Of a stretch of 64,000 nucleotides of DNA, positions 1-64,000 are shown piece by piece (position 1 is the first letter of the stretch; the number at the start of each line of letters is the position of its first letter). Position numbers and translations under genes: made by a program. Source of the stretch: Marinactinospora thermotolerans DSM 45154 (GTDB lineage: Bacteria; Actinomycetota; Actinomycetes; Streptosporangiales; Streptosporangiaceae); NCBI RefSeq assembly GCF_900167435.1, contig NZ_FUWS01000011.1, positions 124,001 to 188,000 on the forward strand, given 5' to 3'. The notes below the pieces were generated by a model, which saw only the letters and a program-made list of their open reading frames with translations, was not told the DNA's origin and made no database searches.

Positions 1-1157
1 AGTCCTCCGGCCTGCGCGGCCGGGGCGGGGCCGGCTTCCCGACCGGGATGAAGTGGGGGTTCCTGCCCAAGGACAACCCCAACCCGCGCTACCTCGTCGT
101 CAACGCCGACGAGTCCGAACCGGGCACCTGCAAGGACATCCCGCTGCTGCTCGCCAACCCGCACGCGCTCGTCGAGGGCATCGCGATCGCCTCCTACGCG
201 ATCCGCAGCAACACCGCCTTCGTCTACGTGCGCGGCGAGGTCCTGCACGTCATCCGGCGGCTGCGGCACGCGGTGGCCGAGGCCTATGAGGCGGGGCTGC
301 TCGGCCGGGACGTCCTCGGCAGCGGGTTCGACCTCGACGTGGTCGTCCACGCGGGCGCGGGCGCCTACATCTGCGGCGAGGAGACCGCGCTGCTCGACTC
401 GCTGGAGGGGTACCGCGGCCAGCCCCGGCTCAAGCCGCCCTTCCCCGCCGTGGCCGGCCTGTACGCCTCGCCCACGGTCGTCAACAACGTCGAGTCGATC
501 GCCAGCGTGCCGAGCATCGTGGCCAACGGCGCCGAGTGGTTCACCTCGATGGGCACCGAGAAGTCGGCCGGTTTCGGCTTCTTCTCCCTGTCGGGGCACG
601 TCACCCGGCCCGGCCAGTACGAGGCGCCGCTCGGGGTGACGCTGCGCGAGCTGCTGGACATGGCCGGCGGGATCCGCGCCGGCCACGAGCTGAAGTTCTG
701 GACCCCCGGCGGGTCCTCCACCCCGATCTTCACGGCGGACCACCTGGACACGCCGCTGGACTTCGAATCGGTGGGCGCCGCGGGGTCGATGCTGGGCACC
801 CGCGCGTTGCAGATCTTCGACGAGACGACGTGCGTCGTGCGCGCGGTCGGCAGGTGGATCTCCTTCTACGCCCACGAGTCGTGCGGGAAGTGCACGCCGT
901 GCCGCGAGGGCAACTACTGGATGGTGCAGGTCCTGGAGCGGCTGGAGGACGGCCGGGGCACCGAGGCCGACCTCGACCGGCTGCTGGACATCTGCGACAA
1001 CCTCCTCGGCCGCTCCTTCTGCGCGCTGGGGGACGGCGCGACCAGCCCCGTGACGTCGTCCATCAAGTACTTCCGCCAGGAGTACCTCGACCACCTGGAA
1101 CACGGTGGCTGCCCGTTCGACCACGCCAAGTCGACGGTGTGGGGAGGAGGCCGGTGA
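1..1157 (+). CDS. nuoF: NADH-quinone oxidoreductase subunit F (5' end outside window)
   Basis: This is the flavoprotein subunit of complex I, which takes hydride from NADH through FMN. The frame is already open at base 3 and encodes the glycine-rich [17 protein letters not shown] loop just before the first visible Met (base 48), so the true start lies upstream. The NADH-site segment ICGEETAL is present. The N3 4Fe-4S cluster ligands are visible as [11 protein letters not shown] and a later FCALG. About 385 residues are visible, against roughly 430 for the whole family. It leads a same-strand run nuoF-N; nuoG starts 58 bases downstream. The assignment is secure. Confidence 0.97.
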
Positions 1158-1215
1158 GACCCGACCGGACCACGACCGACACCCACCGGACACGACGGGA
1201 ACGCGAGGAGGAACG

Positions 1216-3705
1216 GTGACCGTCACCACGAACACGACTTCGGGCGGGACGCCCGCAGTCCCCCCGGAGGACCTCGTCACCGTCACCATCGACGGCTTCG
1301 AGATCCAGGTGCCCAAGGGCACCCTGATCATCCGCGCGGCCGAGCTGCTGGGCATCCAGATCCCCCGGTTCTGCGACCACCCGCTGCTCGACCCGGTCGG
1401 CGCGTGCCGCCAGTGCCTGGTCGAGATCCCCGACGCGGGCAACGGGCGGGGAATGCCCAAACCGCAGGCGTCGTGCACGACCACCGTCATGCCGGGCATG
1501 GTCGTCAAGACGCAGCTCACCTCGCCGGTGGCCGAGAAGGCCCAGCGCGGGATCATGGAATTCCTGCTGATCAACCACCCGCTGGACTGCCCGGTCTGCG
1601 ACAAGGGCGGTGAGTGCCCCCTGCAGAACCAGGCCATGTCCACCGGCCAGGGCGAGACCCGCTTCACCGAGACCAAGCGGACCTTCCCCAAGCCGATCCC
1701 GCTGTCCAGCCAGGTGCTGCTGGACCGGGAGCGCTGCATCCAGTGCGCCCGTTGCACCCGGTTCTCCGCCCAGATCGCCGGCGACCCGTTCATCGAGCTG
1801 CTGGAACGCGGCGCCAAGGAACAGGTCGGGATCGCCGAGGGGCAGCCGTTCCAGTCCTACTTCTCCGGCAACACGGTGCAGATCTGCCCGGTCGGCGCGC
1901 TGACCGGCGCGGCCTACCGCTTCCGTTCGCGCCCCTTCGACCTGGTCTCCACGCCCAGCGTGTGCGAGCACTGCGCCTCGGGCTGCGGGCTGCGCACCGA
2001 CCACCGCCGGGGCAAGGTCACCCGGCGGCTCGCCGGTGACGAGCCGCAGGTCAACGAGGAGTGGAACTGCGACAAGGGACGCTGGGCGTTCACCTACGCC
2101 ACGCGCCCCGACCGGTTGACCCGGCCGTTGGTGCGCGACGAGGACAGCCGCGCGCTGGAGGTCGCCTCGTGGCCCGAGGCGCTGAGCGTCGCGGCCCGGG
2201 GACTGGCCCGCGCCGCGGCCACGGGACGGGTCGGCGTCCTCGTCGGCGGGCGGCTCACGCTGGAGGACGCCTACGCCTACAGCAAGTTCGCCCGTGTCGC
2301 GTTGCACACCAACGACATCGACCTGCGGGCCCGGGCGCACAGCGCCGAGGAGGCCGACTTCCTCGCCGCGCGGGTCGCGGGCACGGGGATCGGGGTCTCC
2401 TACGCGGATCTGGAGAAGGCGCCCGCCGTCCTGCTCGCCGGCTTCGAACCCGAGGATGAGTCGCCGATCGTGTTCCTGCGGCTGCGCAAGGCCGTCCGCA
2501 AGAACCGGCTGCGCGTCTACTCCGTCGCCTCCCACGCCGACCGGGGGCTGGCCAAGCTCGACGGCAGGCTCCTGCCGGCCCGGCCGGGGGAGGAGGCCCG
2601 CGCCCTGGACGAACTGGGGACGGTCTGCGCCGAGGCGATCGAGGCGCTGCGCGAACCCGGGGCGGTCATCCTCGTCGGCGAGCGGCTGGCCGAGTCGCCG
2701 GGGGCGCTGTCCTCGGCCGCGCGGCTGGCCGACCGTACCGGCGCCCGGCTCGCCTGGATCCCGCGGCGGGCCGGCGAGCGCGGCGCGATCGAGGCCGGCG
2801 CGCTCCCCAACCTGCTGCCGGTGGGACGGCCGGTCTCCGACGCGACGGCCCGCGCCGAGGTGGCCCGGGTGTGGTCGGTCGGCGACCTGCCCGCCCTCGA
2901 GGGCCGTGACACCGCGGGCATCATCGCCGCGGCGGCGGCCGGCGAACTCGACGCGCTGCTCATCGCGGGCGTCGACCCCGACGACCTGCCCGACCCCGAC
3001 GGCGTCCGCGCCGCGCTGGGCCGGGTCCCGTTCATCGTCAGCCTGGAGCTGCGGGTCAGCGACGTCACCGACCGCGCCGACGTGGTGCTGCCCGTGGCGG
3101 CGGTCGCCGAGAAGTCCGGGACCTTCGTCAACTGGGAAGGCCGCGGCCGTCCGTTCGGCGCGGCGCTGAAGGTCCCCGGCGCGCTCTCGGACCTGCGCGT
3201 GCTCTCGGCGATCGCCGACGAGATGGACGTCCACCTCGGACTGCCCGACGCCACGGCCGCCCGGCGCGAGCTGGACCGCCTGGGGGCCTGGGCCGGCGAC
3301 CGCGTCCCCGACCCGGTCACCCGGCCCGCGGCGCAGGCCGCGCCCGAGGCGGGACAGGCCGTGCTGGCCACCTGGAGCCGTCTCCTCGGGGCCGGCCGGA
3401 TGGAGGACGGGGAGCCCCACCTCGCCGGTACCGCGCGTCCCTCGATCGCGCGGCTGTCCGCGGCCACCGCGGCCGAGATCGGACTGGCCGACGGAGGCCG
3501 GCTCCGGGTCACCGGCCCCGGTGGCTCGGTGAGCGTCCCCGCCGTGGTGACCGAGATGCCGGACCGTGTCGTGTGGTTGCCGGCCACCGCCCGCGACTGC
3601 GCCGCGCGCCGCGAGCTCGGCGCGGGCAACGGCACGGTCGTGTCGCTGGCCGTGGACGACACCGCGCCCGCCGGCGCGGTGACGAGTGCTGGGAGCCGAC
3701 TGTGA
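1216..3705 (+). CDS. nuoG: NADH-quinone oxidoreductase subunit G
   Basis: This is the large iron-sulfur subunit of the complex I peripheral arm (829 aa). The GTG at 1216 was chosen because GAGGAGG lies just upstream and the N-terminus then enters a ferredoxin-like 2Fe-2S domain (GACRQC and a later Cys). Next comes the His/Cys N5 motif ([17 protein letters not shown]), then CIQCARC, then CEHCASGC followed by a distant Cys. That last set is the ligand set of the extra N7 cluster found in only some bacteria. The remainder is a degenerate molybdopterin-oxidoreductase domain. Its TGA overlaps the nuoH GTG, suggesting translational coupling. Confidence 0.96.
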
Positions 3706-5069
3706 CGACCCATCCATCCGTGCACGCAGAGGCGGTCCGGTTGGCCGCGGAGCCGGGGTTCGAGGGCTTCGGGACTGATCCGTGGTGGATCATCCTGATC
3801 AAGGCGCTCGTGATCTTCGTCTTCCTCATGCTCTGCGTCCTCATGATGATCATGGCGGACCGCAAGGTCATGGGGCGCATGCAGCAGCGTCACGGCCCCA
3901 ACCGCCTGGGGCCGTGGGGCCTGTTGCAGTCCCTCGCCGACGGTGTGAAGCTCTCCCTCAAGGAAGACCTCATCCCGCGCAGCGTCGACAAGGTCGTCTA
4001 CATCGCGGCGCCGATGGTCGCGGCGATCCCGGCGTTCCTCGCCTTCTCGGTCATCCCGGTCGGCCCCGAGGTGTCGATGTTCGGGGTCCAGACCCGCCTC
4101 CAGCTCACCGACCTCCCGGTCGCGGTGCTGCTGGTCCTGGCCACCGCCTCGATCGGCGTCTACGGGATCGTGCTGGCGGGCTGGGCGTCCCGCTCGCCCT
4201 ACCCACTGCTCGGCGGACTGCGCGCGTCGGCCCAGGTCATCAGCTACGAGATCGCGATGGGCCTGTCGTTCATCGCGGTGTTCATCTACTCGGGGACGTT
4301 GAGCACCTCGGGGATCGTCGAGGCGCAGCAACCGATCTGGTTCGCGATCATCCTGTTCCCGTCGTTCGTGATCTACCTGATCACGATGGTCGGCGAGACC
4401 AACCGGCTGCCCTTCGACCTCGCCGAGGGCGAGGGGGAGCTGGTCGGCGGGTTCATGACCGAGTACTCCTCGATGAAGTTCACGATGTTCTTCCTCGCCG
4501 AGTACGTCAACATGGTCACCGTCGCGGCGATGTCGGTCACCCTGTTCCTGGGCGGCTACCTCGCGCCCCCGCCGATCACCACCTTCTGGCCGGGCGCCAA
4601 CGAGGGCTGGTGGCCGGTGCTGTGGTGGCTGGCGAAGTTCGCCGCCGTCATGTTCCTGTTCATCTGGCTGCGCGGTTCGCTGCCCCGCGTCCGCTACGAC
4701 CAGCTCATGCAGCTCGGCTGGAAGCTGCTCATCCCGGTGCAGCTCGTCTGGATCACCGCCGTCGCGACGATCCGGGTGCTGCGCAACGAGGGCTACCCGC
4801 CGCTGGTCACGTCCGCCGTCATCGTGGTGTTCTTCCTGGCGGTCCTCGCCGCCCTGCTCGCGATGAGCCGTTCCGCCGAGCGTCGGCAGGCCGCCGAGGC
4901 CGAGGAACGCGCCCGCGACGCGCGGGCCGTGCACGAGGACCCGGCGTACGGGGGCTTCCCCGTGCCGCCCGCCCACGCCCCGCACTACGGCAGCAGCGTG
5001 CCAGCGGAGGAACCCCGGACGGCCCCGCCGGCGCCGTCCGGCAAGCGCGAGGAGGTTACCGGTGCTTGA
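3702..5069 (+). CDS. nuoH: NADH-quinone oxidoreductase subunit H
   Basis: This is the membrane subunit linking the quinone-binding site to the proton pumps. It shows about eight hydrophobic helices, the conserved [16 protein letters not shown] loop and the [13 protein letters not shown] loop that lines the quinone tunnel. The GTG at 3702 overlaps the nuoG stop. At 455 aa it is longer than typical NuoH (about 325-345). The excess is a hydrophilic Ala/Glu/Pro-rich C-terminal tail of roughly 70 residues after the last helix, a feature seen in actinobacterial homologues. It overlaps nuoI by 8 bases. Confidence 0.96.
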
Positions 5070-5622
5070 TTGGCTCGATCCCGTCAAGGGGTTCGGCGTC
5101 ACCTTCACGACCATGTTCAAGAAGGTGCCCACGGTCGAGTACCCCGAGGTCAAGGCGCCCACGATGCCGCGTTTCCACGGCCGTCACCAGCTCAACCGCT
5201 GGCCCGACGGCCTGGAGAAGTGCATCGGGTGCGAACTGTGCGCCTGGGCGTGCCCGGCCGACGCCATCTACGTCGAGGGCGGTGACAACACCGAGGAGGA
5301 GCGGTACTCCCCGGGGGAGCGCTATGGCCGCGTCTACCAGATCAACTACCTGCGCTGCATCCTGTGCGGGCTGTGCATCGAGGCCTGCCCCACCCGCGCG
5401 CTGACCATGACCAACGAGTACGAGCTCGCCGACGACGACCGCGAGAGCCTCATCTACACCAAGGAGCAGCTGCTCGCCCCGTTGCTCCCCGGGATGGAGG
5501 CCCCGCCGCACCCGATGCGGCTCGGCGACACCGAGGAGGAGTACTACCGGATGGGCCGCGAGCAGCCCGAGGCCGCCGTGTCCGGCGCCTCCGCGGATAA
5601 GGACAGCGAGGCCGCACGGTGA
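5062..5622 (+). CDS. nuoI: NADH-quinone oxidoreductase subunit I
   Basis: This 8Fe ferredoxin-like subunit carries clusters N6a and N6b, passing electrons from NuoG towards N2 and quinone. The two full 4Fe-4S motifs are [12 protein letters not shown] and [12 protein letters not shown]. The start is the GTG at 5062, preceded by GAGGAGG and lying inside the end of nuoH. At 186 aa it is of normal length, with an acidic C-terminal tail. It overlaps nuoJ by the GTGA arrangement. Confidence 0.96.
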
Positions 5623-6542
5623 CTCCCCGACTCCTACAGGAGACGACGACACTCGCCGCCGGACCGGTGTCGGGCGCGGAGGGAACCGCGTTCTGGGTGA
5701 TCGGCGCCATCGTGATCCTGGCCGCCCTGGGGGTCGTGTTCAGCCGCAAGGCCGTCCACTCCGCCCTGATGATGGCCGTGGTCATGATCGGGCTGGCCAT
5801 CTTCTACGGCATCAACCAGGCGCCGTTTTTGATGGTCGTCCAGATCGTCGTCTACACCGGCGCCGTGCTGATGCTCTTCCTGTTCGTGCTCATGCTCGTC
5901 GGCGTGAGCTCGGCGGACTCCCTCGTCGAGACGATCCGGGGACAGCGCCTGCTCACCGCAGTGATCGTGCTGTGCTTCCTCGGCGCCCTGGGCGGCGGGC
6001 TGGCCCGCATCACGGTCGCCGAGCCGGTCGGCCTCGACGCGGGCGTGACCGCCGCGGGGGGCAGCATCCCCTGGATCGCCGGCGAGATCATCTACCGCTA
6101 CGTGATCGCCTTCGAGGCGACCGGCGCACTCCTCATCACCGCGGTGCTCGGCGCCCTGGTGCTGGCCCACACCCAGCGCCTCAAGCGCCGCCGCACCCAG
6201 CGTGAAATGGCGCGCGAGCGCATCCGTGGGGACCACCCCACGCCGCTGCCCGGGCCGGGGACCTACGCCCGGCACAACGCGATCGACATGCCGGCCCTGC
6301 TGCCGGACGGCTCGGTCTCGCAGCTGTCCCTCAACCCGGTCCTGGCCGCGCGCGACCCGCGTGACCAGTCCAAGGTGCCCGAGGACATCCGGCTCACCAC
6401 CGGTCCGGCGCCGCGACGTCCCGTCGCCCCGGAGCCGCCCGAGGGCGCCGCGGAGGTCTCCCGCGAGGAGACCGACGGCGACGGGAGCACGGACGAGAAC
6501 CACGAGAACGGGCAGGAGGCCGAGCGGTCATGGACCCGATGA
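5619..6542 (+). CDS. nuoJ: NADH-quinone oxidoreductase subunit J
   Basis: This membrane subunit has about five helices, with the segment [22 protein letters not shown] typical of NuoJ helix 3, here split by its charged neighbours. At 307 aa it is far longer than E. coli NuoJ (about 184). The extra 120 or so residues are a soluble Arg/Pro/Glu-rich C-terminal extension, as in other actinobacteria. The GTG start overlaps the nuoI TGA, and the end overlaps nuoK by 13 bases. Confidence 0.94.
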
Positions 6543-6829
6543 ACTACATCCTGCTCGCCGCGGTCCTGTTCGCCATCGGCGCGGCCGGGGTGCTGGTGCG
6601 GCGCAACGCGATCATCGTCTTCATGTGCGTGGAGTTGATGCTCAACGCCTGCAACCTCGCCTTCGTGGCGTTCGCGCGCATCCACGGCGGTATCGAGGGC
6701 CAGGTCATCGCCTTCTTCGTGATGGTGGTCGCCGCGGCCGAGGTCGTCGTCGGGCTGGCGATCATCATGCAGATCTTCCGAACCCGCAGGTCGGCGTCGG
6801 TCGATGACGCCAACCTGCTCAAGCACTAG
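6530..6829 (+). CDS. nuoK: NADH-quinone oxidoreductase subunit K
   Basis: This small three-helix proton-channel subunit is 99 aa, which is the family length. Conserved glutamates lie in helix 2 ([12 protein letters not shown]) and helix 3 ([11 protein letters not shown]). ATG at 6530 lies inside the end of nuoJ, with GGAGG just upstream. Confidence 0.95.
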
Positions 6830-6843
6830 AGGGGCAGGGCGAC

Positions 6844-8793
6844 GTGACGGAAATTCTCGCCGCCGAGCCGCACGCGGTCACCGCCGCGGCCGAGGGAGCG
6901 ATCCTCGCCAACGCCTGGCTCCTGATCGCGTTCCCGCTCGCGGGCGCCGCGATCCTGCTGCTGGGCGGCAGGCGGACCAACGGCTGGGGGCACTGGCTCG
7001 CCATCGCGATGTCGCTGGCCGGCTTCGCGTGGGCGGTACTCGCCCTCGTCCAGCTGCTGGGCCTGGCGCCACAGGAGCGCAGCCGTTCGGCACACGTCTA
7101 CGAGTGGTTCTCGGTCGGCGCGTTCACGGTCGACGTGAACCTGCTCATCGACCCGCTGTCGATCACGTTCGCGCTGCTCATCACCGGCGTCGGATCGCTC
7201 ATCCACATCTACTCCGTGGGCTACATGGCGCACGACGAGAACAGGCGGCGGTTCTTCGCCTACCTCAACCTGTTCGTCGCGGCGATGCTGGTGCTGGTGC
7301 TCGCGGACAACTACGCGCTGCTGTTCCTCGGCTGGGAGGGGGTGGGCCTGGCCTCCTACCTGCTCATCGGTTTCTGGCAGCACAAGCCGTCGGCGGCCGT
7401 CGCGGCCAAGAAGGCGTTCCTCATCAACCGTGTCGGCGACATGGGGCTGCTCATCGCGATCATGCTGATGTTCGCGACGTTTGGCACCCTCTCCTTCGCG
7501 CCGGTGGCCGAGGCGGCCGGTGACGCCGGTCGCGGCGTGATCACCGCGATCGGGCTGCTGCTCCTGCTCGGCGCGTGCGGGAAGTCCGCGCAGCTCCCGT
7601 TGCAGGCCTGGCTCCTCGACGCGATGGAGGGCCCGACCCCGGTGTCGGCGCTCATCCACGCGGCGACGATGGTCACCGCCGGCGTCTACCTCATCGTCCG
7701 CTCCGGCCCGATCTTCGAGGCGGCGCCCTACGCCCAGCTCGTCGTCGCCGCCGTCGGCGCGGCCACCCTGCTCGCCGGCGCGATCATCGGCTGCGCCAAG
7801 GACGACATCAAGAAGGCCCTGGCCGGCTCCACCATGAGCCAGATCGGCTACATGACGCTGGCCGCAGGGCTCGGCCCCATCGGTTACGCCGCCGCCATCG
7901 CGCACCTGGTCACCCACGGCTTCTTCAAGGCGGGGCTGTTCCTCGGCGCCGGGTCGGTCATGCACGGTATGAACGACCAGGTGGACATGCGCAGGTACGG
8001 CGCGCTGCGCAAGGCCATGCCGATCACCTTCGCCACCTTCGGCCTGGGCTACCTGGCGATCATCGGCTTCCCGTTCCTGTCCGGCTGGTGGACCAAGGAG
8101 GGCATCATCGAGGCGGCGTTCGCCTTCGGCGGCGTCACCGGGCAGATCCTCGGCTGGGCGACCCTGATCGGCGCGGGGCTCACCGCGTTCTACATGTCCC
8201 GGGTCATGTTCATGACCTTCTTCGGCACCGCGCGTTGGGACGACGGGGTCCACCCGCACGAGTCCCCGAAGTCGATGACCGTTCCGATGATCGTCTTGGC
8301 CCTCGGCTCGGTCTTCCTCGGCGCGATCCTGGTGTTCGGCTACCGGTTCGCCCACTTCCTGGAGCCGGTCGTCGGGGCGCCGGAACACCACGAGTTCAGC
8401 CTCGCCCACATGTTGACCAGCTGGCCCAGCCTGACCGCGCTGGCGCTCATGGTCGCCGGCGTGGCGTTCGCCTGGGCGCGTTACGGCCGCGCCGAGGTGC
8501 CGCGTACCGCTCCCGCGGGCAACCCGATCACGGTGGCGGCCCGCAACGAGCTCTACGGCAACGCCCTCAACGAGGCCCTCTTCATGCGCCCCGGCCAGCG
8601 GCTCACCGCCGCCGCCGTCGCCTTCGACGACACGGCCGTCGACGGGGTGGTCAGGGGGGTCGCCGAGGGAGTGCGCCAGAGCTCGCAGGGGCTGCGCCAG
8701 ACGCAGACCGGGTTCGCCCGCTCCTACGCGCTGACCATGGTGTTCGGCGCGGCCGTGGTGGTCGCCACGATGCTGGGGGTGGGCGTTGCCTAG
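6844..8793 (+). CDS. nuoL: NADH-quinone oxidoreductase subunit L
   Basis: This is the distal antiporter-like proton-pumping subunit (649 aa). It carries the core motifs [37 protein letters not shown] and [10 protein letters not shown], and a C-terminal piston-helix region. GTG 6844 follows GAGGGGCAGG. It is followed by 111 untranslated bases containing a hairpin, the only real gap among nuoH-N. Confidence 0.96.
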
Positions 8794-8810
8794 ACAGCAC
8801 ACCGCCGTCA

Positions 8811-8841
8811 CCGTCCCCCGAAGCCGTCTTCGGGGGGACGG
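8811..8841 (+). other. Intra-operon hairpin between nuoL and nuoM
   Basis: Arms CCGTCCCCCGAAG and CTTCGGGGGGACGG, separated by four bases, form a 13-bp stem with one bulged G. There is no following T tract. It sits in the only sizeable gap of the operon, so partial termination or an RNA-processing/stability element are both possible. The structure is seen; its role is inference. Confidence 0.45.
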
Positions 8842-8904
8842 GCCGGCCCCGGCCTGCGCGCCGGCGATCCAGCGCACGTTCCGACCCAGCACGCGAGGAA
8901 CCCG

Positions 8905-10464
8905 ATGACGATTCCCTGGCTGACCCTGGCCATCGCCCTACCCGCCCTCGGTGGGCTGGGCGTGGCGCTGCTCCCACGCGACCGGGCCGAGACGGCCAAG
9001 CGGGTGACGCTCGGTGTCACGCTCGCCACGCTGGTCCTGCTCCTCGCCATGGCGTCGCGCTTCGACCCGTCGGGCGCCCGGTTGCAGTTCACCGAGGTGT
9101 ACCCGTGGATCCCCCGCTTCGGGGTGCACTACGCGCTCGGCGTGGACGGCATCGCGCTGGTGCTGATCCTGCTGTCCGCGCTGCTCGTACCCCTGGTGGT
9201 CCTGGCGGCGTGGAACGAGAACGACGACGCCGAGGACCGCGGGAAGGGCTACTTCGCCCTGATCCTGGTCCTTGAGGCGATGATGATCGGGGTCTTCGCG
9301 GCCACCGACGTCTTCCTGTTCTACGTCCTCTTCGAGGCGATGCTCATCCCGGTCTACTTCATGATCGGGCGTTACGGGCGCGGCGCGCAGCGCCGTGCCG
9401 CCGCGGTGAAGTTCCTGCTCTACAGCCTCTTCGGCGGCCTGCTGATGCTGGTGTCGGTGATTGGCGTGTACGCGCTGAGCTCCGGCGCCGGCCAGGGCAC
9501 GTTCCTGTGGTCGGAACTGGCCGGCCCCGAGGGCCTGCTCGCGGGGATCGACCCGGCCACCGCGAAGTGGCTGTTCCTCGGCTTCTTCGTGGCCTTCGCG
9601 ATCAAGGCCCCGATGTGGCCGGTGCACACGTGGCTGCCCTCGGCGGCCGGATCGTCGCGGCCGGGGACCGCGGTGCTGCTGGTCGGGGTGCTGGACAAGG
9701 TCGGCACCTACGGCATGCTGCGCTACTGCCTGGAGCTCTTCCCCGGCGCGGCGACCTGGTTCGTGTGGCCCGTCATCGTCTTGAGCCTGGTGAGCATCGT
9801 CTACGGCGCGGTGGTCGCCATCGGCCAGAGCGACATGCTGCGGCTCATCGCCTACACCTCGGTGTCGCACTTCGGGTTCATCACGCTGGGGATCTTCGCG
9901 ATGACCTCCCAGGGGCAGTCCGGCGCCGCGCTGTACATGGTCAACCACGGCTTCTCGACGGGCGCGCTGTTCCTGATCGTGGGCTTCCTCATCGCCCGGC
10001 GTGGGTCCGCCGAGATCGCCGACTACGGGGGGGTGCAGAAGGCCGCCCCGGTCCTGGCCGGAACGTTCCTGGTGGCGGGCCTGTCCAGCCTGGCGCTTCC
10101 GGGACTGTCGCCGTTCGTCAGCGAGTTCCTGGTGTTCGTCGGCACGTTCACGGCCTACCCGGTTCCCGCCGTCATCGCCAGCGTCGGCGTGGTCCTGGCC
10201 GCCCTGTACATCCTGTGGATGTACCAGCGCACCATGACCGGACCGCTTCCCCAGGACAGGCCGGCCCCGCGCGACCTGTCGGGGCGCGAACTGTGGGCCG
10301 TCGGCCCGCTCATCGCGCTGATCGTGCTGTTCGGCCTCTACCCCCAGCCGCTGCTCGACGTCATCAACCCGGCTGTCGAGCAGACCATGCAGCAGATTGA
10401 CGTCACCGATCCCGCTCCGGCGCTCGACCAGGTCGCCGGCGGGCAGGAAGGAGCGGGCGAGTGA
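8905..10464 (+). CDS. nuoM: NADH-quinone oxidoreductase subunit M
   Basis: This is the antiporter-like proton-pumping subunit (519 aa). Key segments are FYVLFEAMLIPVYFMIGRYG (helix-5 Glu) and APMWPVHTWLPSAAGSSRPGT, whose Lys and Pro residues belong to the proton path; this loop usually reads LPDAHTEAPT, so the SSRPGT variant is mildly unusual. ATG 8905 has GAGGA upstream. The final GTGA is shared with the nuoN start. Confidence 0.95.
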   Translation: MTIPWLTLAIALPALGGLGVALLPRDRAETAKRVTLGVTLATLVLLLAMASRFDPSGARLQFTEVYPWIPRFGVHYALGVDGIALVLILLSALLVPLVVLAAWNENDDAEDRGKGYFALILVLEAMMIGVFAATDVFLFYVLFEAMLIPVYFMIGRYGRGAQRRAAAVKFLLYSLFGGLLMLVSVIGVYALSSGAGQGTFLWSELAGPEGLLAGIDPATAKWLFLGFFVAFAIKAPMWPVHTWLPSAAGSSRPGTAVLLVGVLDKVGTYGMLRYCLELFPGAATWFVWPVIVLSLVSIVYGAVVAIGQSDMLRLIAYTSVSHFGFITLGIFAMTSQGQSGAALYMVNHGFSTGALFLIVGFLIARRGSAEIADYGGVQKAAPVLAGTFLVAGLSSLALPGLSPFVSEFLVFVGTFTAYPVPAVIASVGVVLAALYILWMYQRTMTGPLPQDRPAPRDLSGRELWAVGPLIALIVLFGLYPQPLLDVINPAVEQTMQQIDVTDPAPALDQVAGGQEGAGE

Positions 10465-12113
10465 ACCACGCGGCTTACTCGGCGCTGGAGACCACGCTCG
10501 CGGCGCCCGTCATCACTCAGGGGCCGCCCGACATCGACTACGGGCTGCTCTCACCGATGCTCGTGATCTTCGCCGCGGGCGTGCTCGGGGTGCTCGCCGA
10601 GGCGTTCGTGCCCCGCGCCCGTCGCAGGGTCACCCAGCTCGTCCTGGCGCTGGGCGCGGTGCTCCTCGCGTTCGTGCTGACGGTTTCGCTGGTGGGGGCC
10701 CTGCCGGCCGACGGGGCCGGGATCGTGGTGGCCTTCGCCACGGTCGCGGTCGACCGGCCCACGCTGTTCCTCCAGGGCACGATCCTCGTGCTCGCCCTCG
10801 CCAGCCTGCTGCTGATCGCCGAGCACGGTCAGGAGGAGAGCTCCTTCGCCGCGCAGGCCGCGGCGGTGCCCGGTAGCGAGGAGGAGCGTGAACACGTCCT
10901 CGCGGGTTCGCAGCACACCGAGGTCTACCCGCTGGTGCTGTTCGCGCTGCTGGGCATGCTGCTCTTCCCCGCGGCCAACGACTTCCTCACGATGTTCATC
11001 GCGCTGGAGGTCATGAGCCTGCCCCTGTACCTGTTGTGCGGCCTGGCGCGTCGGCGGCGGCTGTTCTCGCAGGAGGCGGCGGTCAAGTACTTCCTCCTGG
11101 GCGCGTTCTCCTCGGCGTTCTTCCTGTTCGGGATCGCCCTGGTCTACGGGTACGCGGGCTCGGTGAACTTCGCCGACGTCGCCGAGGCCGTCGCCGGCGG
11201 TGGCGCGGGCGTCATCGCCAACGGCGAACCGCTGCTGTTGGCGGGGATCGCCCTGGCAGGTGTGGGCCTGCTGTTCAAGGTGGGCGCGGTGCCGTTCCAC
11301 AACTGGAAGCCCGACGTCTACCAGGGAGCCCCCACCCCGATCACCGCGCTCATGGCCTCCTGCACGCTGGTGGCCGCCTTCGGGGCGCTGCTGCGGGTGT
11401 TCTACGTCCCCTTCGGCGGTTCCGTCTGGGAGTGGCGACCCATGATGTGGGTGGTGGCGATCCTGACGATGGTGGCCGCGGCGGTCATCGCGGTGACCCA
11501 GCGCGACATCAAGCGGCTGCTCGCCTACTCCTCCGTCGTGCACGCCGGTTTCATCCTCACCGCGGTGATCGCGGCGAGCCCCGAGGGGCTGGCCGGTGCG
11601 ATGTTCTACCTGGCCGCCTACGGGTTCACCACGGTCGGGGCGTTCGCCGTCGTCACGCTGGTGCGCTCGCGCGAGGGCGGCGGCGAGGCGGGCGACCTGA
11701 CCCAGTGGGCGGGGCTCGGCCGGACCTCCCCGGTGTTGGCCGGCGCGCTGGGCCTCTTCCTGCTGGCGTTCGCCGGCATTCCGCTGACCAGCGGCTTCAT
11801 CGGGAAGTTCGCGGTGTTCGAGGCGGCCGTCGCCGCCGGCGCCACCCCGCTGGTCGTCATCGGCGTGCTCAGCAGCGCGGTCACCGCGTTCTTCTACGTC
11901 CGCATCATCGTGCTGATGTTCTTCGCCGAGCCCGCGGAGGAGGGACCCCGGGTGCTCAGGCCGGGCGGCCCCACCGGGGTCGTGATCGCGGTCGGGGTGG
12001 CCGCGACCGTGTTCCTGGGCGTCTACCCGGGACCGGTCCTGGACACCATGCTGCCCCAGCCGGCCGAGGCGGAGGTCGCGGGGGAGGCGCCCACGGACAT
12101 GTTCGCCCGGTGA
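10461..12113 (+). CDS. nuoN: NADH-quinone oxidoreductase subunit N
   Basis: This is the third antiporter-like subunit (550 aa). It contains FIALEVMSLPLYLLCG, PFHNWKPDVYQGAPTPITA and RDIKRLLAYSSVVHAGF, diagnostic for NuoN. A hydrophilic insert of about 30 residues (roughly residues 115-150, Glu/Gln/Ala-rich) separates two helices near the N-terminus. GTG 10461 overlaps the nuoM stop. It is the last nuo gene. Confidence 0.95.
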   Translation: MNHAAYSALETTLAAPVITQGPPDIDYGLLSPMLVIFAAGVLGVLAEAFVPRARRRVTQLVLALGAVLLAFVLTVSLVGALPADGAGIVVAFATVAVDRPTLFLQGTILVLALASLLLIAEHGQEESSFAAQAAAVPGSEEEREHVLAGSQHTEVYPLVLFALLGMLLFPAANDFLTMFIALEVMSLPLYLLCGLARRRRLFSQEAAVKYFLLGAFSSAFFLFGIALVYGYAGSVNFADVAEAVAGGGAGVIANGEPLLLAGIALAGVGLLFKVGAVPFHNWKPDVYQGAPTPITALMASCTLVAAFGALLRVFYVPFGGSVWEWRPMMWVVAILTMVAAAVIAVTQRDIKRLLAYSSVVHAGFILTAVIAASPEGLAGAMFYLAAYGFTTVGAFAVVTLVRSREGGGEAGDLTQWAGLGRTSPVLAGALGLFLLAFAGIPLTSGFIGKFAVFEAAVAAGATPLVVIGVLSSAVTAFFYVRIIVLMFFAEPAEEGPRVLRPGGPTGVVIAVGVAATVFLGVYPGPVLDTMLPQPAEAEVAGEAPTDMFAR

Positions 12114-12251
12114 GCGGGGCCGCGCGGTGCGTGGCTTTGGCTGTTCAATCCGGGTCCGATAACTTGGCTAGACGGTTTTGTTCATCCCGAGAGCGCGCGG
12201 TATGCCCGTTAAGGGGATATCGCGCGCCCTGCTGACGTGTGGAGCTTTCAG

Positions 12252-13256
12252 GTGAGCGGTGCTGTCCCGAGCGGTTTCCTCGCTCTGCCGAGTATCGACG
12301 AGGCCCTTGCTCGGGAGGTTCAGGCGGCTCTCGACCGTGTCGAGGAAGTGCTGCACGAGACCGTCACCGCCAGCGATCCGTTGCTCACGGAGGCCGCGTC
12401 ACATCTGTTGTCGGCAGGGGGCAAGCGGTTCCGGGCCACCCTGGTGTTGCTGGCGGCGTACTTCGGTAACCCGAAGGCCCCCGAGCTGGTCCCGGCCGCC
12501 GCCGTGGTCGAGCTCACCCATGTCGCGACGCTCTACCACGACGACGTGATGGACGAGGCGACGATGCGCCGCGGCGAGGTCAGCGCCAACCAGCGCTGGG
12601 GCAACAAGATCGCGATCCTCGTCGGCGACTACGTCTTCGCCCGCGCCTCGGAGATGCTGGCCGACCTGGGGGCCGACGCGGTGCGGTTGCAGGCCAGGAC
12701 GTTCGGCCGGCTGGTGCAGGGGCAGATCCTGGAGACGTCCGGACCGGCCGAGGGCGTCGACCCGCTCCAGCACTACCTCCAGGTCATCGCCGACAAGACC
12801 GCGTCGCTGATCGCCTCCTCCGCCCAGTTCGGCGCGACCTTCGGCAAGGCCGACCCGCAGATCGTGGAGACGATCACGCGGGCCTGTGACGCGCTGGGCA
12901 TGGCCTTCCAGCTCTCCGACGACATCCTCGACGTCGCCAGCCACCCGGGCGAGTCGGGCAAGACGCCGGGGACCGACCTGCACGAGGGCGTGCTGACCCT
13001 GCCGATGTTCCACGCGCTGCGCGGCTCCGAGCCCGAGCACGCGCGGTTGCGTTCGCTGCTGGGCCGCCCGCTCGACGACGCGGAGACCGCCGAGGCGCTG
13101 GAGCTCCTGCGGGCCCACCCGGCGATGGAGATGGCCTACGCGGACCTTCGGGCGTGGGCGGACAAGGCCCGCGCCGAGCTGGCGACGTTGCCGGATGTCC
13201 CGGCGCGCAGGGCGTTCGAGGCGCTGTGCGACTACGTCGTGGAGCGCAGCGGCTGA
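12252..13256 (+). CDS. Polyprenyl diphosphate synthase
   Basis: This trans-isoprenyl diphosphate synthase elongates allylic diphosphates with IPP. The first aspartate-rich motif is HDDVMDEA and the second is LSDDILD. GGKRFRA near the N-terminus binds the IPP diphosphate. At 334 aa it matches long-chain (hepta- to nonaprenyl) enzymes. GTG 12252 was preferred over GTG 12237 because GGAG lies 7 bases upstream of it. Its position after nuoN is conserved in actinobacteria and fits side-chain supply for menaquinone, the electron acceptor of complex I. Exact chain length cannot be read from the sequence. Confidence 0.9.
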   Translation: MSGAVPSGFLALPSIDEALAREVQAALDRVEEVLHETVTASDPLLTEAASHLLSAGGKRFRATLVLLAAYFGNPKAPELVPAAAVVELTHVATLYHDDVMDEATMRRGEVSANQRWGNKIAILVGDYVFARASEMLADLGADAVRLQARTFGRLVQGQILETSGPAEGVDPLQHYLQVIADKTASLIASSAQFGATFGKADPQIVETITRACDALGMAFQLSDDILDVASHPGESGKTPGTDLHEGVLTLPMFHALRGSEPEHARLRSLLGRPLDDAETAEALELLRAHPAMEMAYADLRAWADKARAELATLPDVPARRAFEALCDYVVERSG

Positions 13257-13275
13257 TCACCGTCCTTCCCGTGGA

Positions 13276-13307
13276 CGCGGCCGGCGGAGCGTGCTCCTCC
13301 GGCCGCG
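13276..13307 (+). terminator. Hairpin after polyprenyl diphosphate synthase
   Basis: Arms CGCGGCCGGCGGAG and CTCCTCCGGCCGCG flank a four-base loop, with one mismatch in 14 pairs. It lies 20 bases after the stop. There is no long T tract, which is common for actinobacterial terminators. Confidence 0.6.
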
Positions 13308-13483
13308 TTCCGTGTTCTCGGCGGTGTGGGGGTCACGCCGTGCCCCTTTCTCGGTATCGCTCCCCTAATAAGGGCTATTTCGCGGAGAAAGGTCGGGTAC
13401 TGCCAGTCTCGTGCGGTTCTGGAAGAAGGTCACGGGCCCTGGGACCGCCGACCGACACCCCGCCCCTGGGAGAGGAAAGCACC

Positions 13484-14200
13484 GTGACAGCGAGACCGCG
13501 GACACAGCACCTGACCGGCCACAGGCTGCTGGACGAGAACGGTGACAGCGTGGGCCGGATCGGCCAGGTCTACTTCGACGACGAGACCGACACGCCCGTC
13601 TGGGCGGCCGTGCGCACGGGGCCGCTCGGCCGGCACGAGTCCCTGGTCCCCATCGGCGTCGCCCGCATGGCGGGGGAGGACGTCCAGGTCCCCTTCGACA
13701 GGGAGACCATCACGACCGCCCCCGAGTTCGGTGCCGATCGGCACATCTCCGCCGAGCAGGAGCACCTCGTCTACCGGCACTACGGAATCCGTCCCGCCGT
13801 CCCCGGTCAGCGCCCGGACGAGCGGGACACGCTCGACCCCGCGCCCGACGGGGACCCCGACGAGGTGCCCGAGGGGTACATGATCCCCGAGGACGCGCGC
13901 GTCGACGTCGCCCAGGGCGCCGAGGAGGTCGACGTCGGCGAGGACGGAATCCTCATCTACGAGGAGTACACCGTCGCCGGGACCCACGAGGGGGAGTTCC
14001 AGGGGGACACACTGGTCGACATGGAGGACGACGAGCCTCGGGGTGGGGCCAGCGGCACGGAGGGGCTGCACGGCGAGGAGCGGGAGCGGGCCACCGGGAA
14101 GCCGGGGCCCCGCACCGACCGGGGCTGGGACGACCTGGGGCCGGGAGACCTCGACCGAGGCGACCCCCGGCGCGGCGATGTCCCCCCGCCCCCCTCGTGA
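13484..14200 (+). CDS. PRC-barrel domain protein
   Basis: The N-terminal 80 or so residues (LTGHRLLDENGDSVGRIGQ, then VYFDDETDTPVWAAVRTG) have the PRC-barrel pattern, a beta-barrel fold in photosynthetic reaction-centre H subunits, RimM and stress-associated proteins. The rest of this 238-aa protein is acidic, rich in Asp/Glu/Pro/Gly and probably disordered. GTG 13484 follows GGAGAGGAAAG. A GGGTAC at 13395 resembles the -10 of actinobacterial SigB-type promoters, but no good -35 was found. It converges on rarD with a nine-base gap. Function unknown; a role in stress is only suggested by the family. Confidence 0.75.
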   Translation: MTARPRTQHLTGHRLLDENGDSVGRIGQVYFDDETDTPVWAAVRTGPLGRHESLVPIGVARMAGEDVQVPFDRETITTAPEFGADRHISAEQEHLVYRHYGIRPAVPGQRPDERDTLDPAPDGDPDEVPEGYMIPEDARVDVAQGAEEVDVGEDGILIYEEYTVAGTHEGEFQGDTLVDMEDDEPRGGASGTEGLHGEERERATGKPGPRTDRGWDDLGPGDLDRGDPRRGDVPPPPS

Positions 14201-14209
14201 CCGCCGCGT

Positions 14210-15151
14210 TCAGCCCCGCCCCGTCGCGGCACGCTCGGGCCGTCCCTCAGCCGCGACGGCCGCGCGCCCGCGGGAGGCGCGCCGTGTGGTCCGCACCATG
14301 TCGACCGCGAACACCACCAGCGCGGCCCACACGATCGCGAACCCGATCCAGCGTCCGGCGGGCATCTCCTCCCCGAACACCAGCCAGCCCAACAGGAACT
14401 GCAGCACCGGGGCGATGAACTGGAGCAGACCGACCATGCTCAAGGGGATGCGGAAGGCGGCGAACCCGAACAGCAGCAGCGGGACCGCGGTGACCAGGCC
14501 CGACCCCACCATCAGCGCGGTGTGCGCGACGGAGACGTGGCCGAACGCGGCGTCGCCGGTGAACTGGAGGGCCAGGACGTAGCCCAGCGCGGGCAGGAAG
14601 AGCACCAGCGTCTCCATCGTGAGGCTCTCCAGACCGTCCAGCCGCACGAACTTCTTCACCAGGCCGTAGGCGGCGAAGGAGAACGCCATCCCCAGGGCCA
14701 GCCAGGGCGGCTGCCCGTAATCGAAGGCGAGCACGACGACGGCGACCACTCCCAGGGCCACGGCGGCCCATTGGGCGCGGCGGAGCCGTTCGGAGAACAC
14801 CAGGACCCCCAGGGCGATGCTGACCAGGGGGTTGATGAAGTAGCCGAGTGCGGCCTGAAGGGTGTGCCCGGAGTTCACGGTGAAGATGAACAGACCCCAG
14901 TTGATGGAGATCATGAACGCGGCGCAGGCGATCAGCGCCAACCGTCGCGGGCTGCGGACGACCTCGGCCATCCACCTCCAGTGCCGCCGTACCAACAGGA
15001 TCGCCAGGACCACCGCCAATGACCACACCATCCGGTGGGCGAGGATCTCCAGCGAGGAGGACGGGACGAGTAACTGCCAGTAGAGGGGGACAAGCCCCCA
15101 CAGGAGGTAGGCGCCAACACCAAACAGGGCACCACGGTTTATCTCGGACAC
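14210..15151 (-). CDS. rarD: RarD-type EamA family permease
   Basis: Ten hydrophobic helices in two EamA/DMT halves form a permease; family members are annotated as chloramphenicol-sensitive protein RarD, with uncertain substrates. Recognisable segments are RGALFGVGAYLLWGLVPLYW, SINWGLFIFTVNSGH and ALGYFINPLVSIALGVLVF, all RarD hallmarks. The start is uncertain. GTG 15151 lies 7 nt after TACTCT (a -10-like hexamer), giving a leaderless candidate of 313 aa. GTG 15178 adds nine residues but lies inside a palindrome. Neither has a clear Shine-Dalgarno sequence. Confidence 0.88.
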   Translation of the reverse strand: MSEINRGALFGVGAYLLWGLVPLYWQLLVPSSSLEILAHRMVWSLAVVLAILLVRRHWRWMAEVVRSPRRLALIACAAFMISINWGLFIFTVNSGHTLQAALGYFINPLVSIALGVLVFSERLRRAQWAAVALGVVAVVVLAFDYGQPPWLALGMAFSFAAYGLVKKFVRLDGLESLTMETLVLFLPALGYVLALQFTGDAAFGHVSVAHTALMVGSGLVTAVPLLLFGFAAFRIPLSMVGLLQFIAPVLQFLLGWLVFGEEMPAGRWIGFAIVWAALVVFAVDMVRTTRRASRGRAAVAAEGRPERAATGRG

Positions 15152-15169
15152 GTGTTTCAGAGTATTGGA

Positions 15170-15189
15170 ATTATTCACAAGTGAATAAT
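15170..15189. promoter_or_regulatory. AT-rich 20-bp palindrome at the rarD start
   Basis: Nine-base arms ATTATTCAC and GTGAATAAT flank AA, with perfect symmetry, in an AT-rich island within GC-rich sequence. It lies immediately upstream of, or over, the rarD start. This fits an operator for a dimeric repressor; no regulator is encoded next to it. Confidence 0.5.
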
Positions 15190-15244
15190 GAAAAAAACTT
15201 AACTGTTCTGTTTAGCGGGGCAGGATGCGGCCGCCCCATCCGGA

Positions 15245-17170
15245 TCAGCCCAGAGGACGCCACACCAGTCCGGCCTCCCAGCCCACCAGCGCCACCAGCA
15301 GGGCTCCCACGGCCATAAGGGCGTAGTGGAACCGCTGGAGCCGCGACCACCGCCTCCGCCACCAGGCCGTGACCGCGAACGCGGCCATCACCCACCCCAG
15401 CACCGCCACCGCCGTCAACGGGAGCGCGGGCAGCGGCGAGCCCGACATGACCAGCCGCGTCACCAGGCTCCAACCCGCGGGAAAGGCGCCCAGGAGGGCG
15501 ACGGACAGCACCCCCGCCAGCGCCGTGAGGGCCGCGGACACCGCGGTGAGCGTCGCCGCCCGGCCGTCCCCGCTCCCACGACGGTCGCGCCCCCTTCCCC
15601 GCAGGGCGTGGAGGGGCCACAGCGCCACGCTGGCGAGCGCCAGCAGCCCGGCGGCCGCCGCGACGAGAAGCGTCGGCGGAGCCACCTGCCAGGGCACCCT
15701 CAGGTAGGTGGTCGAGGGGGCCGCCCCGTACCCCAGACCGATCACCGCGCCGGAGCCGTCACGCACCAGGGTCAGCAGCTCACCGCTCTCCCGGGAACGG
15801 AAGACGTCCCCGCCGGCCGGACGCCAGGCCACGCCGTCCACCACGAGCCCTCCGCCCGTCCCGGCGGCCACCACGCGGTGGTCCAGCAGGCCGGCCGCCC
15901 GCGCCACCCCGCCCTCGCCGATCCGCGCGGTCACATAGACCCCGGCCACGCCGGTCGTGTCGCCGGCGGGCCCGGGGGCGTCTCCCGGCGGCCGTCCGGG
16001 CAGGAAGCGTTCGGCGAACTCCGCGACCACGACGTCGCGGACGGTACGGTCCCCCTCCGCGGCACCGTCCCCGTTCTGCACCGCGTAGAGGCCCACGCCG
16101 CTCTCGGGGAACAGGGCGAACAGCCCGTGCGACCCCGGCCCGTCGCCGCGGTGCCCGACCATCGGCTCGGTGCCGCCGCGCAGCTGCTCGAACCCGTATC
16201 CGACGCCGGGGAGGGCGGGATGGTGGGTGAACCGGGCCTCCCGCATCGCCCGCGCGCTCGTCTCGGACAGGACGCGCCGACCGTCGAGCTCCCCGTCGCC
16301 CAGGTGGGCCCGCAACAGCCGGCCCACCGCCTCCACGGTCGCGTAACCGCCACCGGCCGGCACCACGTTGTCGCCCCCGCGGCCGACCTCCACCCAGCCG
16401 CCGGGGCCGGGGGCGTAGGAGCGGGCCAGGTCGAGCCGGTCCGCCACCTCGGCGGGGCGGCCGACCTCCGCCTGCGCCATCCCCAGCGGGGCGAACACGT
16501 GCCGGGCGACGTAGTCCTCGTAGGACAGCCCCGACGCCGCCTCGACGAGGTGGCCGGCCAGCGCGTAACCGTAGTTGGAGTAGGCCGCGACCTCGCCGGG
16601 CGGGTGGGTTCGAGCGGGCAGACGCGAGCGCAGGTAGTCGGGGAGCGGGACCTCGCCGGAGGGGTCCGCGGGCATCGCCCCCGTGAGCGTGTCCTCGAAA
16701 CCCGCGGTGTGGGTGAGCAGGTGGTGCGGCGTCACCGGCCGGCCGGGATGGGTGTCGGGGACGTGGAGTTCGGTGAGGACGTCGTTGACGTCGGCGTCCA
16801 GGTCGAGCCGCCCGCGTTCCACCAGCTGCATGACGGCCGTCGCGGTGACCGATTTGACCACCGAGTCCAGGGGGAACGCGGTCCGTTCCGGATCGACCGG
16901 CGTACCCGCCGAGACGTCCGCCTGACCGTAGCCGCGGGTGAGGAGCTGGCCCTCGCGGGTGACCACCACGACGGCGGCCCCCGGAACGTCGTGCTCGGCG
17001 AGCAGGCGCGGCACGCGGGTGTCCAGGAACCCGCCCACCTCCGCGGCCGTGAGCGGTCGCGGCCGTTGCGGCAGGTCGGCGAGTGCCGCGGCGGGGCCCG
17101 CGGTGACCGACGCGAGGACGACGGCCGTGACGAGGACGGCCGGCATCGTGCTCCGCACGCGCCATCCCAT
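15245..17170 (-). CDS. Beta-lactamase-family serine hydrolase with membrane C-terminus
   Basis: This secreted or membrane-anchored hydrolase (641 aa) belongs to the class C beta-lactamase / penicillin-binding-protein-like family. It has an N-terminal signal segment ([18 protein letters not shown]). The catalytic SxxK is SVVK in [12 protein letters not shown], and YSN in [12 protein letters not shown] is the second motif. [12 protein letters not shown] stretch may supply the third. The last 150 residues contain about four helices, as in Bacillus Pbp/EstB-like proteins. ATG 17170 follows AGGGGGAG. Substrate (peptidoglycan peptide or an ester) is not predictable. Confidence 0.85.
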
Positions 17171-17339
17171 GTCTCCCCCTTCCCGGCCCTGGGCCGTCTC
17201 CACGGATTCCCCCTGGTCACGAAGGTAGACGGGAGGCGGGCGGAGGACACGACGGCCAGCCACCGGATCGGGGGTGGACCTGTCCCCACCCCCGGGGGAC
17301 GGACTGGGAACCCCGGTGCGCCGTGGATAGCCTGGAGAC

Positions 17340-18032
17340 ATGTTCGGCTTCAGGAAGACGACGATGGTCACCGCCGCGGACGCGCTCCCCGGACGGGACA
17401 CCCCGATGCCGGTCCCCGGCCGTCACGAGGTGCTCGGCACCCCGCTCGCCCCGCCCTACCCGCCCGGCGCGCAGATCGCCGAGTTCGGCATGGGCTGCTT
17501 CTGGGGGGTCGAGCGCACCTTCTGGCGGATCGGTGCCGACCACGGCATCATCACCACGGCGGTGGGCTACCAGGGCGGTTTCACGCCCAACCCCACCTAC
17601 GAGGAGGTGTGCAGCGGGCTGACCGGCCACACCGAGGCGGTGCGCGTCGTGTTCGACCCGGCCCGTATCTCCTACGCCGACCTGCTCAAGGTCTTCTGGG
17701 AGGGCCACGACCCCACCCAGGGCATGCGCCAGGGCAACGATGTGGGCACCCAGTACCGGTCGGCGATCTTCTACCACTCCGAGGAGCAGCGCGAGGCGGC
17801 CGAATCCAGCCGTGACGCCTTCCAGCCGGTCCTGACCCGCGCCGGGTACGGATCCATCACCACCGAGATCACCGCGGCGGGCCCGTTCTACTTCGCCGAG
17901 GACTACCACCAGCAGTACCTGTCCGACGCCAAGAACCCCAACGGCTACTGCGGGGTCGGCGGCACGGGACAGAGCTGCCCCATCGGGGTCGCGGCCACCG
18001 GCGACGCCGCTTCGCGGCGCGCGGCCGAGTAG
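17340..18032 (+). CDS. msrA: Peptide-methionine (S)-S-oxide reductase
   Basis: It reduces methionine-S-sulfoxide in proteins and free Met. The catalytic motif GCFWG is in [14 protein letters not shown]. Further conserved segments are [55 protein letters not shown] and the DYHQQYL region, followed by a C-terminal CG...C resolving cysteine pair. At 230 aa it is a normal long-form MsrA. It is divergent from the serine hydrolase, with about 170 bases between the starts. Confidence 0.95.
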
Positions 18033-18050
18033 GACGGTCGACGGGTGCGC

Positions 18051-18086
18051 ACGGGGACGGCCGAGTGATCACTCGGCCGTCCCCGT
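18051..18086. terminator. Perfect 36-bp palindrome, probable bidirectional terminator
   Basis: Arms of 18 bases (18051-18068 and 18069-18086) are exact reverse complements with no spacer; the centre reads GAGTGATCACTC. It lies 19 bases after the msrA stop. The minus-strand dehydrogenase ends about 310 bases further on, so it could terminate from both sides. A hairpin would open a few central bases as its loop. Confidence 0.65.
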
Positions 18087-18397
18087 CAGTGGGCTCTGCG
18101 AGGCGGGCGCCCCGGCGGCGGGAACCGTGCTCGCCGGAACCGCTCCCACTGTCGGGGAGCAGCCCAGGAGGGACACGTCCGGCCGGTCCGGACCGTGCCC
18201 GCGAGATCTTGCGGGCGGTGACGGGGGCGAGGCCCCGCGGGTTTCACGGAGCCCGACCACAGCCCCTCGGGTTCACGCCCTTCTGCTGGGGGCCACCCGG
18301 GTCGAGCACCGGTGGAGCGATCGGGCAAGCGTGGGGACGTACCCGGTCGACGCGGCCCGCCACGGCCCCCTCGATCTGGCGCGCCGCCCCCGGACGG
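18087..18397. other. Gene-free interval
   Basis: About 310 bases lie between the msrA terminator palindrome and the end of the minus-strand dehydrogenase. Short open frames exist on both strands but show no recognisable domain or ribosome binding site. Nothing further is seen. Confidence 0.5.
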
Positions 18398-19354
18398 CTA
18401 CCCGGGGCGTAGGGACGGATTGATCGCGGAGGGCACCGGCTGGTTCGTCAGCGCCTGGACGACGGCGGCCACGGCTTCTCGGCCCGCCCTCTCTTGCGCC
18501 TCACGGGTGCTGGCCCCCAAATGAGGCGTCGCCAGGACGGACTCGTGGTTGAGCAGCGGGTTGCCGACGGCTGGTTCGATCTCGAACACGTCGAGTGCGG
18601 CGCCCGCGATACTGCCTTCCTTCAAAGCGGTGTTCAGGGCGCCCTCATCGATGATTCCGCCCCTCGCGGTGTTCACCAGCAACAGGGAGGGCTTCGCCAA
18701 CTGGAGTTCGCGTCCTCCGATCAGACCTCTCGTCTCCGGGGTTCTGGGAACGTGGACCGAGACGATGTCACTGCGCGCCATGAGGCTGTCCAGATCGGTC
18801 AGGTGCGCCCCGACGCTGGCGGCGTGCGCGGACGATACGAAGGGGTCGTAGGCGAGAAGGCTGACATTGAAGGGCTGCAGGCGCTCCGCGACGAGCGTGC
18901 CGACATGTCCGAGCCCGATGAGCCCCACCGTGCTTCCGGCGAGCTCCCGTCCCTGATACCGGCTCCGGTTCCACTGGCCGGCCCGCAGGGCCGCGTTCGC
19001 GGGGAACACGTGACGCAGCCCGGTGAGGATCAGTCCGATGGTGAGCTCGGCGACGCTCAGCACATTGGACCGAGGCGCGTTGGCGACGAGGACCCCCGCC
19101 CGCGTCGCCGCCTCCACGTCGATGTTGTCCACTCCGACTCCCGCCCGGGCGATGATCCGCAGATTCGGGGCGGCGGCGAGAACACCGCGGTCCACCTGCG
19201 TTCCGCTCCGGACGAGGAGGGCGCTGGCGTCGGGGAGCGCGTTTTTCAGCGCGGAGGGGTTACTGCCCTCACAGAACCGAACCTCGAAGTCGCCCAACGG
19301 CTCCAACACGGATTCGGGCAGCGGGTCCGCTACAACGACGACGTCCTTGCTCAT
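18398..19354 (-). CDS. D-3-phosphoglycerate dehydrogenase-like 2-hydroxyacid dehydrogenase
   Basis: This NAD-dependent D-isomer-specific 2-hydroxyacid dehydrogenase is 318 aa. The Rossmann motif is [16 protein letters not shown]. The substrate loop RSGTQVD and [11 protein letters not shown] match SerA. The catalytic Arg is in [10 protein letters not shown], with a Glu in the FEIEP segment and His in [10 protein letters not shown]. It lacks the C-terminal regulatory (ASB/ACT) domains of housekeeping SerA, so it is probably a specialised paralogue. It follows the aminolevulinate synthase on the same strand, 42 bases downstream, and probably acts on an alpha-hydroxy acid in the same pathway. Confidence 0.88.
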
Positions 19355-19396
19355 GGTGGGATACCTCCCTTGGGGAAGACAGGGCCGGGCCAGTGC

Positions 19397-20626
19397 TTAA
19401 AGCGCGGCCTGGGCGAGGGCGCGCGGAAGGCCCGCGTTCTCCCAGGCAGAGTCCAAGGCGTCGGCGAACGCGAGCACCTCACGGTCGCTGTGCAGGGGCG
19501 TGGGGGTCACCCGCAGTCGTTCGGTTCCGACGGGAACACTCGGTGCGTTGATCGGCTGGACGTAGAACCCGTGTCGGTCCAGCAACTCGGCGGCCACCTG
19601 GCGGCACTTGAGCGAATCCCCCACCAGGACGGGGATGATGTGCGCGGCCTCCGACACGACCGGGATCGCCCGCTCCCGCAGCAACCCCTGTAGGAGGGCC
19701 GCGCGCTCCTGGAGCGATCTGCGTTCGTGGTCGGAGCGCTTGAGATGCCGGACCGCGGCCAGTGCCCCCGCGGCGACGGCCGGCGGGAGAGAGGTGGTGA
19801 AGATGAAGGCGGAGGCGAAACTGCGAACGGCGTCGATGACGGAATCGGGTCCCGCGATGTATCCACCGGCGGTGCCGAACGCCTTCGCCAGGGTTCCCTG
19901 GATGACGTCGAAACGCCCGGCGAGTCCCTGCTCGGCGGCCTTGCCCGCTCCCCGTGGACCGTACATCCCCACGGCGTGCACCTCGTCGAGATAGGTGAAG
20001 GCGCCGTACCGTTCCGCGAGTTCGGCCACCCGCGCCAGCGGAGCGACGTCGCTTTCCATGGAGTAGATGCTCTCCAGCGCTATCAGCTTGGGAAGCGCGG
20101 GATCGGTTCCGGCGAGCAGTTCTTCCAGGTGGTCGACGTCATTGTGCCGGAAGACATGTTTCTCCGCCTTGCTGTGCCGGATACCGGCGATCATCGAAGC
20201 GTGGTTGAGCTCATCCGAGAAGACCACGCACTTCGGCAGTCGGCCCGCGAGGACGGTCAACGCGGCGTCGTTCGCGGCATAGCCGGAAGGGAAGACCAGG
20301 GCCGACTCCATCCCGTGGAGGTCGGCCAGTTCCCGTTCCAGCTCCACGTGGTAACGGTTGTTGCCCGATATGTTGCGTGATCCACCACTGCCGGCGCCGG
20401 CCTCGTCGATGGCCTGTTTCATCGCAGTCAGGACCGCGGGGTGCTGTCCCATGCCCAGGTAGTCATTACTGCACCACACGCTGATGTGCCGTTCCCGGCC
20501 CAGGTCAGAGGTTCGGGCGGAGGGGAAGCGGCCCGCCTGGCGCTCGATCTCCAGGAAAGTGCGGTATCCGCCCTGTCGCTTGAGCTTGGCTATCTCCTCG
20601 GAAAAGAAATCTACATAGCCGAACAC
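19397..20626 (-). CDS. hemA: 5-aminolevulinate synthase
   Basis: This PLP enzyme condenses glycine with succinyl-CoA to 5-aminolevulinate. The glycine loop [51 protein letters not shown] and the PLP-lysine segment [16 protein letters not shown] match ALAS rather than BioF, Kbl or serine palmitoyltransferase. GTG 20626 (six bases after GGAG) gives 409 aa, the bacterial ALAS length. An upstream ATG at 20713 would add 29 atypical residues. Actinomycetes normally make ALA for haem from glutamyl-tRNA, so an ALAS here points to a dedicated pathway. The gene symbol is by family. Confidence 0.92.
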
Positions 20627-21358
20627 GGTAACTCCAATCTCCGTCGCGCGTTCTGCCGGAATGAATGTAGGTGAGCTGTTGACTCCTGGGAAATGCAAAC
20701 CGAGAGCGGTCATGGACTATCCGCATAACTCCAGCTGTAGCGGGTCGACGGCATGCAGGTCTTTCTTAGGAGCTGGGGGAGGCGTGCGAACAGTGCGGGT
20801 CTGTTGGTTTACCCGAGGGTGAATCAGCGTGAGTGGGCGGAAAACGTATGCCTCCGAAGGGGGCGTGCGGATCGTTTTTCCGTCCCGACGGTGAGACGCA
20901 ACCGGTCTGTGTTCCGGTGGCCGGAACCGACTCCTGGTGAAAGAGAGGATTTCTCTGGTGCGTGCAGGCGGGGTGAGAGGAGCTTGGAGGTCGCCGATGT
21001 GGGCGGCCGACGGGAGTCGAGAACGGTCCCAGAGGCCCGGGAGGGGAGAGGGTAAGTTCCGATGAACATCGGAAGGTCGGGCGAAGAATCCAGGTCAACG
21101 AGGACCTGCCATTTCCCTGTGCCTGCTTCTCCGGCGGTTCCGCGGATTCTGTTGTAACCCCATCGGGCGCCGAAGATTGAAGATGAGAAACCATGAGGTG
21201 GCGTGTGCGTCCATGAGGATCCGTACGGCCCGGCGATCTCGGCGCCGTTGCCGGAAGTGGGGAAACGTAACTCTGGGAAGAAGCGGCGAAGCTTGAACTG
21301 CATTTATTTATCGCATGCATAGATGCGCTTCGTGTGGCATTTCTGCTTCTGCTCGGTA
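20627..21358. other. Long divergent intergenic region
   Basis: About 730 bases separate the ALAS start (minus) from the GNAT start (plus). Base composition is more even than in the flanking core genes. No frame inside it has a credible domain or codon pattern. It should hold the divergent promoters of the accessory cluster, but no clear -35/-10 pair or operator was identified. Confidence 0.45.
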
Positions 21359-21880
21359 ATGCCTAAAGTGACCGCCGTGAGGGGCAATGGATACCCGCTG
21401 CCGCGGCATGCGACAGCAGATGACATCGACGAACTCGTGCGGCTGCGCGCGTATCTGCTCAGTACGGGCGAAGGTCCGTACACGGCGCGCACTCCAGAAG
21501 ACGAAGAAGTGTGGAGGCAGGCCTACCGGAAGTGGCTTGAACCGGTGACGGCCGGCAGCGTGCCCACGGTGCGGGTGGGCGTCATCGGCTCCCCTGGGAG
21601 CCTCCTCGCCTGCGCGATCGCTGTTGTCGACCATCGGGCTCCCACCGCCCGTTGCCCCAGTGGGCGGGTGGGCTGGGTGCAGACGGTCGTGGTCGATCCG
21701 TCGGCCCGCCGCCAGGGGCTCGGCAGAAGAGTGATGGACGACGCGCTGTGCTGGCTCCGCGAGGCCGGAGCCGAGAGCGTCGTCCTCCAGACCACGCGAG
21801 ATGGTGCTCCGCTGTACCGATCCCTGGGGTTCGCGCCGACCGGTGAGGATCTGCTCTATCTGGACGTGAGAGGTTGTTGA
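21359..21880 (+). CDS. GNAT family N-acetyltransferase
   Basis: It transfers an acetyl group from acetyl-CoA to an unknown amine. The CoA pyrophosphate-binding motif A is VDPSARRQGLGRRVMDDAL, preceded by VGWVQTVVV; motif B is PLYRSLGFAPTG. It is about 173 aa from ATG 21359; GTG 21368 or 21377 are alternatives, and none has a strong ribosome binding site. Its TGA abuts the next gene's GTG, so it is in one transcription unit with the oxidoreductase and AsnB-like gene. A self-protection or tailoring role is possible. Confidence 0.82.
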   Translation: MPKVTAVRGNGYPLPRHATADDIDELVRLRAYLLSTGEGPYTARTPEDEEVWRQAYRKWLEPVTAGSVPTVRVGVIGSPGSLLACAIAVVDHRAPTARCPSGRVGWVQTVVVDPSARRQGLGRRVMDDALCWLREAGAESVVLQTTRDGAPLYRSLGFAPTGEDLLYLDVRGC

Positions 21881-22939
21881 GTGGCAAAGGTTCTCATCAT
21901 CGGCCTCGGATACGCGGGCCGGCGATTCAAAAAGGCTTTCGAGAACACGGGAACTCCGGTGGAGTTCTCCTACGTCGGACGTACCCGCCAGGACGTGCCC
22001 ATCCCGTACTACCGATTCATCGACGAAGCGCTTGAGGACTTCCGCCCGGACGTCGCCGTGGTCACGGTGCCCGATCTGGCGCACGCGGAAGTATTGCGGG
22101 CGCTCTCGGGATTCGACGGTTTCGTGTTGGCGGAGAAGCCGCTGGTCACCTCCGGTGATGACCTCACTCCTGTGGAGTCCGCTCTCAGGAAGGTCTCAGG
22201 GTTCTGTATGGACCTGGTGGAACGTTACGCGGAAACGACCATGCTCCTCCGCGATCTCGTCCGCGAGGACGGATTGACACTTGTCCGCGCCCACTTCACC
22301 TGGGGCAAGGACCGTATTAACGATCACCGTCCCACCAGTGGGGTGTCGAGCGAGATCATACATCCGCTCGATCTGCTCCAATGGATCTGTGGAGCAGGGA
22401 CACCGATGTCCCTGGAAACCGTTCTCGGGGTACGGTCGGATTTCTCTGTATCGGGTCACGACGTGCTCGATAGTGTGGCGATTTCCGCCCGACTCGGCAG
22501 CGGCGTGGTAAGTGGCTACAGCAGTTTTGTCAACATCACCCGTAAGCGCGAGATCGATTTCGTGTTCCGTGATCGCTCAGGTGATCTGCTCTACGCGAAC
22601 GCCGTATACGACACCCCTGTGTGGGATGCCGACCGGTTGCGAGTCTGGCGGCGCACCGGTGCGGGAGACGTGGTCGTCCACGAACTGGATACCGGACTGC
22701 GTGCCGTCCCCAAGGGGGCCGAGACGGTCGTCAAGCTCGGCAGGATGGTCGATGACGTCACACGATATGTCGCCAGTGGCCGAGATCCCAACATTCCTTT
22801 CGCCGGATTAAGCGACGCCTTCGCCCTGCAGCGCCTCCTGAACGAAATGGAGGCCCGCGCCTATGTGACAGGTCCCGTCAGCTATTTTCCCAATGGCAGG
22901 ACCGTCCTGGAAGAAGTCGATTGGGAGCGTCTCGGGTGA
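21881..22939 (+). CDS. Gfo/Idh/MocA-family oxidoreductase
   Basis: This is an NAD(P)-dependent oxidoreductase of 352 aa. The N-terminal Rossmann motif is VLIIGLGYAGRRFKKAF. VVTVPDLAHAEVL and VLAEKPLVTS contain the conserved EKP catalytic lysine of the family. The C-terminal half carries the alpha/beta substrate domain with a HPLDLLQW segment. GTG 21881 begins immediately after the GNAT stop codon. Substrate unknown; family members act on sugars, cyclitols and imines, so reduction of a ketone or imine derived from the neighbouring pathway is an inference. Confidence 0.85.
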   Translation: MAKVLIIGLGYAGRRFKKAFENTGTPVEFSYVGRTRQDVPIPYYRFIDEALEDFRPDVAVVTVPDLAHAEVLRALSGFDGFVLAEKPLVTSGDDLTPVESALRKVSGFCMDLVERYAETTMLLRDLVREDGLTLVRAHFTWGKDRINDHRPTSGVSSEIIHPLDLLQWICGAGTPMSLETVLGVRSDFSVSGHDVLDSVAISARLGSGVVSGYSSFVNITRKREIDFVFRDRSGDLLYANAVYDTPVWDADRLRVWRRTGAGDVVVHELDTGLRAVPKGAETVVKLGRMVDDVTRYVASGRDPNIPFAGLSDAFALQRLLNEMEARAYVTGPVSYFPNGRTVLEEVDWERLG

Positions 22940-23007
22940 ATATCTCGCCTGCGTTCCGCTCTTTCACAGACCCAGAACTCCGATGACACCGGACCAAGGA
23001 GCCGACC

Positions 23008-24858
23008 ATGTGCGGAATCGCCGGATGGGTGGATTTCAACTGTGACGTCCGCCGGGACACAGCCACGCTTGAGGCCGTCACCAGGACCATGGCCTGCCGA
23101 GGCCCCGATGCAGAGGGCATGTGGACGGGTGAGCACGTCGCTCTCGGCCACCGCAGGCTCTCCATCATCGACTTGGAGGGCGGCCGGCAGCCCATGGTGG
23201 CCGAGGAGGGGGGCAGGGTCCTGGCCTGCCTCACCTACAGCGGAGAGGTGTACAACTTCCAGGAGCTGCGCCGCGAACTCAAGGGACGCGGACACACCTT
23301 CAGAACGCACAGTGACACGGAAGTCGTTCTGCGCGGTTACCTCGAATGGGGAGAAGGGGTCGTCGACCACCTCAACGGCATGTACGCCTTCGCGGTGTGG
23401 GACGAACGGGCCCAGACTCTCGTGCTGATCCGCGACCGTATGGGCGTCAAACCGCTGTACTACTTCCCGACCGCGAACGGCGTCGTCTTCGGCTCCGAAC
23501 CCAAGGCGATACTCGCGCACCCCGCTGTGCCCCGCAGGGTCGGCCCCGAAGGGCTCCGGGAGGTCCTGGAAATGGTGAAGACGCCGGGGAGCGGTGTCTT
23601 CGCCGGGATGTACGAGGTGCGTCCGGGACAGTTGGTGCGCGTGCGTCGAGAGGGCTTGAGCAGGCGTACATACTGGGCCCTCGAAGCGCGGGAGCACCCC
23701 GACGACCTGAAGACGACGATCGAGACCGTACGAGCGCTGCTCGACGACATCGTCGAGCGTCAGACCGTTTCCGACGTCCCCCTGTGCTCTCTGCTCTCGG
23801 GCGGTCTCGATTCCTCCGTCATCACCGCTTTGGCCTCCCAGAAGCTGAGCGCGAGAGGCGAAGGGGCGGTGCGCTCCTTCTCCGTCGACTTCGCCGACCA
23901 CGGCGTGGAGTTCGTCGCCGACCCGGTCAGAGGCTCCTCGGACGCCCCGTTCGTCCGTGATCTCGTCGACCGGATCGGCGCTGACCACAGCGAGATCGTG
24001 ATGGACAGCGCCGAACTGGCGGACCCCTCCCTGCGTGACAGGGTGCTCCGCGCCCTCGACCTGCCGCCCGCCTACTGGGGGGATATGTGGCCCTCCCTCT
24101 ACCGTCTGTTCCAGTCCGTACGTGAACAATCGACGGTGGCCCTGTCCGGCGAGTCGGCGGACGAGGTCTTTGGCGGGTACCGCTGGTTCTTCGACCCCGA
24201 GGCGGTCGAGGCCGAGACCTTCCCCTGGCTGACGTCCGCCACGGGGAAGTACTTCGACGGCAAGTCGCTTTTCGATCCCGCCTTGCTACGGAAGCTGGAG
24301 ATGCCGGAGTTCCTGAGGGACAGTTACGCACAGGCCATCTCCGAGACGCCGGTGCTCGCGGGGGAGGACGGCACCAACCGCCGCATGCGGCAGATGAGCT
24401 ATGTCAACCTGACGCGGTTCGTGCAGACGTTGCTCGATCGCAAGGACCGGATGAGCATGGCCGTCGGGCTCGAAGTGCGCGTGCCCTTCTGCGACCATCG
24501 CCTGGTCGAGTACGTGTTCAACGCGCCCTGGGAGATGAAGTCCTTCGACGGGCGGGAGAAGAGCCTCCTGCGCGCGGCCACAAAGGACCTGTTGCCGGAG
24601 TCGATCGTGCAGCGGGTCAAAAGCCCCTATCCCACCACCCAGGATCCGGCTTACGAGCGGGGGTTGCGTACGGCTCTCGCCGAGGTGCTCGACGATTCCT
24701 CGTCGCCGGTTCTGCCCCTGCTCGACCAAGTGGCGGTGAAGAACCTCCTGGCGAGCCCGCTCGGCGAGGTGAGCGCCCAGTACGACCGTTCCGGTCTGGA
24801 GATGGCCTTGGGGCTCAACTCCTGGCTGGCCGCCTACGACATCACGCTCGATCTGTGA
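23008..24858 (+). CDS. asnB: Glutamine-dependent asparagine synthetase-like amidotransferase
   Basis: This 616-aa protein has two domains. The N-terminal class II glutaminase starts MCGIAGW, with Cys2 as nucleophile and RGPDAEG, RLSIID and YSGEVYNF in the glutamine site. The C-terminal synthetase domain has the PP-loop SGGLDSSV (about residue 270) and the GESADEVFGGY and RKDRMSMAVGLEVRVPF segments. AAGGAG precedes ATG 23008. It ends the operon with the GNAT and oxidoreductase. In accessory clusters AsnB homologues often amidate a pathway acid instead of aspartate. Symbol by family only. Confidence 0.9.
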   Translation: MCGIAGWVDFNCDVRRDTATLEAVTRTMACRGPDAEGMWTGEHVALGHRRLSIIDLEGGRQPMVAEEGGRVLACLTYSGEVYNFQELRRELKGRGHTFRTHSDTEVVLRGYLEWGEGVVDHLNGMYAFAVWDERAQTLVLIRDRMGVKPLYYFPTANGVVFGSEPKAILAHPAVPRRVGPEGLREVLEMVKTPGSGVFAGMYEVRPGQLVRVRREGLSRRTYWALEAREHPDDLKTTIETVRALLDDIVERQTVSDVPLCSLLSGGLDSSVITALASQKLSARGEGAVRSFSVDFADHGVEFVADPVRGSSDAPFVRDLVDRIGADHSEIVMDSAELADPSLRDRVLRALDLPPAYWGDMWPSLYRLFQSVREQSTVALSGESADEVFGGYRWFFDPEAVEAETFPWLTSATGKYFDGKSLFDPALLRKLEMPEFLRDSYAQAISETPVLAGEDGTNRRMRQMSYVNLTRFVQTLLDRKDRMSMAVGLEVRVPFCDHRLVEYVFNAPWEMKSFDGREKSLLRAATKDLLPESIVQRVKSPYPTTQDPAYERGLRTALAEVLDDSSSPVLPLLDQVAVKNLLASPLGEVSAQYDRSGLEMALGLNSWLAAYDITLDL

Positions 24859-25331
24859 CTCCACGGGGTGTGGGCCGCCAACTGTGAGGAGGGGCCGCGT
24901 CGTCCCGGGGAAGGCGGAGCTGGCGCCTCAGCCCGATGGGGTGGCGCAGTCCCATCAGGCCGGCCGTGGTGATCGGGCCTCCCGGGGCCTCGACGCGCAA
25001 CGCGCCGGGGCCCCGCTTCCCTCATGGGCCACCGGCCCGGGAGCGGTCCTCGATCCGGGGAGCCCCACGTCCGCCCCACGACCCGGTGCCTGGCCCACGG
25101 GGCCGTGGCCGAAGTCGGTCAGTCCGGGCCGAAGCGATCCGGACCGCGGAGGACGGATGGCGGGAGGGGCGCCCGCTCGGGTGGGCGAAGAAGCGCTGAC
25201 CTCGGTTGATGTGTCCACAACGGGCAACGCGGCCATGGCCGTGGACAGGTCGCCGGCCGGCCCTTCCCCCTCCTTCGGCTCCCTCGCGGCCTTTCTCCGG
25301 TCACAGCCCGGCGCGTCAGGGAGCGGAACCA
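24859..25331. other. Gene-free interval before the ArsR promoter
   Basis: About 470 GC-rich bases contain short open frames on both strands with Arg/Pro/Ala-rich, uninformative translations and no ribosome binding sites. No hairpin terminator for the AsnB-like gene stood out. Confidence 0.45.
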
Positions 25332-25361
25332 TTGATTGTGCGAATATTTTCGCACTATGAT
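25332..25361 (+). promoter_or_regulatory. Promoter of the arsR-like/MFS operon
   Basis: TTGATT (25332-25337) and TATGAT (25356-25361) are separated by 18 bases. The expected transcription start is near 25368, about 35 bases before the ATG. The spacer is exactly the first inverted repeat, so a bound regulator would block RNA polymerase. Confidence 0.7.
25338..25355. promoter_or_regulatory. Operator 1 of the ArsR-type regulator
   Basis: A perfect inverted repeat, GTGCGAA-TATT-TTCGCAC. It fills the -35/-10 spacer and is AT-rich at its centre, as ArsR-family sites often are. Its placement suggests autorepression. Confidence 0.72.
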
Positions 25362-25362
25362 C

Positions 25363-25380
25363 GTGCGGCAATAGTCGCAC
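25363..25380. promoter_or_regulatory. Operator 2 of the ArsR-type regulator
   Basis: A second 18-bp site, GTGCG-N8-CGCAC, starts 25 bases after the first and covers the predicted transcription start. It is less symmetric in the inner bases, so it is probably the weaker site. Confidence 0.62.
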
Positions 25381-25401
25381 AATTGTGAGAGAGGGGTGAC
25401 T

Positions 25402-25767
25402 ATGGCCGCTGTACGCACGTACGTCCATCCTGAGACCGGGGAGATCTCGCTGCCGCGTGTCCTGTTCGCGCTGAGCGAGCCGTTGCGTTTGGAGATGGTC
25501 CGCAAACTCGCCGAGGAAGGAGAGCTGGACAGCATCGAACTCGGCCCCGATCTGCCCAGATCGACCCTGACCCACCACACCAGCCTGCTGCGTGAGTCCG
25601 GCGTCGCCTTCGTGCGGGCCGAGGGACGTAAATGCATGATCAGCCTGCGGGCCGAGGACCTGGACCTCCGCTTTCCCGGGCTGATCGACACCGTCCTGTC
25701 CGGCTACAAGTCCGCACGGGCCGAGGAGTCCGACGACGAGACGCGCGGATCGGGAGTGGAGCAGTGA
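25402..25767 (+). CDS. ArsR-type winged-helix transcriptional regulator
   Basis: This is a small DNA-binding regulator (121 aa). The helix-turn-helix region is visible as SEPLRLEMVRKLAEEGEL followed by LPRSTLTHHTSLLRESG (recognition helix) and the wing VRAEGRKCMISLR. It has one cysteine and no ELCVC-type metal site, so it probably senses something other than arsenite-like metals. ATG 25402 is preferred over GTG 25396 because GAGAGAGGGG ends five bases before it. It overlaps the exporter gene by four bases, so one transcript is expected, controlled by the two upstream operators. Confidence 0.88.
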   Translation: MAAVRTYVHPETGEISLPRVLFALSEPLRLEMVRKLAEEGELDSIELGPDLPRSTLTHHTSLLRESGVAFVRAEGRKCMISLRAEDLDLRFPGLIDTVLSGYKSARAEESDDETRGSGVEQ

Positions 25768-26939
25768 TCCTGCGACTCTGGCCGCTGGTCGCCGCGGCCA
25801 TCTCGCTCGGTATCGACGCCTACGTACTGGCCGGTGTCCTTCCCCAGGTCGCGGACTCGCTCGCGGTGTCGGTGGCCGCCATCGGCCTGGGCGTCACCGC
25901 CTTCACCGGGGCCTACGCCTTTGCCGGCCCGCTGCTGTCGGGCCCGCTCGTCGCGGGCTCCACCAAGCGCGCCCTGATCGTCTCGCTGGGACTGTTCAAC
26001 CTCGGCAACCTCATCACCGCGCTGGCCCCCGAGATCATGGTGTTCCTCGGGTCGCGGGTGCTGGCCGGCGTCGGCGCCGGGATCCTGACCGCGGTGGCGA
26101 CCGCCACGGCCGCCGCCATGGTGGCCGAACACGAGCGCGGCCGGGCCATGGCCCTGGTGACCTTCGGACTTTCAACGGGCACCGTGGCGGGGGTGCCCCT
26201 CGGCATGCTCATCGGCCAGTGGGCCGGGTGGCGTTGGACGATGGGCCTGGTCGTGGCGATCGGGATCATCAGCATGGCCGCGGTCCTGGCCCGGCGAGGA
26301 CCCTACCCGACCATTCTGGTGGCGAAGGTCGGTGAGAACCTGCGGCTGCTCACGGCTCCCGTGATCACCGCGGGAGTGATCCTGGCCTTCCTCCTCGGGG
26401 TGGCGAGCCTGGGCCTGTACACCTACCTGGTCCCCATGGCCGACGACCGCGGTCTGGCCTCGATGGCGTTCACCCTGGTGTGGGTGTGGGGCATCGGAGG
26501 TGTGGCCGGCTCGGCCCTGATCGGCCGTCCCGTGGACGCCCTGGGGTCCCGGCGACTGTTCCCCGTCGTCGTTGTGGCCCTGACCGTGGCCCTGGGCGCC
26601 CTGGCGTTCCTGGACCACGTCCTCGTCTGGATCGTCGCGGTCGCCTTGTGGGGGGCCGCGGGGTGGGCGAGTGTGCCCGTCCTCCAACATCTGCTCGTCC
26701 AGGGCCGTCAGCAGCAGGCCATGGCGATCATCGCGTTCCAGATGGCCGCCATGTACCTGGGATCGGCGGCCGGCGCGGCCCTGGGAGGGCTGCTGCTGGA
26801 CCATGGGACAGCCGCCGGTGCGCTTCCCGGCTGGGCGCTTGGGGTCGCGTTCGCGACGCTGGTGCTGGCCCTGATCGTCGCGCGCGTCCAGGCGGTGCGT
26901 CCATCGGCCCGGATCGAGCCGGACCGCAGCCGTTCCTGA
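25764..26939 (+). CDS. MFS transporter, DHA1-type drug efflux family
   Basis: This is a 12-helix major facilitator of 391 aa. The first helix reads SLGIDAYVLAGVLPQVADSL, the N-terminal pattern of DHA1 exporters such as AraJ/CmlA relatives. A second helix pair contains GVGAGILTAVATATAAAMV, and the antiporter-like motif GLSTGTVAGVPLGMLIGQ follows. GTG 25764 overlaps the regulator's stop. The linked repressor suggests an inducible exporter of a small toxic molecule. The product of the neighbouring accessory cluster is a candidate substrate; that link is inference. Confidence 0.87.
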   Translation: MILRLWPLVAAAISLGIDAYVLAGVLPQVADSLAVSVAAIGLGVTAFTGAYAFAGPLLSGPLVAGSTKRALIVSLGLFNLGNLITALAPEIMVFLGSRVLAGVGAGILTAVATATAAAMVAEHERGRAMALVTFGLSTGTVAGVPLGMLIGQWAGWRWTMGLVVAIGIISMAAVLARRGPYPTILVAKVGENLRLLTAPVITAGVILAFLLGVASLGLYTYLVPMADDRGLASMAFTLVWVWGIGGVAGSALIGRPVDALGSRRLFPVVVVALTVALGALAFLDHVLVWIVAVALWGAAGWASVPVLQHLLVQGRQQQAMAIIAFQMAAMYLGSAAGAALGGLLLDHGTAAGALPGWALGVAFATLVLALIVARVQAVRPSARIEPDRSRS

Positions 26940-26999
26940 GACCGGGGGAGCCTGGCAGGGGCGGCCGGTGCCGGGGTGGACCGGTCGCCCCTCGCTAAG

Positions 27000-27028
27000 A
27001 CGGGGCGCGCCTCGCCTGGGCGCCCCGT
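27000..27028 (+). terminator. Hairpin after the MFS gene
   Basis: Arms ACGGGGCGC and GCGCCCCGT form a nine-pair stem with an 11-base loop, 60 bases after the transporter stop. No T tract follows. Confidence 0.5.
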
Positions 27029-28178
27029 CGCGGTTTCGATGGGACCCGGAGCGCCGCTTCACGGTGGGATCGCGGTGCTCGCGTCCGAAGGCGGGCCGGC
27101 GGCGCCACGGGCGAGGAGAGCGGTCGCCGGGCGACCGGTGTCGGAGTCGCCGTAGTTCTTGGTTCCAGCGTGCTGGCCGGTCCGGCCGAGGGCGGGCCGG
27201 CCGGACCGGTCGCCCACGTCACGTCCGTGGGCGGGCATGACCTCCCGCCGGATTCGGCTCTGAAGACGTGAAACCGGGCCGCCCCGGATCTCGGGCGGAC
27301 GGCGGTCGCTCGCTGTGGTCGGCGGTCGCGGTGCGGGTCGGGCGCCGCCCGTGCTCCACCGGGCCGGTCGGGGTGTTCCAAGGACCCGGGTGGTGGAACC
27401 GCACCGTGTTCCCGGGCGCTGCGAAGGATCTGCCGGAGCCGGCTCGTCGATGTTCGGGACGACGCGCCTTCGGGGGAGGAGCCCGAGGCGACGGGGATTC
27501 AGCCGGATCGCCTGTCCGAGCAGCGTGAACATCCGCGCGGAAAGAGCCGCGATCTAAGCAGGACGCCTCACCTATACGGATGGAATGGGACGGACCGGGC
27601 ACACTGCGGGGGGTGTTCCGACGGCGCCGCGGTGGACCGGTATCGCGGGTGTGAATGGCACGGGCGTCGTCGTGGGAACGTCTTCGGCTGATGGCTGCGA
27701 GCGGTTGATGGGTGGCCGTTCCCGCTCTCTCCGGACGACGCGTTGTCAATGTGTCCGCTGTTTCCGCCGAATCGGTTCGCGTGGCCGGCCGTGCGCGATG
27801 ACCCGGCCGGAGACGGTGGGGGCGAAAAATGGTTCCGGGAAGTCCGACGTTGGCTGTCGATGAGTTACCGGACCGATGTGTCCGCCTTCTCGTTTACTTT
27901 ATGGCCGCTTGAGGACATGTGAATTACATCGATGCCTCAGGTGCGGGTATCGGGTAACGGTGCCGGCAATTGTTTCGGCAGATCACGAGGAGAGTGTCGG
28001 AGAAGTGGGCCGGGAGGTTAACGTGGAACAAACAGCGGAATCCCCCTGGTCCGACAGTCTTTTTCTTCCCGATGTCTCTTCGCGGGTGCGATTACCGGGG
28101 GGTTCTCTGGGGGTGGAGTCGTTGCGCCGGACCGGTATGTTCTGTAGGACTTCAAGAAGGCGATAAAAGGTCAATGTA
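27029..28178. other. Gene-poor stretch upstream of the LysR gene
   Basis: About 1.15 kb with no gene I can support. Several frames of 80-180 codons are open on both strands, but their translations are Arg/Pro/Gly-rich without any domain, and none has a ribosome binding site plus normal codon usage. The GC content falls towards 27850-28180. It may be degraded coding DNA or a long regulatory region. Confidence 0.5.
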
Positions 28179-28191
28179 TATACTGGCGGCT

Positions 28192-29115
28192 GTGAATGTC
28201 GAACTGCACCATTTACGTGGGTTCTTGGCCATAGCAGGTGAGCGGAATTTTACCCGTGCCGCGAAGAGGGTGAACGTATCTCAGTCAACACTTAGTCGTA
28301 ACATCCGGCGCCTGGAGGAGCTTCTCGGTCGCCGTCTGCTGGAGCGGACCACGCGCCAGGTGGAACTCACGCCGGCCGGCGAGGCGCTCTACCGCAGGAT
28401 CCAGTTCCTCCTGCCCCAGCTTGAGGAAGCCCTACGTCTTGAGCAGGGGGGTGACTCGCTCCGTGTCGGATTCACCTGGGGATTCCCCGCGGAGTGGCCG
28501 CAAAAGCTCTTCAGGGACTTCGAGGAGGAGACCGGGGTTGCGGTACAGGTGCACCGGAGCGACTCCCCGTTTGCCGGCATCGACTGTGGTGACGTCGACT
28601 TGGCGATCCTGCGAGGGGTGGTGGATGTTTCCGGACTGGAAGTCGTCACGCTCTCGTATGAGAAGCAGATCGCGGCCGTGTCCGTACGATCGGATCTCTC
28701 CCAGCGGGAAGAGGTGAGCTGGAGAGAGATCGCCGACCAGGAGATCGTTCTGAACGAGGTCAGTGGAACCGTCAGCCTGGACGACTGGCCCGAGGATGGT
28801 CGCCCCAGTGTCTCCGTGACCTGTCGGAATTTCGACGAATGGCTGGTCGCGGTAGCGTCCGGCAAAGGGGTGGGAGTGGCCCCGGAACTCGTCGGGCAGC
28901 AGCACATCAACTCCTGTGTTTCTTTCCTCGCGATTCCGGACGCTCCACGTGTCCCGCTTAACCTGGTCTACCCCAAGCGTGGCGGACATCCTCTGATACC
29001 GCGCTTCATCTCCATGGCGAGGGCCACGGTCAGGGCGCGCGAGGCGGTGGGCCGTAGGAAGAGGGTGAGACCGTCCCGTGAATCGCGTCGGCCTCCGAGC
29101 GTTTCCCCAAGGTGA
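28192..29115 (+). CDS. LysR-family transcriptional regulator
   Basis: This 307-aa regulator has an N-terminal winged helix (LHHLRGFLAIAGERNFTRAAKRVNVSQSTLSRNIRRLEELLG, written here only to mark residues 4-45 by its first and last words: LHHLRGF to LEELLG), then a linker helix and a C-terminal effector-binding domain from about residue 85. GTG 28192 fits the family start (VELHHLR); ATG 28174 would add six residues. TATACT at 28179-28184 lies seven bases before the GTG, suggesting a leaderless transcript. No adjacent divergent target gene exists, which is unusual for LysR regulators. Confidence 0.88.
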   Translation: MNVELHHLRGFLAIAGERNFTRAAKRVNVSQSTLSRNIRRLEELLGRRLLERTTRQVELTPAGEALYRRIQFLLPQLEEALRLEQGGDSLRVGFTWGFPAEWPQKLFRDFEEETGVAVQVHRSDSPFAGIDCGDVDLAILRGVVDVSGLEVVTLSYEKQIAAVSVRSDLSQREEVSWREIADQEIVLNEVSGTVSLDDWPEDGRPSVSVTCRNFDEWLVAVASGKGVGVAPELVGQQHINSCVSFLAIPDAPRVPLNLVYPKRGGHPLIPRFISMARATVRAREAVGRRKRVRPSRESRRPPSVSPR

Positions 29116-29867
29116 TCCAGCTCCGCCCGGTTGGCGGGAAAGGCTTCAGCGGTCAATCGGCCATGGCGGTCTGGAAGAGCCGTTCTCGTGTCATCCACGG
29201 CCGTGAAGGGTCGCCGTCCGCTCGTCTCCCGCTCACGCCGTCGTGTTCCCGGTGGGGAACGCGAAGGTCTTGTCGCCGGAGGTCGGGGAGGTCCGGTTGC
29301 GGCAACCGCGTCATGGCGTCACTCGCGTGACCGGCGTGATGAGCCGCGGGAGTACGGCGGCCCGGTGAGGGGGCGGGCCGCGGGGAGTGGCCGGGCGGGA
29401 TGAGCCGGCCGCGAATGCGGGGACCACGGGGTACGCGGTCGGCGAGGCCCTGACGTCGATATCCGCCGCGATCGAGCGGGCCGGACGCGTGGGGCCGGAA
29501 CCGTCCGCCTGGCGTGGGGGATGCCGCCCCTTTCCGCTCACGGTCCCGTCGCCGTTGGCGGCGGAAAGGGAACCAGGTCCGGCGGATTATCCAGTGGTGC
29601 GGTATCCGAACAGATAGAGATCCATTTCGGAATTCCCAGGCCACGGGCCATGGTGGTATCCAGGCGGATGAATTATGCTCTCGTTGCCTGTCGAGCCGTC
29701 ACACGTCCACGCCTCCCGGGGTGTGCGGGGAACGCCTTCCCGGACATCCGGTCACAACGCCGTCCCCTCTTTGGTGAAGGTCTCCCCTGTATGAAAGTTC
29801 CGTGCCGAGAACGTCCCGACTCCAGGGGGCGCCTGTCCGAGGGGAGCGGACTCCGCCGCGTTCCCCG
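29116..29867. other. Gene-free interval upstream of the biotin-uptake operon
   Basis: About 750 bases with no supportable gene. Bases 29560-29780 are somewhat richer in AT and probably contain the operon promoter. No convincing BirA-type (TTGT...ACAA) or BioQ-type inverted repeat was found by eye. Confidence 0.45.
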
Positions 29868-30281
29868 GTGGTGTGCCGTCTGATGCGGGTCCCTTTCTCC
29901 GACGTCGACATGCACGGCAACGTGCACAACTCGCGTTATGTCGTCTACGGCGAGAACGCGGTGAACGACTTCCTCGCCGAACGGGGACTGGCCGAGCGGA
30001 CCCGGCCGGGAGTCGGCGACCTGATATTCCTCGTCAAGGAATTGTCGGTCGAATACCGGCGGCCGTTGAGATTCGGCGACACCGTCGCCTGTCGCGTCCG
30101 CGACGTCCGGGTCGCCGGTCCCCGGCTCACCTTCGACGTCACCGTCCTGCGGGAACCGGAAGGGGACGGCGAGCCCGCCGTCGCGGCCAAGGTCACCATC
30201 ACCTGGGTGCGGGTGTCGCCGGACAGGACGGCCCTGAGGGTGCCCCCGGACGTCGCCGACTCCCTGCGCGTGGACGCCTGA
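29868..30281 (+). CDS. Hotdog-fold acyl-CoA thioesterase (YbgC/4HBT-like)
   Basis: The conserved block RVPFSDVDMHGNVHNSRYVVY carries the catalytic-site Asp of 4-hydroxybenzoyl-CoA-thioesterase-like enzymes, here in FSDVD; RRPLRFGD is a second family segment. It should hydrolyse an acyl thioester. The start is unclear: GTG 29868 or 29871, or ATG 29883, all lack a good ribosome binding site; earlier starts give an Arg-rich prefix. Its TGA overlaps the ATG of bioM by one base, making it the first gene of the biotin-uptake operon. Confidence 0.78.
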   Translation: MVCRLMRVPFSDVDMHGNVHNSRYVVYGENAVNDFLAERGLAERTRPGVGDLIFLVKELSVEYRRPLRFGDTVACRVRDVRVAGPRLTFDVTVLREPEGDGEPAVAAKVTITWVRVSPDRTALRVPPDVADSLRVDA

Positions 30282-30973
30282 TGAGCGACGCGAACGCGCG
30301 GATCCGTCTTTCCGAGGTCACCGTCGAGCGTGACGGCAAGACGGTCCTCAAGGACATCGACCTGAGCCTCGACGAACACCGGATCGCGGTGATCGGGCTC
30401 AACGGTTCGGGCAAGAGCACCCTGGTACGCCTGCTCAACGCCCTGGTCCTGCCGACCCGGGGAACCGTCACCGTGGACGGCTACCCGACCGACAAGCACG
30501 CCAAGAAGGTGCGGCGCAAGGTCGGCTTCGTCTTCCAGAACCCCGAGAACCAGATCGTCATGCCGGTGGTCTCGGAGGACATCGCGTTCGGCCTGAAGAA
30601 CCTGGGGCTGGGCAGGGCCGAGACCGCGGTGGCGGTCGAGAAGGCCCTCGCCGAGCTGGAACTGTCCCACCTGGCCGACCGCGAGTCCTACGCGCTCAGC
30701 GGCGGGGAGAAGCAGATGGTCGCGCTGGCCTCCGTGCTCGTCATGGAACCGGAGACGATCGTCTTCGACGAACCGTCCACGATGCTGGACCTCAGGAACA
30801 AGCGCCGGCTCCAGCAGCGGATCGACGCGCTGACCCAGCGGGCCATCGTCGTCACCCACGACCTGGACCTGATCACCGGCTACGACAGGGCCATCGTCTT
30901 GCACGAGGGCGCGCTCGTCTTCGACGGCGACCCGCCCTCGGCCATCTCCTTCTACGAGGACCTGTGCCGATGA
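30281..30973 (+). CDS. bioM: Biotin ECF transporter ATPase BioM
   Basis: This is the ATP-binding subunit of an energy-coupling-factor transporter (230 aa). It has Walker A GLNGSGKST, Q-loop VFQNPENQI, signature LSGGEKQ, Walker B TIVFDEP and the switch His in VVTHD. QNPENQI is typical of EcfA/CbiO/BioM ATPases. It overlaps the thioesterase by one base and bioN by four (ATGA), and bioY follows, which identifies the substrate system as biotin. Confidence 0.93.
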   Translation: MSDANARIRLSEVTVERDGKTVLKDIDLSLDEHRIAVIGLNGSGKSTLVRLLNALVLPTRGTVTVDGYPTDKHAKKVRRKVGFVFQNPENQIVMPVVSEDIAFGLKNLGLGRAETAVAVEKALAELELSHLADRESYALSGGEKQMVALASVLVMEPETIVFDEPSTMLDLRNKRRLQQRIDALTQRAIVVTHDLDLITGYDRAIVLHEGALVFDGDPPSAISFYEDLCR

Positions 30974-31632
30974 TCGGCGGCTCCACGAAGAACGGCCCCC
31001 TCGCCCGCGTCCCCGCCGGGTACAAGTTCGCCTTCCTCTTCGCGGCCGGCATCGGCGTCTACCTGCTGCGGGACACGGGAGCGCAGCTCGCCGCGCTCGC
31101 CGCCGCACTGGTGATCGCCGGATTCGCCCGGGTGGGCGCGGCACGGCTGCTGCGTGCGATGAGCGGCCTGCTCATCATCGCCGCGGTCGTCTTCGTGACC
31201 ATGGCCCTGGCCATGTCGCCCTCCGAGGCGGTCACCGCGACCCTGCGCCTGCTGACCCTGTGCGTGCTGGCCTACACGGTCACCCTGACCACCGGTTTCA
31301 GCGAGACCCTGGACCTGTTCGAGCGCCTGCTGCGCCCCTTCCGCCACGTCGGACTCAACCCCGCGCAGGTCAGTCTCGCGCTGTCGATGACGCTGCGGTT
31401 CATCCCCGAGATCCGCACGAAGTACTTCGAGATCAGGGAGGCGCAGCACGCCAGGGGCCTGGGCAACAGCCCCATGGCCGTGCTCGTACCCCTGATCGTC
31501 AGGACGCTGGAGTCGGCCTCGGAGGTCGCCTCGGCGATCGACGCCCGATGCTACGACTCCGCCGAACGAGGAACAGAACGGGACGGCCCCCGGCGGGCCC
31601 TCCGTGCTCCCAACGGCTCCGACCCGATCTGA
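30970..31632 (+). CDS. bioN: Biotin ECF transporter transmembrane subunit BioN
   Basis: This is the T-component that couples ATP hydrolysis to BioY (220 aa). It has about four to five helices and the EcfT coupling motif in EAQHARGLG; RFIPEIRTKYFEIREAQ is the family's cytoplasmic coupling helix. ATG 30970 is preferred to GTG 30964 because of its spacing from GAGGA and the ATGA overlap with bioM. Confidence 0.92.
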   Translation: MIGGSTKNGPLARVPAGYKFAFLFAAGIGVYLLRDTGAQLAALAAALVIAGFARVGAARLLRAMSGLLIIAAVVFVTMALAMSPSEAVTATLRLLTLCVLAYTVTLTTGFSETLDLFERLLRPFRHVGLNPAQVSLALSMTLRFIPEIRTKYFEIREAQHARGLGNSPMAVLVPLIVRTLESASEVASAIDARCYDSAERGTERDGPRRALRAPNGSDPI

Positions 31633-31639
31633 GGTTCCC

Positions 31640-32218
31640 ATGTCCCAGCAGAGAACGGACACCACGCAGAGCACGGTCCTCACCGCGGTCTTCGCGGCGC
31701 TGATCGCCGCCCTCGGCCTCGTGCCCGCCATCGCCATCGGGATCCTTCCCGTGCCGATCACCGTGCAGACCCTCGGGGTGATGCTCGCCGGCGCGCTGCT
31801 CGGCCCGCTGCGCGGCGGGCTGGCGGCCACGGTCGTCGTGGTGCTGTCCATCGCGGGGATGCCGATCCTGGCGGGCGGCCGGGGCGGCATGGGGGTCCTG
31901 CTCGGCCCCACCGGCGGCTACCTGATCGGCTGGATCCCCGCGGCGATCGTCATCGGCCTGCTGGTGAAGTACTGGGCGATCAGGTTCGAGCGCCAGGCGG
32001 TGCGCTACCTCGCGGTCGGCGCCAGCGTGTTCACCGGTGGTGTGCTGGTGATCTACCTCTTCGGTGTTCCCTGGACCGCCGTGGTCACCGGTCTGCCCCT
32101 CGCCACCTCCGCGATCGGCTCGCTCGCCTTCCTGCCGGGCGACCTCGTCAAGGTCGTCGTGGCGACCCTGATCGCGGTGAACGTCCACCGCAGTTACCGC
32201 CGGCTCCTGGGGGCCTGA
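31640..32218 (+). CDS. bioY: Biotin-binding S-component BioY
   Basis: This membrane biotin receptor of the ECF transporter is 192 aa with six helices. Characteristic segments are PVPITVQTLGVMLAGALLGP and GGRGGMGVLLGPTGGYLIG, both near-invariant in BioY. ATG 31640 has GAGG seven bases upstream. With bioM and bioN it forms a complete group I ECF biotin importer. It is followed six bases later by the acyl-CoA ligase. Confidence 0.94.
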   Translation: MSQQRTDTTQSTVLTAVFAALIAALGLVPAIAIGILPVPITVQTLGVMLAGALLGPLRGGLAATVVVVLSIAGMPILAGGRGGMGVLLGPTGGYLIGWIPAAIVIGLLVKYWAIRFERQAVRYLAVGASVFTGGVLVIYLFGVPWTAVVTGLPLATSAIGSLAFLPGDLVKVVVATLIAVNVHRSYRRLLGA

Positions 32219-32224
32219 GGCGCC

Positions 32225-33802
32225 GTGCCGATCATCGAGGAGATCCTCGGACACGCCCGCTCTCAGCCCGGGCGGCCCGCCTTCGAGATCGACGGGGAGA
32301 CGGTCGGCTTCGCCGAGCTCGCCGACAGCGCGCTGGGGTTCGCCCACCGCCTCAACGCCCTCTCCGTAGGGACGCGGGCGCTGCTGCCCGGCCGCCCGCC
32401 CCAAGGGGTGGTCGCGCTGTCCCTGCGCAACTCGACGTCCTTCGTCCGGGCCTTCGTCGGCGCCACCGCCTCCACCTGCGCGACGGCCGTACTCGACCCG
32501 TCGTGGCCGTCGCGGCGGACGGCCGCGGTACTGGCGACGCTCGGGCCGGACGTCCTCGTCACCGACTCCGCCGACGTGGCCGGCCTGGCCGAGGCCCGAC
32601 GCTGCCGCGTGGTCGTGACCGCGGGCGTCGAGGCGCCGGGCACCGACCGCCTCGACGTGTGGACCTCGCGGACGGACGCGGCGTCGGCGAGCCGGGTACT
32701 GGCGGACCGCGACGACGACCAGATCCTCCTCATCGGCTTCACATCGGGGACCACCAGCGCGCCCAAGGCGTTCGCCCGCACCCGGCGCTCATGGCGGGGG
32801 AGCCTGCCGGCGAGCGCCCGGTTGCTCCGCGCCGGGCCGGGCGAGACGACACTGGCCCCTGGACCGCTCGCCCACGGGCTGAGCCTTTATGGCCTGGCCG
32901 AGTCGCTGTACTCGGGCGGCACCCTGGTCTCGGCCCGCAGGTTCCGCGCCCGCGACTGCGTCAGCGGTGTCACCGATCGGGGGGCGACCAGGTTCCTGGG
33001 GGTTCCGACCATGCTGCGCGCCCTCGCCGTGGCGGCCGACTCCCCGGGGGCGTTGGAGGGCTTGCGCACCCTGGTGAGCAGCGGCGCCAAACTCGACCGC
33101 TCCGTGATGGCGTCGCTGGCGCGCGTCGCCCCCCGCGCCCTCCTGGTCGAGTACTACGGCGCGTCGGAACTCAACTTCGTCTCCACCGCGACGACCGACC
33201 TGTCCGCCCCCCTCCCGGACCTCCACGACTCCGCCTCCTACGTCGGGGAACCGTTTCCCGGCGTCGAGGTGAGCGTCCGCTCCCCCGACGGGGCGGAGCT
33301 GGGCGAGGGAGAGCGCGGAACGGTGTTCGTGCGCAGCGACATCGTCTCCGAGGGGTATCTCGGCCCCGGCGACGGGACGGGGTTTCGGCGGGACGGCGCC
33401 TGGTGCACGGTCGGCGACCAGGGCTACCTCCGGGGCGGGGCACTGCACATCATCGGCCGCGAGGGCGAGATGCTCATCTCCGGAGGGCACAACGTCTACC
33501 CCGCCGAGGTCGAGGGCGCCCTCCGCGAGGCGCGCCCCCTGTCCGAGGTCCAGGTGCTGGGCCTGCCAGACCCCCACCTGGGCACCCGGCTGGTCGCGGT
33601 CCTGCGCCGGTCCGAGGCCGGGCACCTCGCAGAGGAGGAGCTGCGACGACACGTCGAGCGGCACCTGCCCCGGCACAAGGTGCCGAGGGAGTTCTACAGC
33701 GTCGACCAGTGGCCGTTGACCTCCAGCGGAAAGATCAGCAAGAGAACGCTCACCGAGTGGATCGAGGCCGGTAGGGATGATCGAGTCCAACGGATCCCGT
33801 GA
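32225..33802 (+). CDS. Acyl-CoA synthetase (YhfT-like, AMP-forming)
   Basis: This ANL-superfamily ligase (525 aa) adenylates a carboxylic acid and transfers it to CoA. The P-loop is GFTSGTTSAPKAF, the A5 motif is YYGASE, and the A8 hinge region is GREGEMLISGGHNVYPAEVE. The catalytic C-terminal lysine lies in LTSSGKISKR. It is encoded between bioY and a thiolase, the order of the Bacillus subtilis yhfUTS genes, which belong to the BirA biotin regulon. A substrate related to the pimeloyl precursor or biotin is therefore suggested, not shown. It overlaps the thiolase gene by 26 bases. Confidence 0.87.
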   Translation: MPIIEEILGHARSQPGRPAFEIDGETVGFAELADSALGFAHRLNALSVGTRALLPGRPPQGVVALSLRNSTSFVRAFVGATASTCATAVLDPSWPSRRTAAVLATLGPDVLVTDSADVAGLAEARRCRVVVTAGVEAPGTDRLDVWTSRTDAASASRVLADRDDDQILLIGFTSGTTSAPKAFARTRRSWRGSLPASARLLRAGPGETTLAPGPLAHGLSLYGLAESLYSGGTLVSARRFRARDCVSGVTDRGATRFLGVPTMLRALAVAADSPGALEGLRTLVSSGAKLDRSVMASLARVAPRALLVEYYGASELNFVSTATTDLSAPLPDLHDSASYVGEPFPGVEVSVRSPDGAELGEGERGTVFVRSDIVSEGYLGPGDGTGFRRDGAWCTVGDQGYLRGGALHIIGREGEMLISGGHNVYPAEVEGALREARPLSEVQVLGLPDPHLGTRLVAVLRRSEAGHLAEEELRRHVERHLPRHKVPREFYSVDQWPLTSSGKISKRTLTEWIEAGRDDRVQRIP

Positions 33803-34982
33803 CCCCGCCACAACCCCCGTCATCGTGGCGGCCAGGAGGACCGCGATCGGCCGGGCGGGCGGCTGCTTCCGGGACGTCGGCGCCGAGTTCCTGCTCGCCG
33901 GGGTGATCGCGGCGGTTCTGCGCGACGGTGGCGTCGCCGCGGACCAGGTGGACGAGGTGGTCGCCGGCAACGCCGCGGGGCCGGGCGGAAACGTCGCCCG
34001 GGTGGCAGCGCTCACCGCCGGCCTCCCCTTCTCCGTGCCCGCGGTGACCGTCGACCGGCAGTGCGGGGCCGGGCTGGAGGCGATCAACCAGGCGTGCCGC
34101 CTGGTGCAGGCGGGGGCGGCCGAGGTGGTGCTCGCCGGCGGCGTGGAGAGCGTCAGTACGGCGCCCTGGCGGGTCCGGCGGCCATCGGGCCGGACGGGGA
34201 TGCCCGTCTTCTACGACAAGGCCAGGTTCTCGCCCGACTCCGTGGGCGACCCGGGCATGGGGGAGGCCGCCGAGAACGTCGCCCGGGTCTACGGCGTCAG
34301 CCGTGAACGGCAGGACGCCTTCGCCGCCAGGAGCCACAGGCTCGCCGTCCAGGCACAAGAGGAGGGGCTCTTCGCCGACGAGATCACCACCCTCGGAGAG
34401 TTCGGCCCCCGGGTGGAGCGGGACGAGTGCCCGCGTCCGCGCTCCAGCCCGGAACGGCTCGCCCGCCTGCGTCCCGCCTTCGTGGAGGGGGGAACGGTCA
34501 CGGCGGGCAACTCGTGCCCGCTCAACGACGGTGCCGCCATGGTGCTGGTCACGAGCATGGAGCGGGCCCGGGCCCTCGGCCACCGGCGCGTGCTGGCCTT
34601 CGTCGACGGCGCCGCGGCGGGGGTGGATCCGAACCTGCTCGGGGTGGGCGCGGTCGCCTCCACCCGCAGGCTGCTGGCGCGCCAGCCAGGAGTGGAACTG
34701 GACCGGGTGGACGTGGTGGAGTTCAACGAGGCGTTCGCCTCGCAGACCCTGGCCTGCCTGGACCTGCTGGGGATCGACCCCGATCGCGTCAACCGGAACG
34801 GCGGCGCGATCGCGCTCGGCCACCCCTACGGGGCGAGCGGGGCGGTCCTGGTCACCCGGGTCTACAGCCAGCTGGTGCGGCAGCGGAGCGCCGGGGAGGG
34901 GGGAACGGCCGTGGCCATGATGGCCACCGCGGGCGGGCTTGGCGTATCGACCCTCTTCACCGTCGTGGATGATGCATCATGA
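33777..34982 (+). CDS. Thiolase-family acyltransferase (YhfS-like)
   Basis: This 401-aa protein is of the acetyl-CoA acetyltransferase family. The nucleophilic Cys is in VDRQCGAGLEA, the His in GGAIALGHPYGASG, and NEAF supplies the Asn. The usual second catalytic cysteine motif (CxGGGxG near the C-terminus) reads ATAGGLG: the Cys position is Ala (codon GCC). A Claisen acid-base role for that residue is therefore lost. It may instead be a thioesterase-like, degradative or non-canonical enzyme. It starts within the end of the ligase gene, so the two are translationally linked. Confidence 0.88.
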   Translation: MIESNGSRDPATTPVIVAARRTAIGRAGGCFRDVGAEFLLAGVIAAVLRDGGVAADQVDEVVAGNAAGPGGNVARVAALTAGLPFSVPAVTVDRQCGAGLEAINQACRLVQAGAAEVVLAGGVESVSTAPWRVRRPSGRTGMPVFYDKARFSPDSVGDPGMGEAAENVARVYGVSRERQDAFAARSHRLAVQAQEEGLFADEITTLGEFGPRVERDECPRPRSSPERLARLRPAFVEGGTVTAGNSCPLNDGAAMVLVTSMERARALGHRRVLAFVDGAAAGVDPNLLGVGAVASTRRLLARQPGVELDRVDVVEFNEAFASQTLACLDLLGIDPDRVNRNGGAIALGHPYGASGAVLVTRVYSQLVRQRSAGEGGTAVAMMATAGGLGVSTLFTVVDDAS

Positions 34983-35041
34983 CCTGCTGTCCGGGGCGCG
35001 CGGAGGGTCCGCGCGGGATCCGGTGAACGAGGGGATCGAGG

Positions 35042-36016
35042 ATGCTGGCAGCGTTGGCGCGTGAACCCGGACCCCCACCGTCCGTCGTCGACGTGGTGGA
35101 GGTCGAACCCGGCGCGTTGGACGAAGGGGGCTCGGTGCGCCTGCGCATGCTGGCGTCGACCGTCAACCCCTCCGACCTCGTCACGATCTCGGGCGCCTAC
35201 GCCTCGCGTACCCGCTACCCCTTCGTGCCGGGGTTCGAGGGGGTGGGAGAGGTGGTCGAGGTGGGGGAGGACGCCCCCCGGGAGCTTCTGGGCCGGCGCG
35301 TGCTGCCCCTGGGGACGGCGGGGAACTGGCAGGAGTACAAGGTGGCCCCCGCGCGCTGGTGCTTCGCGGTGCCGGACGACGTCACCACGGAGGACGCCTG
35401 CTTCGCCTACGTCAACCCGCTCTCGGCCCTGCTCATGGTCGACGAGCACGCGCACGCCGGGGTCCGCGTCGCGGCGGTGAACGGGGCCACGTCGGCGATC
35501 GGAGGGCAGCTGCGCGCCCTCTTGGACGCCCGGGGAATCGAGGTCATCGGGTTGACCAGCGGGGCCACCGGGCGCCGGGTCCCCTCTCCCGCCGACTGGT
35601 CGGCGGTGGTGTCCACCGCCGTTCCCGGCTGGGGGGAGGAGGTCAGGCGGCTGAGCGGAGGGGCCGGTGTCGACGTCGCGTTCGACTGCGTGGGCGGCGA
35701 GCACGCGGCGACGCTGCTGGGAGCGATCCGGCCGGGGGGGTCACTCGTCCACTACGGTCTGCTGTCGGGCCGGCCGATTCCGGCGGGAAGCCTCCGGGAA
35801 CACCCGGGGCGGCGGATCCACCTCTTCCGGCTGCGCGACATCGTGCACGCGTCCTCCCGGGAGCAGATCCAGGCCCTGCTCGACCGTTCCTACCGGGGTA
35901 TCGCCGCGGGATCACTGCGCACGGCCGTGTCGGGCGCCCGCCCCCTCCGGGAGATCCGCCGGCTGATCGCCGAGGCCCCTTCCGCCGCGGGCAAGCTCCT
36001 CGTCACCTTCCCCTGA
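35042..36016 (+). CDS. MDR-family zinc-free oxidoreductase (enoyl-thioester/quinone reductase type)
   Basis: This NADPH-dependent medium-chain reductase is 324 aa. It has the N-terminal GroES-like fold (VNPSDLVTISGAY and FVPGFEGVGEVVEVG), a nucleotide fold with VNGATSAIGGQLRALL, and AFDCVGG before the C-terminal part. There are no zinc-ligand cysteines, as in trans-2-enoyl-CoA/ACP reductases and quinone reductases. It follows the thiolase by 59 bases in the same direction and closes the thioesterase/biotin-uptake operon, so reduction of an enoyl thioester fits the context. Confidence 0.85.
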   Translation: MLAALAREPGPPPSVVDVVEVEPGALDEGGSVRLRMLASTVNPSDLVTISGAYASRTRYPFVPGFEGVGEVVEVGEDAPRELLGRRVLPLGTAGNWQEYKVAPARWCFAVPDDVTTEDACFAYVNPLSALLMVDEHAHAGVRVAAVNGATSAIGGQLRALLDARGIEVIGLTSGATGRRVPSPADWSAVVSTAVPGWGEEVRRLSGGAGVDVAFDCVGGEHAATLLGAIRPGGSLVHYGLLSGRPIPAGSLREHPGRRIHLFRLRDIVHASSREQIQALLDRSYRGIAAGSLRTAVSGARPLREIRRLIAEAPSAAGKLLVTFP

Positions 36017-36276
36017 ATTCGTTCCCCCTCCGTGCCGGTCGTGGGGAGGGCGGCGGAGGGGGCCGGCCGCCCCGCGACATGGGCGGTGGCGGGGTCCCGC
36101 CTCGGGGAAAGGGCGCCCTGTGCGGTTTCGCGGGGGACGCGAAGGGACGGAGCGCGGGGCCTCGGGGCGCGCCGTCCCGCACGGCCACGACGGTCCCGGC
36201 ACGGGCGGCCCGGCGGTGCCGGCCACGACCCCGGGCGGCGCGGGGCGCCCGAGAGCGGGCCGACTATGCTTCCCGC

Positions 36277-37077
36277 ATGAGCGAGAGCCCCCTCCACGTG
36301 CACGTCTTCGGGCCCCCGACGGGCGCGCCCACCGTGATGCTGCACGGGATCCAGGGCCATGGCGGCCGGTGGCGGCGCTTCGCCGCCGAACAGCTGCCCG
36401 AGGCCCGGGTGTACGCGCCCGACCTGCGCGGTCACGGCCGGTCGACCTGGCGGCGGCCGTGGACGCTGGAGCGGCACGCCGCCGACGTCACGGCGCTGCT
36501 GGACGGGCTCCCCGCGGGACCGGTCGACCTGGTGGGCCACTCCTTCGGCGCGGCGGTGGCGCTGCACGTGGCCAACGCCGTGCCGGACCGCCTCCGCGCT
36601 CTCGTCCTGCTGGACCCCGCCATCGGCCTGCCCGCGGCCACGGCGACGCGGGAGACCGGACCGGCGCCCTCCTTCGCCGATCCCGACGAGGCGCGCGCGG
36701 TCCGCGCGGCGAGCTGGCCCGATGCCACGCCCGGTGCCGTCGACGACGAGGTCGACGACCATCTCGTCCAGGGGGACGACGGGCGTTGGCGCTGGCGGTT
36801 CGCCCCCGAGGCGGTCGCGGCAGCGCGGGCGGAGATGGTCCGTCCGCACGTCACACCGCCGGCGGGGCTGCGCACGCTCCTGGTGGTCGCGGGCCGCGCC
36901 GACCTGGTCCGGCCGGGGTTTCTCGCCGACTGCCGCGCGCGCTCGGGCGGGCACCTGGAGGAGACCGTGCTGGACTGCGGCCACATGGTCTACGTGGAAC
37001 GCCCCGCCGAGCTCGGTGCGCTGCTGCGCCGCTTCCTACGGGCCGGTGGCGGGCCGTCCGAGGCCGCCGCCGGTTAG
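36277..37077 (+). CDS. Alpha/beta-fold hydrolase
   Basis: This 266-aa hydrolase has the oxyanion-hole segment MLHGIQGHGGRW, the DLRGHGRS loop and the nucleophile elbow GHSFGAAV. The catalytic Asp is likely in the AGRADLV region, with the catalytic His in DCGHMVYVERP. It is a typical esterase/haloperoxidase-like member. Substrate unknown. It converges with the GNAT gene, four bases apart. Confidence 0.86.
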   Translation: MSESPLHVHVFGPPTGAPTVMLHGIQGHGGRWRRFAAEQLPEARVYAPDLRGHGRSTWRRPWTLERHAADVTALLDGLPAGPVDLVGHSFGAAVALHVANAVPDRLRALVLLDPAIGLPAATATRETGPAPSFADPDEARAVRAASWPDATPGAVDDEVDDHLVQGDDGRWRWRFAPEAVAAARAEMVRPHVTPPAGLRTLLVVAGRADLVRPGFLADCRARSGGHLEETVLDCGHMVYVERPAELGALLRRFLRAGGGPSEAAAG

Positions 37078-37080
37078 GGG

Positions 37081-37584
37081 TCAGGTCAGGTCCAGGGCCA
37101 TCAGGACGTCGTCGACGTAGCGGCCGTCGAGGAGGAAGTGCTCTTTGAGGACGCCCTCGACCTGGTAGCCGGCGGCCGCGTACAACGCCCGGGCCCGGAC
37201 GTTGGTGGACAGGACGCGCAGGGTGAGGCGGCGGGCGCCCCGTTCGACCGCGACGCTCCGGGCCGCGTCGAGGAGCCTGCGGCCGACTCCCCGCCCCTGG
37301 GCCTCGGGCGCCACGGCCAGACCCGCGACCTCCTGGACGTGCGCGGCCGAGTCGAGGCGCATCGCCGGGCGGACGCGCACGTACCCGACGACCTGGCCGT
37401 CCGCCTCGGCGACCGTGACGTCGCGCGTCTCGGCGGGGTCGGTGAAGAACTCCGCGTCGGCGGGCCAGCGCGATACCGGCGAGACCGTCCACGACCAGGT
37501 TCGGTGGTCGAGAAGGGCCAGTGCCGGGCCGTCGTCGAGGACGGCGGGGCGGATGGTGACGGGGGCGGGACCGGTGGGGGTGAT
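37081..37584 (-). CDS. GNAT acetyltransferase with a non-standard start
   Basis: The acetyl-CoA motif is VAPEAQGRGVGRRLLDAAR, followed by LRVLSTNVRARALYAAAGYQVEG, typical of RimI-like GNATs. GTG 37380 would remove the first beta strands. The frame clearly encodes them upstream (VTIRPAVLDDGPALALLDHR), yet no ATG, GTG or TTG occurs in any minus-strand frame between about 37515 and 37650. An ATC at 37584 sits five bases after GGAGG and gives 167 aa, the normal length. I annotate from that ATC; an indel or another rare start is possible. Confidence 0.7.
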   Translation of the reverse strand: MTPTGPAPVTIRPAVLDDGPALALLDHRTWSWTVSPVSRWPADAEFFTDPAETRDVTVAEADGQVVGYVRVRPAMRLDSAAHVQEVAGLAVAPEAQGRGVGRRLLDAARSVAVERGARRLTLRVLSTNVRARALYAAAGYQVEGVLKEHFLLDGRYVDDVLMALDLT

Positions 37585-37722
37585 CGTCTCCTCCGAGGCT
37601 GCGGGTGCTGTGGTGGCCTCGCGGAGCCTAACGCGCGATCCTCCGCCGCGGCCAGGGATTTTCCGGCCCGGAGACGCCGCTGGTCCCCGCCCGGGGGCGG
37701 GGACCAGCGGCGTTGGGCGATG

Positions 37723-38220
37723 TCACCACTGCTGCTGGCCGTATCCCGGGGGATACTGCTGTCCGTAACCCGGGTACTGCTGGCCGTAGCCTTGCTGGCC
37801 GTATCCGGGGTACTGCTGGCCATAACCCGGCTGGCCGTACTGGCCGGCCGGGTACTGGTAGCCGTAGTGGTCCTGCTGGTGGGCCCCGGTCGGCTGCTGG
37901 TAGGCCTGCTGCTGTCCCGAGTGCTGCTCCTGGGCCGCTTCGGGTTCCTTGGGCTGCTCGGGCTCGGGCGGCTCGGGCCGGAAGATGAACAACTGGGCGG
38001 GCTCGCCGTTCTCCCCCTGGCTGTAGGAGGTCTGCTCCAACCGCCAGCCGGCCTCCTCGATGCCTTCGAGGATGCGGGTCAGACCCGGCCGGACACTGCT
38101 GGCCGCGTCGTCATAGGTGTTGACGCGCAGTTGCACGACGAACATTCTGCGCTTCTGCTGCGCGGCGACCTTGGCGTGCTCGACGACGGTGCTGTCTCTC
38201 ACGACCTGCGTGACGCTCAT
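37723..38220 (-). CDS. Hypothetical protein with Y/G/Q-rich repeat tail
   Basis: This 165-aa protein has two parts. Residues 1-85 are folded-looking (HAKVAAQQKRRMFVVQLRV, EEAGWRLEQTSY, LFIFRPEPP). From residue 95 on it is made of Gln/Tyr/Gly/Pro repeats such as GYGQQYPGYGQQ, resembling prion-like low-complexity tails. ATG 38220. I do not recognise a named family, although similar actinobacterial proteins with YGQ tails exist. No signal peptide, so it is probably cytoplasmic or membrane-associated. Confidence 0.78.
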   Translation of the reverse strand: MSVTQVVRDSTVVEHAKVAAQQKRRMFVVQLRVNTYDDAASSVRPGLTRILEGIEEAGWRLEQTSYSQGENGEPAQLFIFRPEPPEPEQPKEPEAAQEQHSGQQQAYQQPTGAHQQDHYGYQYPAGQYGQPGYGQQYPGYGQQGYGQQYPGYGQQYPPGYGQQQW

Positions 38221-38368
38221 CTGTAACCGTACCCATCTGCCCTGTGCGGCGGCTCGTACCCGTGGAGCGCTACGCTCCCCGGCGCTCGCCGGGGAGGAAC
38301 CCGCCGGGCCGTCGCCCTCCATGATGCCCTCTGTGGTCCCAGTGGACCACCGGGAAGGCGAGGACGGC

Positions 38369-39031
38369 TCAGGCCGTGGCCGCCGCGACGGCCTCGGCGA
38401 CGGGGGTGTCCCCGCCGACCAGCTCCAGCGTCCGGCCGATCGAGGCCGGCTCGTCCAGGAGGGCCACCAGCACCGCCGCGACATCGTCCCGGGTGACGTC
38501 CCCGCGCTCCACCTTGGGCGCGAGCCGGACCCGTCCGGTTCCCGGGTCGTCGGTGAGGCGACCCGGGCGCAGGATCGTCCAGTCCAGTTCGAGGCTGCGC
38601 TCGCGCAGGTCGGCGTCTGCGGCGCGCTTGGCCTCGACATAGGCGGCCCACACCTCGTCGGTGCCCGGGGCCGGGCCGTCGTCCACGCCGATGGCCGAGA
38701 CCATGAGGTAGCGGCGCACCCCCGCCAGGGAGGCGGCGTCGGCGAGCAGCCGGGCGGCGGCCCGGTCGACGGTGTCCTTGCGCGCGGCGCCGCTGCCCGG
38801 TCCGGCGCCGGCCGCGAACACCACCGCGTCGGCCCCCATCACCTTCTCGGTCAGTTCGGTGACGGTGGCCTTCTCCAGGTCGATCACCACGGGCTCGGCA
38901 CCGGCCTCGCGGAGGTCGGTGGCGTGGTCGGGGTTGCGGATGAGGCCCACGGGGGTGTCACCGCGCGCGGCGAGCAGCCGCTCCAGGCGCAGTGCGATCT
39001 TCCCGTGTCCTCCGGCGATGACGATACGCAT
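38369..39031 (-). CDS. Atypical SDR, NAD(P)H-binding protein
   Basis: A 220-aa Rossmann protein. The nucleotide motif is IAGGHGKIALRLERLL, close to the GxxGxxG of the NmrA/SDR_a5 type (YwnB/HSCARG-like). AVVFAAGAGPGSG and YLMVSAIGVDD match the fold, and TILRPGRLTDDP is the conserved C-terminal strand. Probably an NAD(P)-dependent reductase or redox sensor; substrate unknown. Confidence 0.86.
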   Translation of the reverse strand: MRIVIAGGHGKIALRLERLLAARGDTPVGLIRNPDHATDLREAGAEPVVIDLEKATVTELTEKVMGADAVVFAAGAGPGSGAARKDTVDRAAARLLADAASLAGVRRYLMVSAIGVDDGPAPGTDEVWAAYVEAKRAADADLRERSLELDWTILRPGRLTDDPGTGRVRLAPKVERGDVTRDDVAAVLVALLDEPASIGRTLELVGGDTPVAEAVAAATA

Positions 39032-39048
39032 GCCAGCAGGCTATTGCC

Positions 39049-39813
39049 TCAACGCGGGGATCGGGATGAACGGTCCCACCTGCGTGCCACCGGTGGGAGG
39101 AAGGTCCACAGCAGCATGGTGGCGGCGAGGGTGAACACGCCGAGGCTCACACCGGCGAAGATGTCGCTGAACCAGTGGACGCCGAGCATGGGCCGGCTCA
39201 GCGCGGTGCTCAGCGCGATGCCGATCGTGATGGTCCAGGCGACGTGCCGCCAGACGCCGCGCAGCAGCGGCAGCGCGGCGAACAGCAGGATGCCCATGCC
39301 CGTGGCGGCCATCAGGGAGTGACCGGACGGAAAGGACGGGCCCACCCCGACGGTGATGGGGTCGGCGAACTCCGGCCGGGCGCGGTCCACGCCGAGCTTG
39401 GTGATCAACCCGAACAGGTTGGCCAGGAAGACCGCTGTACCGGCCCACACCGCGGTGCTGAACTCGCGTCGGACGAACAGCCACAGGGCGGTCAGCAGCG
39501 ACACGATGCGCATGGCCCAGGTGCCGAACATCTCGGTCCAGATCTCCAGCGCGTGCGCGAACTGGGGATCGGGGTGGACGCGTTCGTACAGCGCCGTGGC
39601 GAGGGAGCGGTCGAGCGAGAGCAGGGGCTCCCACTGGGTGGAGACGAGCACCAGCAGCGTCAGGAAGGGGGCCAGGGCGGCCGCCGCGACCGCGGCCAGC
39701 ATCGGGCGGCGGGAGGGGAGGATGCCCGCGGGGGCCGGCTCGGACCTGCGCTGGGCCCGCCGTGCGCTACGGGGCCGGGTCTCCGGGGGGTGGGGGGAGG
39801 CGTAGGCGGTCAT
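39049..39813 (-). CDS. PAP2-family membrane phosphatase
   Basis: This phosphatidic-acid-phosphatase-type-2 enzyme is 254 aa with about six helices after a basic N-terminus. The catalytic motifs are KLGVDRARP (KX6RP), SFPSGHS (PSGH) and SRPMLGVHWFSDI (SRX5HX3D). It should dephosphorylate a lipid phosphate such as phosphatidate or undecaprenyl diphosphate. It is downstream of, and opposite to, no partner gene, and is followed on the same strand by the SDR gene after 17 bases. Confidence 0.9.
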   Translation of the reverse strand: MTAYASPHPPETRPRSARRAQRRSEPAPAGILPSRRPMLAAVAAAALAPFLTLLVLVSTQWEPLLSLDRSLATALYERVHPDPQFAHALEIWTEMFGTWAMRIVSLLTALWLFVRREFSTAVWAGTAVFLANLFGLITKLGVDRARPEFADPITVGVGPSFPSGHSLMAATGMGILLFAALPLLRGVWRHVAWTITIGIALSTALSRPMLGVHWFSDIFAGVSLGVFTLAATMLLWTFLPPVARRWDRSSRSPR

Positions 39814-39952
39814 AGTCGCAGCAGGTTACCGTTCGAAAAACCTAAGAGAAGGTTAAAGCGAACACTTGCCCTGTAGGGGATATAAGGTCACCAGCTGTTT
39901 TATTTTCAGTCGGCCGAAAAAAGTTGGCCAGGACATATCCCGGAGTAACGAA

Positions 39953-39982
39953 GGTCCCCCTCGGCGACCACCGAGGGGGACC
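39953..39982 (-). terminator. Terminator hairpin after the acyl-CoA ligase
   Basis: Twelve-base arms GGTCCCCCTCGG and CCGAGGGGGACC pair perfectly around a six-base loop, 20 bases after the minus-strand ligase stop codon. The element separates it from the PAP2 transcription unit. Confidence 0.7.
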
Positions 39983-40002
39983 CTGGACCGGACAGAGGGG
40001 CT

Positions 40003-41544
40003 TTAGGAGGTGGCGGTGAACCTCTCGCGCAGGACCCGCTTGAGCAGCTTTCCGCTGGCGTTGCGCGGCAGGTCAGAGACGAGATAGACGCGCTTGGGCG
40101 TTTTGAAACCCGCGAGCCGCTCACGCGCGAACCCGATGAGCTCCTCCTCACTCACGGCCCGCCCCGCCACCACGACCGCCGTGACCGCCTCGCCCCAGGT
40201 GTCGTCGGGAAGCGCGATCACCGCCACCTCGTTCACCGCGGGATGCCGGTACAAGACGTCCTCGACCTCCCGGGAGGCCACGAGCACCCCACCGGTGTTG
40301 ATGACGTCCTTGATCCGGTCCACGATCGTGAAGTACCCCTCCGAGTCGCGCCGGGCCATGTCCCCGGAACGGAACCAGCCGTCGCGAAACGCCGCGGCCG
40401 TCTCCTCGGGCTTGTCCCAGTAGCCGTCGCACAACTGCGGCGACCGGTACACGATCTCGCCGGGTTCCCCCTCGGGGACGTCGCGGCCCTCCTCGTCCAC
40501 GATCCGCGCCTCGACGAACAGCACCGGGCGGCCGCACGACTCCAGGCGCCCCTCCACGTGCTCCTCGGGCCGCAGGACGGTCGCCAGCGGACCGATCTCG
40601 CTCTGCCCGAAGCAGTTGTAGAAGCCGATGTCCGGCCACCGCTCCCGAATCCGGCTCAGCACCGGCACCGGCATGATCGCCGCGCCGTAGTAGGCCTTGC
40701 GCAACCCCGACAGGTCACGGTGGGCGAAACCGGAGGCGTTGGCCAGGGCGACCCACACCGTCGGAGCGGCGAAGAAGGAGGTGATCCCGTCCTCCTCGAT
40801 CCGACGCAGCAGGTCCTCGGGCTCGGGCACCTCGACCAGTTCGTTGACCGCGCCGACGGCCAGCCCCGGCAGCAGGAACACGTGCATCTGGGCGGAGTGG
40901 TAGAGCGGGAGGGCGTGCAACAGCCGGTCGTCCGGATCGATGTCGAGCGCCTGGACGGCTGAGGCGTACTCGTGGACCAACGCGCGATGGGACATCATCG
41001 CCCCCTTGGGGCGCGCGGTGGTCCCCGAGGTGTACAGCAGCTGCACGAGGTCGGTGTCGTCGACCTCGACGTCCACCGTGCGCGGCAGGGCGGGGTCGCG
41101 GGCGACCTCCAGCACCGACTCCGGCGCGCCCCGCAGCGCGAGGACGTCGCGGACGGGGACCCGCGCGCGGATCTCCTCGAGTTCGCCGGCGAGGTTCGGA
41201 TCGGTCAGGACCACGCTGCTGCCGGACTGGGTGAGCAGGTAGGTGAGTTCGTCGCCGGTCAGGCCCTGATTGACCGGCACGTGCACCAGCCCGGCCCGGG
41301 CACAGCCGAGGAAGGCCAGCAGGTAGGCGTCGGAGTTGTGCCCGTAGGTGGCCACCCGGTCGCCCCGGGACAGGCCGAGCCCCAGCAGCCAGGCGGCCAC
41401 CCGGTCCACGCCGGCGTCCAGTTCGGCGTAGGTCCACTCGCGGTCCTGGAAACGCAACCCGACGCGGCGCGGCAGCCTCGTGGCCGTTCTCCGCACGACC
41501 CCGTCCACCGTGCTCGCCGTCGTCGCCGCTCCGCCGACACCCAT
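40003..41544 (-). CDS. Fatty-acyl-CoA synthetase (AMP-forming, FadD-type)
   Basis: This is an ANL ligase of 513 aa. The P-loop is LYTSGTTARPKGAM, the A5 motif is YNCFGQSEIGP, and SGDMARRDSEGYFTIVDRIKD is the A7-A8 region. The catalytic lysine is in NASGKLLKR. ATG 41544 follows GGGGAGGG closely. It probably activates medium- or long-chain fatty acids with CoA; specificity is unclear. It is monocistronic, with hairpins before and after. Confidence 0.9.
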   Translation of the reverse strand: MGVGGAATTASTVDGVVRRTATRLPRRVGLRFQDREWTYAELDAGVDRVAAWLLGLGLSRGDRVATYGHNSDAYLLAFLGCARAGLVHVPVNQGLTGDELTYLLTQSGSSVVLTDPNLAGELEEIRARVPVRDVLALRGAPESVLEVARDPALPRTVDVEVDDTDLVQLLYTSGTTARPKGAMMSHRALVHEYASAVQALDIDPDDRLLHALPLYHSAQMHVFLLPGLAVGAVNELVEVPEPEDLLRRIEEDGITSFFAAPTVWVALANASGFAHRDLSGLRKAYYGAAIMPVPVLSRIRERWPDIGFYNCFGQSEIGPLATVLRPEEHVEGRLESCGRPVLFVEARIVDEEGRDVPEGEPGEIVYRSPQLCDGYWDKPEETAAAFRDGWFRSGDMARRDSEGYFTIVDRIKDVINTGGVLVASREVEDVLYRHPAVNEVAVIALPDDTWGEAVTAVVVAGRAVSEEELIGFARERLAGFKTPKRVYLVSDLPRNASGKLLKRVLRERFTATS

Positions 41545-41634
41545 GCGCCCTCCCCGTCCACCGTGGGCCACCGCGCGCTGTGACCCGCCTCACCCCGAAC
41601 CTAGCCGGTGGGGGTGTCACGGGGCCAGGGACGG

Positions 41635-41652
41635 CCCCGGCGCGCGCCGGGG
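41635..41652 (-). terminator. GC-rich palindrome after korB
   Basis: CCCCGGCGC followed directly by GCGCCGGGG is an 18-bp perfect palindrome 38 bases after the korB stop, in the 145-base gap to the ligase start. It is probably a terminator of korAB. Confidence 0.5.
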
Positions 41653-41689
41653 CGGGACCGGGCGCGCGCCGGAGGGGACGGCGAGGAGC

Positions 41690-42769
41690 TCAGCCGACCG
41701 TCCAGGTGTCGCCCCCGGCCAGCAACGAGGCCAGGTCCCCCCGTCCCTGCGTGGTCTGGGCCTCGCTGATCTGGTCGGCCATCAACCGGTCGTAGCTGGG
41801 CCGCTCGACGTCGCGGAACACGCCGATCGGCACGTGCGCGAAGGCCGGCTGGTCCAGCCGGGACAGCGCGAAGGCGTACCCGGGGTCCGCGCGGTGGGCG
41901 TCATGGCGGACCAGGCGCTCCTCGCCGACCTCCGCGATATCGGCGACGACCAGCTCGCCGTAGTCGCCGAGCACGACACCGCGGTCGGGACCGATACGGA
42001 GCGGTTCGCCGTGCTCCAGCCGCAGCAGCCGGTTGTCGCGTTCGGCCGGGTCCTTCAGCGGCTCGAAGGCGTCGTCGTTGAAGATCGGGCAGTTCTGGTA
42101 GATCTCGACGAACGACGCGCCCTCGTGGTCGGCCGCGGCGCGCAGCACCCCGGTGAGGTGCTTGCGGTCGGAGTCGATCGTGCGCGCGACGAAGCCGGCC
42201 TCCGCGCCGAGGGCGAGCGACAACGGGTTGAACGGCGAGTCGGGCGACCCCATGGGCGAGGACTTGGTGATCTTGCCGGTCTCGGAGGTGGGGGAGTACT
42301 GGCCCTTCGTCAACCCGTAGATGCGGTTGTTGAACAGCAGCACGTTGATGTTGACGTTGCGGCGCAGCGCGTGGATGAGGTGGTTGCCGCCGATCGACAG
42401 CCCGTCGCCGTCACCGGTGATCACCCACACCGACAGGTCGGGGCGGCTCGCCGCCAACCCCGTCGCGATCGCCGGCGCGCGGCCGTGGATCGAGTGCATC
42501 CCGTAGGTGCTCAGGTAGTAGGGGAAACGGGACGAGCAGCCGATCCCCGAGACGATGACGATGTTCTCCCGGGGGACGCCCAGTTCGGGCAGGAACCCCT
42601 GGAAGGCGGCGAGGATCGCGTAGTCGCCGCAGCCCGGGCACCAGCGGACCTCCTGGTCGGACTTGAAGTCCTTCATCTTGTAGGCGGTGTCGCTGCGCGG
42701 CACCAGCTTCAGCCCGCGCAACGGCCGCCCGTTCGGGGCGGTGGGGGAAACCGGGGGGTTATTCGACAC
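41690..42769 (-). CDS. korB: 2-oxoglutarate:ferredoxin oxidoreductase, beta subunit
   Basis: This thiamine-diphosphate subunit (359 aa) decarboxylates 2-oxoacids and reduces ferredoxin, forming acyl-CoA. WCPGCGDYAI and GIGCSSRFPYY supply Fe-S cysteines, and ITGDGDGLSIGGNH is the TPP-Mg motif. It lies behind korA and overlaps it by 11 bases. In actinobacteria this pair often serves as the 2-oxoglutarate-oxidising enzyme of the TCA cycle. Confidence 0.92.
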   Translation of the reverse strand: MSNNPPVSPTAPNGRPLRGLKLVPRSDTAYKMKDFKSDQEVRWCPGCGDYAILAAFQGFLPELGVPRENIVIVSGIGCSSRFPYYLSTYGMHSIHGRAPAIATGLAASRPDLSVWVITGDGDGLSIGGNHLIHALRRNVNINVLLFNNRIYGLTKGQYSPTSETGKITKSSPMGSPDSPFNPLSLALGAEAGFVARTIDSDRKHLTGVLRAAADHEGASFVEIYQNCPIFNDDAFEPLKDPAERDNRLLRLEHGEPLRIGPDRGVVLGDYGELVVADIAEVGEERLVRHDAHRADPGYAFALSRLDQPAFAHVPIGVFRDVERPSYDRLMADQISEAQTTQGRGDLASLLAGGDTWTVG

Positions 42770-44612
42770 GGTCGATGACCTCCTGAATCACGCCGGCCAG
42801 CTCTTCGGCCTTGAACGGCAGGCCGCGGACCTTGGTGTAGCCGATGACATCGACCAGGAACCTGCCACGCAGCAGCAGCGCGAGCTGGCCGAGGTTGATC
42901 TCGGGGACGAGGACCCGGTCGTAGCCGCGCAGGACCTCGCCCAGGTTGGCCGGGAACGGGTTGAGGTGGCGCAGGTGCGCCTGGGCGACCCGGCCCCCGG
43001 CCCGGCGGACACGGCGCACGGCCGCGCCGATCGAGCCGTAGGTGCCGCCCCAGCCCAGCACGAGCACGTCGGCGTCGCCGTCGGGGTCGTCCACTTCCAG
43101 GGGGGCGATGTCGCGTGCGATGCCGTCGATCTTCGCCTGGCGGGTCCGCACCATCAGGTCGTGGTTGGCCGGGGCGTAGGAGATGTCACCCGTGCGGTCG
43201 CTCTTCTCGATGCCGCCGACGCGGTGCTCCAGGCCGGGGGTCCCGGGTACGGCCCATGGGCGCGCCAGGGTCTCGGGATCGCGCAGGTAGGGCTGGAAGG
43301 TGCCGTCCTCGCTGTTGGGACCCGAGGCGAAGTCCACCCGGATCTCGGGAAGGGAGTCCACCTCGGGGATCCGCCAGGGTTCCGAGCCGTTGGCGAGGTA
43401 GCCGTCGGACAGCACGATGACCGGGGTGCGGTAGGTCGTCGCGATGCGGACCGCCTCGATCGCGATGTCGAAGCAGTCGCCGGGCGAGCGCGGTGCGAGC
43501 ACGGGAACCGGGGACTCGCCGTTGCGGCCGTACAGCGCCATCAACAGGTCGGCCTGTTCGGTCTTGGTGGGCAACCCGGTCGAGGGGCCGCCGCGCTGGA
43601 CGTCGATCACGACCAGCGGGAGCTCCGTCATGACCGCCAGGCCGATCGTCTCGGCCTTGAGGACCATGCCCGGGCCCGAGGTGGTGGTCACCCCCAGCGC
43701 GCCGCCGAACGCCGCGCCCAGCGCCGCGCCGACCCCGGAGATCTCGTCCTCGGCCTGGAAGGTGCGCACGCCGAAGCGCTTGTGCTTGGACAGTTCGTGC
43801 AGGATGTCGGAGGCCGGGGTGATGGGGTAGGAGCCGAGGAACAGGGGCAGCCCCGACAGCTCCGAGCCGGCGATCAACCCGTAGGCGATGGCGAGGTTGC
43901 CGGTGATGTTGCGGTAGGTGCCGGGGGGCAGCGCCGCGGGCTTCACCTCGTAGGAGACGGCGAAGTCCTCGGTGGTCTCGCCGAAGTTCCACCCGGCCTG
44001 GAAGGCCGCGAGGTTGGCGGCCATGATCTCGGGCCGGTGGGCGAACTTCGTCTTGAGGAAGCCGAGCGTCCCCTCGGTGGGACGGTTGTACATCCACGAC
44101 AGCAGGCCGAGCGCGAACATGTTCTTGGCGCGTTCGGCGTCCTTCTTGGAGACGGCGAAGTCCTCCAGGGCCTTCACCGTCATCGAGGTCAGCGGTATGG
44201 CGCTGACCTTGTGTCCCGCGAGCGAGCCGTCCTCAAGGGGGTTGGAGGCGTAGCCGACCTTGGCGAGGTTGCGCTTGGTGAACTCGTCGGTGTTGACGAT
44301 CACCAGGGCACCGCGTGGCAGGTCCTCCACGTTGGCCTTGAGCGCGGCGGGGTTCATCGCGACCAGTACGTCGGGGGCGTCGCCCGGGGTCATGATGTCG
44401 TGGTCGGCGAAGTGGAGTTGGAAGCTGGAGACCCCCGGTAGGGTTCCGGCGGGTGCGCGGATCTCTGCGGGGAAGTTCGGCAGGGTGGACAGGTCGTTGC
44501 CGAACGACGCGGTTTCCTGGGTGAAGCGATCGCCGGTCAGCTGCATGCCGTCACCGGAGTCACCGGCGAAGCGGATGATGACACGATCGATCTGTCGGAC
44601 CTGCTTGGTCAC
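42759..44612 (-). CDS. korA: 2-oxoglutarate:ferredoxin oxidoreductase, fused gamma-alpha subunit
   Basis: This is a 617-aa fusion. The N-terminal gamma domain starts RVIIRFAGDSGDGMQ. The alpha domain carries YPITPASDI, TTTSGPGMVLKAETIG and DVQRGGPSTGLPTKTEQADL, the standard 2-oxoacid:acceptor motifs. GTG 44612 fits the family start (VTKQVRQIDRV); GAGGAGG lies 12 bases upstream, farther than usual. A 32-codon leader peptide gene lies 213 bases upstream on the same strand, suggesting attenuation control. Confidence 0.92.
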   Translation of the reverse strand: MTKQVRQIDRVIIRFAGDSGDGMQLTGDRFTQETASFGNDLSTLPNFPAEIRAPAGTLPGVSSFQLHFADHDIMTPGDAPDVLVAMNPAALKANVEDLPRGALVIVNTDEFTKRNLAKVGYASNPLEDGSLAGHKVSAIPLTSMTVKALEDFAVSKKDAERAKNMFALGLLSWMYNRPTEGTLGFLKTKFAHRPEIMAANLAAFQAGWNFGETTEDFAVSYEVKPAALPPGTYRNITGNLAIAYGLIAGSELSGLPLFLGSYPITPASDILHELSKHKRFGVRTFQAEDEISGVGAALGAAFGGALGVTTTSGPGMVLKAETIGLAVMTELPLVVIDVQRGGPSTGLPTKTEQADLLMALYGRNGESPVPVLAPRSPGDCFDIAIEAVRIATTYRTPVIVLSDGYLANGSEPWRIPEVDSLPEIRVDFASGPNSEDGTFQPYLRDPETLARPWAVPGTPGLEHRVGGIEKSDRTGDISYAPANHDLMVRTRQAKIDGIARDIAPLEVDDPDGDADVLVLGWGGTYGSIGAAVRRVRRAGGRVAQAHLRHLNPFPANLGEVLRGYDRVLVPEINLGQLALLLRGRFLVDVIGYTKVRGLPFKAEELAGVIQEVIDRVE

Positions 44613-44825
44613 TGGGATCGCCGACCTCCTCGGGAAGCCGCCGGCGCGGGCGGCGGCTCGGACGGGTCTTGGGGCCGCCGCAGCGGGGACGGACCGGGGC
44701 CGGAGCACGATGGGTCCGCGTGCGGCGGGCGTTGGTCATGGGACGGTAGGCGCGGGCGGCGCGTTGCGGCGGGCCGGGGCGGCGGCCTTCCGGTGCCCGC
44801 CCGTGCGCGGTGCTCATGGGAGGCG

Positions 44826-44924
44826 TCAGCGGCTACACAGCGCGCTGGCGACACGCGAGAGGTCCACGTGTCTCCTGCTGACGAGTAGGGCGCCGGGCAG
44901 GGCCTCCAGGGTGATGATGACCAC
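44826..44924 (-). CDS. Putative regulatory leader peptide upstream of korAB
   Basis: A 32-codon reading frame from GTG 44924 ends in SRRHVDLSRVASALCSR. This matches the L-x-[SR]-R-x-HVDL-x-R-x-x-S-A-x-C pattern of short actinobacterial proteins annotated as putative leader peptides, usually upstream of sulfur or redox genes. TATAGT at 44931-44936 lies six bases before the GTG, implying a leaderless transcript. The Cys near the end would make translation sensitive to cysteine supply. The sequence match is seen; control of korAB is inferred from strand and distance. Confidence 0.78.
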   Translation of the reverse strand: MVIITLEALPGALLVSRRHVDLSRVASALCSR

Positions 44925-44930
44925 TCTCGC

Positions 44931-44936
44931 ACTATA
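44931..44936 (-). promoter_or_regulatory. -10 hexamer for the leader peptide
   Basis: TATAGT on the minus strand, placed so that transcription would start at or next to the GTG of the leader peptide. No good -35 was found. Confidence 0.6.
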
Positions 44937-45125
44937 GGTCGTCGGCTCGGGCGGGGTTCGGGCCGGGTGTCGGAAGTCACATCGCGGCCTGTGGCGGGGC
45001 TGCCCGCCGGAGGAGCGCGTGAGCTTCGCCGCGCAGGGTGGGGAACGCCGGACATGGGATCGGACGTTCGTAACAGTGGACGGGGCCAACAAGGGCCGAA
45101 GGACACAGGGAGGCCGTGAGTCGTC

Positions 45126-45986
45126 GTGCGCCACAACACGCTCCGCACAGCGGGTCTCCTCGTCGGGCTCTCCGCGCTGGTCATCCTGATCGGCTGGGGC
45201 GTCTGGGGCGAGCCGGGCCTGCAACTCGGCGTGACCCTCGCGATCGCCCTCAACGGGCTGGTCTTCCTCTTCGGCGACACGATGGCGCTGCGGGCCATGC
45301 GGGCCCGCCCGGTCGGTGAGATCGAGCAGCCCGAGCTGTACCGGATCGTGCGCGAGCTCGCCACCCGGGCCCGTCAGCCCATGCCGCGCCTCTATCTGTC
45401 GCCCACGGCCTCGCCCAACGCGTTCGCCACCGGCCGGGGACCCCGCCGCGGCGCCATCTGCTGTACGACGGGTCTGCTGCGCCTGTTGGACGAGCGGGAG
45501 CTGCGCGGTGTGCTGGCCCACGAACTCGCCCACATCCGGGCCCGGGACACCCTGGTGTGCTCGGTCGCCGCGACGCTGGGGACGATCATCACCTCGCTGA
45601 CCGCGCTGGCGCTGCTGCTCCCCTTGGGCGACTCCGAGGACGAGGACGTGCCGAGCCTGCTCGGCGGCCTGCTGTTCCTCGTGGTCGGGCCGGCCGCCGC
45701 GATGGTGATCCGGGCCGGTGTGAGCCGTGGACGCGAGTACCGCGCCGACGAGGAGGCGGCGCGTCTCACGGGCGATCCCGACGGCCTGGCGGCGGCGCTG
45801 CGCAAGATCGAGATCGGCACGCGCATCCATCCGCTCCCGGCCGAGGGCCGGCTGCTGGCCGCCGGGCATCTGATGATCGCCCACCCGTTCCCCGAGCGGG
45901 GGGTGTTGCGCCTGTTCGCGGTGCACCCCCCGACCACCGAGCGCATCCGCAGGTTGCGGGACATGCGGGACTTCCCGCTCCTGTAG
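45126..45986 (+). CDS. htpX: M48-family zinc metalloprotease (HtpX-like)
   Basis: This membrane-bound metalloprotease (286 aa) degrades misfolded membrane proteins. Two N-terminal helices precede the zinc site HELAHIRARD (HExxH), and the third ligand is the Glu in GREYRADEEAA. Two further helices lie between these motifs. PNAFATGRGPRRGAICCTTGLL is the M48B strand. GTG 45126 was chosen; the nearby GTG 45116 is out of frame. It is divergent from the leader peptide/korAB unit, with about 200 bases between. Confidence 0.9.
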   Translation: MRHNTLRTAGLLVGLSALVILIGWGVWGEPGLQLGVTLAIALNGLVFLFGDTMALRAMRARPVGEIEQPELYRIVRELATRARQPMPRLYLSPTASPNAFATGRGPRRGAICCTTGLLRLLDERELRGVLAHELAHIRARDTLVCSVAATLGTIITSLTALALLLPLGDSEDEDVPSLLGGLLFLVVGPAAAMVIRAGVSRGREYRADEEAARLTGDPDGLAAALRKIEIGTRIHPLPAEGRLLAAGHLMIAHPFPERGVLRLFAVHPPTTERIRRLRDMRDFPLL

Positions 45987-46078
45987 CCCCGCGGCGTGCC
46001 GGGAGGAGCCGCGCGCCGAAACGGCGGGAGGGCGGATCCCCGAGCCGGGACCCGCCCTCCCGCCGTCGTGCGAGCCTG

Positions 46079-46576
46079 TCAGCGGAAGTTCACGAACTGC
46101 AACGCGAGGTCGAGGTCCTTCTCCTTGAGCATCGCGATGACGCTTTGGAGGTCGTCCTTCTTCTTCGAGGTGACGCGCAACTCGTCTCCCTGGACCTGCG
46201 GCTTGACCCCCTTGGGGCCCTCGTCGCGGATGATCTTGGAGATCTTCTTCGCGTCCTCGGTGGAGATGCCCTCCTTGAGGCCGACCATCAGGCGGTACTC
46301 CTTGCCGGACGGCTTCGGTTCGCCCTCGGCGTCCAAGACCTTCAGGGAGACCTTGCGCTTGACCAGCTTCTCCTTGAAGACGTCCAGGGCCGCGGTCACC
46401 CGCTGTTCGGAGTTCGCCCTGATCTCCACGCCGTTGTCGCCCGACCACGCGATGGACGCGCCGGTCCCCTTGAAGTCGAAGCGCTGGGACAGTTCCTTGC
46501 TCGTCTGTGTCAGGGCGTTGTCGACCTCTTGCCGATCAAGCTTGGAGACGATGTCGAAACTGGATTCGGACGCCAC
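46079..46576 (-). CDS. yajQ: YajQ-family nucleotide-binding protein
   Basis: The UPF0234/DUF520 protein (165 aa) begins [19 protein letters not shown] and includes [11 protein letters not shown] and [23 protein letters not shown], the near-invariant ends of the family. Some members bind cyclic di-GMP, others nucleotides or RNA. GTG 46576 gives the family length; GTG 46588 would add four residues. It is followed by no gene in the same direction within 90 bases. Confidence 0.93.
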
Positions 46577-46783
46577 GTGTGCTCGCACCCCCGAGATGGT
46601 TGCTGGGCCCCGCCTCTGCGCGCGGCCGACGACTGGTGCCGTTGCCCCGGGCCGCTGTCGGCGGCCGTCCGGACACGGCAGAGACAGAGCTTAGCCGGGG
46701 GGCGCCATCCCGCCCGTTCTCACACTCGGGGCGCCGGATCGGGCACGTCGGGCGCCGATTTCGTGTCCGGGCCCGATCTCCGC

Positions 46784-46789
46784 TATCCT
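46784..46789 (+). promoter_or_regulatory. -10 element of tRNA-Tyr
   Basis: TATCCT, with TTCGTG 18 bases upstream, lies 35 bases before the mature tRNA. The same TATCCT occurs before tRNA-Met at 58664. Confidence 0.45.
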
Positions 46790-46824
46790 CTTTCACGTCG
46801 CCGACACCGCGTCGCGACGGACCC

Positions 46825-46906
46825 GGCAGGTTGCCCGAGTGGCCAAAGGGAACGGTCTGTAAAACCGTCGGCTCAGCCTACGCAGGTTCGAACCCTGCAC
46901 CTGCCA
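46825..46906 (+). tRNA. tRNA-Tyr (GTA)
   Basis: The acceptor arms GGCAGGT and ACCTGCC pair perfectly. The anticodon loop is CTGTAAA (anticodon GTA), and GGTTCGAACC gives the T arm. The long variable arm makes it class II (82 bases to the discriminator A; CCA not encoded), as expected for bacterial tRNA-Tyr. Confidence 0.95.
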
Positions 46907-46913
46907 CTTCGAG

Positions 46914-46948
46914 CGAGGCCCCGATCGATCCGATCGGGGCCTCGTTTT
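46914..46948 (+). terminator. Rho-independent terminator of tRNA-Tyr
   Basis: Arms CGAGGCCCCGATCG and CGATCGGGGCCTCG form a 14-bp perfect stem with a three-base loop, followed directly by TTTT. Confidence 0.9.
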
Positions 46949-47550
46949 CTGTTCCCGTGCGGGAGCGGGGGCATCCGGTTTCTCGGAAAACCCCTCCCTC
47001 GTGCCGTCACTCTCGGTTACCATCGGTGTGTCACCGCGGGAAATCCCCCGGACTCCGGTAAAGCGCCGGAGGACGACGTGGGGCCTTCTGCCCGCGAGTG
47101 AGGTGTGGTCCCGTGCCGCCCTGTCCTGCGGGCGGACCGATCCCTTGTGCATGATGCCGGCCTGGGCCGGCCCGTGTCCGTCCTCCGTCGTCCCGGTCGT
47201 CCGGTGTGCCGTGCCCTCTGCCGGCCGCCGATGTCCTCGTTTCCGTGTTCCCGGATACCGTGTGCCGTCCCGCGGAGCCGGGGTTAAGGCATGTCCCTAA
47301 CCCGGCGCCGCGGCGTTTCGCCATGCCCAAAGACCGCTTCGCGGCTTTCCTCCCTGGGGTCCGTGCGCTCTCGCGCCAGGGGCGGTCCGGCCGCTCCGTT
47401 GTGGGTCGGACGGGCCTCTCCCGGCCGGTGGCACGGGGTTTCACGGCCCGAGAGGGGGAGGGGTCCGCGCTCCTCACCGCCCGCGACGGTTCCAGCCTCC
47501 TGTCCGGAGAAGGCGCCGGAAAGTCGGAAAAATCAACCACTTCCATTTCG
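46949..47550. other. Gene-free interval after tRNA-Tyr
   Basis: About 600 bases with only short uninformative frames. An imperfect inverted repeat lies at 47277-47306 (GCCGGGGTTA and TAACCCGGC). No integrase or repeat of the tRNA 3' end was seen, so it does not look like an integrated element. Confidence 0.45.
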
Positions 47551-47580
47551 CGCCATTGTCAATTTCTTTGAACAATGGCG
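47551..47580. repeat. Inverted repeat upstream of the secreted-protein cluster
   Basis: CGCCATTGT and ACAATGGCG pair perfectly around a 12-base AT-rich loop. It lies 45 bases before a TTGACA, so it could be an operator or a weak terminator hairpin. Confidence 0.5.
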
Positions 47581-47624
47581 ACCAAATGAGCGAACCGGAC
47601 ATAATGATTTCTCGCTTTTGGGCT

Positions 47625-47653
47625 TTGACAAAATCCGGCCGGTGCTCAATGAT
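47625..47653 (+). promoter_or_regulatory. Candidate promoter of the secreted-protein cluster
   Basis: TTGACA (47625-47630), then 17 bases, then AATGAT (47648-47653). The -35 is perfect and the -10 is weak. It leaves an untranslated leader of about 70 bases before GTG 47732. Confidence 0.5.
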
Positions 47654-47731
47654 TACCGATGTCCGCCGCGATTGAGGGGCGCTGATCAACGCCCTGTCAC
47701 CCAACCTCGAATCGACTCTTCAGGGGTAATT

Positions 47732-47956
47732 GTGTTCAAGAAGTTCTCGGTTGTCGGTCTGATCGCCGGTGCGGCTCTCGGTTCGGTTCTGATGGCCGCC
47801 CCCGCCCACGCCGAAGACGACAACGACAACGCCCAGGTGGCCGCGGTCCAGCAGTGCAACAGCTCGATCAACGTCATCGGCATCCCGATCAACGCCCTGT
47901 CCAACCAGGAGATCGGCCAGTGCGTCAACGGTCCGCAGCAGACCGTGAACGACTAA
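47732..47956 (+). CDS. Small secreted protein, tandem paralogue 1
   Basis: A 74-aa precursor. The signal peptide is FKKFSVVGLIAGAALGSVLM with AHA cleavage after about residue 27. The mature part is about 47 residues with two cysteines: QQCNSSINVIGIPINALSNQ, then IGQCVNGPQQTVND. The mature sequence is hydrophobic in the centre and Asn/Gln-rich at the ends. Size and composition recall chaplins and rodlins of aerial hyphae, but I see no chaplin signature. Nearly the same mature sequence is repeated in the next two genes. Confidence 0.82.
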   Translation: MFKKFSVVGLIAGAALGSVLMAAPAHAEDDNDNAQVAAVQQCNSSINVIGIPINALSNQEIGQCVNGPQQTVND

Positions 47957-48012
47957 TAGTCCCTGAATTCTTTTTCTTTCCCTTTTCTCTTCTGGTGCAA
48001 GGAGTACCTTCC

Positions 48013-48231
48013 ATGCTTCGCAAGATCGCTGTTGCCGGCCTGCTCGCGGGTGCCGCCTTCGGTTTCGTCGCCGCCCCCGCCCACGCGGACGAGAGCAACA
48101 ACAACGGCCAGGTTGTCGCGCTCCAGCAGTGCAACAGCTCGATCAACGTCATCGGCGTTCCGGTCAACCTGCTGTCCAACCAGCCCATCGGCCAGTGCGT
48201 CAACGGTCCGCAGCAGACCGTCAACGACTAG
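48013..48231 (+). CDS. Small secreted protein, tandem paralogue 2
   Basis: A 72-aa precursor with the signal MLRKIAVAGLLAGAAFGFV and AHA cleavage. The mature part, QQCNSSINVIGVPVNLLSNQ then IGQCVNGPQQTVND, is nearly identical to paralogue 1, with both Cys conserved. GGAG lies ten bases before the ATG. It is 56 bases after the first gene and almost certainly on the same transcript. Confidence 0.84.
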   Translation: MLRKIAVAGLLAGAAFGFVAAPAHADESNNNGQVVALQQCNSSINVIGVPVNLLSNQPIGQCVNGPQQTVND

Positions 48232-48257
48232 TACGTACGACGGAAGGGACGCGCACC

Positions 48258-48587
48258 ATGCTGCGTAAGTTCGTCGTCGCCGGCCTGCTTGCCGGTGCCG
48301 CGCTCGGATTCGCCGCCGCGCCCGCGGCGGCCGACGGGCACACGTTCAACCAGAACGTCCAGGTGATCACGCTCCAGCAGTGCAACAGCTCGATCAACGT
48401 CGTCGGCGTTCCGGTCAACCTGCTGTCCAACCAGCCCATCGACCAGTGTGTCAACGGGCCGCAGCAGACCGTGACCGAGTCTGAGTCCGAGAAGAGCGAG
48501 TCCACCCCGGAGAAGCCCAAGGGCGGCTCCGAGACCGAGGAGCAGGCCGGTTCCGAGAAGGAGACCGACAAGCCCAGCGGTTACTGA
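48258..48587 (+). CDS. Small secreted protein, tandem paralogue 3 with acidic tail
   Basis: A 109-aa precursor with signal MLRKFVVAGLLAGAALGFA. The mature core, QQCNSSINVVGVPVNLLSNQ then IDQCVNGPQQTV, is shared with its neighbours. It is then followed by a 38-residue Glu/Ser/Lys-rich tail (ESEKSESTPEKPKGGSETEE) absent from the others, which may lengthen or anchor the protein. GGAAGGGA precedes ATG 48258. It is the last of the cluster; a hairpin follows. Confidence 0.84.
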   Translation: MLRKFVVAGLLAGAALGFAAAPAAADGHTFNQNVQVITLQQCNSSINVVGVPVNLLSNQPIDQCVNGPQQTVTESESEKSESTPEKPKGGSETEEQAGSEKETDKPSGY

Positions 48588-48600
48588 CCGCCGGTGCCCG

Positions 48601-48630
48601 GGTGAGGGGACGGGGCCCCGCTCCCTCACC
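48601..48630 (+). terminator. Hairpin after the secreted-protein cluster
   Basis: GGTGAGGGGA and CTCCCTCACC pair around a GC-rich loop containing GGGGCCCC, 13 bases after the last stop. A stronger terminator follows at 48655. Confidence 0.5.
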
Positions 48631-48654
48631 CGCCGGTTCGGCCTCGTGCCTATC

Positions 48655-48699
48655 GGGGTTCCCCGTTCTCCCGCGAAGGGAGGGCGGGGAACCCCTTTT
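48655..48699 (+). terminator. Terminator hairpin with T tract
   Basis: Arms GGGGTTCCCCG and CGGGGAACCCC pair perfectly around a 19-base loop and are followed by TTTT. It closes the secreted-protein transcript. Confidence 0.72.
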
Positions 48700-48838
48700 C
48701 CGTGTGCTCCCACATGGGCCGCGCGCCTGGGGGAAGGCTGAGTAGGCGCGTCGCTCCCAGGGAGACGGAAACCGCGAACCTAGGGTTACTCACAGTGAAC
48801 GGAAAAGTGGCGGCGGAACGGACGAACGGGAGGAAGTC

Positions 48839-49378
48839 ATGAGGAGAACCCAAGTGACCGCCATTGGGGCGCTGTGCTCGCTGGTGCTGCTCGGTGGCTG
48901 TGGTGGACAGGAGGCCGCGGAACAGGAGCGCGACGAGGCCGTGCCCGAGGCTGCGGAGGAACCCGCGCCGCACCAGGGACACGGCCGTTCCGGTACGGCG
49001 CGCACCCCCGAGGACGACGCAGGACAGGGCGCCGGCGAGGTCTTCGTCTACAACACCTACCAGGCCGAGGAAGGGCGGGCGGATCGCGAGCCCGCGACGC
49101 TGACCGCCTCGGAGCACACCACGTTCCAGAACCTGGAGTGGACGTCGTGGGACGGCGCCTCCGCGACCGCCGAGGGGGAGATCCTCGGCACCTGGTGCCT
49201 GCCCGAGTGCCAGGACGACCCCTACGCGGCGACGATCACCCTCGTGGAGCCCGAGGAGGTCGACGGCACCCTCTACTACACGGGGTACACCGTCGAGTCC
49301 GAGGAGCTGCCCGAGGAGATGCGGGAGAAGATGGAGGAGGCCGACGACAGCGCTCTCATGCTGCCGTCCGCCTCCTGA
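48839..49378 (+). CDS. Putative lipoprotein
   Basis: A 179-aa exported protein. The N-terminus MRRTQVTAIGALCSLVLLGGC ends in lipobox LGGC (Cys about residue 21), written here to its final Cys for reading, so it should be lipid-anchored. A Glu/Pro-rich linker follows, and the rest is a small domain with two further Cys (WCLPEC) and several Tyr/Trp. I do not recognise the family. ATG 48839 is preceded by GGGAGG nine bases upstream. Confidence 0.8.
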   Translation: MRRTQVTAIGALCSLVLLGGCGGQEAAEQERDEAVPEAAEEPAPHQGHGRSGTARTPEDDAGQGAGEVFVYNTYQAEEGRADREPATLTASEHTTFQNLEWTSWDGASATAEGEILGTWCLPECQDDPYAATITLVEPEEVDGTLYYTGYTVESEELPEEMREKMEEADDSALMLPSAS

Positions 49379-49509
49379 TCCGGATTCGGATCGCGAACCG
49401 CCATCGACGCGGAAACCGCAGTTCAGCGGCCTTCGGGGAGAGGTTCCGCCGGGTCCCCGGGCCCGAATCGGGACACGGGTGCCGTGAGGAGTCCCTAGGC
49501 TGCTGAATT

Positions 49510-50253
49510 GTGGGTGATGACGCGGCTCAGATGACGCAGACCGGTCCGACGGACCCCGACCCGGCTGCGCTCCCACCCCGGCCAGGGGAGGGGGCGCTCG
49601 ACGACGGCCGCTCCGCGCCGCGGCACGGGCGTGCCGCGCTGCTGCGACTGGCCAGATGGTTCGAGGGCGCCGACCCCGAGGCGGCCCATCGGCTCTTCAC
49701 CGCGGCGTTCGCGCTGTACCCCGCCCGGCATCTGGAAGGGCAGGGGGAGGACACGGTGGCGGCCACCACGGGGTGGTGGGACGCCCCGCCCTCCGCCGGC
49801 GTCGCGGTCAGGTCCGCCCGGCGTTCCGCGCCCGGACCGGTCCACGACCACACCGAACAGCAGACGCGGTTGCGCGACGCGGCCGAGGCCGCGGCCCATT
49901 GGCGCCGCTCCGCGGCGCAGGAGGTGCGCGACCTCCTGGCCGAGCCCACCCGGGACGGCGACCGCCCGCAGTTGAGCGGGGCCGCCCTGGAGGTGCTCAT
50001 GGGCCTGCTCACCGCGGCGCTCGGCACGGACGACGCCGCGTCGGGGGCCGGGACCGCCGCCGACCTCGAACTCGACATCAGGCTGCGCGTCATCCCCGCC
50101 CCGGGAGCGACGCTGACGCTGCGCGAGGCGGGGGGCGAACTCGTGCTCCGTGACCTGAGCCTGCACGCGACCCGCTACGCCGGCGGTACGGACCCATCCG
50201 TGGAACCGGACTCCCCAACGGAGTCCTCCTCGGAACTGGCGCACCCCGCGTGA
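49510..50253 (+). pseudogene. jetA: Truncated Wadjet kleisin JetA (TIGR02677-type), C-terminal part only
   Basis: The 247 residues match only the C-terminal region of the TIGR02677/JetA kleisin, normally about 500 aa: RLARWFEGADPEAAHRLFTAAFALYPARHL, then GWWDAPPS and a final beta-rich part; key words are given in pieces of RLARWFEGADP, AHRLFTAAF and ALYPARHL. A stop (49504-49506) lies just before GTG 49510, and upstream is the unrelated lipoprotein, so the N-terminal half that binds the SMC neck is missing. No ribosome binding site is well placed; ATG 49531 is an alternative. Probably decayed, unless the C-terminal domain alone has a new role. Confidence 0.75.
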
Positions 50254-50335
50254 CGTCACCGCGGGCGAGACCCGCGAGGCGGGGGCGGGCGAGCGGAGAC
50301 GGCCCGGTGTCCGGGGGAAGAGGGATCGAGGGAAG

Positions 50336-51571
50336 GTGGCGGCGGCCGTGGCGGCCAAGGACGACATCGCACTCATCGTGGAGCGGCAGACGGCGGCCCG
50401 GCGGCTCCTCGCCGACCCCCTGGTGACCGCTCACCGTCATCCCGAGGACTTCACGCTGGTCAGCGCCCACTCGGAGTGGCTGGTCCAGCGTTTCCAGCGG
50501 GTTCTCGGCTACCGCCTGGTCGTGGCCGCCGACCACGCCCGACTGGTCAAGAGCGGAATCCACGACGCGGTGGTGACCCCGCTGGTCCGCGACAGCGGTG
50601 CGGAGTTCACCCCCCGCTCCTACGCCTACCTCGCGCTCGCGCTCGCCGCGCTCGTCGACGCGCCGCCCGTGGTGCGACTGGCCGAACTGGCGGCGTGGGT
50701 GCGGGAGGCGGCGGTGGAGGCGGGCCTGGACCTGGACCCCGCGGACCGCGCCGCCGAACGGAGGGCGTTCACCGCGGCGTTGCGGGTCCTGTCCCGTCGG
50801 GGGGTGGTCGGCGAACGGGACGGTTCGCTCGCCGGCTACGCGGCGGACGGTGAACACGAGGTCCGGTTGGAGGTCCGCGCCGACATCGCGCGCAGGGTCG
50901 TCGCCCATCCCCCGCACGCGGTCGAGGAACCGGACGTGTTCCTGGCCGAGGCGGCGCGCGACGACGCGGCCGGCGACCCGCACAACGCCGAACTCACGAT
51001 CCGCCGCCGGCTCGCCGAGACCGCGGTGCTCTACCGCGACGACCTTCCCGCCCCGCAGCGTGTCTGGCTGGCCCACCACCAGTGGCGGGCGGTGGCCGAG
51101 CTCGGTGAGCTCCTCGGCTGCGACGCCGAGATCCGGGCCGAGGGGATCGCGCTGGTGCTGCCCCGGGACGGGACGCAGGACGGCGGCTGGGCGGGACGGT
51201 CCGCCGTGTTCCCGGGGCCGGGCCCGGTCGGCCGGGCCGCGCTGCTGCTGATCGGCCGGCTCGCGGCGCTCCTGCGCCCCGAGCCCGGCTCGCGCGGACC
51301 CGTCGAGATCCCCGCCGACCTGCTCAGCGCCCAGCTCGCCGACCTCCTCGACGAGGAGGACGCCGCGCGCTACTGGCCCCGCGCCGCCGTGGGCTGCCCG
51401 CCCGATCCCGGGGACGTGGCCGCGCGGGTCCTGGCGCTGTTGGGTGACGCGCGGCTGGTGGACCGCCCCGACCCGGGTCCCTCCCAGCTCGACGGGTGGA
51501 GGCTGCTCCCCGCAGCCGCCCGTTACGCCTCCTCGCCCCGCGAGTCCGGGACCGGGGAGGCCGACCGGTGA
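50336..51571 (+). CDS. jetB: Wadjet KITE-type subunit JetB (TIGR02678 family)
   Basis: A 411-aa protein matching the TIGR02678 family, the JetB (MksE-like) subunit of Wadjet SMC complexes. Visible features: ERQTAARRLLADPLVTA near the N-terminus, TPRSYAYLALALAALVDA, RRAFTAALRVLSRRGVV (winged-helix region) and ETAVLYRDDLPAPQRVWLAHHQ. The length is normal and the frame intact. GTG 50336 is preceded by GAGGGAAGG. It starts 82 bases after the jetA remnant. In a complete system it would bind JetA and DNA. Confidence 0.85.
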   Translation: MAAAVAAKDDIALIVERQTAARRLLADPLVTAHRHPEDFTLVSAHSEWLVQRFQRVLGYRLVVAADHARLVKSGIHDAVVTPLVRDSGAEFTPRSYAYLALALAALVDAPPVVRLAELAAWVREAAVEAGLDLDPADRAAERRAFTAALRVLSRRGVVGERDGSLAGYAADGEHEVRLEVRADIARRVVAHPPHAVEEPDVFLAEAARDDAAGDPHNAELTIRRRLAETAVLYRDDLPAPQRVWLAHHQWRAVAELGELLGCDAEIRAEGIALVLPRDGTQDGGWAGRSAVFPGPGPVGRAALLLIGRLAALLRPEPGSRGPVEIPADLLSAQLADLLDEEDAARYWPRAAVGCPPDPGDVAARVLALLGDARLVDRPDPGPSQLDGWRLLPAAARYASSPRESGTGEADR

Positions 51572-51752
51572 GAGGCCGATCACACGTGGGCCGCGTCGGG
51601 CCCCGGGCGCGGACGTCACCACGGCGGATGGGACGGGACGTGCCGGTGCGCGCCCGGCGCGCACCGGGGATCCGGGACAATGGCAGTGCCGCCCGCGCAC
51701 GGCGATCCCGGCGCGGCGGCGCGGCTGGTCGGTACAGAGCGGAGGGCGGTCG

Positions 51753-54700
51753 ATGAGCGACGCGGGTCACCCCGAGACGACACCTGCGCGGACCGCCGAC
51801 CCCCATCGCTATCGACTCAACCGGGCCGGCATCCACAACGTCTGGCAGTACGACGACCACGTCTTCGAGTTCGCCGAGGGACGGCTGCTGTTGCGCGGCC
51901 GCAATGGCGCGGGGAAGTCCAAGGCGCTGGAGATGCTGCTGCCGTTCCTGCTCGACGGCGACGCCCGCCGCCTCGACACCACGGGGACCAGCCGGACCAG
52001 TCTGCGCTGGCTCATGCTGGGCGGACAGACCGCCTCCGGTGAGGACGATGGGCGGGACGAGGGCGCGCACACGACCGCCCTCGGTTACCTGTGGGTCGAG
52101 TTCGCCGGACAGGACGACGAGGAACGGCCGCGCCGCCGCACGCTCGGCGCGGCCGTCGCGGCCTCCCCCGACGACGCCGACGCCAGGTGCGTCTTCTTCG
52201 TCACCGACCGGTCCGTCGGCACCGACCTCGATCTCGTCGTCGAGGGACGCCCCCTGCCCATCGAACGTCTGCGCGCCGAGGTCGGGCCCGAGAACTGCTA
52301 CGACGCCGCAACGGCCTACCGGGCCCGGGTCATGGACGAGCTCTTCGGCATCGACGACCCCACCCGCTACCGCAACCTCGTCCACCTGCTGTACCGCCTG
52401 CGCCGGCCCACCGTGGGCGAGCGTCTGGAGGCGGGGGAACTCGTCTCGGTCCTCGCCGAGGCGCTCCCGCCCATGGACGAGCGGGTACTCGACGAGGTCG
52501 CCCGCAACATCTCCGACCTCGACTCCGCCCGCGCCCGCCTGGCGGTGCTGCGCTCGGCGAAGGAGGGCGTCACCGGGTTCCTGGACGACTACCGCCGCTA
52601 CCTGCACGGCGCGCTGCGGGCCCAGGCCGCCGCCGTGCGGGCCCAGATCGACGACCACGCCCGTCGGGACGCCGAGGTCGCCCGGCTCGCCACGGAACTG
52701 ACCGATCTGGTGGCGGCCGAGGCCGAAGTGCAGGAGGAGCGCGACCGCGCGCGTCGCACGCGCGACACCGCCGCCGCCGACGCCGCCACGCTCGGTTCGA
52801 GCGAGCCCGGCTCGCCTCCCCCCGAGGAAGGGGAGCGCCAGGCCCGCTACGCGGCGGTCGTCGCCTATATCCGGGCCGCCGAGTCCGCCTGGGCCGCCGC
52901 GGGCCACGCCCTCACCAACGAGCGCAACGCCGCGGCACAGCTCGCCTCCGGCATCGCCGGCATCGAGCGTCGGATCACCGCGATGCGCGCCCCGCACGCC
53001 GAGGCGACGGCCCTCGCCCGGGCCGCGGGGGCGCCTCCCGGCGCGTTGGGGGAGATCCCGCAGGTCATGGCCGTCACCCTGGCCCCGCGCGAGAGCACGA
53101 CCCATGTCGACCTCGAAGGTCTGGAACAGGCCGTCGAGCGCGAACCGGTCCAGGGGATCGACATCGCGCGTCTGCGCGGACGCCTGGCCGAACTGCACGA
53201 CCGCCTCACCGCGGTCGACGACTGGGCCGCCCGCCGGACGGCCGCCGCGACCGCCCTGTACGACCGCACGGTCGAGTTGGCCGAGGCCGAACGCCGGGCG
53301 AGCGCGCTCGCCGACGAGGCCGAGTGGAGCGACGGGCACCTGGAGCGGGCTCTTGAACGCGAGCGCGCCGCCATCGAGGCCGTGCGGGCGGCCAGCGCCG
53401 CGCACGCGGCGGCGGTGCGCGAGTGGAGCGCCGCGTTGCGCGACGCCGTGGCCGACGCCGGCGGCGACCTCTCCGGGCCCCTCGCCGACCTGGAACAGCG
53501 GGTCGAGCTCCCCCTCGACGAGGAGCTGCGGGTGCTGGACATCGAGGTGCCGGCGGAGGTCATCCGGCACGCCCACGAGATCGTCGCCCCCCTCGTCTCC
53601 GAGCTGCGGGCCCGGCGCGACACCGCCGTCGGCGAGGAGCGCGAGCTCGTGACCGAGCTGGACGAACTCTCCGAGCGCCGCAAGGCCCTCGAAAACGGGC
53701 ATCTGGCCCCGCCGCCGGCCTGGGCCACCGCCGAGCGCGGGGACGCCCGGGGCGTCGCCTTCCACCTCGCGGTGGACTTCGCCGACCACCTCTCCGCCGC
53801 CGAACGCGCGGGACTGGAGGCCGCGCTTGAGGCCAGCGGGATCCTGTCCGGTTGGATCGCCGCCGACGGCACGGTCGTCGACCCCGCGACCCGTGATCTC
53901 GTCCTGCGCCCCACGGCGCCGACCGCCGGACGCACGCTCCTCGACGCGCTCACCCCGGTCGAGGTGCCCGGGTCCGGCGTGACCACCGCGACCGTCGCCG
54001 CGCTGCTGCGGGCGGTCAGGCTGGCCGAGGCCGACGAGAGCGGGGCGGCCCCGACCGGTGACCACGACGCCTCCGGCGGGATGGTGGGGACCGACGGGCG
54101 CTGGCGGCTCGGCGTCGCGGGCGGGGCGCACCACAAGGACCGCGCCGAGTACATCGGCGAGGCCGCGCGGGCCGACGCCCACGACCGCCTCCTGGCCAAC
54201 ATCGACCGGCGTATCGCGATCGCCGAGGCGTTGCTGGCCGAGGCGGGAGAGCGCAGGGGAGCCGTCGAGGAACGGCACGAGGCATTGGTGCGGGTGGCCC
54301 GCTCCGTCCCCTCGGGCGCGGGGCTGGCCGCGGCCTGGGCCGCCCTCGACAACGCCCGCGCCTGGCTGGTGACCGCCAACCGCGACGCCGCGGCGGCCCG
54401 CCGCGCCGCCGACACGGCCCGCGCCACCGTGCTGGAGCTGCGCGCCGAGGTCGCCGCGCACGCGCGCGAGCACGTCCTGCCCGAGGGGCGCGAGGAGCTC
54501 GTGGCGATCCTGTCGGCGTTGGCGCGGCTGCGGGTCCACGTCGCGGCGGCCTACCGCGACCTCGGCGACATCGCCGGACGCCTGGAGGACTACCACCGCC
54601 ACGTCGCCGAGTGGGAACGCGCCCGCGCCGATCGGGTGGTGGCCGAGGACGTGCGCACCGCGGCCATCGGCGACATGATCACGGTGCGTCGCGAGACCGA

Positions 54701-56114
54701 GCTCACCGACCGCGCACGCTCCGCCTCCCCCGAGCAGATCGGCAGCGCCGTCGCCGAGGTGCGGGCCCGCATGGACCAGGCGGCCCAGCGGCTGCCCGAA
54801 CTCGAACGGGCCGCGCGCGAGGCCAGGGACGAACGTGTCGCGGCCGAGACACGCCACGCCACGGCCCTGCGCGAGCGGGTCGAGCAGGCCGAACGCGTCC
54901 TGGCCGCGGGCGACCGGTTGCGGGCGATGCTCTGCACGGCCGACGGCCACGTCGACTCCGAGCTGCTCGTCGCGGCGGGCCTCGACGACGCCGACGACGA
55001 CTCCGGCCTGCGCGCCGCGCTGGACGCCCTCAGCGCGGCCGAAGCCGCCGCGCGCGCCGGAGAGGAGGGGGAGGAGGACGTCGACGCGCGGGTGCGCGCG
55101 CTCGACACGCTCGTCACGGTCCTGGAGGAACGGCTCGACCCCGACCCGGCCCACGACGTCGACAACAGCGGCATTCTGCGCAGCCGCGAGGAACTCCACC
55201 GCCTGCTGGCCGGCGGAGGCGCCGCCGCGGCGCGCACCGAGCTGACCGAGCCGGCCGGCGTCAAACGGCTCACCGTCCACGATGACGAGGGAGCCCACGA
55301 CATCACCGCCTACGCGGCCCGGCTCGACACGGCCATCGCCGAGGCCGAGGAGACGGCGGCGCTGCGCGAGGAGGAGGCGTTCGAACGCCACCTCCTCGGT
55401 GAGCTCGCCGCCCACCTCTCCCGCCAGATCTCCGAGGCCCGCGAGCTCATCGCGACGATGAACGAGGTGCTCGGCGACGTCACCACGTCGCAGGGGCTGG
55501 GGGTGCGCCTGGAATGGGCGCTCGCCCCCGACGCCGACGAGGACGTCAGCGCGGTCGTGCCGCTGCTGCAACGCCCGGCGGAGAAACGCACCAGGGTCGA
55601 GACCACCCGACTGCGTGACGCGCTGCGCCGCTGCATCGAGGCCATCCGCCGCCTCGACCCGACCGCGGCCAACGGGGCGCAACTTCGCGCCGCGCTGGAC
55701 TACCGCTCCTGGTTCGCCTTCACGGTCTATGTGACCGACGCCGCCCACCCGGGGCGGGAGCGCCGGCTCACCCACCGCACCGCGCTCAGCCAGGGCGAGC
55801 AGCGCGTCATCGCCTATCTGGTGCTCTTCGCGGCGGCCGCGGCCCGGTTCGGGGCGCTCGCGCCGCACGCCCCCCGGCTGATCCTTCTCGACGACGCCTT
55901 CGCCAAGGTCGACGAGCCCACGCACGGGCGTCTGCTCGGGCTGCTCGTCCAGCTCGACCTCGACTTCGTGTTGACCTCGGAACGTCTGTGGGGATGCTTC
56001 CCGAGTGTGCCGAGCCTGCACGTCTACGAGTGTCTGCGCGATCCCGCGGTCCCGGGGATCGCGACGCTGCACTTCACCTGGGACGGCACCCGCCGGCGCC
56101 TCGTCGGGGTCTGA
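51753..56114 (+). CDS. jetC: Wadjet SMC-like ATPase JetC (TIGR02680 family)
   Basis: A 1453-aa MukB/MksB-like SMC protein of the TIGR02680 family. The N-terminal head has RGRNGAGKSKALEMLLPFLLDG (Walker A RNGAGKS at about residue 53). Long Glu/Arg/Ala-rich coiled coils surround a hinge in the middle. The C-terminal head has SQGEQRVIAY (signature) and LILLDDAFAKVDEPTHGRL (Walker B). ATG 51753 follows GGAGGG. It stands 181 bases after jetB, a looser spacing than the overlapping genes of typical Wadjet operons. It looks intact, although its kleisin partner is truncated. Confidence 0.9.
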   Translation: MSDAGHPETTPARTADPHRYRLNRAGIHNVWQYDDHVFEFAEGRLLLRGRNGAGKSKALEMLLPFLLDGDARRLDTTGTSRTSLRWLMLGGQTASGEDDGRDEGAHTTALGYLWVEFAGQDDEERPRRRTLGAAVAASPDDADARCVFFVTDRSVGTDLDLVVEGRPLPIERLRAEVGPENCYDAATAYRARVMDELFGIDDPTRYRNLVHLLYRLRRPTVGERLEAGELVSVLAEALPPMDERVLDEVARNISDLDSARARLAVLRSAKEGVTGFLDDYRRYLHGALRAQAAAVRAQIDDHARRDAEVARLATELTDLVAAEAEVQEERDRARRTRDTAAADAATLGSSEPGSPPPEEGERQARYAAVVAYIRAAESAWAAAGHALTNERNAAAQLASGIAGIERRITAMRAPHAEATALARAAGAPPGALGEIPQVMAVTLAPRESTTHVDLEGLEQAVEREPVQGIDIARLRGRLAELHDRLTAVDDWAARRTAAATALYDRTVELAEAERRASALADEAEWSDGHLERALERERAAIEAVRAASAAHAAAVREWSAALRDAVADAGGDLSGPLADLEQRVELPLDEELRVLDIEVPAEVIRHAHEIVAPLVSELRARRDTAVGEERELVTELDELSERRKALENGHLAPPPAWATAERGDARGVAFHLAVDFADHLSAAERAGLEAALEASGILSGWIAADGTVVDPATRDLVLRPTAPTAGRTLLDALTPVEVPGSGVTTATVAALLRAVRLAEADESGAAPTGDHDASGGMVGTDGRWRLGVAGGAHHKDRAEYIGEAARADAHDRLLANIDRRIAIAEALLAEAGERRGAVEERHEALVRVARSVPSGAGLAAAWAALDNARAWLVTANRDAAAARRAADTARATVLELRAEVAAHAREHVLPEGREELVAILSALARLRVHVAAAYRDLGDIAGRLEDYHRHVAEWERARADRVVAEDVRTAAIGDMITVRRETELTDRARSASPEQIGSAVAEVRARMDQAAQRLPELERAAREARDERVAAETRHATALRERVEQAERVLAAGDRLRAMLCTADGHVDSELLVAAGLDDADDDSGLRAALDALSAAEAAARAGEEGEEDVDARVRALDTLVTVLEERLDPDPAHDVDNSGILRSREELHRLLAGGGAAAARTELTEPAGVKRLTVHDDEGAHDITAYAARLDTAIAEAEETAALREEEAFERHLLGELAAHLSRQISEARELIATMNEVLGDVTTSQGLGVRLEWALAPDADEDVSAVVPLLQRPAEKRTRVETTRLRDALRRCIEAIRRLDPTAANGAQLRAALDYRSWFAFTVYVTDAAHPGRERRLTHRTALSQGEQRVIAYLVLFAAAAARFGALAPHAPRLILLDDAFAKVDEPTHGRLLGLLVQLDLDFVLTSERLWGCFPSVPSLHVYECLRDPAVPGIATLHFTWDGTRRRLVGV

Positions 56115-56296
56115 CCCTCCGCCGCCGGCCTCCTCGAAGGGGTGTCCGCGGCCGCCCTCGGCCGCGGGCACGGACTCCTTCCCGGTCAGCGGCGTGGAGA
56201 CGGCGGGCGCCCGAACGGCTTCACGCGGACAGGGCGGAAAATTCGTACATCAGGCTCTACTCTGCAAAGACGAAGTCGAGATACGGAGCGGGTGTG

Positions 56297-58399
56297 GTGA
56301 CGACCGTGACGTCGGCCGATACAGCGTTCACCGGACGGGCTCCACGGTGGCGGGAGAGCGGGGCCGGCCCCGAGGCCTCGCTCCGAGAGCGTCTCGCCCA
56401 CTCGGGGCTCGACCACGAGGCCCGGCAGTGGGTCGTCGCGGCCCTGCTCGGGGACGAGGCGCTGGCCGCCCGGACCCGGGGCGAGCAGATCGAGGTCCCC
56501 GATCCGGGCGGTCCCGCTCCGGCCGGGAACCGCCCGCGGCGCGGGTTCCTGGGCAGGGTCGAGGTCCAGGGTTTTCGCGGCATCGGCCGCTCCTCCGCGC
56601 TGGAGTTCCCACCGGGGCCCGGCCTGACCGTCATCGTCGGGCGCAACGGTTCGGGCAAGTCCAGCTTCGCCGAGGCGATCGAGGCCGCCCTCACCGGCCG
56701 CAACCTGCGGTGGGACGCGATGCCCACGGCGTGGCGCGACGGCTGGCGCAACCTCCACTTCGACGACCGCACCGAGGTCAGCGTCGACCTGTACCTGTCG
56801 GGGGAGGAGCACCCGACCCGGGTCACGCGCACCTGGACGGGCGACAGCGTGCGTTCGGCGCGCGGTCGGGTCGTCCTGCCCTCGGGCGAGACCGTTCGGC
56901 TCGGGGACCTGGGGTGGGGTGAGGAGCTCGTCCGCTACCGCCCCTTCCTGTCCTACGACGAGCTCGGCCGGACCGTCACCGGGCGCGCGGCCGAGCTCTA
57001 CGACACCCTCACCGCGCTGCTGGGCCTGACCGAACTGGCCGAGGCCGAGCGGCGGCTGGCCAAGGCGTGCGACCGGCTGGCCAAACAGGAGAGCCGCCCC
57101 GGCCGCGACCTGCCCTACCTGGTCGAGCAGCTGAACGGAAGCGCCGACCCGCGTGCCCGGCGCGCCCTGGAGATCATCGGGTCCTCCTCGATCGACCTCG
57201 ACCGTCTCGCCTCGATCGCGGCGGACGACGGGCCCGCCGACCCCGCCCAGGAGGTCGTGCTGCGGCGGCTGCGCCGTCTCGCGGTCCCCGAGCGCGGTCT
57301 CATGACCGACGTGGTCAACGAGCTGCGCGGCGCGGCCATGGAACTCGCGATGGTCGCCGACAGCAAGGGGGCGCGGGCGCGCGGCCTCGTGGAGCTGCTG
57401 AACCAGGCGTTGGAACACCACCGGCGTCATCCGGCCGAGCGCGACTGCCCGGCCTGCGGCACCGGCGGGGCGCTGGGTCCCGACTGGGCGGACCGCGCCC
57501 GCGCGCAGATCGCGTCGCTGGAACCGGTGGCGGCCAGCGCCTCGGCGGCCTACGAACGCGCGGAGGCGGCCCGGGACCAGGCCCGCTTCCTCATGGCCCC
57601 GCCGCCCTCCTGGCTGCCGCCTGAGAGCGATCTGGGGCGCGTCTGGGCCGACTGGGCGGCCGGGGCCGCCATCACCGACCTCGGCGAGCTGGCCACCCAC
57701 ATCGAGGAGACGGGGCGGCGGTTGCGCTCCACGGCGATCGCCGCCCGCAAGGCCGCCACGGAGCGGCTCAACGACCCCTCCGACGGCTGGGCCGCGCTGG
57801 CCGAACAGCTCGCGGCCTGGACCGACGACGCGCGTGAGGCGGTGAAGGCGCGCGAGACCCTGGGACCGGCGGCGCGGGCGCTCGAGTGGTTCGCCGCGAC
57901 CGCCCGCGCGCTGCGCGAGGAACGGCTGCGGCCGCTCGCCGCGCACGCCGAACGGGTCTGGCGCCGGCTCCGGCAGGAGCGTCACATCGACCTTGAGGCG
58001 CTGCGCCTGGTGGGCAGGGGTGCCCAACGCCGCGTGGCCGTGGACGTCGCCGTCGACGGCGCCGATGTGTCGGGCACCTCCCCGGGGCTGCTCAGCCAGG
58101 GAGAGTTCCAGGCGCTGGCCCTGTCGATCTGCCTGCCGCGCACGCTCGCCCCGGGCAACCCCTTCGGTTTCCTCGTCCTCGACGACCCGGTGCAGGCGAT
58201 GGACACCGAGACCGTGGAGGGGCTGTCGGCGGTCCTCGCGGAAGTGGGGCGTCATCGCCAGCTCATCGTCTTCACCCATGACACCCGGCTGCCCGACGCG
58301 CTGCGCAGGCTCGGGCTGCCCGCCATGATCCGGACCATCCAGCGCGACGCGATGTCGAACGTGTGGATCGCGGATGAGGCCAGCTCAGTGGGGGTGTGA
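56297..58399 (+). CDS. RecF/SbcC-like AAA ATPase with CPxC hook
   Basis: A 700-aa SMC-related ATPase. Residues 1-80 form an unplaced N-terminal domain. The head follows with LGRVEVQGFRGIGRSSALEF, Walker A GRNGSGKSSFAEAIEAAL (about residue 117), a coiled coil with ERDCPACG (zinc-hook-like), signature LSQGEFQALALSICL, Walker B FLVLDDPVQAMD and a His in VFTHDTRLPDAL. It is distinct from JetC. It occupies the place where the nuclease JetD is expected. No nuclease or toprim domain is seen. Start GTG 56297 (or 56294). Confidence 0.82.
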   Translation: MTTVTSADTAFTGRAPRWRESGAGPEASLRERLAHSGLDHEARQWVVAALLGDEALAARTRGEQIEVPDPGGPAPAGNRPRRGFLGRVEVQGFRGIGRSSALEFPPGPGLTVIVGRNGSGKSSFAEAIEAALTGRNLRWDAMPTAWRDGWRNLHFDDRTEVSVDLYLSGEEHPTRVTRTWTGDSVRSARGRVVLPSGETVRLGDLGWGEELVRYRPFLSYDELGRTVTGRAAELYDTLTALLGLTELAEAERRLAKACDRLAKQESRPGRDLPYLVEQLNGSADPRARRALEIIGSSSIDLDRLASIAADDGPADPAQEVVLRRLRRLAVPERGLMTDVVNELRGAAMELAMVADSKGARARGLVELLNQALEHHRRHPAERDCPACGTGGALGPDWADRARAQIASLEPVAASASAAYERAEAARDQARFLMAPPPSWLPPESDLGRVWADWAAGAAITDLGELATHIEETGRRLRSTAIAARKAATERLNDPSDGWAALAEQLAAWTDDAREAVKARETLGPAARALEWFAATARALREERLRPLAAHAERVWRRLRQERHIDLEALRLVGRGAQRRVAVDVAVDGADVSGTSPGLLSQGEFQALALSICLPRTLAPGNPFGFLVLDDPVQAMDTETVEGLSAVLAEVGRHRQLIVFTHDTRLPDALRRLGLPAMIRTIQRDAMSNVWIADEASSVGV

Positions 58400-58430
58400 G
58401 GGGCGGGTGGAGGGGGCGTGGGCCGCCGAT

Positions 58431-58461
58431 TTGGCACTGCACCCCGAAACCCCTGTATAGT
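58431..58461 (+). promoter_or_regulatory. Promoter of tRNA-Thr
   Basis: TTGGCA (58431) and TATAGT (58456-58461), spaced by 19 bases, lie about 55 bases before the mature tRNA. The spacing is slightly long. Confidence 0.5.
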
Positions 58462-58514
58462 CATGACCAACGCGAAGGGCGGAACCCCGCAGAGGGGGGA
58501 AGCCGCAGGAGCGT

Positions 58515-58587
58515 GCCCCTTTAGCTCAGTCGGCAGAGCGTCTCCATGGTAAGGAGAAGGTCTACGGTTCGATTCCGTAAAGGGGCT
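58515..58587 (+). tRNA. tRNA-Thr (GGT)
   Basis: Acceptor GCCCCTT pairs with AAGGGGC. The anticodon loop ATGGTAA gives GGT. GGTTCGATTCC forms the T arm. 73 bases to the discriminator T; CCA not encoded. Confidence 0.95.
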
Positions 58588-58696
58588 CTACCACTTGACG
58601 AGATCCGGTCCACTCAGGTGGGTGGCCGGCGGTGGTCCCATTCGCCGGTCTGATCGGGTTCCGGTATCCTGATGGTTGTCCGGTTTCCCGGCTCTT

Positions 58697-58769
58697 GGCG
58701 GAGTAGCTCAGTCGGTAGAGCAAGCGGCTCATAATCGCTGTGTCGTCGGTTCAAGTCCGGCCTCCGCTA
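58697..58769 (+). tRNA. tRNA-Met (CAT), elongator type
   Basis: Acceptor GGCGGAG and CTCCGCT pair with a G1-U72 wobble, as in other actinobacterial elongator tRNA-Met. The anticodon loop CTCATAA gives CAT. CGGTTCAAGTCCGG is the T arm. The initiator feature (three G-C pairs in the anticodon stem with a C1-A72 mismatch) is absent. Confidence 0.93.
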
Positions 58770-58855
58770 CTACCTGCGCGACCCCTGACTCGTTCAGGGG
58801 TCACCGCGGGTCTTTTTCAGTGTTCGAATGTCGTTCAGCAGAAAGGCACTCCAAC

Positions 58856-59020
58856 GTGGCTGCCACCGACGTGAGGCCGAAGATCACCCTGGCCTGCCAG
58901 GAGTGCAAGCACCGTAACTACATCACGCGCAAGAACCGTCGGAACACCCCCGACCGTCTTGAGCTGAAGAAGTACTGCCCGAACTGCCGCTCCCACCGCG
59001 AGCACAAGGAGACCCGCTAG
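58856..59020 (+). CDS. rpmG: 50S ribosomal protein L33
   Basis: A 54-aa basic protein. [22 protein letters not shown] and [17 protein letters not shown] show the four-Cys (C+, zinc-binding) form of L33. GTG 58856 follows AAAGG. Neighbouring tRNA-Thr, tRNA-Met and hadAB/murB form the conserved actinobacterial block before secE-nusG. Confidence 0.97.
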
Positions 59021-59089
59021 GTCTCTCCGTCCCGGACGGGACGGATGGCGTGGCCGCCCGGCAGAACGGCAGTGCCCCTAGGCATCACG

Positions 59090-59122
59090 TAGCCCAGTGA
59101 GCGTTTCAGGCTCACTGGGCTA
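59090..59122 (+). terminator. Hairpin after rpmG
   Basis: Arms TAGCCCAGTGAGC and GCTCACTGGGCTA form a 13-bp perfect stem around seven bases. No T tract follows. Confidence 0.75.
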
Positions 59123-59191
59123 CTACTGTGTTGGGGGTGCCCCGGCCGCGTGACCGGGCACGACGAGACGACGCAGCCGGAAAGGACGTCC

Positions 59192-59653
59192 ATGGCGATC
59201 AACCGCGACCTCCTGGGGCGGGTGTATCGGTCCCCGGAACCCTACGAGGTGACACGTGGGAAGATCCGGGAGTTCGCCGACGCGATCCAGGATCCCAACC
59301 CGGTGTACCGGGACACGGCCGAGGCGAAGGCCGCCGGCTACGCCGACGTCATCGCGCCCCCCACGTTCCCGATCATCATGGGCATGGAGGCGGCCGGACA
59401 GGCCGTCACCGATCCTGAACTGCGGCTCGACTTCTCGATGGTGGTCCACGGCGACCAGCGGTTCCGCTACAGCCGTCCCCTCCAGGCCGGTGACGTGGTC
59501 ACCACGGTCACCACCATCTCCGACATCAAGGTCCTCGGCGGCAACGAGCTCATCACCCTGGAGAGCGAGATCTCCACCCTCGCGGGCGAGCACGTCGTCA
59601 CGTCGGTCAACATGCTGGTTGTGCGTGGCGGTGCCGCGCAGGGGGAGAAGTAG
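59192..59653 (+). CDS. hadA: MaoC-like (3R)-hydroxyacyl-ACP dehydratase subunit A
   Basis: A 153-aa hotdog-fold subunit. It resembles HadA of the HadAB fatty-acid (in mycobacteria mycolic-acid) dehydratase: VTRGKIREFADAIQDPNPVY, VIAPPTFPI and HGDQRFRYSRPLQAGD. It forms a heterodimer with HadB, which supplies the catalytic residues, and acts in FAS-II-type elongation. ATG 59192 follows GGAAAGGA. HadB starts 12 bases after its stop. Confidence 0.92.
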   Translation: MAINRDLLGRVYRSPEPYEVTRGKIREFADAIQDPNPVYRDTAEAKAAGYADVIAPPTFPIIMGMEAAGQAVTDPELRLDFSMVVHGDQRFRYSRPLQAGDVVTTVTTISDIKVLGGNELITLESEISTLAGEHVVTSVNMLVVRGGAAQGEK

Positions 59654-59664
59654 GGGATCGCGCC

Positions 59665-60093
59665 ATGACCACCACCGTTCGCTACGACGACGTCGAAGTC
59701 GGCACGGAACTGCCCGAGCAGACCTATCCGGTCCGGCGACTCGACCTCATCCGCTACGCGGGCGCCTCCGGCGACTTCAACGTCATCCACTGGAACGAGC
59801 GCGTCGCCAAGTCGGTGGGGCTGCCCGGGGTGATCGCGCACGGCATGCTCACGATGGCCGAGGCGGGCCGCCTGGTCACCGACTGGGTGGGCGACCCCGG
59901 CGCCATCGTCGAGTACGGCGTCCGCTTCTCCGCCCCCGTGGTGGTGCCCGACGACGACCAGGGCGCCGAGATCGTCGTCAGCGGCAAGGTCACCGAGAAG
60001 CGCGGGGACAACCAGGTGGTCATCGCCATCACCGCGCGTTCGGGCGGTGTCAAGGTCCTGGCCCGCTCCACCGCCGTCGTCCGCCTGGCCTGA
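59665..60093 (+). CDS. hadB: MaoC-like (3R)-hydroxyacyl-ACP dehydratase subunit B
   Basis: The catalytic subunit (142 aa). The hydratase-2 motif ASGDFNVIHWNE carries the catalytic Asp and His. GVIAHGMLTMAEAGRLVTDW is the second family segment. GGGG precedes the ATG. It pairs with hadA; the order rpmG-hadA-hadB-murB is conserved in actinobacteria. Confidence 0.93.
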   Translation: MTTTVRYDDVEVGTELPEQTYPVRRLDLIRYAGASGDFNVIHWNERVAKSVGLPGVIAHGMLTMAEAGRLVTDWVGDPGAIVEYGVRFSAPVVVPDDDQGAEIVVSGKVTEKRGDNQVVIAITARSGGVKVLARSTAVVRLA

Positions 60094-60164
60094 CCGCGTC
60101 CGCATCGATCCGCCCGCGGTGTCCTCGGCCGCCGCGGGCACTTCGTCCCACCCAGAGGTGTCCC

Positions 60165-61247
60165 GTGCCTGTTGTCCCCGCCCGTAACGTCCCGCTGGCC
60201 GGCTACACCACGCTGGGCCTCGGCGGCCCCGCCGCGACGTTCCTCACCGTCGGCGACACCGACGCGCTGATCGAAGCGGTGAGCGAGGCCGACGCGGCCG
60301 GTGAGCCGTTGCTCGTCCTGGGCGGCGGCAGCAACCTCGTCGTCGCCGACGAGGGGTTCGCCGGGACCGTCGTCCACGTCGACTCCCGTGGTGTCGCCGT
60401 CGAGCCGGCCGCGGACGGCGAGGAGGCCGCGACCGTGCGGGTCCGGGCCGCCGCCGGTGTCGAGTGGGAGCCCCTGGTCCGGCGCTGCGTCGAGGACGGG
60501 CTCAGCGGGATCGAGTGCCTTTCGGGCATCCCGGGCCGGGTCGGCTCCACCCCGATCCAGAACGTGGGCGCCTACGGCCAGGAGGTCAGCCAGACGATCG
60601 CCGAGGTGGTCGTCTACGACCGCGAGCTCGGCGCCACGCGCACGCTGACCAACGCGGAGTGCGAGTTCGCCTACCGCGACAGCGTGTTCAAGGGGGACGA
60701 CCGCTATGTCGTCTGCGAAGTCGTGTTCGCCCTGACCCGATCGGAGCTGAGCCGGCCGATCCGCTACGCGGAGCTCGCCCGCAGGCTCGGCGTCGAGGCC
60801 GGCGACCGGGTCCCGCTGGCCGATGCGCGGGCCGCGGTCTTGGAGCTGCGCCGGGGGAAGGGGATGGTCATCGACCCCGCCGACCCCGACACGCGAAGCG
60901 CGGGCTCGTTCTTCACCAACCCGATCCTCTCCCCCGCGGAGTTCACCGAGTTCCGCAAGCGGGTCGCCGACCGTCTGGGGCCGGAGGCGGAGCCCCCGGC
61001 CTACCCCGCTCCCGACGGCCGGACCAAGACCTCCGCGGCCTGGCTGATCGACCGCGCGGGGTTCGGCAAGGGATACGGCGCAGGTCCGGCCCGGATCTCC
61101 ACCAAGCACACGCTCGCGCTGACCAACCGGGGCGGCGCCAGGACCGAGGACCTGCTGGCGCTGGCGCGTGAGGTCCGCGCGGGGGTGGCCGAGGCGTTCG
61201 GCGTCACGCTGGTCAACGAACCGGTGATGGTGGGCGTCGCGCTGTGA
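60165..61247 (+). CDS. murB: UDP-N-acetylmuramate dehydrogenase
   Basis: This FAD enzyme (360 aa) reduces UDP-GlcNAc-enolpyruvate to UDP-MurNAc in peptidoglycan synthesis. FAD-binding is seen in VLGGGSNLVVADEGF and GIPGRVGSTPIQNVGAYGQE, the catalytic Ser in RSAGSFFTNPI, and the final Glu in LVNEPVMVG. KTSAAWLIDRAGFGKG is the substrate-binding segment. GTG 60165 follows AGAGG. Confidence 0.96.
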   Translation: MPVVPARNVPLAGYTTLGLGGPAATFLTVGDTDALIEAVSEADAAGEPLLVLGGGSNLVVADEGFAGTVVHVDSRGVAVEPAADGEEAATVRVRAAAGVEWEPLVRRCVEDGLSGIECLSGIPGRVGSTPIQNVGAYGQEVSQTIAEVVVYDRELGATRTLTNAECEFAYRDSVFKGDDRYVVCEVVFALTRSELSRPIRYAELARRLGVEAGDRVPLADARAAVLELRRGKGMVIDPADPDTRSAGSFFTNPILSPAEFTEFRKRVADRLGPEAEPPAYPAPDGRTKTSAAWLIDRAGFGKGYGAGPARISTKHTLALTNRGGARTEDLLALAREVRAGVAEAFGVTLVNEPVMVGVAL

Positions 61248-61253
61248 GCCCGC

Positions 61254-61308
61254 GCCGTCCGGTCGGACCCGGTCCGACCGGACGGCGGAATGCCGTTCTT
61301 TTTTCTTA
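61254..61308 (+). terminator. Rho-independent terminator after murB
   Basis: Fifteen-base arms (61254-61268 and 61272-61286) pair perfectly around CCG. A T-rich run follows at 61297-61308. Confidence 0.85.
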
Positions 61309-61366
61309 GGGGCGCCGAACTCTTTTATTCGGACGGCTTTCGAGAATTCCTCGGCGAACCGAGAAA

Positions 61367-61394
61367 TTGCCCCTCGCCAATTCCCTGGTAAAGT
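61367..61394 (+). promoter_or_regulatory. Promoter of the Mn transporter transcript
   Basis: TTGCCC (61367) and TAAAGT (61389-61394), 16 bases apart. Transcription would begin near 61401, just before the riboswitch P1 stem. Confidence 0.6.
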
Positions 61395-61403
61395 GGAATT
61401 CGT

Positions 61404-61549
61404 CGAAGGGGAGTAGTCCTCAATTCGCGTGGTCGACACACTGGCCCTGGTCATCCAGCTGGCCCGGTCGCGCGAGCCTCGAACTCCAGGCGGACGAGAC
61501 CTTCGGCCCGGCAGGTGATGCCGGGCCGAAGTGTGGCGTCCGCCTTTCG
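61404..61549 (+). ncRNA. yybP-ykoY manganese riboswitch
   Basis: P1 pairs CGAAGGG (61404-61410) with CCTTTCG (61543-61549). The 5' loop carries the conserved GGGGAGTAG. The second arm is a hairpin with GGCCCGGCAGGTGATGCCGGG, which contains the consensus L3 core. This class binds Mn2+ and usually turns on Mn exporters. The downstream gene (TMEM165/Gdt1 family) fits that role. The 40 bases between P1 and the start codon are short for an attenuator, so translational control is as likely as transcriptional. Confidence 0.9.
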
Positions 61550-61588
61550 CTTCTGCCCGGTCCTCAAGTTGAAGGGTGGAAGACCTCC

Positions 61589-62185
61589 GTGGAGTTTCTC
61601 ACAGCACTCACCGTTGGCGCGGGAGTCGTTTTTCTCGCTGAAATGGGTGATAAGACCCAACTCGTCGCGATGTCCCTCGCGACCCGCTATCGGGTCGTCA
61701 CGGTCCTGCTCGGGATCACGGCGGCCACGGTCGTGGTGCACGGACTCAGCGTCCTCATCGCCGAGGTGCTCGGTCTCGCGATCCCCACCGACTGGGTGAC
61801 CCTCATCGCGGGGATCGCGTTCATCGTCTTCGGGCTGTGGACGCTGCGCGGGGACGAGCTCACGGACAAGGACGAGGAACGCGCGGCGTCCCGCCGCATC
61901 AGGTCGGGGTTCATCACCGTCTGCGTGGTCTTCTTCGTCGCCGAGCTCGGGGACAAGACCATGCTCGCCACCATCACCGTCGGCACCCAGCACGACTGGC
62001 TGCCGGTGTGGATCGGCTCGACCGTCGGCATGGTCGCCGCCGACGCGGTGGCGATCGCGCTCGGCGCCGCGCTGGGCAAGCGGCTGCCCGAGCGGGCCAT
62101 CCAGATCGGCGCGGCCCTGTTGTTCTTCGTCGCCGGCGCGGCGATGACCATCCAGGGGGTGCGCATGCTGGCCCTGGCCGCCTGA
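61589..62185 (+). CDS. UPF0016/TMEM165-Gdt1 family Mn2+ (Ca2+) transporter
   Basis: A 198-aa six-helix membrane protein made of two three-helix repeats. Each repeat carries the family motif E-x-G-D-K-[TS]: AEMGDKTQL and AELGDKTML. These acidic residues coordinate the cation. Relatives (MneA, Mnx, Gdt1) export manganese. GTG 61589 is preceded by GAAGGG. Control by the upstream yybP-ykoY element indicates induction by Mn2+. Confidence 0.92.
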   Translation: MEFLTALTVGAGVVFLAEMGDKTQLVAMSLATRYRVVTVLLGITAATVVVHGLSVLIAEVLGLAIPTDWVTLIAGIAFIVFGLWTLRGDELTDKDEERAASRRIRSGFITVCVVFFVAELGDKTMLATITVGTQHDWLPVWIGSTVGMVAADAVAIALGAALGKRLPERAIQIGAALLFFVAGAAMTIQGVRMLALAA

Positions 62186-62213
62186 CCCCGCTCCAGCGGG
62201 CGGCGCGGGAGGG

Positions 62214-63239
62214 TCAGGCGCCCACAGGGGTGGCCAGCCAGGCGTCGACCCCGGCGAGCAGCTCCTTCTTACGCCCCTCGGGGGCCGCCGAGCCCCGGAT
62301 CGACATGCGCGCCAACTCCGCCAGCTCGCGGTCGTCGAACCCGAACACCTCGCGGGCGGTCTCGTACTGGGCGGCCAGACGGGGACCGAACAACAGCGGG
62401 TCGTCGGTCCCCAGCGCGATCGGGACCCCGTTGTCGAAGAGCCGGCGCAGCGGCACCTGGGCCACGTCGTCCACCACCCCCAGGCCCGCGTTGGAGCTCG
62501 GGCAGACCTCCAGGGTCACGCCCTGGGTCGCGATGCGCTCGACCAGGTGGGGGTCCTCGATGGCGCGGACACCGTGCCCGATCCGGTCGGCGTCGAGCAC
62601 GTCGAGACACTCCTGGACGCTGCGCGGGCCCATCAACTCGCCCCCGTGGGGCACCGACAGCAGCCCGCTGCGCCGCGCGATGCGGAACGCGCCCTCGAAG
62701 TCGAGAGCGCGTCCGCGCCGCTCGTCGTTGTTCAGGCCGAAGCCGACGACCCCGCGCCCGGCGTACTGGGTGGCCAGGCGGGCCAGCGCCTTGGCGTCCA
62801 ACGGGTGCTTCGTCCGGTTGGCGGCCACCACGATCCCCACGCCCACCCCGGTCTCGGCCTCGGCGACGCCGGCGGCGTCGAGGATCAGCTCCAGGGTGGC
62901 GGTGAGCCCGTCGAAGCGGGAGGCGTACCCGCTGGGGTCGACCTGGATCTCCAGCCAGCCCGACCCCGCCGCCCGCTCGTCCTCGGCGGCCTCGCGCAAC
63001 AACCGGTACAGGTCCTCGGGGGTCCGCAGCACCGAACGCGCGATGTCGTAGAGCCGCTGGAAGCGGAACCAGCCGCGCTCGTCGGTCGCCCGCAGCCGGG
63101 GCGGCCACTCCTCGACGAGCGCGTGGGGCAGGTGCACCCCGTGACGGTCGGCGAGCTCCACCAGGGTGGAGTGCCGCATCGAGCCGGTGAAGTGCAGGTG
63201 AAGGTGTGCCTTGGGGAGTTGGGAGATCGGGCGTTCCAT
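62214..63239 (-). CDS. add: Adenosine deaminase
   Basis: This metal-dependent hydrolase (341 aa) converts adenosine to inosine. Metal site: HLHLHFTGS (HxH). Further ligands and catalytic residues: VPHGGELMGP (His, Glu), IGHGVRAIEDP, CPSSNAGL and ALGTDDPLLFG (Asp). The first motif reads HLHFTGS rather than the usual HVHLDGS/HLEGS, a mild deviation. ATG 63239 or ATG 63257 are both possible. Same strand as the aminotransferase that precedes it. Confidence 0.92.
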   Translation of the reverse strand: MERPISQLPKAHLHLHFTGSMRHSTLVELADRHGVHLPHALVEEWPPRLRATDERGWFRFQRLYDIARSVLRTPEDLYRLLREAAEDERAAGSGWLEIQVDPSGYASRFDGLTATLELILDAAGVAEAETGVGVGIVVAANRTKHPLDAKALARLATQYAGRGVVGFGLNNDERRGRALDFEGAFRIARRSGLLSVPHGGELMGPRSVQECLDVLDADRIGHGVRAIEDPHLVERIATQGVTLEVCPSSNAGLGVVDDVAQVPLRRLFDNGVPIALGTDDPLLFGPRLAAQYETAREVFGFDDRELAELARMSIRGSAAPEGRKKELLAGVDAWLATPVGA

Positions 63240-63343
63240 GTCCCAACTCTGCCCCATGCCGGGCCGCGTGGTCGCCGCTGTGGGCAAAAACATGTCCGCC
63301 CCGGCACCCGCTCGGGGGCCGGGGCGGACCGAGAGGCCGGAGC

Positions 63344-64000
63344 CTACTGCGCCTCACTCAGCAGCTTGGCGATGCGGCCGACCCCCTCGGCGAGGTCGGC
63401 GTCGCCCAGCGCGTAGGACAGCCGCAGGTAGCCGGGGGTGCCGAACGCCTCGCCGGGGACGACCGCCACCTCGGCCTGCTCCAAGATGAGCTCGGCCAGC
63501 TCGCCGGAGCTCTGCGGGCGCCTGCCCCGGATCTCCCGGCCGAGCACGCCCTTGACCGAGGGGTAGGCGTAGAAGGCGCCCTGGGGCTCGGGGCACACGA
63601 CACCGGGGATCTCGTTGAGCATCCGCACGATCGTGCGCCGGCGGCGGTCGAAGGCCGTCCGCATCTCGTCGACGGCGCTGAGGTCCCCCGAGACCGCGGC
63701 GAGCGCGGCGACCTGGGACACGTTGGCCACGTTGGACGTGGCGTGGGACTGGAGGTTGCCCGCGGCCTTGACGACGTCCTTGGGGCCCACGATCCAGCCC
63801 ACGCGCCAACCGGTCATCGCGTAGGTCTTGGCGACACCGTTGACGACGACCGTCCGGTCGGCGAGCTCGGGCACCTCGACCGGCATCGAGGTGAAGCGCG
63901 CGTCCCCGTAGACCAGGTGCTCGTAGATCTCGTCGGTGAGGACCCACAGGTCGTTGGCCGCGGCCCAGCGGCCGATCTCGCGGACCTGCTCCGGGGAGTA
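63344..64000 (-). CDS. aspC: Aspartate aminotransferase-type class I aminotransferase (5' end outside window)
   Basis: The frame is open to the window edge, so the N-terminal half is missing; the C-terminal 218 residues remain. [13 protein letters not shown] supplies the Asp/Tyr that bind PLP, and [15 protein letters not shown] holds the PLP lysine. [20 protein letters not shown] is the C-terminal helix with the substrate-carboxylate Arg (LRLSYA). In actinobacteria this gene is normally next to secE and nusG, expected just beyond the window. Confidence 0.93.

Follow-up and report, generated by a model that had tools for sequence, protein, structure and literature searches.

On current models, two SMC heads have to be bridged by a kleisin, and a Wadjet system needs a joined motor pair together with JetD. 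The window analyzed here, a stretch of 64,000 nucleotides from Marinactinospora thermotolerans DSM 45154 (contig NZ_FUWS01000011.1), contains a type II Wadjet-like jetABC locus that has no jetD and a markedly short jetA. This raises the question of whether the locus is a dying defense system or one that has been rewired for another role. In type I JetABC, two motors are joined via the kleisin N-terminus and JetD is the cutter, as described in PMC10586767. The features of the locus are summarized in Table 1.

Table 1. Features of the short locus and its immediate neighbors, in positions of the window.
Feature	Position	Strand	Description
Lipoprotein-like ORF	48839–49378	+	upstream neighbor of jetA; not proposed as a working part
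Putative −10 element TAGGCT	49496–49501	+	separated by 8 bases from the GTG of short jetA
Short jetA	49510–50253	+	247 aa; only the C-terminal part of a DUF2397 kleisin
jetB	50336–51571	+	DUF2398, KITE subunit, full length
jetC	51750–56114	+	full-length SMC ATPase (TIGR02680) with Walker A, signature and Walker B motifs; start position uncertain
Rad50/SMC-like ATPase gene	56297–58399	+	CPxC zinc-hook motif; directly after jetC wherever contigs allow

The original prediction described JetB and JetC as full length, JetA as reduced to about 247 C-terminal residues, with a stop codon and an unrelated lipoprotein gene upstream, and JetD as absent from the locus; all of this was borne out. JetB aligns with positions 1–371 of 376 in TIGR02678 (113 bits, just under the cut-off of 124.65) and scores 278 bits, above the cut-off, against DUF2398, which identifies it as a Wadjet JetB. 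JetC covers positions 1–1356 of 1356 in TIGR02680 with 841 bits, over the cut-off of 462.85 for a Wadjet JetC, and its nearest solved relative is the JetC of 9qe0 (E = 7.7e-59). The short JetA is aligned only with positions 291–490 of 494 in TIGR02677; its 69.9 bits stay below the cut-off of 165.85 that marks a full-length Wadjet kleisin, and about 290 of the 494 model positions are missing. Against Pfam DUF2397 it scores 103.5 bits, with a cut-off of 28.5, over positions 291–482 of 483, and the PADLOC JetA2 model gives 132 bits. An in-frame TGA stands just 5′ of the GTG start of jetA, and the lipoprotein-like ORF has no credible family match. No jetD lies near the locus, where a Wadjet operon would contain one. 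TIGR02679 matches the genome once, on another contig (C19:405998–407074), within a second JetABCD set that has a long JetA (C19:405998–414335). A tRNA-Pro called by ARAGORN inside jetC (52782–52857, minus strand) was rejected, as it is without Rfam support.

When aligned with five long JetA proteins, the short one starts just before their conserved RxxLLRLAxWF stretch, upstream of which it has only a short, variable N-terminus. Tblastn searches of the window and 29 related loci revealed no credible remnant of the JetA N-terminal part, the best match (E = 0.022) lying inside jetC, and no credible remnant of JetD. The sole strong matches to the JetD queries came from the first 142 residues of an over-long query ORF of genome G026, a part that overlaps with the end of jetC (3′). 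The AF2 model of the short JetA is poor (mean pLDDT 50.3), and a fold search with this model gave no match at E ≤ 0.001; a PDB profile search returned no chain at E ≤ 1 for the short JetA and none for JetB.

Related loci (L039–L066, n = 28) were drawn by the window JetB (20 loci) and the window JetC (8 loci). Eighteen of the JetB-drawn loci are labeled Nocardiopsis, one Streptomonospora and one Glycomyces fuscus, the last of which sits among Nocardiopsis in the JetC tree. The JetC-drawn loci come from eight genomes of the same family, each with another genus label, and their JetC proteins are 61–73% identical. jetA is present in 27 of the 28 loci (the contig of L050 begins inside the start of jetB) and is short in all 27, with 50–63% local identity. 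The kleisin N-terminal region that joins two motors is absent from the window and from these 27 loci. In 26 of these 27 jetA genes, only 12–34 open codons precede the conserved core; L063 has an open frame of 104 codons there, and the extension has no similarity to JetA. The loose gene spacing of the window was correctly described (82 bases between jetA and jetB and about 180 between jetB and jetC), but it is not a sign of decay because 15 of the 27 related loci holding both jetA and jetB have a 4-base overlap of the two.

The start of the short gene is conserved as well. A block that spans it, roughly GGTCTYTAGTCTGCTGAGTTGTGGG, is common to the related loci. TANNNT precedes the GTG by 8 bases in the window and in 26 of 27 related loci, including L063, which the pattern missed and the promoter alignment left out, and which was read by eye. 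In L066, TANNNT lies 6 bases from the GTG and 9 from an ATG. The 8-base spacing suggests that the short jetA transcript may be leaderless; leaderless transcripts occur in actinobacteria. A sigma-70 consensus scan of positions 49300–49700 found no promoter.

Pairwise dN/dS was calculated for ten pairs of the Nocardiopsis group with our own Nei-Gojobori script. The values are low for the locus genes (jetA, 0.04–0.25; jetB, 0.21–0.39; jetC, 0.11–0.39; ATPase gene, 0.06–0.25), much like those of murB (0.13–0.32), and by these estimates purifying selection acts on all the locus genes. Evolution is faster in jetB and jetC than in the ATPase gene. For the intergeneric pair L059/L062, whose dS is less reliable, dN/dS is 0.42 for jetA, 0.36 for jetB, 0.48 for jetC, 0.34 for the ATPase gene and 0.35 for murB. 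All 25 short-type rows have the signature and Walker B motifs of JetC, and a strict pattern finds Walker A in 19 of the 25; four of the remaining six reflect the choice of start and two (L062 and L064) carry an A-to-T variant.

To place the short-type JetC, a midpoint-rooted tree, in which long branches are present, was built without L041, L044, L056 and L057 (frameshifted, split or partial) and L020 and L024 (partial). The 25 short-type rows form one clade with 100/100 support, apart from the 8 canonical rows. The nearest canonical JetCs are those of G026 and three Streptomyces plasmid sets, the grouping of these four being weakly supported (85/68). The closest intact set, on contig C371 of G026, has a JetC of 47% identity, a full JetA and JetD, and the Streptomyces plasmid sets L087 and L089 have JetA proteins of 541 and 539 aa plus JetD. 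Because these three sets have a long JetA and JetD, loss is the simpler direction of change, and the simpler reading is that the JetA N-terminal part and JetD were lost in the ancestor of the Nocardiopsis group. The second Wadjet sets of the carriers fall in other JetC branches, and their distribution is patchy. The plasmid collection yielded 6 records, all canonical-like and none with 80% of JetC covered at a single site, and the viral contigs yielded 7 pattern stretches and no relative. In a Streptomyces chartreusis plasmid Wadjet, JetA is annotated as two overlapping ORFs (L088:1384–3137) beside intact JetB, JetC and JetD.

The JetC neck was compared as the site at which a kleisin N-terminal part would bind. 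Identity of the neck blocks is 0.46 between the groups versus 0.75 within three canonical rows, and the short clade keeps 17 of 29 neck sites versus 225 of 266 head sites (Fisher p = 0.0016). Four distant canonical JetCs display the same trend (14 of 29 versus 172 of 266, p = 0.10). No mark of the lost contact was found in the neck that goes further than what these distant proteins show, and hence no sign that JetC has adapted to a half kleisin; either another partner binds there or the test is too weak.

The original prediction stands for the jetABC set but did not include the ATPase gene, which is next to jetC in 26 of 26 testable loci. The order jetA-jetB-jetC-ATPase-L33-dn1-dn2-murB is kept in all 26 related loci that extend past jetC; dn1 and dn2 we take to be MaoC/HadAB-like genes, and the murB label is likewise our assumption. 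The contigs of L056 and L066 end before the genes 3′ of jetC, and the L066 genome has an ATPase-L33-murB block on another contig. The ATPase gene starts at a GTG at 56294 or 56297 (positions 56303–58399 were used in the analyses) and encodes about 700 aa that match SMC_N and AAA_23. Its ABC ATPase halves are arranged around a CxxC zinc hook, as in Rad50/SbcC, but it scores 35 bits against the curated cut-off of 700 for PRK03918. The best structural matches are Rad50 and SMC heads, with low TM-scores and from a model of moderate confidence (68.3). CPxC and Walker A are each present in 24 of 24 intact ORFs (L041 and L057 were left out), and DDPVQAMD in 26 of 26. The family models matched no nuclease domain in the ATPase, and no nuclease gene was recognized among the conserved neighbors of the short jetABC. 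The gap between jetC and the ATPase gene is roughly 50–490 bases in clean loci, and the latter has a possible start region of its own. Among 60 genomes, an ATPase of at least 69% identity and a short-type JetC of at least 61% are found in one and the same set of nine. As the clade is a single lineage, this co-occurrence does not decide the matter and may reflect shared descent alone.

Farther out, 24 of the 28 related loci contain the upstream lipoprotein-like gene, which is missing from L060 and L064 despite sufficient contig. A relative of this gene (44%) is located at L090:10586–10921 in G026, about 2 kb from an ATPase relative, in a stretch without L33 or murB. Window positions 47291–48587 contain three tandem small secreted protein genes, presumably chaplin-like, and such repeats also occur in most related loci. 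The locus is bracketed by tRNA-Tyr (46825) on one side and tRNA-Thr (58515) and tRNA-Met (58697) on the other. As tRNA genes are a usual entry site for mobile DNA, the locus likely arrived as a putative island.

Six other genomes of the 60 contain a more distant ATPase (35–40%) without the short JetABC. Several of these ATPase genes overlap or abut a gene of about 125–132 aa that has no family match and is absent from the window locus. A distant ATPase gene followed by a gene of about 122–132 aa is found at L090:8480–8878, L092:8629–9027, L093:8379–8753, L094:5201–5578 and L096:9324–9692 (positions of the small gene), and four of these small proteins, that of L094 being left out, gave no match in Pfam, NCBIfam or PADLOC. 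The pair possibly constitutes a two-gene system of its own. Distant ATPase relatives also score against the defense models mad3 and LmuB, and in G043 the gene immediately before the relative (L093:2670–5939) matches PADLOC ZacC over nearly its full length with 1081 bits. In G023, another JetC is present as fragments, with an ATPase paralogue in pieces about 20 kb off (C1:4415094–4416015 and 4436004–4437912).

Profile searches with TIGR02677 and TIGR02679 were applied to 18 genomes, 17 of which carry the short locus. Six of the 17 carriers have no TIGR02679 match (G010, G018, G023, G060, G061 and G067), and in four of these (G010, G018, G023 and G067) there is also no full-length TIGR02677 match, a count in which a strongly diverged N-terminal part could be missed because TIGR02677 fails to find even the short JetA of G018 and G067. 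Nocardiopsis alba DSM 43377 is without a JetD match. A long JetA is encoded elsewhere in 13 of the 17 carriers, always with E below 1e-36 against TIGR02677, and a JetD match is found elsewhere in 11. The complete genomes G060 and G061 contain long JetA genes (G060:C1:2528587–2529915 and G061:C1:2605309–2606739) with no TIGR02679 match in either genome; these perhaps represent other JetD-less sets or sets with a diverged JetD.

We favor, with a probability of about 0.55, a non-cutting, single-motor DNA-folding complex that derives from type II Wadjet and has the ATPase in the same pathway. The shared short jetA, the synteny, the low dN/dS, the single JetC clade and the carriers without a JetD match lead us to regard the short locus, as read from its sequence, as an inherited and selected SMC complex that comes from type II Wadjet and has neither the nuclease nor the kleisin N-terminal half. 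Comparison of the loci points to an ancestor, shared by the Nocardiopsis group and related genera, that took over a type II Wadjet (JetABCD); JetD and the JetA N-terminal part were then lost, and the locus has been passed on vertically since, as an SMC complex of the chromosome. The C-terminal kleisin piece, the JetB KITE subunit and JetC dimers whose ATPase sites are intact would still assemble into an ATP-driven DNA-binding complex, in which the C-terminal piece would suffice to hold JetB and one JetC head. Without the N-terminal part and JetD, one would simply expect a single motor unable to cut. Such a motor could bind, loop or compact DNA, as MksBEF does in Pseudomonas aeruginosa, possibly by loop extrusion and in a chromosomal role, with the zinc-hook ATPase as a probable partner.

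Among the other explanations, two turn on the missing parts. A dying Wadjet, or an assembly or frameshift error, would account for the absence of JetD and half of JetA and for the stop before the start, but it is barely tenable: the short JetA is ancestral to the whole clade, the same short form and start recur in 27 related loci, and the ATPase motifs are intact. Decay, which was the first option of the original prediction, is rejected in view of this conservation, the shared start site and the low dN/dS. Supply of the kleisin N-terminal part and JetD in trans by a second complete Wadjet is highly improbable. The search for the missing parts elsewhere in the genome did recover a full JetA and JetD at C19, an outcome of the kind that the original prediction had named as its refutation, and 13 of 17 carriers encode a long JetA elsewhere; however, the C19 set is not a general explanation because 4 of the 17 carriers have neither by profile search, which rules out general supply in trans, and the second sets lie on other JetC branches. 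The other option originally raised, that JetB and JetC persist for a non-cutting role, agrees with the lack of a JetD match in 6 of 17 carriers but has to be amended, as JetA too is a maintained gene.

The remaining two concern what the locus does. JetABC and the ATPase may be independent neighbors, the ATPase having its own function and the shared site being inherited linkage. We consider this possible, though less than an even bet: the ATPase gene has its possible start region and variable gap after jetC, and its distant relatives reside in six genomes without short JetABC, several with their own small partner gene, but it follows jetC directly on the same strand in 26 of 26 testable loci and is confined with it to the same 9 of 60 genomes. 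Rather unlikely is a working anti-plasmid or anti-phage defense with another effector, in which JetABC would sense DNA and the ATPase or a nuclease encoded elsewhere would replace JetD, or in which DNA would be compacted and so silenced, in the manner of Smc5/6. The family from which the locus derives is defensive, distant ATPase relatives match mad3 and LmuB and one stands beside a ZacC-like gene, and the faster evolution of jetB and jetC is compatible with defense too. Against defense, the fixed chromosomal site by tRNA and L33 genes and the vertical pattern are unlike the patchy second Wadjet, and neither the conserved neighbors nor the ATPase offers a recognized nuclease.

A conserved, nuclease-free Wadjet derivative with half a kleisin is unusual, and its rewiring is supported. 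The open-access literature, to which the search was confined (subscription journals being outside its scope), yielded no description of a short-JetA or JetD-less type II set. A clade that has long kept JetABC with a C-terminal kleisin but lacks the nuclease offers a natural test of what a loop-extruding SMC complex requires. If the favored reading is true, it is also a dated, traceable case of a defense SMC turned resident chromosomal SMC. Only tentatively, and with the odds against it, the locus might represent a new kind of SMC complex: a Wadjet-derived, nuclease-free, single-motor open ring with a C-terminal-only kleisin and a Rad50-like ATPase, in standing chromosome maintenance of the Nocardiopsis lineage.

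Compared with type II Wadjet (JetABCD2; TIGR02677, TIGR02678, TIGR02680 and TIGR02679), the locus shares full-length JetB and JetC and a JetA homologous over its C-terminal part, but it has half a JetA, no JetD, an extra ATPase gene and one inherited chromosomal place. MksBEF belongs to the type I or MukB-like side and has a full kleisin. Like the Wadjet-like, nuclease-free MksBEF of P. aeruginosa, the window locus has an SMC, a KITE and a kleisin without a nuclease; unlike it, the kleisin is C-terminal only, without the N-terminal part that joins two motors, and a Rad50-like ATPase lies next door. A passage from defense SMC to resident chromosomal SMC has to date only been proposed, for MukBEF and MksBEF, in section 7 of PMC10586767. 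The ATPase resembles Rad50/SbcC in its SMC_N and AAA_23 matches, its CPxC motif and its Rad50/SMC structural matches, and it differs in its length of only about 700 aa, in a score far below the curated cut-offs and in having no recognized Mre11/SbcD gene adjoining it.
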